Of a stretch of DNA of 29,180 nucleotides, positions 1-29,180 are shown one piece after another. Numbering within the stretch: position 1 is the stretch's first letter; each line of letters opens with the position of its first letter. The DNA lies in the IMG/VR virus record IMGVR_UViG_3300040944_000004, positions 1 to 29,180 of that record, one strand, 5' to 3'. Under the pieces are notes generated by a model. That model was not told where the DNA came from. It saw only the letters and a list, made by a program, of their open reading frames with translations, and ran no database searches. Source of the stretch: a virus. A program made the position numbers and the translations under genes.

Positions 1-47
1 TGTCCAAAAAGGCCATTTCTCGGAGGGTGTATATGGGAGGACAAAAT

Positions 48-296
48 ATGCCGGCCTTGGAACTGGCGGTCAGCTACACGCCCCCAGGAACCGATCTCGC
101 GATAACTCTCGCCACGGTACGAGACCTCTCCCTGCTGGTGGCCGTGCTCAAAATTGCCATCCAGCAGGCGCGCGCACGGGCCCAGACCGAACCGAATCCC
201 ATCTCAAAGGCCGGCTTCGAGGTGCAGGCGAGGTATCTCCAGCAGTGCCTCGAGCGGTTGTCCGGTGAGCAGTCGATCCCGGCGCCCGTGATGTAA
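48..296 (+). CDS. Small hypothetical phage protein
   Basis: An 82-residue protein starting MPALELAVSY; I do not recognise a family. It is predicted mainly helical in its second half (LLVAVLKIAIQQARARAQ, then EVQARYLQQCLERL). There are two nested starts with good ribosome sites. GGAGGG at 22-27 serves the ATG at 33, and GGGAGG at 35-40 serves the ATG at 48. I chose 48 because its 7-base spacing is the more usual. It is the first gene of the early block and lies 19 bases before the helix-turn-helix gene. The function is unknown; a role in early replication control is only a guess from position. Confidence 0.55.
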   Translation: MPALELAVSYTPPGTDLAITLATVRDLSLLVAVLKIAIQQARARAQTEPNPISKAGFEVQARYLQQCLERLSGEQSIPAPVM

Positions 297-315
297 CCTC
301 TCCCACGCCATCAAA

Positions 316-576
316 ATGCTCGCAAATGCGCCGCGCGACGCCACGGGTGCCGGAGGTGTCTCTCCGCGGCTGGTCGACGAGTACTCCGCATCGGCGTACC
401 TGGCCGTCTCGGTGCAGACGGTACGCCGGATGCGCGCGCGTCGGGCGCGGGGCGAGATGGGGCCGACTGCGGGGCCGGCCTACGTGCGCGTGGCGTCGGC
501 GGTGCGTTACGACCAGCGCGATTTGGACAGCTACGTCGACGCGCTGCCGCGGGCGGGCGGAGGGCGGGCGGCATGA
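316..576 (+). CDS. Helix-turn-helix DNA-binding protein (AlpA/MerR-like)
   Basis: An 86-residue protein that looks like the small HTH_17/AlpA/excisionase class. Residues about 20-40 (VDEYSASAYLAVSVQTVRRM) read as a winged-helix recognition unit: 'YLAVSVQTVRRM' matches the usual 'YLGVSRRTVYRM' pattern. They are followed by an Arg-rich wing and a C-terminal 'RYDQRDLDSYVDA' that fits the family's '(V)RYRRSDLDAWL' ending. Such proteins bind short DNA sites and act as excisionases or transcription regulators; here it could regulate the early operon. Its stop overlaps the next start in an ATGA tetranucleotide (573-576), so the replication gene is probably translationally coupled to it. No clear ribosome site precedes the ATG. 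Confidence 0.7.
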   Translation: MLANAPRDATGAGGVSPRLVDEYSASAYLAVSVQTVRRMRARRARGEMGPTAGPAYVRVASAVRYDQRDLDSYVDALPRAGGGRAA

Positions 577-1604
577 GCGCGGGCAACGGAAATCCGTTCC
601 AGCCGGAGTTTATTCAGATCCCCTACGCGGTGTTCCGCGATCCGAACTTGAGTGCGTCGGCTAAGCTCGCCTATGGCCGACTCAAGCTCTATGCGGGCGT
701 GGACGGCCACTGCTTCATGGCCCACCGGACGCTGGCGTCCGAGATCTGCTTGGGGCGCCGGCAAACTCAGAAGATTCTCGATGAACTGAGGGCGGCCGGC
801 TGGATTGACTGGGAATGGAGCCGCGGCGAAACGGCCACGTACACGGTTCGGCAGGTTGCGCAGAAAAGTGCGCAGGGGGATGCGCAGAAAAGTGCGCAAC
901 CCCTACGAAGAAAAGTGCGCAAGGGTTGCGCACAAAAGTGCGCACAGAATAGAGGATTTGAAGATCATCATCTGGAAAGAGGAGTTGAAAAGAAGAACCC
1001 CGAGGCCTCCGTCGAAGGTTCAACAGCCGGCGAAGCCCCGAAGGAAACCCCAAAAGCAAAAACCGATTCTTTGAATGCTGATGATGATAAAAACTGCTTC
1101 CCACCGGAAAGCCCCGAGGCACGGTTGAAGGCCTGGGCCGTGAACCGTGGCGATCCGCTCTCACTGAAAGACTGGTGGGACATCAAGGCGCAAGCGGAAG
1201 TCCGAGGGCTGGCGCTCGGCGAGCTCGCGGACCTGGCTGAGAAGAACAACGGCCACTGGAAGAGTTCGGCCGCCGGCTTGCGGTGGCTGCTTAAGCAGTT
1301 CGCGCGAAAAACTACAGACGCTCCTGCGGAAGTTGTGACGCCGCAACCGGTCGAGAAGTGCCCAAAGTGCCGATGCCCGAAGGGCCAGGGAACGGTGCTG
1401 GTAAACGGTCACCTGGAAGCGTGCGAGTGCGCGACCGCGGAATGGCGCCGCCAGATCGCGCAGGCCGCGGCGCGCGATGCTGCGAACGGTTCGAATGCAA
1501 TCAAGCCGGTCGCAGAAGTCCTGCAGCATCCGGTGCCAACCGAGGTGGCGCATTGCGCCGGCAGATCGTGCGCGGCCAGGGGCGCACCGTGGTCGAGTTT
1601 CTGA
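573..1604 (+). CDS. Phage replication initiator, lambda O-like, with internal iterons
   Basis: A 343-residue protein. Residues about 12-93 look like the winged-helix domain seen in phage replication proteins (IPYAVFRDPNLSASAKLAYGRL, then RTLASEICLGRRQTQKILDEL and GWIDWEW). This resembles HTH_36/lambda O N-terminal domains, which bind origin iterons. Residues 95-124 are encoded by four 18-bp DNA iterons (see the repeat entry). Residues 125-180 form a charged linker. Residues 185-245 form a helical domain (DWWDIKAQAEVRGLALGEL, HWKSSAAGLRWLLKQF). A cysteine cluster, CPKC (263-266) and CEC (284-286), may bind zinc. The layout of DNA-binding domain, iteron-encoded linker and partner-binding C-terminus is the same as lambda O. 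I see no separate P-type helicase loader, so the C-terminal domain may recruit the host helicase. Phage initiator is well supported; orthology to O is inferred. Confidence 0.75.
   Translation: MSAGNGNPFQPEFIQIPYAVFRDPNLSASAKLAYGRLKLYAGVDGHCFMAHRTLASEICLGRRQTQKILDELRAAGWIDWEWSRGETATYTVRQVAQKSAQGDAQKSAQPLRRKVRKGCAQKCAQNRGFEDHHLERGVEKKNPEASVEGSTAGEAPKETPKAKTDSLNADDDKNCFPPESPEARLKAWAVNRGDPLSLKDWWDIKAQAEVRGLALGELADLAEKNNGHWKSSAAGLRWLLKQFARKTTDAPAEVVTPQPVEKCPKCRCPKGQGTVLVNGHLEACECATAEWRRQIAQAAARDAANGSNAIKPVAEVLQHPVPTEVAHCAGRSCAARGAPWSSF
857..944 (+). repeat. Four 18-bp origin-like iterons inside the replication gene
   Basis: Four copies of an 18-bp unit, TGCGCA-GAAAAG-TGCGCA, start at 857, 881, 904 and 927, so they are spaced 24, 23 and 23 bp (about two helical turns). 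Copies 1 and 2 are identical. Copy 3 has a degenerate left arm (TACGAA). Copy 4 has CAAAAG as its core. Each unit has two palindromic TGCGCA arms around an A-rich core. The copies are read in all three phases (AQKSAQ for 1 and 2, RRKVRK for 3, CAQKCA for 4), which shows the DNA rather than the peptide is what is conserved. Number, unit length, spacing and location match the lambda ori inside O, although the sequence differs. Confidence 0.85.
945..997. other. AT-rich stretch next to iterons: candidate DNA-unwinding element
   Basis: Immediately after the fourth iteron there are 53 bases with, by hand count, 19 G/C (about 36% GC) inside a strongly GC-rich window. A second A-rich patch follows at about 1045-1095. 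In lambda the region that melts lies directly beside the iterons in the same arrangement. Assignment as the unwinding element is inference. Confidence 0.55.
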
Positions 1605-1819
1605 AGCGCTACAACCCGGTCGGATCCGGCTATCCCGAGAAGGTCGCCGCGTTCGGCCGGTTGATTATGTTTGACAATCAGATCGATTTGTTTCAAACTA
1701 TTGGCGTAAACTGTGCAGTTTTGAACTGCGATTTGCAAGCGCTCCTCCGACGAGGGCATAACGCAACGGGGCGGATTCACCCGGTCGGACGTTTCGGAGC
1801 CACCCTTCCCAAAAGATGA
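1553..1819 (+). CDS. Small hypothetical protein, TTG start
   Basis: An 88-residue reading frame that begins inside the 3' end of the replication gene in another frame. It starts at TTG 1553 with GAGGTGG at 1543-1549 just upstream; GTG 1568 is an alternative. Codons through the first half (RRQIVRGQGRTVVEFLKRYNPV) show the G/C-ending third positions typical of real genes here. Its TGA stop overlaps the next ATG in an ATGA (1816-1819), which supports translational coupling and hence reality. The protein shows no family I recognise. It could instead be a former C-terminal extension of the replication protein separated by a frameshift near 1550. Confidence 0.5.
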   Translation: MRRQIVRGQGRTVVEFLKRYNPVGSGYPEKVAAFGRLIMFDNQIDLFQTIGVNCAVLNCDLQALLRRGHNATGRIHPVGRFGATLPKR

Positions 1820-2193
1820 CATTCAAGCCGCATGTCGCCGTCTGTTCATACTCCGGCGAAATCCTTTTCCACGTCCACGCCGAGCGAGCGCGGCTGCTGG
1901 TGCGAGATGGCACGGCCACTCCGGACACCAGCAACCACGTCCGCAGGATCAGGTTGCGGGACGGCGGACCGGGGGACAGGGATGCACCATCGCGCGATGG
2001 TAATCCAGGGAAGTATACGTTCCGAGAGGCCCTTGGCCAGCCGGTCGACGCGCACTGCCACAGCCATAAACCCAACGTTGCCACACGCAATAACTGGCCT
2101 ATATTCCGCGCGGCGCTGGTGGATTGCTTGCCACCGTCGGACCAGGCGCAGATTCGAGAGCTGTTTGCGCCGACTGCGAGGCGCGCAGCGTGA
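1816..2193 (+). CDS. Hypothetical phage protein
   Basis: A 125-residue protein beginning MTFKPHVAVCSYSGEILFHVHAERARLLVRDGTA. The N-terminal segment (about 1-50) reads like short phage or bacterial proteins with a 'YSGEVLHRVHRSRAERLV' pattern, but I cannot name a family. A conserved-looking middle (YTFREALGQPVDAHCHSH) follows, and a helical tail ends in ARRAA. The start overlaps the stop of the upstream small gene (ATGA), and its own stop overlaps the next GTG start (GTGA at 2190-2193), so three genes form a coupled series. The function is unknown. Confidence 0.6.
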   Translation: MTFKPHVAVCSYSGEILFHVHAERARLLVRDGTATPDTSNHVRRIRLRDGGPGDRDAPSRDGNPGKYTFREALGQPVDAHCHSHKPNVATRNNWPIFRAALVDCLPPSDQAQIRELFAPTARRAA

Positions 2194-2387
2194 AGGTGTC
2201 GACCAGTGGTGCGCGCTGGCTGGCCCGCGAGCGCGGCGCCCACGAAGGAACGGAGCGACCCAGGGTGGCCATCGTGTCGGCCCCTGCCGGCTCTGTCCGC
2301 ATCAACGGGCCGGGCCGGGACGCGCTCCAACGTGAGATCGAGGGCCAGATCAACAAACGGCCGGCGGACCGGCTTCTCGGATTCTGA
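2190..2387 (+). CDS. Small hypothetical protein, GTG start
   Basis: A 65-residue protein (VKVSTSGARWLARERG through RPADRLLGF). The GTG start overlaps the preceding stop as GTGA, so this start is preferred over upstream ATGs in the same frame, which would overlap the neighbouring gene. It is basic, with an Arg/Lys-rich C-terminus. No domain is recognised. It ends 9 bases before the coiled-coil gene. Confidence 0.5.
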   Translation: MKVSTSGARWLARERGAHEGTERPRVAIVSAPAGSVRINGPGRDALQREIEGQINKRPADRLLGF

Positions 2388-2396
2388 GAGCGAACG

Positions 2397-2804
2397 ATGA
2401 GCGATGGAGCCGATGAAATCCCGTTGCGGGACCACTTCGACGCAAAGTTAGCCGACCTCGAAAAGCTCGTCGCGACCAACTTCAAAGCTCATGAACGCGA
2501 GCACGAGCTGATGGAGGTTGTCCGTGTAAGCGACAGAGCGGCGCTGGACAAGCACTTGGGGTGGCTAAATGAGATGCGGGGAGCCCTGAAGGATGAACGC
2601 GCCGAACGGGATCGAATGTTTCCGCGGTTGGAGCACGAAGCCTATTCAAAAAGCGTGGAAACAGACTTGCGTGGACTGCGGGAATCTCGCGCGGAAATGC
2701 AGGGTAAAGCGAGCCAGAGCAATTTGAACGTGACGTTTTTTATCGCCATGGCCGGATGTATTGGCGCGATGGTGGACATGATTCTGCGGATCTGCGTAAA
2801 GTAG
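2397..2804 (+). CDS. Coiled-coil protein with C-terminal membrane anchor
   Basis: A 135-residue protein. Residues about 12-105 are almost continuous charged helix (HFDAKLADLEKLVATNF, HEREHELMEV, KDERAERDRMF, VETDLRGLRESRAEM) consistent with a coiled coil. Residues about 108-130 (NVTFFIAMAGCIGAMVDMIL) form one hydrophobic segment, followed by RICVK. Small coiled-coil proteins with a single C-terminal membrane segment are common in tailed phages, often beside lysis genes, and are sometimes named holin-like or haemolysin XhlA-like. Without lysis genes nearby I keep it unnamed. The C-terminal anchor with a long soluble part suggests an inner-membrane protein facing one side. Confidence 0.65.
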   Translation: MSDGADEIPLRDHFDAKLADLEKLVATNFKAHEREHELMEVVRVSDRAALDKHLGWLNEMRGALKDERAERDRMFPRLEHEAYSKSVETDLRGLRESRAEMQGKASQSNLNVTFFIAMAGCIGAMVDMILRICVK

Positions 2805-3158
2805 GCTGGGACGGCCACGAAGAAAACCGGCGACCAGCCAGTTGCGGGCGATCTCATCTACGAACCCTTCGCCGGCAGCGGCACAGCAGTCGTTGCCGCG
2901 GAACAGTTGGGGCGGACGTGCTGCGCCATGGAGATCTCGCCCGCGTTCGTGGACGTGATCATTGAGCGCTGGCAGAAGCTTACGGGGAAGCGGGCCACGC
3001 TCGACGGCGATGGGCGCACGTTTGAGGAAGTGGCGGCGGCGCGCGTTCCGGAGGCGGTGGTGGAGGCTGAGGCGGCAAGCGCGTCCATAGCTCCTGCGTC
3101 CGAATCCCGTTTCTCTTTGAGGCGCCTGGCTCGGTGGGTCGCGCAGCGTGGAAGGTGA
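2805..3158 (+). pseudogene. C-terminal remnant of a DNA methyltransferase
   Basis: The frame directly after the preceding stop encodes KTGDQPVAGDLIYEPFAGSGTAVVAAEQLGR, then CCAMEISPAFVDVIIERWQKLTGKRA. The 'YEPFAGSGT' S-adenosylmethionine-binding motif followed by 'AAEQLGRxCxAMEIxPxxVDVxIxRW' is the C-terminal third of the phage ParB-linked/beta-class DNA methyltransferases. The catalytic (D/N)PPY/F region and target-recognition part that should precede it are absent, and no start codon precedes the motif. The only in-frame ATG (2907) lies after it. It shares its frame with the coiled-coil gene, so a deletion may have joined them. After about residue 65 the tail is Ala/Glu-rich and ends RWVAQRGR. 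Confidence 0.75.
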
Positions 3159-3254
3159 GGGAGGGAGCGCGCATGAATTCGCGGGTCCTGTCTGGGCCCG
3201 GCGCCGGCGCGGGTGAATTTGTTGTGAAGGAGGGCTAGTTAGGACCCTAAAAAA

Positions 3255-3298
3255 GGGGTTTCCATGGCATAACGACCATGGCTGGAAAGTCCCCATGG
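3255..3298. other. Quasi-palindrome upstream of terminase; cos-site candidate
   Basis: In the 168-base gap before the small terminase gene, GGGG-TTTCC-ATGG (3255-3267) faces CCATGG-CT-GGAAA-GT-CCCC (3276-3294) across an 8-base spacer. CCATGG occurs three times in 37 bp (3262, 3276, 3293). In lambda the cos site lies just upstream of the small terminase gene, and cosN is quasi-palindromic, so location and symmetry fit. A regulatory operator or an RNA hairpin is equally possible. The rest of the gap holds a 21-codon reading frame (3173-3238) that I do not trust. Confidence 0.3.
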
Positions 3299-3326
3299 CG
3301 CACCTGGGTTGAAAGCAAGTTGCCGC

Positions 3327-3923
3327 ATGACGGTCTCCACCCCCGAACTCGCAGCCGCCTTCGGCATCTCCCGCCAGCGCGTGAACGAGCTTGGCCGCAA
3401 GGGCAAGATAATCCGCGAGCCTGACGGCCGCTGGGACGTGGAGAAGGTGCGCGCGGCGCTGGGCCGGAATCTGGACATCCGCCAGGTGTCCCCCGCGCGC
3501 GGTGAAGCGCCGCCGCAGACAGTCGGCAGGCGGCCAACCGACCCGCCGCGAAATGGGGTATTTACTGGTGATCCTGGCGGGGCGAAATCGGGTGAAATGG
3601 GGACGGACATGATTCCAGACACCGGCCCGGCCGTAGGTACCTTGGCCCACGCGCAACTGGTACACGAGACCGCGAAGGCGAAGAAAGCGGCGCTCGAAGC
3701 GCGGCGGCTGGAGGGTAGCTTGGTTGACCGCGAAGCAGTGGAGGCCGAGTGGACCGCAATAGGCTCAGAGATTCGGGACAGAGTAATGGCGTTGCCGTCC
3801 CGTGTGATCAATCGTTTACCCAGCGAATGGAGATCGCAACTGCTGCCCGTGATCGAAGAGGAGGCGCGGTCCATGCTAACCGTGCTGAGTGATGGAATCC
3901 GCTCCGCTTCAAGGGCTGCGTGA
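3327..3923 (+). CDS. Terminase small subunit (Nu1-like)
   Basis: A 198-residue protein from the ATG at 3327 (TTG at 3309 is an in-frame alternative). The N-terminus MTVSTPELAAAFGISRQRVNELGRKG is a winged-helix/helix-turn-helix of the Nu1/terminase small-subunit type, which binds cos DNA. Next come an acidic-basic linker and a helical segment (AHAQLVHETAKAKKAALEARRLEG) typical of the family's oligomerisation region. The C-terminal 'EWTAIGSEIRDRVMALPSRV' resembles the 'W......a.....l..lp.....' ending that contacts the large subunit. It overlaps the large-subunit gene by 35 bases, the usual coupling in this module. Assignment is strong from sequence and position; the start is uncertain because no clear ribosome site is visible. 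Confidence 0.85.
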   Translation: MTVSTPELAAAFGISRQRVNELGRKGKIIREPDGRWDVEKVRAALGRNLDIRQVSPARGEAPPQTVGRRPTDPPRNGVFTGDPGGAKSGEMGTDMIPDTGPAVGTLAHAQLVHETAKAKKAALEARRLEGSLVDREAVEAEWTAIGSEIRDRVMALPSRVINRLPSEWRSQLLPVIEEEARSMLTVLSDGIRSASRAA

Positions 3924-5919
3924 TGCGCTTGCCGATGCCTTACTTCCGCCGCCGATCCTGCTGCTTTCGGAATGGGCGCGAAAGAAGTTCGTGCTTAGTT
4001 CGGACTACGCGGGTACGACCGGGGATTTTGTGCCGTACCCGTACCAGATCGAGCCGCTTGACGTCCTCGGTCCTTCGAACCCGGCGGAAACTATGTGTTT
4101 GATGTGTGGCGCCCAGATGATGAAGACGCTCCTCATGATGATCCTGCTCGGCTACGTGATCGACGCCGAGCCGGGGCCGGTCCTTATCGTCCAGCCCAAC
4201 GAGGCCGACGCCAAGGCTTTCTCGGCGGAGCGCGTGGCACCCATGCTGCGCGACCTGCCGTGCCTGCGGGGCAAGGTCCACGAGGCGAAATCTCGTGATG
4301 CGGGCAACACCATCCTGCAGAAGCGCTTCGCCGGCGGATCTATCGCGCTCACCGGGACGGTATCTTCCCGCGGTCTGCGCCGCCGCTCAGTGCGCTACCT
4401 GCTGATGGACGAGATTGACGGCTATGAAGACACCCGCGATGGCGATCCGGTTTCACTGGCCGCCGCGCGCACTTCGAAGTTCTGGAATCGCAAAATCGTC
4501 AAATGCTCGACCCCGACCTCCGAAGGCCGGAGCCGGATCGCTGCAGCGTTCGAACTCTCCGACCAGCGGCTATACTTCGTACCCTGCCCGCTGTGTGGAG
4601 AGATGCAGGCATTGGAGTGGAGGCCGTCTCCAGATTCTGGCGTTCGATGGGGCGACGTCGACGGCCAGTACATCGAGCCGGAAGCGGCTATGTACCAATG
4701 CGCAGGATGCCATGGGCTTATCCCCCATCACCGCAAACTGGAAATGCTGCGGGCCGGCGAGTGGCGCGCGACGAACCCGGATGGCAAGTATCCCGGCTTC
4801 CGAATCTCCCGGCTCTATTCCCCGGACTGGGCCTGGGGCAAGGTGGTGACTGACGCCGATGAGGGCTGGATTCCAGCGCAGGGTCACCCAGAAAAGTTGC
4901 GAGTCTTCGTCAACAACACCCTGGCTGAGACCTGGCGCGAGCCCGGGGAGGCTCCGCCGGACTACGAGAAGCTGATGGGCCGCAAAGAAGATTACTCGCT
5001 CGGTGAGGTTCCCGACGGCGTGTTATTCCTGACGGCGGGTGCGGATGTCCAGAAGACGTGGCTCGAAGGCTACGTTTGGGGATGGGGCAGGAATCGCCAG
5101 CGCTGGCTCGTGGATTGGTGGCGCATCGACCAATCGCCCTTTGAGCCGGGCGCGTGGGAGCAACTCGAGGCAAAGCTTCAGCAGACTTACCGCCATCCCT
5201 CCGGTGCCGAGTTGAGCATCGTCCGCATGTGCATCGACTCCGGTTTTGCCGGCAACGAGGTCTATGCCTTCTCCAAGCGGCACGGCTCCTCGCGCGTGCT
5301 GGCTGTGGATGGCCGCCCCACTGGCCGGGCGCTGGTGGACCCACCCAGCCTGGTGGATCTCACAGTCCGAGGCCGAAAGATCACCCACGGCTGCAAACTC
5401 TGGCCGGTCAACGTCTCGATGGCGAAGCAGGAGCTGTATGCGCAACTCAACCGCGAGCGGCCGGCGCGCGGCGATCCGTACCCGGCGGGGTGGGTCCATT
5501 TCCCGATCGATGCCCCCGAAGAGTTCTACCGGCAGTTGACCTCCGAGGAATTCAGGCTGAGCGTCCGAAAGGGCGGCGTCCGGAAGTACCACTGGGAGCC
5601 GATCGAGAACCGTAGACACGAAGCGCTCGATTGTGCGAACTACGCGCGCGCCGGCGCCTTCGTGTTGGGAATTGACCGCTTCGGGGAAGCGCAATGGGCG
5701 CATCTGGAGAGTCTGCTGAATGTGAAGACGTTGCCGGCGGCAGCGTCAACGCAACAGAAGAAAGGCCCAGATTACGCCGCCCTGCGGACTCAGGAGCAAC
5801 AGGCGACAGCGCCATCGCCGCCGGCCGAAACCGCCCCACAGCCGGTGGAAGCACAGCAGCAGCAGCAGCGGCAGCCGCGGTATATCGGCCGCTTCGACGT
5901 GACCAACTGGCTGGGATAA
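3889..5919 (+). CDS. Terminase large subunit, GpA family
   Basis: A 676-residue packaging motor ATPase/nuclease of the lambda gpA type (numbered from GTG 3889; ATG 3892 is equally likely). Visible motifs are a deviant Walker A CGAQMMKT (73-80), a 'GPVLIVQPNEADAKAFSAERVAPM' block (97-119), Walker B LLMDEIDGY (171-179), and the coupling motif CSTPTSEG (206-213). A zinc-ribbon pair follows, CPLC (233-236) and CAGC (271-274). The RNase H-fold nuclease has acidic residues at D386 (TAGADVQ), D450 (MCIDSGF) and D581 (HEALDCANYARAG). The C-terminus is Gln-rich (a run of five Q) and ends DVTNWLG, the likely portal-contact tail. The length is normal for the family. The enzyme cuts concatemers and pumps DNA into the prohead through the portal encoded downstream. 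Confidence 0.95.
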   Translation: MMESAPLQGLRDALADALLPPPILLLSEWARKKFVLSSDYAGTTGDFVPYPYQIEPLDVLGPSNPAETMCLMCGAQMMKTLLMMILLGYVIDAEPGPVLIVQPNEADAKAFSAERVAPMLRDLPCLRGKVHEAKSRDAGNTILQKRFAGGSIALTGTVSSRGLRRRSVRYLLMDEIDGYEDTRDGDPVSLAAARTSKFWNRKIVKCSTPTSEGRSRIAAAFELSDQRLYFVPCPLCGEMQALEWRPSPDSGVRWGDVDGQYIEPEAAMYQCAGCHGLIPHHRKLEMLRAGEWRATNPDGKYPGFRISRLYSPDWAWGKVVTDADEGWIPAQGHPEKLRVFVNNTLAETWREPGEAPPDYEKLMGRKEDYSLGEVPDGVLFLTAGADVQKTWLEGYVWGWGRNRQRWLVDWWRIDQSPFEPGAWEQLEAKLQQTYRHPSGAELSIVRMCIDSGFAGNEVYAFSKRHGSSRVLAVDGRPTGRALVDPPSLVDLTVRGRKITHGCKLWPVNVSMAKQELYAQLNRERPARGDPYPAGWVHFPIDAPEEFYRQLTSEEFRLSVRKGGVRKYHWEPIENRRHEALDCANYARAGAFVLGIDRFGEAQWAHLESLLNVKTLPAAASTQQKKGPDYAALRTQEQQATAPSPPAETAPQPVEAQQQQQRQPRYIGRFDVTNWLG

Positions 5920-5922
5920 CCC

Positions 5923-6183
5923 ATGGCACTTTCGCTCGCACAACTTCAGGCCAACCTAGACGCGATCAACACGGCAATCGGCAGCGCAGTGTTGAGCGTG
6001 CGGTTCCCCGATGGCCGCCAGGTGACGTATAGGACTATGCAAGAGCTTCGCCTCGCCAAGGCTGATATCGAGGACGGGATTCGCACCTATGGCGGAAGCA
6101 ACCCGAGCAAATCCACTTTGGGGCAAACCAGGCGGGGGGACGGCCCCTGTGGTCCGGGGTTTCCGGGATGGGGGCATTGGTAG
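5923..6183 (+). CDS. gpW-like head-tail connector
   Basis: An 86-residue protein. Residues 1-58 (MALSLAQLQANLDAINTAIG, VRFPDGRQVTYRTMQELRLAKADIEDGI) match the lambda gpW fold class: an N-terminal helix, a short beta hairpin containing 'V.FxDGR.V.Yrs', then a second helix. gpW plugs the portal channel after packaging and lets tails attach. The gene sits between terminase and portal exactly where W lies in lambda. The C-terminal 28 residues (Gly/Pro-rich, ending GFPGWGHW) are not typical and appear unstructured. It starts 3 bases after the terminase stop. Confidence 0.75.
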   Translation: MALSLAQLQANLDAINTAIGSAVLSVRFPDGRQVTYRTMQELRLAKADIEDGIRTYGGSNPSKSTLGQTRRGDGPCGPGFPGWGHW

Positions 6184-6435
6184 ATGGCGAATCCGACAGG
6201 TGGTGCGTATCAACCCGCGCGGACCGGACGTTCCGATCCGCCTCGCGGTGGGTCCGGGCTTTCAGATCCAGGGGCGACGGGACAAGGGTACGCAAATGCA
6301 GTGCTCGACGCGATTCTCGAGGAGCTTCGCGCCATTCGTAACGCACTTGAAAATCCGAAAGACACGGCGGTCAAAGAGATCCGCGACGCAGAGTACCCGG
6401 AGGACGCGGTGGAGGGGCGCGGGCACAACATATGA
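6184..6435 (+). CDS. Small hypothetical protein between W and portal
   Basis: An 83-residue protein that begins on the base after the previous stop. The first 40 residues are Gly/Pro/Ser-rich and probably disordered. Residues about 38-62 form an amphipathic helix (YANAVLDAILEELRAIRNALEN), followed by an acidic tail. No family is recognised. It overlaps the next gene by an ATGA (6432-6435), so it is part of the same translational chain. A role in head assembly is inferred only from position. Confidence 0.55.
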   Translation: MANPTGGAYQPARTGRSDPPRGGSGLSDPGATGQGYANAVLDAILEELRAIRNALENPKDTAVKEIRDAEYPEDAVEGRGHNI

Positions 6436-6674
6436 AACCTATCCGCCGGTTCTTGGCTTGGTGGGCCGCGCGCCCTGAGACGTTGATGGCGCTGATAAAC
6501 CGTCCGCGCCCCGCTTCAACCTCGAAGCTCTATGTGGTCGAGATCGACTTTTCCATGCCTCCGCCGATGATGGAGGATTTCGAGAAAAACCTGGACAGGC
6601 TGCGGGAGAAATTCGGCTTGGACTTCCTCATGGTCGAGCCTGGCATAAAGCTGAAGAGATTCGATGACTTCTGA
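6432..6674 (+). CDS. Small hypothetical protein
   Basis: An 80-residue protein starting MKPIRRFLAWWAARPETLM, where a basic, Trp-rich amphipathic N-terminus could touch membrane. It continues with SKLYVVEIDFSMPPPMMEDFEKNLDRLREKFGLDFLMVEPGI, a compact alpha/beta-looking unit. It is not recognised. It is coupled upstream by ATGA and overlaps the portal gene by 11 bases. Confidence 0.55.
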   Translation: MKPIRRFLAWWAARPETLMALINRPRPASTSKLYVVEIDFSMPPPMMEDFEKNLDRLREKFGLDFLMVEPGIKLKRFDDF

Positions 6675-8388
6675 CACCCTCACGCCCGAAGTATTGCCCG
6701 CAACCTCCCGCCTGCCAGTCCTGCGCCGCGACTGGTCCGTGCCGCAACCGATGACCGTACAGCGCATGAGGGCGCAATTGGTCTCGGAGTACATGGACCG
6801 CCACGCCCAACGGTTCAGCTATGACGGAGCATCGGCCGGCCGCCGCACTCATGGCTGGTACGCCCCATCCTCGGACGCCAACGTCGAGTTGATGGGATCG
6901 CTGGTCTGGCTTCGCAACCGGAGCCGCGAACTGACCCGCAATAATCCCTACGCGGTTAAAGCGGTCGAGGAGTTGGCGGGAAACGCGGTCGGGACCGGGA
7001 TCGTCCCGCAGGCAAAGACGGGCGACGCCGGAATCGACAAGACCATCGATAACGAATGGGCTTACTTCGTCGAGCAGTGCGACACGCCGCAACGTCTGGA
7101 CTTCTACGGGATGCAGGCATTGGTCATGCGGACCATGGCTGAGAGCGGCGAGGCCGTCCTGCGGTTCCGGCCGCGGCTCACGGAAGACAATTTGCGCGTG
7201 CCGCTGCAACTCCAGTTGCTCGAGGCGGACTTCCTCGATCAATTCCGCACGATGGGAACGGTCAACGGTCACGTCATGCAGGGCGTGCAGTTCGATCTAT
7301 TGGGGCGCCGGGTGGCGTACTGGATCTACACGTATCATCCCGGCGGCGTCCTGATTCTCAATCCGCGCGGCGGCATTGTGAGCCAGCCGGTGCCGGCCAG
7401 CCAAATCCTGCACGCCTATCGCGTGCTTCGGCCAGGCCAGGTGCGTGGCGTGCCCTGGCTGGCGCCGGTCATGCTGGCGCTCCGCGACCTGGACGATTAC
7501 TGCGATGCGGAACGGGTTCGCAAGAAGATCGAAGCCTGCATGGTGGCGATGATTACGCAGGCGGAGGGCATCGAGGGATCATGGATGGGATACAAGGGAA
7601 CCGATCCGCTTACGAGTCATCCAGTGGAGAGCTTCCAGCCCGGCATGGTGTCCTACCTCAAGCCTGGTGAGGATGTGAAGTTCAACACCCCGCAAGCGGC
7701 AGGCGGCTACCGCGATTACAAGACCACCGAACTTGAAGGGATCATGGCAGGCCTCGGTGTTCCCTACGAGCTCGGCACCGGCGACATGTCGAAGGTCAAC
7801 TTCTCCTCGTGGCGCGGTGGCATGCTGGGCTTCCGCAATACCATCGAGAATTACCGCTGGTTGACGCTGATCCCCATGGTCTGCATGCCAGTGCGGCGCC
7901 GCGTGATCGACCTCCTGGTCCTCCTGGGCAAGATTCCAGCGCGCGCGGTGGAGGATCCGAAGCTCAACCTGTATGCCACCCAGTGGACTGCCCCGCGGTT
8001 CGAATCGGTGGATCCGGTGAAGGACGCCGAGGCCGCGCTGAAGGACGTCCGCATGGGCCGGAAGACGTGGTTCGAGGCCGTCCTCGAAAATGGCTTCGAT
8101 CCCAACGCCCAACTCGCCCAGATTGCGCTCTTCAACAAGCTCGTGGACAAGTTCGAAATCATCCTCGATTGCGATCCGCGCAACGTCACGCTGCGCGGCC
8201 AGGAGCAGCCGGCCGCCACAGAGGAGCGCACGCCCAGCAGCAAGGCGGTCGCGGGCAGCAAACAGAGCCAAGGGTTGGCCGCCCTCTCGGAAGAGGACCT
8301 GGCGATGGTCAAGGAGCTTCTGGTCGCGGGCTCATCGGCGCGCGCCGATCGCGATTGGGGAAGCGCCACAAGGACGTATCTCACGTAG
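6664..8388 (+). CDS. Portal protein, lambda gpB family
   Basis: A 574-residue portal of the lambda family (Phage_portal_2). The typical signatures are visible: 'SRELTRNNPYAVKAVEELAGNAVGTGI' around residues 87-113, 'MRTMAESGEAVLRFRPR' around 155-171, 'LQLQLLEADFLDQF' around 180-193, a 'GRRVAYWIY' strand, and 'SQILHAYRVLRPGQVRGVPWLAPVM' around 245-270. The later 'GLGVPYELGTGDMSKVNFSSWRGG' segment is the crown/stem boundary typical of these proteins. The dodecameric ring it forms is the DNA entry pore, the docking site for terminase and later for gpW. The length is slightly more than lambda gpB; the extra residues are a Ser/Ala/Lys-rich C-terminal tail. Confidence 0.93.
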   Translation: MTSDTLTPEVLPATSRLPVLRRDWSVPQPMTVQRMRAQLVSEYMDRHAQRFSYDGASAGRRTHGWYAPSSDANVELMGSLVWLRNRSRELTRNNPYAVKAVEELAGNAVGTGIVPQAKTGDAGIDKTIDNEWAYFVEQCDTPQRLDFYGMQALVMRTMAESGEAVLRFRPRLTEDNLRVPLQLQLLEADFLDQFRTMGTVNGHVMQGVQFDLLGRRVAYWIYTYHPGGVLILNPRGGIVSQPVPASQILHAYRVLRPGQVRGVPWLAPVMLALRDLDDYCDAERVRKKIEACMVAMITQAEGIEGSWMGYKGTDPLTSHPVESFQPGMVSYLKPGEDVKFNTPQAAGGYRDYKTTELEGIMAGLGVPYELGTGDMSKVNFSSWRGGMLGFRNTIENYRWLTLIPMVCMPVRRRVIDLLVLLGKIPARAVEDPKLNLYATQWTAPRFESVDPVKDAEAALKDVRMGRKTWFEAVLENGFDPNAQLAQIALFNKLVDKFEIILDCDPRNVTLRGQEQPAATEERTPSSKAVAGSKQSQGLAALSEEDLAMVKELLVAGSSARADRDWGSATRTYLT

Positions 8389-8402
8389 AAGGGACGACAA
8401 AG

Positions 8403-8516
8403 ATGACGGATTTCTGGAGCACTTATAAGCCGATCATCATGGCGATTGTTTTTGCTTGCGCGGTGACGGGTTTGCTTGTGTGGAACGATCCAACGTTGCT
8501 CCATGCTTGCCGCTGA
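8403..8516 (+). CDS. 37-residue single-span membrane peptide
   Basis: A short gene beginning MTDFWSTYKPIIMAIVFACAV and ending with the stop at 8514-8516. It encodes 37 residues: a short polar N-terminus, a hydrophobic helix (IIMAIVFACAVTGLLVW) and a small cytoplasmic or periplasmic tail. AAGGGA at 8389-8394 lies 8 bases before the ATG and is a plausible ribosome site. It sits in the gap between portal and the bacterioferritin-like gene. No family is recognised; small membrane peptides in phages are often lysis or superinfection-exclusion factors, but here that is only a guess. Confidence 0.5.
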   Translation: MTDFWSTYKPIIMAIVFACAVTGLLVWNDPTLLHACR

Positions 8517-8545
8517 GAGTAACAACCCAACAAGGAGCTAAACCA

Positions 8546-9040
8546 ATGAAAGGTAATCCGAAAGTCATGGCTGGCCTGCAAGAATCCATCAACCTCGAGG
8601 CCAGCCGCTCGGCGCAGTACAAACTGGATGGCATCGACGCCAAGCGTTTCGGTCTGGAGATCGCTGGCGACCTCCTGACCTTGCACCAGCAATCCGAAGA
8701 CGCTCAGGACGGCCTGGTCAGTCGCCTCTTCTTTTTCGAGGGCGAACCGGAGATTGCCGCCCAGACCGCCAAACCGCATCAGGATTTCGGCTCTCTCATC
8801 GCCGATCACATCGCCGCCGAGACAGCGCTGGTCGGTCGCTTCCGTGAATTGGCGAAGGAAGCCTGGGACGCGGGCGAGATCGACACGGCGCACAGCTACG
8901 AGCACCTGGCGAACTATCACACGGTCGGATGCGCCATCGGCGGCAACGAGCACAAGGGCCATCTGGCTTGGCTTCAGAAACAACTGTGGCAGCGCGGCAA
9001 GCTGGGCGAGACCGATTACATCGCCGTGCAGGCCGGCTAG
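8546..9040 (+). CDS. Bacterioferritin-like four-helix protein
   Basis: A 164-residue protein with AAGGAG at 8532-8537 placed 8 bases before the ATG. It aligns by eye end to end with bacterioferritin. MKGNPKVMAGLQESINLE matches the Bfr opening with its ligand E18, and Y25 is conserved. 'RLFFFEGEP' matches the 'RILFLEGLP' turn. 'DHIAAETAL' supplies E92 for Bfr E94. 'GHLAWLQKQL' supplies H139 for Bfr H130. The ferroxidase site is altered: the first ExxH reads E51-D-A-Q54, and the second reads E135-H-K-G-H139. The heme-ligand methionine (M52) is absent. The fold is likely ferritin-like, but iron oxidation is uncertain. It might be a structural or DNA-protecting (Dps-like) protein. Its position between portal and capsid protease is unusual. 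Confidence 0.8.
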   Translation: MKGNPKVMAGLQESINLEASRSAQYKLDGIDAKRFGLEIAGDLLTLHQQSEDAQDGLVSRLFFFEGEPEIAAQTAKPHQDFGSLIADHIAAETALVGRFRELAKEAWDAGEIDTAHSYEHLANYHTVGCAIGGNEHKGHLAWLQKQLWQRGKLGETDYIAVQAG

Positions 9041-9049
9041 GAGCAAACC

Positions 9050-11677
9050 ATGTCACTACTCGGACAGACCATCGAAACTCTGGGAGCCATCGGCGTCCAT
9101 CACACGGCCGTCGATAAAGACGGCGCCTGGGATGCCGGGGCGAACCTGAAGCGCCTGGGCGACAGTCCATCGAAAGACGCGCTCCGGGCGATGCACGCCT
9201 GGGTGGACCCGTCAAAGGACGCGGCCACAAAGGGAGCCTACAAACTCCCCCATCACGACGTCTCGGCGGACGGCAAGGTGGGCGCCGCGAACATGGCGGG
9301 CTGCGCAGCCGCGATGGGGCGGCTGAACGGGGGCGGCCTCGACATTCCGGCAGATGACAAGAAGGCCGTCCACGCGCATTTGGTCGCGCACTACAAGGAC
9401 GCGGGCAAGGATGCCCCGGACCTCAAGGCTGGCGCGTGCACCGGCGGCGAGACGATCTTTCAGGGCGAACTCTTCTCGGCGGCCCACGATGAGATCAGCT
9501 TCGCTCCGCAGACCGCGGATGCCAAGAATCGCACGGTCGATGTGGTCTGGTACGGCGGACAGACCGTGCCGCGCTACGACGCCGAGACGGACACGGATTA
9601 CATGCTCCGCTTGAATATGGCGGGCTGCCGCATGGCGCGCCTGAACGCTGGCGCCCCGGTATTCGATTGCCACATGACGGGTACGGATTTCAAATCCATC
9701 GTGGCGAACCAGGCCGGCGCGAAGGCGCAGCGCGGCTCTGTGGTCAAAGCCTGGGCCGATGGAGCGGCGGGGAAAGCAACACTGCAATTCGGAGTCGAAG
9801 GCGAGAACAAGGACACAGACCAACTCTGGTCCGGCATCGCCTCCGGGCGTATCCGAAACCTCAGTTTCGGGACGTGGATCTACAGCAAGCAGCCGGTCAA
9901 GGACGCCAGCGGCAACGGCACGATGGCGCCTCATCCGAGCGGCAAGCAGGCGCCGGTCTTCGAGGCTACCGATTGGGAGCCTTTCGAGGTCTCGGCGATC
10001 ACGGTGCCTGCCGATTTTTCTACTCAATTTCTGTCCGCGTTGGGAGCGGACGGACGACGGGCAACCAGCCCAAATCAGGAGAGAACCGTCATGGAAGAGA
10101 CGACTCAGACGGGCGCGGAAGCCCGTAACAATCAGGCAGTACTCGATGCGGCGCGCACCGAGGGAGCGACGTTGGAGCGCCAACGGGTGGCCGAAATCAC
10201 CACGCTGGCAACTAACTTCAAATGCCAAAAACTCGGGGCCACGCTGATCGCATCGGGCGCAACGGTGAAAGAGGCGGAAGCCAAGTTCGCCGCCGCCAGC
10301 GAAATCCGCACCATCGGGACTCCGCATCTGAAGCACGGCATTACCACGGAGTTTCTGGACGGGCTGATCGACACCGGTACGACGCTCGATGCGGCCAGGG
10401 CCAGCATTCTTCAGGAAATCGAGAAGCAGGGGAGCCGCGGGGTGGGCGGCCACCGGGTCGATGTCAGAACCGAGCTCTCCATCACGCGCGATCAGCAGGA
10501 AACGTTCGGCGAGCAGATGACGGCCGCCTTGTTGCTGCGCTACCAGCCGGGCTTCTTCGGTCCGACCCGCGGCGCGGAGGTGGCCGCGGAGACCCGCCGG
10601 CAGCTCGACCTGGGCAAGCAGTTTCGCGGCTTGAAGCTTATCGAGATGGCGCGGGAGTACCTGGAAATCTGCGGCATCAGGACCCGCGGCATGGGGCCGG
10701 ACGTGATCGCGGCAAAGGCGCTCATCCCCAAAGTTCCGCGCTTCTCGTTCGAGTTGTTCGAGGGCGGCGCCGAATCCACGTCCGATTTCCCCGGCATCCT
10801 GGCCAACGTCGCCAACAAAACCCTGGTCCCGGCTTACCAGGCGTACCCGCAGACTTTCCGGCCGCTGGCCCGCCAGCAGACGGCGCCCGATTTCAAGCCG
10901 ATCAATCGCGCCTTCCTCTCGGATTTGGCGGCGCTGCCGAGGCTGAACGAGAAAGGCGAGTACCACCGCGCCATTCTGACGGACGGAAACGTCAGTTATT
11001 CGCTGGCGACTTACGGCGAGGTGGTGGCTCTGACGCGCAAGACGATCATCAACGATGACCTCCAGGCCTTCACGCGCACGCCGGCGGAACTCGGTGTGGC
11101 GGCCTCCAGAATGGAATCGGATGTCGTCTGGGGTATCGTGCTGGCCAACCCCTCTGCGGTGTATATGGGCGACAAGACCTCGGTGGCGCTGTTCGCCGCT
11201 GGCCACAAGAACTTCCAGACAGGCGCTCCCTCGGCTTTCGCCGTGGCGTCCCTCGCCACCGGGCGGACGCTCTTCCGCCAGCAGACTGGCCCGCAGGGCA
11301 CGCCCCTCAATCTCACGCCGCGCTACCTCGTCACGGGGACCGCGCTCGAAACCACGGTCGAGCAGACCATTTACCCGATGCAGTTGGCAGTCACGGCGGT
11401 GACCGCGGGTGTTCCTCCCTGGGTGCGCTCGCTGGTCCCGGTGGTGGAGCCGCGCCTCGACGCCTTAGCGACCTATGGCGCGACGGCTTGGTACCTGTTC
11501 GCCGACCCGGCGGACGTGGCCGGGCTGGAATACGCGTTCCTGGAAGGTCAGGAGGGCGTGTTCCTGGAGACTCGCCAGGGCTTCGAGGTGGATGGAATCG
11601 AGATCAAGGCGCGTCACGATTTCGGCGCCGCGGCAATCGACTACCGCGGCATTCAGCGGAGCAACGGCGCTGCGTAG
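9050..11677 (+). CDS. Prohead protease / scaffold / major capsid fusion protein
   Basis: An 875-residue fusion. Residues 1-125 are the small N-terminal domain often attached to phage proteases (KGAYKLPHHDV, GLDIPADDKKAVHAHLVAHYKD). Residues about 130-330 are a prohead protease: likely catalytic His208 (VFDCHMTG), Ser272 (RIRNLSFGTWIYS) and the 'WEPFEVSAITVPADF' block (E313, S315). Residues about 345-470 are a charged helical scaffold (EARNNQAVLDAARTEG, LERQRVAEI). From about 480 a Mu gpT-like major capsid domain follows (YPQTFRPLARQQTAPDFK, YSLATYGEVVALTRKTIINDD, LGVAASRMESDVVWGI, LNLTPRYLV). Fusion proteins of this order are known in Mu-like heads; self-cleavage releases capsid subunits. It starts 9 bases after the ferritin-like gene with GGAGC upstream. 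Confidence 0.9.
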   Translation: MSLLGQTIETLGAIGVHHTAVDKDGAWDAGANLKRLGDSPSKDALRAMHAWVDPSKDAATKGAYKLPHHDVSADGKVGAANMAGCAAAMGRLNGGGLDIPADDKKAVHAHLVAHYKDAGKDAPDLKAGACTGGETIFQGELFSAAHDEISFAPQTADAKNRTVDVVWYGGQTVPRYDAETDTDYMLRLNMAGCRMARLNAGAPVFDCHMTGTDFKSIVANQAGAKAQRGSVVKAWADGAAGKATLQFGVEGENKDTDQLWSGIASGRIRNLSFGTWIYSKQPVKDASGNGTMAPHPSGKQAPVFEATDWEPFEVSAITVPADFSTQFLSALGADGRRATSPNQERTVMEETTQTGAEARNNQAVLDAARTEGATLERQRVAEITTLATNFKCQKLGATLIASGATVKEAEAKFAAASEIRTIGTPHLKHGITTEFLDGLIDTGTTLDAARASILQEIEKQGSRGVGGHRVDVRTELSITRDQQETFGEQMTAALLLRYQPGFFGPTRGAEVAAETRRQLDLGKQFRGLKLIEMAREYLEICGIRTRGMGPDVIAAKALIPKVPRFSFELFEGGAESTSDFPGILANVANKTLVPAYQAYPQTFRPLARQQTAPDFKPINRAFLSDLAALPRLNEKGEYHRAILTDGNVSYSLATYGEVVALTRKTIINDDLQAFTRTPAELGVAASRMESDVVWGIVLANPSAVYMGDKTSVALFAAGHKNFQTGAPSAFAVASLATGRTLFRQQTGPQGTPLNLTPRYLVTGTALETTVEQTIYPMQLAVTAVTAGVPPWVRSLVPVVEPRLDALATYGATAWYLFADPADVAGLEYAFLEGQEGVFLETRQGFEVDGIEIKARHDFGAAAIDYRGIQRSNGAA

Positions 11678-11700
11678 TGCGCAGCTAGGCGGGACAATCA

Positions 11701-11727
11701 CGGGGCGGTGAACAAATCGCCGCCCCG
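11701..11727 (+). promoter_or_regulatory. Intercistronic hairpin before decoration gene
   Basis: CGGGGCGG (11701-11708) and CCGCCCCG (11720-11727) form a perfect 8-bp GC stem with an 11-base loop between capsid and decoration genes. It is followed by TAAAAAG rather than a T run, so it is not a classic terminator. RNA processing or stability control is possible. The decoration gene's ribosome site AAAAGGAGAA (11737-11746) lies just beyond it. Confidence 0.55.
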
Positions 11728-11755
11728 TAAAAAGAGAAAAGGAGAACCAACTCAC

Positions 11756-12499
11756 ATGATCAACTTCGTGCAACGAGGGGCAACCCTCACCGTTCTGGCG
11801 CCCTACGTACTCACCAGTGGCGCCGGCTGCCGCGTCGGAAACATTTTCGGTGCCGCAGTCAACAATCAAGCCCAGGGCGACTCAAGCGAGATCGTCCTGG
11901 AAGGCGTGTTCGATCTCGCCAAAGACAGCAGCACCTTCGCCTCCGGCGACCTGGTTTACTGGGACGACGTCGCGAAGGCTGCCACCAGCACGGTCGGCAG
12001 CAACCTGCTGATCGGCGAGGCGACGCTCGACCAGGCCAGCGGGACGGCCGCGCTCGGAGGAGCTTCCGGCGATGCGACCGTGCGCGTCAGGCTGTTCGGC
12101 GTGCCGGGATTCTCCGGCCAGGTCAACGGGCTGCGCGTGGCGCACGCGCTCTACGATTACAGCGTGGACGGCGGGGTAAGTTGCACGCCGGCCCAATCGG
12201 ACACCATTCCGGCGAAGGCGGTGGTGCATGGCGGCGTCATCAACTCGACCGTTGCCTGCACCGCCGGGGGTTCCGCGACGGTGGCATTCGGCACCACGGC
12301 GGGATCGGCGGCCAATTCGATTCTGACGGCGACGGCTATCGCGAGCCTCTCGCTCGACGCTGTGGTCAATCCGACCTGCAAGACCACGCCGTTCAAGATG
12401 TCGGCTGCTGGCCAGATCTCGGTGGCTATCGCCACCGGGCCGCTCACGGCCGGGCAAATCGAAGTCTGGGTGATTTACCAGCTCGCCAGCAACGCGTAG
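11756..12499 (+). CDS. Capsid decoration protein, DUF2190 family
   Basis: A 247-residue protein with AAAAGGAG upstream, which decides the ATG at 11756 over the in-frame GTG at 11708. Residues 1-125 match DUF2190: 'NFVQRGATLTVLAPYVLTSG', 'GCRVGNIFGAAVNNQAQG', 'VLEGVFDLAKDS', 'GDLVYWDDVAKAATST' and a final 'GDATVRVRLFG'. DUF2190 proteins decorate or cement capsid shells. Residues about 126-247 are a Thr/Ala/Val-rich extension (NGLRVAHALYDYSVDGG through IEVWVIYQLASNA) that reads as beta-sandwich, perhaps a surface-exposed head-fibre domain. The extension makes the protein about twice the family's core length. Confidence 0.85.
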   Translation: MINFVQRGATLTVLAPYVLTSGAGCRVGNIFGAAVNNQAQGDSSEIVLEGVFDLAKDSSTFASGDLVYWDDVAKAATSTVGSNLLIGEATLDQASGTAALGGASGDATVRVRLFGVPGFSGQVNGLRVAHALYDYSVDGGVSCTPAQSDTIPAKAVVHGGVINSTVACTAGGSATVAFGTTAGSAANSILTATAIASLSLDAVVNPTCKTTPFKMSAAGQISVAIATGPLTAGQIEVWVIYQLASNA

Positions 12500-12511
12500 A
12501 AGTCGGGGCGA

Positions 12512-12560
12512 AGGCAGAACAAGGGCCGGCGCTTCTCCTTCTTCACGCCGGCCCCTGCCT
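12512..12560 (+). promoter_or_regulatory. Two-part intercistronic hairpin before head-tail joining gene
   Basis: GGGCCGGCG (12523-12531) pairs perfectly with CGCCGGCCC (12546-12554) across a 14-base pyrimidine-rich loop. An outer stem of AGGCAG (12512-12517) with CTGCCT (12555-12560) extends it across a 5-base bulge. No T run follows. It fills most of the gap after the decoration gene and may stabilise or end the decoration transcript. Confidence 0.6.
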
Positions 12561-12568
12561 GAATCACC

Positions 12569-12889
12569 ATGGCCACGTCTGCGCTGAACTTCTCGCAATA
12601 CAACCAGGTCTTTCTGGAGCAAGGCGGGATCTCTGTCACCTTCACACCGCAAGACGCATCGGGCGCCCAGCAGCTTCAGGCCATCGTCATGCCGCCGGGC
12701 CTGGCCGAAGAGATCATGGGCGGCGCAGGATCGGCCGTGCTGCGTCTCTGGGTGGACTTCCAGGCGATCTCTCCGCAGCCGCAAGAGGGCGATCTCTTCA
12801 CCGTGGGCGGCGTGACTTATGTGGTTGCCAAGCCCGAAGCGGAGCCGGTATCGACGGGCGGAGCGGTGCTGAAACTCCGAACCCAGTGA
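12569..12889 (+). CDS. Head-tail joining protein, lambda FII-like
   Basis: A 106-residue protein. Its beta-rich layout fits the lambda FII/gpFII-like attachment proteins that cap the filled head and receive the tail: LNFSQYNQVFLEQGGISVTF near the N-terminus, then 'LWVDFQAISPQPQEGDLFTVGGVTYVV', then a short last strand 'GGAVLKLRTQ'. The 'GDxFxVxGxxYxV' segment is the core strand-turn-strand seen in this group. Position after decoration and before tail genes agrees. Family assignment is by pattern and context, not by alignment. Confidence 0.6.
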   Translation: MATSALNFSQYNQVFLEQGGISVTFTPQDASGAQQLQAIVMPPGLAEEIMGGAGSAVLRLWVDFQAISPQPQEGDLFTVGGVTYVVAKPEAEPVSTGGAVLKLRTQ

Positions 12890-12896
12890 GATTCAA

Positions 12897-13388
12897 ATGC
12901 TGAACCCCGGGCCCATAGCGGACGCCATCGCCGCGGCGCTCGCGGCGATTCCCGACCTGGCTGCCGCCATGACAGTGACGGACGCCAACGGCAACGCGAT
13001 TTGTCGGATCAACAGCTTTCATTACCGGCTTGGCCAGGAGCATACCCGGGCGATGGTCGTCTACAAGATGCCGGCGCCGTCGATGCTCGTGGTTTGGGAC
13101 GGCACGCAGGGCGGAAACTTCGACGGCGAGACGATGTGGAAACATCGTTTCCATGTCTATTTCCGTATGGGGAACATGGCGGGATCGAACGACCCGGTGG
13201 GATATGAGGAGTTGTGGACGCTGGTCAGCAATGGAATCCCTACCGGGTCTTCGGTGAATATCCGCTACATGAATTTACTCCCCGGGCTGAACATCATGGA
13301 CACCCCGAGCGACGCGCACGCGGTCGACGAAGACCTGGTAGACCGTTTCGTCGGGACGTTCATCATTCCTGAAATCGGAGACAACTGA
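12897..13388 (+). CDS. Tail completion/terminator-type minor tail protein
   Basis: A 163-residue protein starting MLNPGPIADAIAAALAAIPDLAAAM, a helix typical of phage tail-terminator and gpU/Z-like proteins. A beta-rich body follows (SMLVVWDGTQGGNFDGETMWKHRFHVYF), then a C-terminal 'VDRFVGTFIIPEIGDN'. The order FII-like, this gene, small gene, tail tube matches the place of Z/U in lambda. I infer a role in capping the tail tube where it meets the head. It starts 7 bases after the FII-like stop and ends one base before the next ATG. Confidence 0.55.
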   Translation: MLNPGPIADAIAAALAAIPDLAAAMTVTDANGNAICRINSFHYRLGQEHTRAMVVYKMPAPSMLVVWDGTQGGNFDGETMWKHRFHVYFRMGNMAGSNDPVGYEELWTLVSNGIPTGSSVNIRYMNLLPGLNIMDTPSDAHAVDEDLVDRFVGTFIIPEIGDN

Positions 13389-13389
13389 C

Positions 13390-13596
13390 ATGGATTTCAA
13401 ACAAGAAGTTAACGGCGTCGACGCGGCCAAGGCGGAGCAACCCGCGTCTGGATCGGCCGCCGCCAAGGTTCGGTTGCGGCATCCGCACACCGGAGACACC
13501 CAGGAGGTCGATGCGACCCCTGACAAGCTCGTGCCCTTGATGATTCAGGGGTATCAACAGATTCCGCCGGAGATCCCGGCCACCAAAGGAGTATAA
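13390..13596 (+). CDS. Small hypothetical tail-module protein
   Basis: A 68-residue protein. The N-terminus is flexible (Ala/Ser/Gln-rich) and is followed by a recognisable short unit 'AKVRLRHPHTGDTQEVDATPDKLVPLMIQGYQQIP', a beta hairpin plus helix. Small proteins with 'V.L.HP.TGE..EV.A...L..L...Gy..v' patterns occur near tail tube genes of many phages, but I do not know a function. It starts one base after the upstream stop and ends one base before the tail tube gene. AAAGGAG at 13585-13591, in its 3' end, serves the next gene. Confidence 0.6.
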   Translation: MDFKQEVNGVDAAKAEQPASGSAAAKVRLRHPHTGDTQEVDATPDKLVPLMIQGYQQIPPEIPATKGV

Positions 13597-13597
13597 A

Positions 13598-14608
13598 ATG
13601 GCAGCAAGAGTACAGCAGCTTATCCTGGGGATCGGCAAAGGGAAACAGGCGGCCATCGGGACGGCTGGGACGACGTTTCTCCGATTTAAGAAACTCAACG
13701 CGGACCTGACCACGCCGAAACCGATCTTCGAAAACGATGCGGCTGAAATCGGGAAGGCAAACGAATTCATCGCGCAGACCTATCCGAGTCACTACGAGGT
13801 GGCGAACCGTTTCGAAAAATATGCCTCGGCGGAGTTTGTGACGTGGGCGGCGGCTTACGGTCTGGGTAACATCGTTCAGACCGGATCGAGCAGCCCGTAC
13901 ACTTACACGATCACTCCGTTGAATCCAGGCACTACACTGGAACTGCCGTACTTTTCGGTGGTGGAGCAGGTGTCGGAGGGCGGCGGTAACTGTGTCGATA
14001 ACCTATACGTCGGCTGCGCGGTGGAAGACTTTATGTACCAGGCTAACTATGGGCCGGGTCCGAAGTCTTCGAAGATGACGGTCAACTGGGCCGGTTCCGG
14101 CCTACTGACTTCGCCGAGTGCGATCACGGTTCCGGCGCTGACGATTGAAAATAACATGCTGTCGGCGTCGATGGCGTTGAGCGTGAACGGCGTCGATTAC
14201 GTGGCGACGAAGCGTATTCTGTCCGCCGAGGTGGGGTGGAAGAATAACCTGCTTCTGAACGCCGGCTTCTTCCCTGGATCGGGACTGCAAAACGGTTGCC
14301 AGGTGCGCGGCCGGATGGAGATCGGGGCGCGCGTTCCAAGTTTCAAGTTCACGGCGCGGTTACTGTATGGATCGACGGAGTACAATACGCTGATCGACCA
14401 GACCACGGGTACGGCGATACTGAGCGTGCAACACGACGCGAACAACTCGGTATCGTTCGCGTTCCAACAGATGGCGTTTCAGGCAGTAGAGAACGGCGAG
14501 GGAGACGGGATCGTGACGGTGGTGGTTACGGGCGCGCCGGAGTATAACTCGACTAACGGCATACTGACGGTTACCGCGCTTTGCAGCATCGCCGGAATCG
14601 CGCAGTAG
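13598..14608 (+). CDS. Major tail (tail tube) protein
   Basis: A 336-residue protein with a strong ribosome site AAAGGAG about 6 bases before the ATG, as expected for an abundant virion protein. Sequence is beta-rich and Gly/Asn/Thr-rich (SSPYTYTITPLNPGTTLELPYFSVVEQ, VGCAVEDFMYQANYGPG, KSSKMTVNWAGSGL). The ending repeats strand motifs (NNSVSFAFQQMAFQAVENGEGDGIVTVVVTG) typical of tail tube proteins that stack as hexameric rings. Position between the completion gene and the chaperone pair, and a hairpin terminator right after it, both fit. The exact family name is not certain. Confidence 0.75.
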   Translation: MAARVQQLILGIGKGKQAAIGTAGTTFLRFKKLNADLTTPKPIFENDAAEIGKANEFIAQTYPSHYEVANRFEKYASAEFVTWAAAYGLGNIVQTGSSSPYTYTITPLNPGTTLELPYFSVVEQVSEGGGNCVDNLYVGCAVEDFMYQANYGPGPKSSKMTVNWAGSGLLTSPSAITVPALTIENNMLSASMALSVNGVDYVATKRILSAEVGWKNNLLLNAGFFPGSGLQNGCQVRGRMEIGARVPSFKFTARLLYGSTEYNTLIDQTTGTAILSVQHDANNSVSFAFQQMAFQAVENGEGDGIVTVVVTGAPEYNSTNGILTVTALCSIAGIAQ

Positions 14609-14633
14609 GCCACACGAGAGGCCGATAAGGCCC

Positions 14634-14678
14634 GCGCCGGACCGGAGACGCTCCTCCGCGTCCGTGAAGGTCCGGCGC
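14634..14678 (+). terminator. Strong hairpin terminator after tail tube gene
   Basis: GCGCCGGACC (14634-14643) pairs perfectly with GGTCCGGCGC (14669-14678). A nested inner stem GACGC/GCGTC (14647-14651, 14658-14662) sits inside the loop. The 3' side is T-rich (ATTTGTTGTTTCGCTCTTTT, 14679-14698). This fits an intrinsic, probably leaky, terminator that lowers transcription of the chaperone genes relative to the tail tube, which is needed in large amounts. Confidence 0.7.
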
Positions 14679-14906
14679 ATTTGTTGTTTCGCTCTTTTCG
14701 TCGGGCCGCTGTGGTTCATCCGGGTTGGCGCCAGCAACGGGTGACATAGCGCGCGAATGTCCAAGGGAACCCGATACCGCGGACCGCCAAACCCGCACGG
14801 TGATGAGTCGCTACGGGAACGCCGATCAAGCAAGCAGCGGGGAGTGTTATCTAGGCGTGACGCTCGGGAGAGACCGGGAAAAACCAAAACAAGAGGGATT
14901 GTCAGG
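14679..14906 (+). other. Leader between tail tube terminator and tail chaperone gene
   Basis: About 230 bases between the terminator hairpin and the chaperone start. I see no convincing -35/-10 pair. An in-frame upstream ATG at 14757 would add 50 Arg-rich residues to the chaperone, which look untranslated. AGAGGG at 14892-14897 is the likely ribosome site for the ATG at 14907. Confidence 0.45.
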
Positions 14907-15545
14907 ATGCTCTACGGAGAATTGCCGGTAGTTACGATTGACGGACAGGAATTGAGGGGCGTGACGGTGCGCGTCGCGAACCCTCCCAAGACGGCCGTGC
15001 TTGGGTTGCCGACGAATCAGCAGATGATGGAGCGACTGGATCAACAGAAATCGATCCGGAGGACGATTGGACGAAGGAAGTCACAGACGGAATTCGTGCC
15101 AAACCTGAAGGCCGACCTGGACCTGTTCGGGAAGATCCGGCAGGATAAGGGCGCGGATTTCGACGAATACGAAGCCAGTAACGCCATCGGCAAGCTGAGT
15201 TATTGCGAGGTGACGGATTGCCAGCGCGTCGGCGACGAATACCGGGTGACGATCAAGACGCCATTCGGCGAGACGGCGCACACGCTGCGGATTCCGACTC
15301 AGCGGGATATTACGCTGTACCGGCGGACGGTGGTTTCGGCGACGGACCTGCCTCACGGACAGGAAGAGCTGCGGTACCGGATTGAGCCGGCGGTGACGCT
15401 GTACGATGCGGTGTCGGCGAAGATCGAGGGATACGCGGCTTCGTTCAAGCCGGCGGACACGCCTCCGCATCACAAGTCGGCGGCGGTGGTCGAGTTGATT
15501 TCGGCTATCGATGATCTGGACCCGGATCTGGACCCAAACTCTTAG
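14907..15545 (+). CDS. Tail assembly chaperone, lambda G-like (zero frame)
   Basis: A 212-residue zero-frame product beginning MLYGELPVVTIDGQELRGVTVR and ending DPDLDPNS at the TAG at 15543-15545. By position (after the tail tube, before the tape measure) it is the G-type chaperone that coats the tape measure during tail assembly. It is mixed alpha/beta with a charged middle (KSIRRTIGRRKSQTEF) and an acidic C-terminal run. Its last codons sit on a CCCAAAC slippery heptamer, so a fraction of ribosomes should continue into the -1 frame to make a G-T fusion. The start at 14907 is preferred over 14757 because of the AGAGGG ribosome site and the poor coding look of the extra residues. Confidence 0.75.
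   Translation: MLYGELPVVTIDGQELRGVTVRVANPPKTAVLGLPTNQQMMERLDQQKSIRRTIGRRKSQTEFVPNLKADLDLFGKIRQDKGADFDEYEASNAIGKLSYCEVTDCQRVGDEYRVTIKTPFGETAHTLRIPTQRDITLYRRTVVSATDLPHGQEELRYRIEPAVTLYDAVSAKIEGYAASFKPADTPPHHKSAAVVELISAIDDLDPDLDPNS
15533..15539 (+). promoter_or_regulatory. Slippery heptamer CCCAAAC for -1 frameshift
   Basis: Zero-frame codons GAC CCA AAC TCT TAG contain C-CCA-AAC, a perfect X-XXY-YYZ heptamer two codons before the stop. After a -1 slip the reading continues CTC TTA GAG CCG GAA and stays open to 15991. The same gene order and the same device (GGGAAAG) make gpGT in lambda. Confidence 0.85.
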
Positions 15546-15991
15546 AGCCGGAAGAGTGGCCGAAGCCGGTCACTCTACGGCTGCTGATTTACAGGTCGGT
15601 GCGTGCGCACGAACTCTGCGAGGGCGGTGAAGAGGGGCCTGGTGGGTGCCCGAATGCCAACGACGTGACGTGCGGGAAGTGCGGCTTGCGGCGCGAAGTG
15701 GAAGACACGGGCGCGCCGGGCGACTGCCCGCAATGCGGCGGCCGGCAGTTCACAGTGAACCGGTGTGAGCGGTGTCCGGTGAACGAGCTGGAATACGTCC
15801 GCGCGCACTCCGGGGCGGGTAGACTATTCGAGCGGGTGCTGGAACTGGAGTTCGACTGCGATCACTTCGCGGTGCCGTGGGGGGACGTAACGGCAGAGGA
15901 AGTGAGGGGATTGCAGATACTTAAGGAAGAGCGCGCGCGGTACGAGCGGGAACTGCAAAAGCGGAACCAAATCCATGCCATTTCAGGCTAA
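15539..15991 (+). CDS. T extension of tail chaperone (-1 frameshift part), CxxC-rich
   Basis: The -1 frame part adds about 150 residues to the G protein, giving a G-T fusion of about 361 residues (14907 to 15539, then 15539 to 15991). It starts LLEPEEWPKPVTLRLLIYRSVRAHELC and is followed by three CxxC pairs: CGKC (15671-15682), CPQC (15725-15736) and CERC (15764-15775). This suggests one or two zinc ribbons. A charged helix (GLQILKEERARYERELQKRNQI) ends the protein. In lambda the T part binds the tail tube protein while G binds the tape measure. A GTG at 15599 could start an independent protein, but it has no good ribosome site. The end overlaps the next gene by 17 bases. Confidence 0.75.
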   Translation, partial: LLEPEEWPKPVTLRLLIYRSVRAHELCEGGEEGPGGCPNANDVTCGKCGLRREVEDTGAPGDCPQCGGRQFTVNRCERCPVNELEYVRAHSGAGRLFERVLELEFDCDHFAVPWGDVTAEEVRGLQILKEERARYERELQKRNQIHAISG

Positions 15992-16424
15992 GATCACGCG
16001 GGCGCGGTTCGTGCTGGGGCCGTTCAGCGCGGAACAGATGCAGACCATCGGCAACGTGATGCGCGACACGATTGCCGAGCGGATACAGAGCGGGATCAAC
16101 TGCAATGACGGCCAGGCGAAACCGCTCAAGCCGGGCCGGAACGGCAAGCGCGGATACCCGGACTATAAAATCGCGCGCGGGATACCGGGGATTCGTAACT
16201 GGATCTGGACCGGGCGCACAATGCGGTCGCTGAAGGTGAAAGCGGTGAGCGAAAACCGGGTGACGATTGGCTTCGTCGATCCGCAAGCGGACGCGATAGC
16301 ACACTACAATAATCGACGGGAAAAGCAGTTTGGGGTATCGCCGAAGGATCGCATGGCATTGGGGAAGATCGTGATGGCGGTGCTGAGGCAGGCGCGGATT
16401 GTGCGGGTCAAGAGGGCGGCATAA
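15975..16424 (+). CDS. Phage virion morphogenesis protein (tail completion-like)
   Basis: A 149-residue basic protein. The centre, 'DGQAKPLKPGRNGKRGYPDYK', then 'RNWIWTGRTMRSLKVKAVSENRVTIGFVD' and 'AIAHYNNRREKQFG', matches the pattern of the gpG/gpZ/HK97 gp10-like virion morphogenesis group: a 'G.PL.p.T' loop, 'W.TG.m..sl', a 'vtigf' strand, then 'A.yhn......fG'. These proteins help tail completion or head-tail joining. It overlaps the T extension by 17 bases and ends one base before the tape measure. Finding it after the chaperones rather than before the tail tube is a different order from lambda. Confidence 0.65.
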   Translation: MPFQAKITRARFVLGPFSAEQMQTIGNVMRDTIAERIQSGINCNDGQAKPLKPGRNGKRGYPDYKIARGIPGIRNWIWTGRTMRSLKVKAVSENRVTIGFVDPQADAIAHYNNRREKQFGVSPKDRMALGKIVMAVLRQARIVRVKRAA

Positions 16425-19400
16425 ATGGACACGGAATCGTTAGTACTGGAAGTCGATCCGCGCAGCGTGCTGGCGGCCATCAAGGAAGCTAACCGCGCGG
16501 TCGATAGCTGGGAAAAGGGAACCGTGGGCGCCGGGGAGAAGATGCAGGCGGCGCTGGAGCGGCAAGCCGAGCTGCTCATCAAGATGAACGATAAGTCCCG
16601 CACCTCGATGGAGCGGCTGACTAACGCGACGATCAAACAGAACGAGATGTACGGGAAGACTCCGGTACAGCGGGTGCTTGCTGAGCGCGACCTAATCATC
16701 AAGCGGCTGGCCGACGAACAGGGAATGATCGAGAAGGTTAACGCGAGCTACGCGAAGCGCATTGCGATCATGGAAGCCGAGCAGGCAGGACACTCGACAT
16801 TCGGCGAGAGTATCAAAAACTTCATTCAGAACCCGATTCAGGGCGCGCAATCGGCGGCGTCAGGGCTGCTAGAGAAGTTGGGGCCGGTGGGCGTGGGATT
16901 GGGAATCGGCGCGACGGCGCTGGTGGCGTTCGCGACGGCGGCATGGGAATCGGCGAAGGGTCTGGGCGAGCTGGGCGTGCGCACGGAAGACGCGAAGATC
17001 CGACTGGGGATGACAACCAGGGAAGTCGGGGAGTTTTCGTTCGCGGCGAAAGTGGCCGGGCAGGATGTGACTGTCTTCGAGCGGATGATGCGCGGCTTGA
17101 CGATGGCCGTGGAGGATGACACAGCGAAGGGCGAGAAGGCGCGCGGATGGTTGAAGGCCTTCGGGGTGGATATCGCGGCGATAAAGAACGGGACGGAATC
17201 TCCGGCGGAAGTATTCAAGCAAATCGCAGAGGGGTTGGACCGGCTATCGAAGTCGCCGGACCCGTTCGCCGAAAAGAAAGCGATGCTCGATCTGTTTAAG
17301 CGCGCCGGGATCGAAGCTATCCCGGTGATGGAGAAGCTGAACGAGAATCTGCGGACGGCGCATCAGAACGGGTTCGGGCTGAGTGACGAAGAGCTTACGC
17401 GGTTTTTGGAATACCAGAAATCAGTGACGATCATCGAAACGAAGTGGGATGCGATTGTCCGGCACTTGAAAGAGGGTGTGGTTGGCGCGGTTGCCGCGGC
17501 TGCCGATGTTCCGGGGATATTGCGATCCAGGGGCGGTCCGGCGGCGCTGTTCGGCGGCCTGGCGCGCTCGCTTTTCGGGTTACCGCAAGATTACGCCGGG
17601 ATGGCGAACGTGGGACGGGACCCGGAGACGGTGCGGCGGGATCACGATCCGTTCGGGCCGCATCCAATCGGAGTTCCGACTCCGCCGGCGGAGCCGGTGA
17701 AGGCTTCGGCCGAAGAAAACGAATGGGCCCGGCAATTACTGGTGCTTCAGAAGAAAGACACGGAAGATGGGATGCTTCCGCTCCAGCGGCTAGTAGTGGA
17801 GCGGGATAGGTTCCTAGCGCAAGGGAAGGCTGTCGGGGTGTCGATCAAGGACCTGGCGTTGGCGCAGCAAGCGTACAACGATCTGATCCGGGATGGCGTG
17901 AAGGGGCTGCTGGCACAGAACAAAAAACAGCTCGGCGCGGAGATCAATAAGGAAGATCACGCGCAACTCAAGGACCTGCCGAAGAAACTGGTGCTGACTG
18001 GCTTCGATCCCGAAGCGGGGAAGCGGGCCGCGGCGGCGGAAGAGGCGGACCGGCAGATTGAGAATATCAGCGTGCAGGCGCAGCGGGACGCGCTGAATCG
18101 GGAGGCGCGGCAGGCGCACGCGCTGGTAGGGGCGAGTGGGATGGGCGGGGAGGATGCGATCCGCGCGACGTATCAGATTCGGATCGACCTGGCGCAGCAA
18201 TTGGCGCTAGTGGAAGCGACGCGGATTGCGCAAGAGAACGACGGGGACAAAAGGCGGATCGATGCGGCGCACTTGATTGCAGATATTCAGAAAGAGATGG
18301 CCGAGGCCCAAGAAGAAGCGTTGCTGAAGCAACTAGAGCTGCAAAAGCAGCAGACGGAGACGCTAAAGCGCGACACGGAATCGCTATGGAGCACGCTACT
18401 GACGCATCCGGCGAAGTTTGGGAAGCAACTGAGCGACACGGTACACGCGGCGGTGATTAAGCCTGTAGCGGAGGGAATGGCGGGGGTGACGGCCACTGTG
18501 TTGAGGCCGATCATTTACGGCGCGGACGGTGGCGGCGGAATCGCGAGCGTGTTTAAGGGCGCATTTGGCGGCGGGAAGCAAGACCCGATCAAGCTGGCGA
18601 CGGACATGAACACGGCGGTGACGGCGCAGAATTCGACGGCGCTAGCGACACTGACGGCGGTACTGGCTGGCGCGATGGGGATGGCGGCGCCGGCGATGGC
18701 GACTCCGGCTGGAGTGGGTGGGGTCTCGGTTCCGGCGATATCGGCGCCGGCGGTGAGCGGGATCTCGCGGGTGTTTAGCGGCGGGCGCGCTTCCGGCGGG
18801 TCTGGCGGCGGGGCGAGTTGGATACCGCAGATATCCTTCGGCGGCGGCGGAGGGTCCTGGGGCTCCGGGACGGCGGTACTGGCTGGCGCGATGGGGATGG
18901 CGCCGCCGGCGATGGCGACTCCGGCTGGAGTGGGTGGGGTCTCGGTTCCGGCGATATCGGCGCCGGCGGTGAGCGGGATCTCGCGGGTGTTTAGCGGCGG
19001 GCGCGCTTCCGGCGGGTCTGGCGGCGGGGCGAGTTGGATACCGCAGATATCCTTCGGCGGCGGCGGAGGGTCCTGGGGCTCCGGGACGGCGAGCGGAGGG
19101 TATTCTCCGACGCCTTGGAGCGGCGGCGGGACTCCGCCTTTCGTGGACGCCGGGGGCGGATCTGGCTGGGATAGCAGTTCGTCGGGAGTTCCGGCGCTGA
19201 GTCGGGCGTCCGGCGGCGGCGGAGGCGGCGGGTTCAATCCGGCGTCGATCATACGGATGTTGGGCGGCGCCGGCGGTGGCGGATCGGCTCCGGGGAGCGA
19301 CGGAACGTGGGGCGTTTCGTTCGCGGGATCGACGATAGGCGGTGGCTCGACTAGTGATTTTGGTCCATCGGGCAAGTCCGGTAATCCGTTTTCCGCTCTC

Positions 19401-20234
19401 ACGCATAGTCCGGCTTTCAGTAAGGCGAACTGGGGTGTCGGAACCGACGCCGCGGGCGGGACTGACTTTGGTAGCGTGGCGACCAGTAAGGGTATGGGCT
19501 CGGTTTATTCGAGCATCGGCATGCCACTGATGACTGCCGGGCTGATGGGGAACAGCCGCGGGACAGGCAAGGGTATCGCGATGGGCGGTATCGGCGGGAT
19601 GTTTACTGGCGCCGGAATTGGGTCTATGTTTGGGCCGATGGGAACGCTGATCGGCGCGGGCGTGGGGTTGGTAGCCGGACTCGCGGTGGGAGGGATCGAA
19701 GACCTGCTCGGGATGCAATCGCCAGAGCAGAAAGCTAAGCAGCAGGTCAAGGCGATCTATAACATCTCGATCGATAACGGGATGGCGCAGCAGATCGCCA
19801 ACCTGGCGCAGTCGAAATACGGCGGGGATGTCGAGGTTGCGGTGCGAGACCCGGAAACGCGCAAGATGTTAATGCTGTATGCGCAAGGGACCGGGCAGAA
19901 GTTTCCGCTGTCGGCTTCGACTCCGGTGGCCGGGAATCTGGCGGAATCGGGCGGTAATCTGTATCAGCAAGCGAGCTACGTGAATGGGGTTGCGACCACG
20001 TTTACGTCGAGCTTGCCAGTGATGGGCGGACTGGGTGGCGGAAACAACTATCCGACGCCGGGCGGTCCGAATACGTCGAGTGGCGCGGGTCCGAGTATCG
20101 CACTGAATATCAACGGGCAGCCGATCACGTCGGACTTCGTGGCGGATGCTTCGATGGCGGCACAGAACGCGAGCTACGGGAGAGTGCAGCAGTCGGCGAC
20201 GATGCAGGTGCCGGGGCTGATGGTGGGGACGTAA
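16425..20234 (+). CDS. Tail tape measure protein
   Basis: A 1269-residue protein, the longest helical protein of the tail module and directly after the chaperones. Residues 1-130 and about 410-690 are rich in heptad-like charged helix (EEANRAVDSWEKG-type, EKMQAALERQAELLIKM, QIENISVQAQRDALNREARQ, EALLKQLELQKQQTETLKRD). Hydrophobic segments lie at about 150-180 (GVGLGIGATALVAFATAAW) and about 1045-1092 (GGIGGMFTGAGIGSMFGPMG, LIGAGVGLVAGLAVGG); tape measures insert such segments into the host inner membrane. Residues about 742-960 are a Gly/Ser/Ala-rich low-complexity region containing a 72-residue tandem duplication. It sets tail length and helps DNA entry. The Gly-rich insert is unusual for a helical ruler. 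Confidence 0.92.
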   Translation: MDTESLVLEVDPRSVLAAIKEANRAVDSWEKGTVGAGEKMQAALERQAELLIKMNDKSRTSMERLTNATIKQNEMYGKTPVQRVLAERDLIIKRLADEQGMIEKVNASYAKRIAIMEAEQAGHSTFGESIKNFIQNPIQGAQSAASGLLEKLGPVGVGLGIGATALVAFATAAWESAKGLGELGVRTEDAKIRLGMTTREVGEFSFAAKVAGQDVTVFERMMRGLTMAVEDDTAKGEKARGWLKAFGVDIAAIKNGTESPAEVFKQIAEGLDRLSKSPDPFAEKKAMLDLFKRAGIEAIPVMEKLNENLRTAHQNGFGLSDEELTRFLEYQKSVTIIETKWDAIVRHLKEGVVGAVAAAADVPGILRSRGGPAALFGGLARSLFGLPQDYAGMANVGRDPETVRRDHDPFGPHPIGVPTPPAEPVKASAEENEWARQLLVLQKKDTEDGMLPLQRLVVERDRFLAQGKAVGVSIKDLALAQQAYNDLIRDGVKGLLAQNKKQLGAEINKEDHAQLKDLPKKLVLTGFDPEAGKRAAAAEEADRQIENISVQAQRDALNREARQAHALVGASGMGGEDAIRATYQIRIDLAQQLALVEATRIAQENDGDKRRIDAAHLIADIQKEMAEAQEEALLKQLELQKQQTETLKRDTESLWSTLLTHPAKFGKQLSDTVHAAVIKPVAEGMAGVTATVLRPIIYGADGGGGIASVFKGAFGGGKQDPIKLATDMNTAVTAQNSTALATLTAVLAGAMGMAAPAMATPAGVGGVSVPAISAPAVSGISRVFSGGRASGGSGGGASWIPQISFGGGGGSWGSGTAVLAGAMGMAPPAMATPAGVGGVSVPAISAPAVSGISRVFSGGRASGGSGGGASWIPQISFGGGGGSWGSGTASGGYSPTPWSGGGTPPFVDAGGGSGWDSSSSGVPALSRASGGGGGGGFNPASIIRMLGGAGGGGSAPGSDGTWGVSFAGSTIGGGSTSDFGPSGKSGNPFSALTHSPAFSKANWGVGTDAAGGTDFGSVATSKGMGSVYSSIGMPLMTAGLMGNSRGTGKGIAMGGIGGMFTGAGIGSMFGPMGTLIGAGVGLVAGLAVGGIEDLLGMQSPEQKAKQQVKAIYNISIDNGMAQQIANLAQSKYGGDVEVAVRDPETRKMLMLYAQGTGQKFPLSASTPVAGNLAESGGNLYQQASYVNGVATTFTSSLPVMGGLGGGNNYPTPGGPNTSSGAGPSIALNINGQPITSDFVADASMAAQNASYGRVQQSATMQVPGLMVGT
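18653..19091 (+). repeat. 216-bp tandem duplication within tape measure gene
   Basis: The stretch 18653-18868 is repeated immediately at 18869-19084, with the first 7 bases repeated again to 19091. The period is 216 bp (72 codons), and the frame is kept. By eye the copies differ at one base (G at 18687, C at 18903), turning MAAPAM into MAPPAM. The duplicated peptide runs AVLAGAMGMA through GGGGSWGSGT and is Gly/Ser/Ala-rich. Confidence 0.95.
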
Positions 20235-20237
20235 GTC

Positions 20238-20657
20238 ATGCCGGGAAATCTGAGTTATGCGGCGCCCAGCGGGGTTTTACCGGCGGGGCTATGCGCGGCG
20301 TTCACGGAACTGCGGGAATATGCGCAACTCCAGGCGCTGTATCACGACGGTACGGTGCAGCGCGGGCAGCTCGCGCTGAGCTCGCGGCGGACGTTCAGGA
20401 TATCGCGAAGGCTGAGTAGCACAGCGCTGGCGACGCTGTACGCGTTCTGGTGTGGGCAAAACAACGGGTTGACTCCGTTCTTTTTTTACAACCCGTTCGA
20501 GCCGGCGGCGGGGCTGGCGGTGGGAAGTAACTACGACGCGACCGGGATAAGTACGCAAGGGCGGTACACGGTGGCGTTTCGGGGTGGGACTTGGACTCAA
20601 GCGACGGACATATGCCGGACAAACGTGCAAGGGTTGGAATTGGTGGAGGTGGCATAG
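20238..20657 (+). CDS. Minor tail protein (DUF2460/gpM-like)
   Basis: A 139-residue protein following the tape measure by 3 bases. Residues about 40-139 (QLALSSRRTFRISRRLSS, LATLYAFWCGQNNGLTPFFFYNP, GRYTVAFRGGTWTQATDICR, GLELVEVA) follow the minor tail protein pattern '..R.F.l.......a..L.aFW.....g..~F.yn......y.v.F.........~..v.L.evl'. Lambda gene M sits in the same place and helps tail-tip assembly. The same pattern recurs at the N-terminus of the large tail-tip protein downstream, so the two are likely paralogous domains. Confidence 0.65.
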   Translation: MPGNLSYAAPSGVLPAGLCAAFTELREYAQLQALYHDGTVQRGQLALSSRRTFRISRRLSSTALATLYAFWCGQNNGLTPFFFYNPFEPAAGLAVGSNYDATGISTQGRYTVAFRGGTWTQATDICRTNVQGLELVEVA

Positions 20658-20782
20658 CGCGGCACTGGGTACGGGAAGTCGCGGCGGCAATCGATTATCT
20701 GGAATCGCTGGGGTTCGTGATGGGGCGCGATTTCAGGGCTAGCGACGCGATAATGTGTGGCGCTCTTAGTGTGGGACGGTAA
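20612..20782 (+). CDS. Small hypothetical protein, possibly frameshifted
   Basis: A 56-residue frame from the ATG at 20612, overlapping the previous gene by 46 bases. It reads MPDKRARVGIGGGGIARHWVREVAAAIDYLESLGFVMGRDF, then a short tail ALSVGR. The helix REVAAAIDYLESLGFVMGRDF looks real, but the tail after about 20755 does not. The frame 0 continuation there (20757-20876) looks more coding. A single gene broken by a one-base change, or a programmed shift, would explain both. The function is unknown. Confidence 0.4.
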   Translation: MPDKRARVGIGGGGIARHWVREVAAAIDYLESLGFVMGRDFRASDAIMCGALSVGR

Positions 20783-20876
20783 GCGGTGGGTCACGTGGAC
20801 TGAGTGGCAAAACCGGCAACTGGATAGGATCTTCGGAAGATCATTAGGCGAGCGCACGCGGCGCGTCTTCAGGTAA
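20757..20876 (+). CDS. Short Trp-rich peptide (possible 3' part of frameshifted gene)
   Basis: A 39-residue frame from GTG 20757: VALLVWDGKRWVTWTEWQNR, then QLDRIFGRSLGERTRRVFR. Tryptophans and the 'LLVWDGKRWVTWTEW' strand pattern look like genuine protein. The GTG has no ribosome site, and a TAA at 20751 closes the frame upstream. It overlaps the preceding small frame by 26 bases. I read it as either an independent coupled peptide or the C-terminal half of the frame that starts at 20612. Confidence 0.4.
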   Translation: MALLVWDGKRWVTWTEWQNRQLDRIFGRSLGERTRRVFR

Positions 20877-20884
20877 CCCAAATA

Positions 20885-23800
20885 ATGTCAGATCAAATAG
20901 GACGTATTGCGGTCCCCGCCGCGGCGATGTCTACCGGTGGCGGCGGCCTATCGGGGACGCAGGTGTTTCCGTTAACTACGCAATTTCCGTTTGGAATGTC
21001 GGTGGATGCGCCGGTAATCACGCATCGGTTCGGCACGCTCGACGCGAAGCAGGAGCAGCGGTATTACGTGGGGATGGGTGCGCGGCGCTTTAGATTCCAG
21101 CGGAACCCGTTACGGAAGATGGAAGTGGATCAACTGCGGGCGTTCTGGGAATCCATGGCGGGGCCGTGGGAGGCGTTCACTTACAACGTCCCGAACGCGG
21201 ATAACACGACATCGCAAGTGTTAGTGACGTTCGAGCAGGCGCCGCTTTCGTTCGCGCAGATGGCGAACGCGGCGCAGGTGGGGCTGAACCTTGTCGAGGT
21301 GATTTCCGTGGCGTCGGAGGGTCCGTACGCAGTGGCTTCGACCTGTCTACGGTTCCCATCGAGCACGCTTTCTGCGGCGCTACTGAGCGAAGTGCAGCGG
21401 GTTATTCCGCTGATTCACATCCGGCCGCGCGAGGCGGCGGTACCGGACATTTACCTTTCCGACCGGCGCGTGGTGGTGGGCGGACAGACTTACCTGCCGC
21501 GGGTGACGGGGATCGGCGAGCCTGGCTCGGACGTTCTTGTCACGCAAGATATCAAGGGCACGTCGGACAACGTGCGCTTCACTTTCGGCAACGCCGACAG
21601 GGTGATGACGCAACTGGCGAACGACACGGACCTGAAATATGCAGAGATAGACCTGTGCCTGTACCACGTTAACTCCGGGATTCTGTTGCAACTTTGGACG
21701 GGAGTTATCCAGAGTTATGTCAGCGATGGGACACCTAACTTCCCGGTGACGTGCTCAGATGGGTTCTTCCAGATCATGAACCAGTACCCGGAGCGGCAAG
21801 TGTCGCGACAGTGCTGGAAAGTGCTGAATGACGGCGTGGCGCCGGCCGTGACGGGGCTCTCAATTGCTTGCGGGACGCTGTGTCCGTATGCGGGCTCGCC
21901 GAGTGTGTCGATTTATTCCGCCACGACGGCTTATGCCGCTGGCGCCCACGTGATCTATAACTCCGCGTTTTGGCTGTGCCAGCAGGGGTGTACGGGGCAG
22001 ACACCGGGGGTGTCGGCGGGTTATTGGATCGCAGATGTCTGCGATTATTACCTGGAATCGGTTAACGGATGCCAGGCCCACGGCATGGATATCTATTTCG
22101 GCGGCCAACAGGCAGACCCGCAGGGTGTCGTGATTAAGGACGATTCGACGGGGTTTCTGGGGTTCGGGCGGAACTCGGTCAACGCGACCTCAATCATATC
22201 AGACACCGTGTGGGGCCTGGCGCTGCAAGAGGTGTGGTGTAACTCCGGGTATAACGCACTGTTCGCGTTCATGGTATCGGCACTGATGGTGGATTACCGG
22301 GATGAATCCACGTTCGCGGACTCACTGGGAATCGTGGGCGCGGGGCCGATAGGCGGATACACGCAATCGCAGGTTTGCACGACGGCGGACGGCTATAAGT
22401 ACGTGGTAGCACCGATGGTGGACGGGTTCACGTGGCAGGGGTTCAAGGTTGACGGGAACCTGAATATTACACAGAACCAGGCCGGAGTGGGATTGCGGCA
22501 GACACAGGGCAGCGATCCAGCGAATCCGGGGTACGACTACTTTTCGCTGGGATCGGGCACGCCGCAAGTCTGGGAACCGAACAACTACGCGGCGGGCGCG
22601 GCGGTGTGCGAGATGCGCATCACGAAGTCCAGCTCGATCCAGCCGAGCACGCCGGACCAGCACAAGATGACGATCCCGGTGGACTTCGGTCTGTGGGGTT
22701 GGGTGTGGGATCAGTACGGGAACCGCTCGGCGGTGATGGGGCTGATTAACCCGTTCTGGATTGCGGTCAATATGGTGCTGCGCGCGATGGGATTGTACGG
22801 CAACCCATCGACAGGATACGGACCCAGTTCAGCGAGTCAATTGGCCACGTTCGTGCTGTCTTCGTTGGCGAACGGCGGATCGGGCGCGGCGGAGGTAGCG
22901 GCGACGCAAGTGGCACCGATTCTGGGCGTGGTTTCTCCGGTGGTGAGCTATGCGATCACAACCACCGGGAGGGCGCTTACGGCGCCTTCGATCCTGACTA
23001 ACCCGGACGGGAGTTATTCGTTCTCGTACTGGAGTTCGCCACCGCCTCCGCCACCGGCGGGGAGCGGAGTGCAAGTGACGATTCCTGTTGCTCAGGCGCT
23101 GTCTTTGGGATACGTGTCAGTTACGGTGCTGGCGCCGGTGACGGAGACTCAGTTTCAGTTCCAGGGAGTTATCAGCAGCCAGAAGCCGTTCCGAGATTGG
23201 CTGACGGAGGTACTCAATTGCTGCCTGGGGTTTTATACCTGGGAGTTTGGGGCGCTGAAGCTCGGTATTCGCGAGAATGCGTCGGCGGTGGACGCGTACA
23301 CACCGGGGAATATTCTCTACCAGAGCTTGCGACTGACGCCGATTCAGGCGGCGTTCGAGCACCTGGTGATTTCCTACGCGGACGTGGCGTATCAGTATCA
23401 GGCTAACACGGCGGAGTATTGCGACAAGAGCCACGCGGCTTATTACGGGCGCTCGGGATCTCCGCTGACAAGCCAGATGCACTCAGTTGGACTGGCGACG
23501 CTAAGCCAGGCGCTGCGAGTGGCGGCGACGCGGACGCGGGAGGAGGTCGGCGGAGTTACGACATGGGAATGGCGGAACGCGCGGACGGCTTCATGGAACA
23601 CTACACTGCTGGGGCTTGGAAACGAGGTCGGGCAGGTAGTGTCGATCACTCACCCGGATGTGCCGGGGGTGCGCGGGACGTGTAATGTGTCGGGATCGAC
23701 CGCGACGTGGGCGAGCGGAGATCCGTGGACCTACGCGGGATCGGCGGCGGGCGACACGGAGTTGATTGGGAAAGTGATTCTGATCGGCGGCCAACAGGTG

Positions 23801-25654
23801 ACGATCACGGCCGTGGCGAGTAATGGGGCGACGATCACGACCACGCCGGCTCCGCCAACGGGGACAGGGCTCGCATTTCAGGTTATCACGATGTGCTTCA
23901 GGGTCCAACGATGGAGCCTGAAGAAAGACTGGAGCGTGCAGATCGAGGGGCAGACGGTCACGCAATCGATGTACGACTTGACGGTGGGGCCGAAGCCGAT
24001 GGACGTGGTTCCGGCGCCACTACCGGCGCTGTTTTACGCGACGCCTTGGGATGCGGCGTGGGCGCCATATCAGGTGCAGGCATCGTCGAGCGATGCGCTG
24101 TTTCCGGGCGAGTGGACGTTCAGCTCGGATCAGGAATACGTGCCGCTGACGGACGGGAGCGTGGAGGCGAGCCTGATAATCACGGGCAAGCTGCCGGTGA
24201 ACGAATTCACGAACACAGGAGCCGGCGCGCCGACGATTGGATCAGTGACGGTGAACGTGACGGGAGGGTCGCTCGCGGCGAACGAGACGCTGTATGTGGC
24301 GATTTGCGCGCTGGATTCGAACGGTCTGCCAACGCCTCCATCCAATATCGTGACGGTAGGGACGGGGCCGGCGGCAGGAGGATCGATCGCGCTGAACGGG
24401 ATCGTCTGGCCGGCGGTGACGGGGATGGCGTCCTATGTGTTGTTCATCGGGACGCAGGACGACCTGATCTGCGCGCAAGCGACAGGGGCGCTGACAGCAG
24501 GGACTGGCGGGACGGTTTATACGCCGGGATCGATCACGTTCGGCGCGGCGGTGGCGAGATCGACATGGGCGCTGCCTTCGCCGTATGTGAGCAAGGTGCG
24601 GATCAAGGCGAAGCCCGGAATCAACCACGGGATAGCGGGCCTAGGGGTGGTTTCCGTCGCGACCGATACTATCGTATCGAACGCTCCGGGTGCGACGATC
24701 AGCTCTCCGGCAACGTGGGTGGGGCGCGCGATATCTGTGATCGGGCGACAGACGGGGGCGAGTCCGTATGCGAGCTACACGATCACGGCGTATAACTCGA
24801 CCACGGGCGCGTTTACGGTGACGCCGGACCCATCGGGGACGGTGCTGGCGGGCGATGCGATTGTGGTGCGGAACATGGCGGACGCGCCAAACTCGGGCAC
24901 CTGCACGAGCATCACGGACAGTGGGTATTGTAACTCGACGGAGAACGGCGGCGCGGGGTTGGAGCCGGGCGGATTGGTGGGTTGCCTGATCCGGGTGATT
25001 AAAGGGACGGGGCGCGGGACTCCACCGCGGCAGATCTTATCGACTACAACCAATTCGATCACCTGGGATCTTTCCATGCCAATGGACGAAACGTCCGTCT
25101 GGATTACCGAGGGTCCGGCGTGGCAGTTCTCGGGGGATAGCACGTCAATTGACAACGCTTCTCCGCTGACGGCGACGACGTTAACGATTCCGGCGAGCAA
25201 CTATACGAATCAGCCGATGGTGATTGCCGGATTCACGGTGGATGTGAATGGGAACGAATCGCCAGACGGGGACGCGCCGATCCGGGAGGATTGGATCTTC
25301 GGGAACGCGGGATCGAACGCGACGCCTGGCGTAACGTTGCAGGTGGACGGGACGCTGGCAATTGGAAGTAATCAGTGCCCGATAGTGGCGCTGAGTGCGG
25401 CGCGGACGCCGATCAGCGTGGTGGCGTATACGCAGACGGGGCCGACGGGAGCAGGGCTGACGTGTAACATCAACGTCGGCGGGGCGCTGTGGATGAGTCT
25501 GACGATTCCGGCGGGAGCGGAATCGGTGGCGGCGACTTCGGCGCAGTTGACGGCAGCGGGAGCGATTGCGGCGAACCAGAATATCACGCTAGATATTACG
25601 GCGGTGGGAACGTCGGTGCCGGGCGCGGGGCTGTCGATCTTTATCTACGTGTAA
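20885..25654 (+). CDS. Large tail-tip / host-specificity protein
   Basis: A 1589-residue multidomain protein. Residues about 45-145 repeat the DUF2460-like minor tail pattern (ITHRFGTLDAKQEQRYYVGMGARRF, VDQLRAFWESM, GLNLVEVISV). Residues about 150-480 read as a DUF2163/BR0599-like tail assembly domain (PLIHIRPREAAVPDIYLSDRRVVVGG, DLCLYHVNSGILLQLWTGVIQ, 'GCQAHGMDIYFGG'), interrupted by a CBM5/12-like segment at 340-382. Residues about 490-1050 contain phage tail-hub type sequence (FVLSSLANGG, WLTEVLNCCLGFYTWEFGALKLG, LKKDWSVQIEGQTVT), with a Pro-rich linker (SSPPPPPPAG) near 717. Residues about 1100-1589 are beta-sandwich repeats like fibronectin or Ig-like modules. Such proteins form the tail tip that binds the receptor, like lambda J. 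Domain limits are approximate. Confidence 0.75.
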   Translation: MSDQIGRIAVPAAAMSTGGGGLSGTQVFPLTTQFPFGMSVDAPVITHRFGTLDAKQEQRYYVGMGARRFRFQRNPLRKMEVDQLRAFWESMAGPWEAFTYNVPNADNTTSQVLVTFEQAPLSFAQMANAAQVGLNLVEVISVASEGPYAVASTCLRFPSSTLSAALLSEVQRVIPLIHIRPREAAVPDIYLSDRRVVVGGQTYLPRVTGIGEPGSDVLVTQDIKGTSDNVRFTFGNADRVMTQLANDTDLKYAEIDLCLYHVNSGILLQLWTGVIQSYVSDGTPNFPVTCSDGFFQIMNQYPERQVSRQCWKVLNDGVAPAVTGLSIACGTLCPYAGSPSVSIYSATTAYAAGAHVIYNSAFWLCQQGCTGQTPGVSAGYWIADVCDYYLESVNGCQAHGMDIYFGGQQADPQGVVIKDDSTGFLGFGRNSVNATSIISDTVWGLALQEVWCNSGYNALFAFMVSALMVDYRDESTFADSLGIVGAGPIGGYTQSQVCTTADGYKYVVAPMVDGFTWQGFKVDGNLNITQNQAGVGLRQTQGSDPANPGYDYFSLGSGTPQVWEPNNYAAGAAVCEMRITKSSSIQPSTPDQHKMTIPVDFGLWGWVWDQYGNRSAVMGLINPFWIAVNMVLRAMGLYGNPSTGYGPSSASQLATFVLSSLANGGSGAAEVAATQVAPILGVVSPVVSYAITTTGRALTAPSILTNPDGSYSFSYWSSPPPPPPAGSGVQVTIPVAQALSLGYVSVTVLAPVTETQFQFQGVISSQKPFRDWLTEVLNCCLGFYTWEFGALKLGIRENASAVDAYTPGNILYQSLRLTPIQAAFEHLVISYADVAYQYQANTAEYCDKSHAAYYGRSGSPLTSQMHSVGLATLSQALRVAATRTREEVGGVTTWEWRNARTASWNTTLLGLGNEVGQVVSITHPDVPGVRGTCNVSGSTATWASGDPWTYAGSAAGDTELIGKVILIGGQQVTITAVASNGATITTTPAPPTGTGLAFQVITMCFRVQRWSLKKDWSVQIEGQTVTQSMYDLTVGPKPMDVVPAPLPALFYATPWDAAWAPYQVQASSSDALFPGEWTFSSDQEYVPLTDGSVEASLIITGKLPVNEFTNTGAGAPTIGSVTVNVTGGSLAANETLYVAICALDSNGLPTPPSNIVTVGTGPAAGGSIALNGIVWPAVTGMASYVLFIGTQDDLICAQATGALTAGTGGTVYTPGSITFGAAVARSTWALPSPYVSKVRIKAKPGINHGIAGLGVVSVATDTIVSNAPGATISSPATWVGRAISVIGRQTGASPYASYTITAYNSTTGAFTVTPDPSGTVLAGDAIVVRNMADAPNSGTCTSITDSGYCNSTENGGAGLEPGGLVGCLIRVIKGTGRGTPPRQILSTTTNSITWDLSMPMDETSVWITEGPAWQFSGDSTSIDNASPLTATTLTIPASNYTNQPMVIAGFTVDVNGNESPDGDAPIREDWIFGNAGSNATPGVTLQVDGTLAIGSNQCPIVALSAARTPISVVAYTQTGPTGAGLTCNINVGGALWMSLTIPAGAESVAATSAQLTAAGAIAANQNITLDITAVGTSVPGAGLSIFIYV

Positions 25655-25662
25655 GAAGACTC

Positions 25663-28600
25663 ATGGCGGCAGTTTCCAAACTCGAACCACATCGAACAAT
25701 GTATCTGCGCGGCTTTGACCGGCGCGGGGCGGCGGCGACATTACACGATGCGTCGGCAAGCGGGTTCACCGTGTCGGGCTGCTGGTCGGACCAAGCGGAC
25801 TTCGCGGTGGCGGTGCTGTTCGATGCGGACGATGTGTATGGACACCTGTACACGTCGCGGTATCTGCCGGATTTTAGTTTGGCGGGAGTGACGCTGGATT
25901 TCGATTTGGCGTTGACGGGCTGTCAGAATCCGGTGAGCGCGAAGTATCCGAGCGTGCCGTGGAATGCTTTGGGGTATATTACGCGGTCGGTGACCGGCGG
26001 GGTGGTGACGGAAACTCAGAATACCGTTCCGCTGAACATCACGGAGACTTCGGGAGGCGTGGCGGCGAGTTGCACGTACACGGTGAACGGGACTCCGGTG
26101 GTTTATGACCGGGTTCAGTTGGTGTATTTGGGTAACGTGGTTTTCGATCACATCGTGACGGCCGGGGAAACGGCGAGCGACGTGGCGGCTTCGATAGTCT
26201 CGCAGATCAACTCCGGAACCGGGGCGCTGATGGCGATGGCGGGAATCGGGGCGTCGTTTACGGTGTACCTGCGCGGCGGCGCGGCGGAGGTGGATACCGC
26301 GGGAACGGCTGTCACGACTAACCTGTTTTCGGGTGGGGTGCAGAGCTTCGCGGGATTCTCGGCGGGGCCGGTAGTGATCGACGGGCAGCCGTACACGATT
26401 GCATCGGTGAATTCGTCCACTTCGTTGACGTTGACGGGATCGGCAGGGACACAGACGGGCGTGATGGCGTACTGTCCGGCGGTGGGGACGGACGGGAACA
26501 GCATCGAACTGCTGGAGATGCACAAGACCGGCACCTGCTATATCACGCCGAGTGGCGCATCGAAACTGACGGGCGGAGTAGATCCGACATCGGTTCACGT
26601 GCATCTGGATTTCTCGGCGCTTGGGCTGGCCAGCGTCCGGCAAATATGGCTGACATTCGCGCCGGCACTGCACTACGATTCGGGGACGGTGAATCCATCG
26701 CTGGTGGCTTACGTGGGCGGCGAATGGTCCGCAGTATTCAGTAATTGGACAGTGGGGGATTCCGGCGGCGTGACTCCTCTCAAACTCGCGGGGCCGGGAT
26801 CGGTGACGATCACTTCCGGAGATTCGTGGGCTGTTCGCGCCGGGAGCGGGTGGGGGCAGGTATCCGGGTGGTACGTGAGCGGCTTCGCGTGGCAGAGTGC
26901 GCACGCGGGAGACACCGTGACGATCACTTACGCCTGCCAATACTCGCATAACCTGTACCTCGGGACGGCGGTGTCCACGGCGGGCGGGAGCTTCTCGGCG
27001 AAGGTGGATGGCGGGGCCGCGGCGACGGTGAGCGCTTACTCACTGCAATCCTCGGCGAGTCCGACCTCGGGACGGAGGCTGATCGCGTCGGGTGTGGCGG
27101 CGGGGACTCACACGGTGGTGTTGACCGTGGCGAGCGGGACGTGCGTATTCGACTTTCTTCAGGCGGCGGTGTTGAGCGATCCGGTAGCGCCTACGGTGAG
27201 CTATCCGGCGGTGAGTTGCGCGTGCGACTTCGACACCGGGCAGACGTATCAGATTTCGCCGGCACGGCTGCTGTGGATCTTAAGCCAGGCGGGGTTTGCC
27301 GGGGACATCGATTTCTATAGCGGGGTGTTTTTCGCTTTGAAGAGGGTTCGCAACGGCGGGCACTTCCGGCAGGCGACGATTACGCTCTCCGGGTCGATTG
27401 GCGGCTCGGACGTGGTGTGGGTGACGGTTGGCGGGGCGACTGGGCACGGTACGGCGATTAGCGGCGATACCTCGATGGGCGGCAATCCGACTGGCGGGAG
27501 CGCGCTCGGCGGGACGGTGTTCGGCGTGGCGGCGTTTCCGGCTGACACGGTGGGCACTTTCGCGCAACGGGTTGTGGACGGGATCAACGGGCTATTTGTG
27601 GGGATCTGCGCGGCTCCGGGTTCGACGGCCGGGCAACTGACGATCACGGTGTTGAGTCCGATCAACGGATTCAGTTTGGATGTGTCGGTGGCATCGGGAT
27701 CGACGGTTGCTCTGGCAGTGGCGGGCGACGTGGGAGTTGGCGGGGCCGGCGGGAATGAGGGCACGTGGGGAGTAGATCCGACTCAGGCGGTACCGCTGAA
27801 CCGGGCATTCCGGGATTACCTGACGGACTTCGCGGGGCAGGTGAAGGCGGCCGGGCATACGATGACGGTGGCGTTCTCTCAGGAGTTGCTTGCGCCTCCG
27901 GATTCCAACGATGCGACATCGGCGACGGTGACGTTCGGGTACTGGAATTACCTGGGGACTGGGTATGCTCACACGGTCACTGTGGGGGGCAATACGTACA
28001 CGCACCTGCAACTCGCTACAGATGGATCGGGCGATATCGCGACGGCACTGGCGGGGCTGATTAACGCGGGGAACGGAGATCCGTACGCCGCGGCGACAGT
28101 GAGCGCGAACAATGTGGTTCTCACGCCGAGGGGCGCGGGGGATATCGCGTGCTCGGCGTCGGACGGGAATGGGCCGGGGACTCTGAAGTCCGGGGCATGG
28201 GCGCAACGGTTCGCGAACGGGGCATCGGTCCTGACGGCGACGGGGTTCGGATCGTGGGGCGCTGGGGTTGTGGAGGCGGTGAGCGGATCGGGTCCGCAGA
28301 CGGTTACTCAGACCGGGCACGGGTACATCACGGGGAACACGGTGCATGTCGCGCAAGGATCGGACGGCGCGGTGTGGGCGGTGACGGTGACGGATGCGAA
28401 CCGATACCAACTGAGCACGTTGGTATCGGGGACGGCATTCACTGTGGCGGCGGGCGCTACGGTGTTGATCGACCTTCAGACCTCGCAGTGCTGCTTTAAT
28501 CCGGGGACGGTGACGGCGTACTTGCAGGCGTGCTACCTGGAGGCGGCGGGGATTCTCGCGGGTGTGGGGCTGGTTCCGTGGCTTCAGTTCGGTGAGGTCG

Positions 28601-29180
28601 GATGGTGGTTCTACGGGCGGGTGAACGGCCTGGCGATTGGGTATGCCAGCTACACGGCTCCGATATCGATAGGGACGAATACGGCTCACGGGCTGAGTTC
28701 GGGACAGGGCGTGATCGATTGCGGAGTGCAGGGGAACACGGCGGCGAACGGGGACTTCACGGCGACGGTTACCGATTCAACCCACTTCACGCTTGGCGGC
28801 TCCAATGGGAACGGAACGTACATAGGAGGCACTGGGACGGTGAGCGGCGGCGGGATGGCATATTATGACGCCTACACCGCGGCGGCGGCTCTGACGGCTC
28901 TGGGACGCGCGCTAGCGAACTTCTACACGCAGGATGACAATCCATCCGTGAACAGCTATGCGGATGCGAACTTTCTTAGGGGACTCGTTTATACGCACAT
29001 GCACTCCATCGCGCAAGCGGTGAAGATGGCATACTCCGGCGCGAAGTGCGAGTGGTTGCTTCCGATGGATGTCAATAACCCGGCGGTCTACTGGAACGCG
29101 GGTTATCCGTATCCGCAGGGCGGACGGATGAATAACTACGTCAACATTCCGGCGCAGTATATGGGGCCGAACGGGGACAT
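25663..29180 (+). CDS. Very large tail protein, 3' end outside window
   Basis: The frame starting MAAVSKLEPHRTMYLRGFDR is open from the ATG at 25663 to the window end (at least 1172 residues). The start lies 8 bases after the tail-tip stop. The N-terminal 100 residues (DRRGAAATLHDASASGFTVSG, VLFDADDVYGHLYTSRYLPDF, VTLDFDLALTGCQNP) look like a tail sheath or tail attachment domain. A long beta-rich series of Gly/Thr/Val modules follows. Near the end, 'YYDAYTAAAALTALGRALANFYTQDDNPSVNSYADANFLRG' and 'KCEWLLPMDVNNPAVYWNAGYPYPQGG' form a distinctive, possibly enzymatic or polysaccharide-binding domain that I cannot name. Likely a tail fibre or side-tail protein that acts on the cell surface. Confidence 0.7.
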   Translation, partial: MAAVSKLEPHRTMYLRGFDRRGAAATLHDASASGFTVSGCWSDQADFAVAVLFDADDVYGHLYTSRYLPDFSLAGVTLDFDLALTGCQNPVSAKYPSVPWNALGYITRSVTGGVVTETQNTVPLNITETSGGVAASCTYTVNGTPVVYDRVQLVYLGNVVFDHIVTAGETASDVAASIVSQINSGTGALMAMAGIGASFTVYLRGGAAEVDTAGTAVTTNLFSGGVQSFAGFSAGPVVIDGQPYTIASVNSSTSLTLTGSAGTQTGVMAYCPAVGTDGNSIELLEMHKTGTCYITPSGASKLTGGVDPTSVHVHLDFSALGLASVRQIWLTFAPALHYDSGTVNPSLVAYVGGEWSAVFSNWTVGDSGGVTPLKLAGPGSVTITSGDSWAVRAGSGWGQVSGWYVSGFAWQSAHAGDTVTITYACQYSHNLYLGTAVSTAGGSFSAKVDGGAAATVSAYSLQSSASPTSGRRLIASGVAAGTHTVVLTVASGTCVFDFLQAAVLSDPVAPTVSYPAVSCACDFDTGQTYQISPARLLWILSQAGFAGDIDFYSGVFFALKRVRNGGHFRQATITLSGSIGGSDVVWVTVGGATGHGTAISGDTSMGGNPTGGSALGGTVFGVAAFPADTVGTFAQRVVDGINGLFVGICAAPGSTAGQLTITVLSPINGFSLDVSVASGSTVALAVAGDVGVGGAGGNEGTWGVDPTQAVPLNRAFRDYLTDFAGQVKAAGHTMTVAFSQELLAPPDSNDATSATVTFGYWNYLGTGYAHTVTVGGNTYTHLQLATDGSGDIATALAGLINAGNGDPYAAATVSANNVVLTPRGAGDIACSASDGNGPGTLKSGAWAQRFANGASVLTATGFGSWGAGVVEAVSGSGPQTVTQTGHGYITGNTVHVAQGSDGAVWAVTVTDANRYQLSTLVSGTAFTVAAGATVLIDLQTSQCCFNPGTVTAYLQACYLEAAGILAGVGLVPWLQFGEVGWWFYGRVNGLAIGYASYTAPISIGTNTAHGLSSGQGVIDCGVQGNTAANGDFTATVTDSTHFTLGGSNGNGTYIGGTGTVSGGGMAYYDAYTAAAALTALGRALANFYTQDDNPSVNSYADANFLRGLVYTHMHSIAQAVKMAYSGAKCEWLLPMDVNNPAVYWNAGYPYPQGGRMNNYVNIPAQYMGPNGD

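Follow-up and report, generated by a model that had tools for sequence, protein, structure and literature searches.

Why would a tailed phage keep a bacterioferritin-like gene in the middle of its head operon, and what might the protein be doing there? The gene in question (8546–9040, ATG to TAG, 164 amino acids) lies in a 29-kb viral contig, all 29,180 nucleotides of which were analysed and are here called the window; this and all other window features described below are on the forward strand. It is preceded by the genes for the terminase large subunit (3889–5919; phrog_15, 2.3e-214) and the portal protein (6664–8388; phrog_21, 5.6e-87) and, in the gap behind the latter, by a small open reading frame for 37 amino acids with an apparent single membrane helix (8403–8516, read directly). 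Downstream follow the genes for a fused head maturation protease and major capsid protein of 875 amino acids (9050–11677; phrog_4523, 3.9e-163; phrog_133, 7.5e-73; Pfam Phage_capsid_4, 1.1e-51), a head decoration protein (11708–12499; phrog_122, 4.1e-20) and the tail proteins. The gene is hence situated inside the head module, where a head or virion protein would be expected to be encoded. An original prediction for this locus had placed the gene between portal and capsid protease and had credited it with a strong ribosome site of its own; both statements hold, the latter owing to an AAGGAG sequence (8532–8537, read directly) 8 bases 5' of the ATG. Only 9 bases separate the stop codon from the start of the next gene. 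The 37-residue open reading frame is missing from a close relative (L003), in which the end of the portal gene and the bacterioferritin-like gene are 13 bases apart.

Judged from sequence comparison and a structural model, the product is a bacterioferritin (Bfr) homologue with a confidently predicted Bfr fold. A phmmer search of the PDB with the single sequence returned bacterioferritins as top matches (3e-5), the best being a mixed Bfr cage (9h1u), and a profile of four members improved the Bfr match to 6.6e-9. The predicted structure (mean pLDDT 91.9, pTM 0.86, based on a nine-sequence alignment) probably comprises the five helices of the Bfr fold; its top PDB match extends over the whole length (TM 0.89, E 1.7e-7), and all of the best 50 fold matches listed are Bfrs or ferritins. 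The proposed whole-length alignment with bacterioferritin is thus borne out by the phmmer and profile searches and by the predicted fold, and neither profile nor fold pointed to an unrelated helical family. With the NCBIfam model bfr (TIGR00754), however, the protein scores 18.3 bits (E 0.0018), and even the best relative (E 7.5e-9) stays, like it, far under the curated cut-off of 125.55 bits, so that the protein is to be regarded as a divergent relative and not as a standard Bfr. Full-length profile homology and the position of its clade beside bacterial Bfrs, in a tree of unknown root, indicate common descent with the bacterial proteins. The helix-A motif of Dps (HW...G..F) is absent from the sequence, as is a basic DNA-binding tail, and the acidic character of the protein (pI 5.3) does not favour a direct coating of DNA. 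Weak matches to Chap-C (Pfam, 0.036) and a tail tube family (PHROG, 0.12) were judged to be due to chance.

Close homologues do not reside solely in bacterial iron loci, an outcome that would have spoken against a phage function, but sit in the head modules of other viral contigs, in the same slot with the portal gene on one side and the protease gene on the other. This slot is common to three types of protease, namely the fused protease-capsid protein, a ClpP-like head protease (L010 and L011, with a PF04860 portal) and an S78 protease (L014, likewise with a PF04860 portal). In a scan for contigs that was based on the portal and did not use the Bfr gene as a query, 50 of 80 contigs carried the Bfr-like gene; in 20 it was absent, with portal and protease genes almost adjoining, seven had a stub and three could not be decided. 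In a tree with 20 bacterial Bfrs, the 30 remodelled proteins from the head slot cluster together (support 100/99), but long branches make the deeper placement of this group unsure. The clade was encountered in these searches exclusively in uncultured viral contigs. Annotated cultured phages yielded no relative of the window protein, and matches to its relatives in the cultured-phage search turned out to be ordinary Bfrs in bacterial-looking or unannotated records. Bacterial and archaeal genomes gave ordinary Bfrs only (21–34% identity) and, since this applied to all matches in bacterial genomes, no prophage carrier; related phages with the gene at the same locus were accordingly found among viral contigs and not as prophages. 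Two of the adjoining proteases have cysteine-rich parts. The S78 protease directly 3' of the Bfr-like gene in L014 (3300–3818) possesses a Cys-rich, probably helical N-terminal domain that might bind metal; a relationship to copper-storage proteins was considered and rejected, as there was no significant sequence or fold match and the model was poor. The ClpP-like head protease of L010 (5511–6764) has a Cys-rich stretch and a DUF6582-like C-terminus.

Within this group the gene behaves, by sequence comparison, as an exchangeable and dispensable cassette. In L008/L075 the portal is 99.5% identical to that of the window, the Bfr-like protein just 54%. The latter instead shares 82% of its residues with its counterparts in L097, L101 and L102, although the portals of these three are only 74–76% identical to the L008/L075 portal. 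This mismatch indicates that the gene was swapped in place. Presence, absence and stub states require at least five changes on the portal tree, and in seven contigs (L104, L108, L110, L113, L114, L115 and L143) an in-frame deletion has left just the initiation codon and those next to it from the Bfr-like gene, which run into the protease linker and now open the protease-capsid gene, demonstrating that the Bfr-like gene can be lost. Since many close relatives lack it or have deleted it, it is not required for assembly. Where present, the protein is under strong purifying selection, as pairwise dN/dS values are low (0.06–0.11) and near those of the portal (0.07–0.08).

Members of the ferritin superfamily recur at the same position in other phages. 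Three contigs (L015, L019 and L020) encode a Bfr with the full ligand set, flanked by a PF04860 portal and an S78 protease. These canonical head-slot proteins are placed among bacterial Bfrs in the tree (98/98), although a single group of canonical and remodelled head-slot Bfrs is not rejected by the AU test (p 0.36). A position-independent scan of viral contigs for the Dps motif identified at least 57 contigs with Dps. In at least four, the Dps domain is fused in one open reading frame to an S78 prohead protease, between portal and capsid (L186, 3879–5450; L194, 428–2275; L207, 1385–3598; L216, 2213–3574), in agreement with structural matches in the viral model library that are named 'prohead protease'. 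In at least 11 further contigs (L158, L170, L175, L180, L190, L193, L211, L225, L229, L230 and L231), Dps, either separate or fused to a DUF5824-type region, is located directly 3' of a phrog_776-type portal. These counts are not independent, because some contigs are related, the profiles for the neighbouring genes derive from the earliest cases (L175 and L180 for the phrog_776-type portal) and the stretches are short. The phage Dps proteins, including the four S78 fusions, resemble the window protein in superfamily, in their place beside the portal and in that they either form one chain with the head protease or precede it; they differ in belonging to the Dps subfamily with its HWN..G..F motif and in often being a fusion and not a separate gene. 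Other ferritin-type genes lie outside head genes, as do Dps of Streptomyces phage Jay2Jay and of Aeromonas phage BUCT695. Likewise, the 65-kb viral contig L275 encodes a Bfr with the usual ligand motif away from its head genes (4001–4465). The Bfrs of L016/L021 and L273/L274 were rejected as head-slot cases since they look like host genes at prophage edges.

That unrelated phages have ferritin-type proteins at this position, or as a fusion with the protease, suggests that such proteins are used with, or inside, the growing virus shell. In HK97-type heads the prohead protease acts within procapsids. We therefore consider the best single reading of the genes and the predicted fold to be an accessory head protein of ferritin origin that works together with the procapsid or within it, and would give this reading a probability of about one half. 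The original prediction had offered an internal head protein, a DNA-protection protein or an iron-handling cargo as candidate roles; the recurring slot and the Dps-protease fusions lend comparative support to a role in the head. Besides the recurrence of the slot in unrelated head modules and the fusion of ferritin domains to the procapsid protease, it is favoured by the presence of the gene in the slot of 50 of the 80 portal-found contigs, by its low dN/dS, by the canonical Bfr in the same slot of three contigs and, as a hint, by a ferritin-like product reported from preparations of Salmonella phage Sajous1 (PMC10892097). Against it we count the loss of the gene in close relatives, the acidic nature of the protein, the lack of an evident encapsulin-type loading extension, and the fact that head genes are not the only location of Dps and canonical Bfr in phages (Jay2Jay, BUCT695, L275).

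The same loss and exchange would suit a late-expressed accessory that acts in the infected cell, on iron or on oxidative stress, with the portal-protease junction being merely a permissive and highly expressed site of insertion. It would also suit the usual description of phage ferritins and Dps proteins as stress or metabolic genes (PMC6669764, PMC8008677), several of which lie outside head genes. A permissive site, however, accounts neither for the recurrence of ferritin-type genes at this junction across unrelated head modules nor for the fusion of Dps to a prohead protease, and the canonical ferroxidase ligands are lost in the clade, so that we regard this explanation as rather unlikely.

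The extent of that loss became apparent from a MAFFT alignment with 20 bacterial Bfrs, in which clade columns were counted over 38 sequences. In the Bfr ferroxidase, E51 and E127 bridge the metals, while E18, H54, E94 and H130 are terminal ligands. The set is incomplete in the window protein: E18 (codon 8597–8599), E94 and H130 (H139 in the window protein, codon 8960–8962) are kept, and E51, H54 and E127 are replaced. The protein lacks one residue between helices A and B, which brings S50 into the E51 column, E51 into that of the heme-binding Met52 and A53 into that of H54 (codons 50–53, S-E-D-A, 8693–8704; this register assumes that the gap lies in the A-B loop). The bridging E127 is replaced by H125 (codon 8918–8920), a histidine in all 38 sequences, and between H125 and H139 the model predicts a hairpin insert in helix D (residues 128–137, 8927–8956), which most members share between positions 127 and 130 and which L013 and L014 lack. 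Across the clade, E18 is conserved in 92%, E94 in 100% and H130 in 97%; the E51 column holds Cys in 30, Ser in five and Ala in three sequences, and position 54, Ala in the window protein, is His in 25 of 38. In window numbering, H120, H125 and E92 do not vary at all, and H116 and H139 hardly vary. The original prediction was thus correct in listing E18, Y25, E92 (equivalent to E94) and H139 as kept and the heme methionine as missing, and in calling the ferroxidase site altered, but not in the residues it named for the alteration: Q54 is out of register with H54, and E135, proposed to pair with H139 in E135-H-K-G-H139, is not the counterpart of E127, its column being Lys in 25 of 38 relatives. 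Compared with bacterioferritin (TIGR00754; PDB 1bcf and 8sqr), the window protein is therefore alike in length, N-terminus, predicted whole-chain fold and the equivalents of E18, Y25, E94 and H130, and differs in the replacement of E51, E127 and the heme methionine, in the insert, in its score below the cut-off and in being encoded in a phage head operon. These alterations make a normal di-iron ferroxidase unlikely and a different metal site in the clade plausible.

They could alternatively mean that the site is an evolutionary leftover in a purely structural helical bundle that aids portal or protease incorporation or prohead assembly. The gene's position in an assembly operon is in line with this, as are L103 and L132, whose proteins have lost even E18 and yet are under purifying selection (dN/dS 0.10). 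A leftover site, however, would not need these three invariant and two nearly invariant residues, the gene is dispensable in close relatives, and the head-slot proteins of L015 and L019 have all ligands preserved; we therefore hold a purely structural role to be improbable. A further possibility is sabotage of the host iron store during infection, which the protein would disable or redirect by joining host Bfr subunits in mixed assemblies. This would be in keeping with the protein's Bfr-like length and N-terminus (MKG..K/xV), with the loss of both bridging ligands and the heme methionine and with the existence of mixed cages such as 9h1u, but appears very improbable, since co-assembly is doubtful at about 20–25% identity to Bfrs and with an insert in helix D, and since it offers no reason why the gene occupies the head slot or why other phages have protease fusions.

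Under the preferred reading of an accessory head protein, phages would have captured a bacterioferritin and retained it in the head operon as an accessory gene. The protein would be made alongside the portal and the head protease and would most likely co-assemble with the procapsid, as an internal or a portal- or protease-associated oligomer. Its ferroxidase centre has been rebuilt, with both bridging glutamates gone, one of them being now an invariant histidine, and with an insert at the site; because of this rebuilding, the protein probably binds metal without canonical oxidation of Fe(II) or heme-dependent release of iron. The outcome might be less metal-driven damage to packaged DNA or to the capsid.

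Encapsulin shells belong to the HK97 lineage, and encapsulins with ferritin-like cargo have a ferritin-type gene beside that of the shell protein. The window is alike in that its ferritin-type gene adjoins the gene for an HK97-lineage shell; it differs in that this shell is that of a phage, which also encodes a terminase, a portal and a tail. The chain stops at the Bfr C-terminus with no C-terminal loading extension, although some loading signals could escape recognition. It may tentatively be speculated that tailed phages repeatedly put Bfr-derived and Dps proteins with the portal-protease pair for enclosure in the procapsid. This would amount to a viral analogue of the ferritin-loaded encapsulin, serving to protect the DNA in the head or to manage metal there, and the Bfr-derived branch would have evolved a new His-containing metal site. 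If enclosed, the protein would rank, to judge from these searches, as the first cargo of ferritin type in a true virus capsid; it would link phage heads with encapsulins, make it possible to study directly how metal-driven damage to packaged DNA is prevented, and add a new variant to the known ferritin metal sites. Without enclosure, too, the recurrence of ferritin-type genes at the portal-protease junction calls for an explanation.

No report of a Bfr or Dps at the portal-protease slot was found in the open-licence literature, where phage Dps, ferritins and Bfr are usually treated as stress or metabolic genes (PMC6669764, PMC8008677, PMC11780533). The ferritin-like product gp217 of Sajous1, an Ackermannviridae-type phage, was detected by mass spectrometry of phage preparations and has been proposed to function in iron-mediated entry (PMC10892097). 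It is similar to the window protein in being a ferritin-like phage product reported from a particle preparation, a likeness drawn from its description, and differs in being encoded in a tail-region operon and not in the head slot. Two peptides of host Bfr were reported from particles of Stenotrophomonas phage AXL1 (PMC9206674) and may be contamination.

Some variation was also seen around the gene. The protease-capsid protein of the window has about 110 additional N-terminal residues (9050–9480), which are present in L008 and missing from L003. The terminases of the window (3889–5919) and of L003 (1–1569) are 37% identical and the portals 95%, indicating an exchange of the terminase between close relatives. 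Finally, L118 (5701–6953) and L147 (5680–6447) carry about 0.8–1.2 kb of additional DNA in the gap between the portal and the Bfr-like gene.
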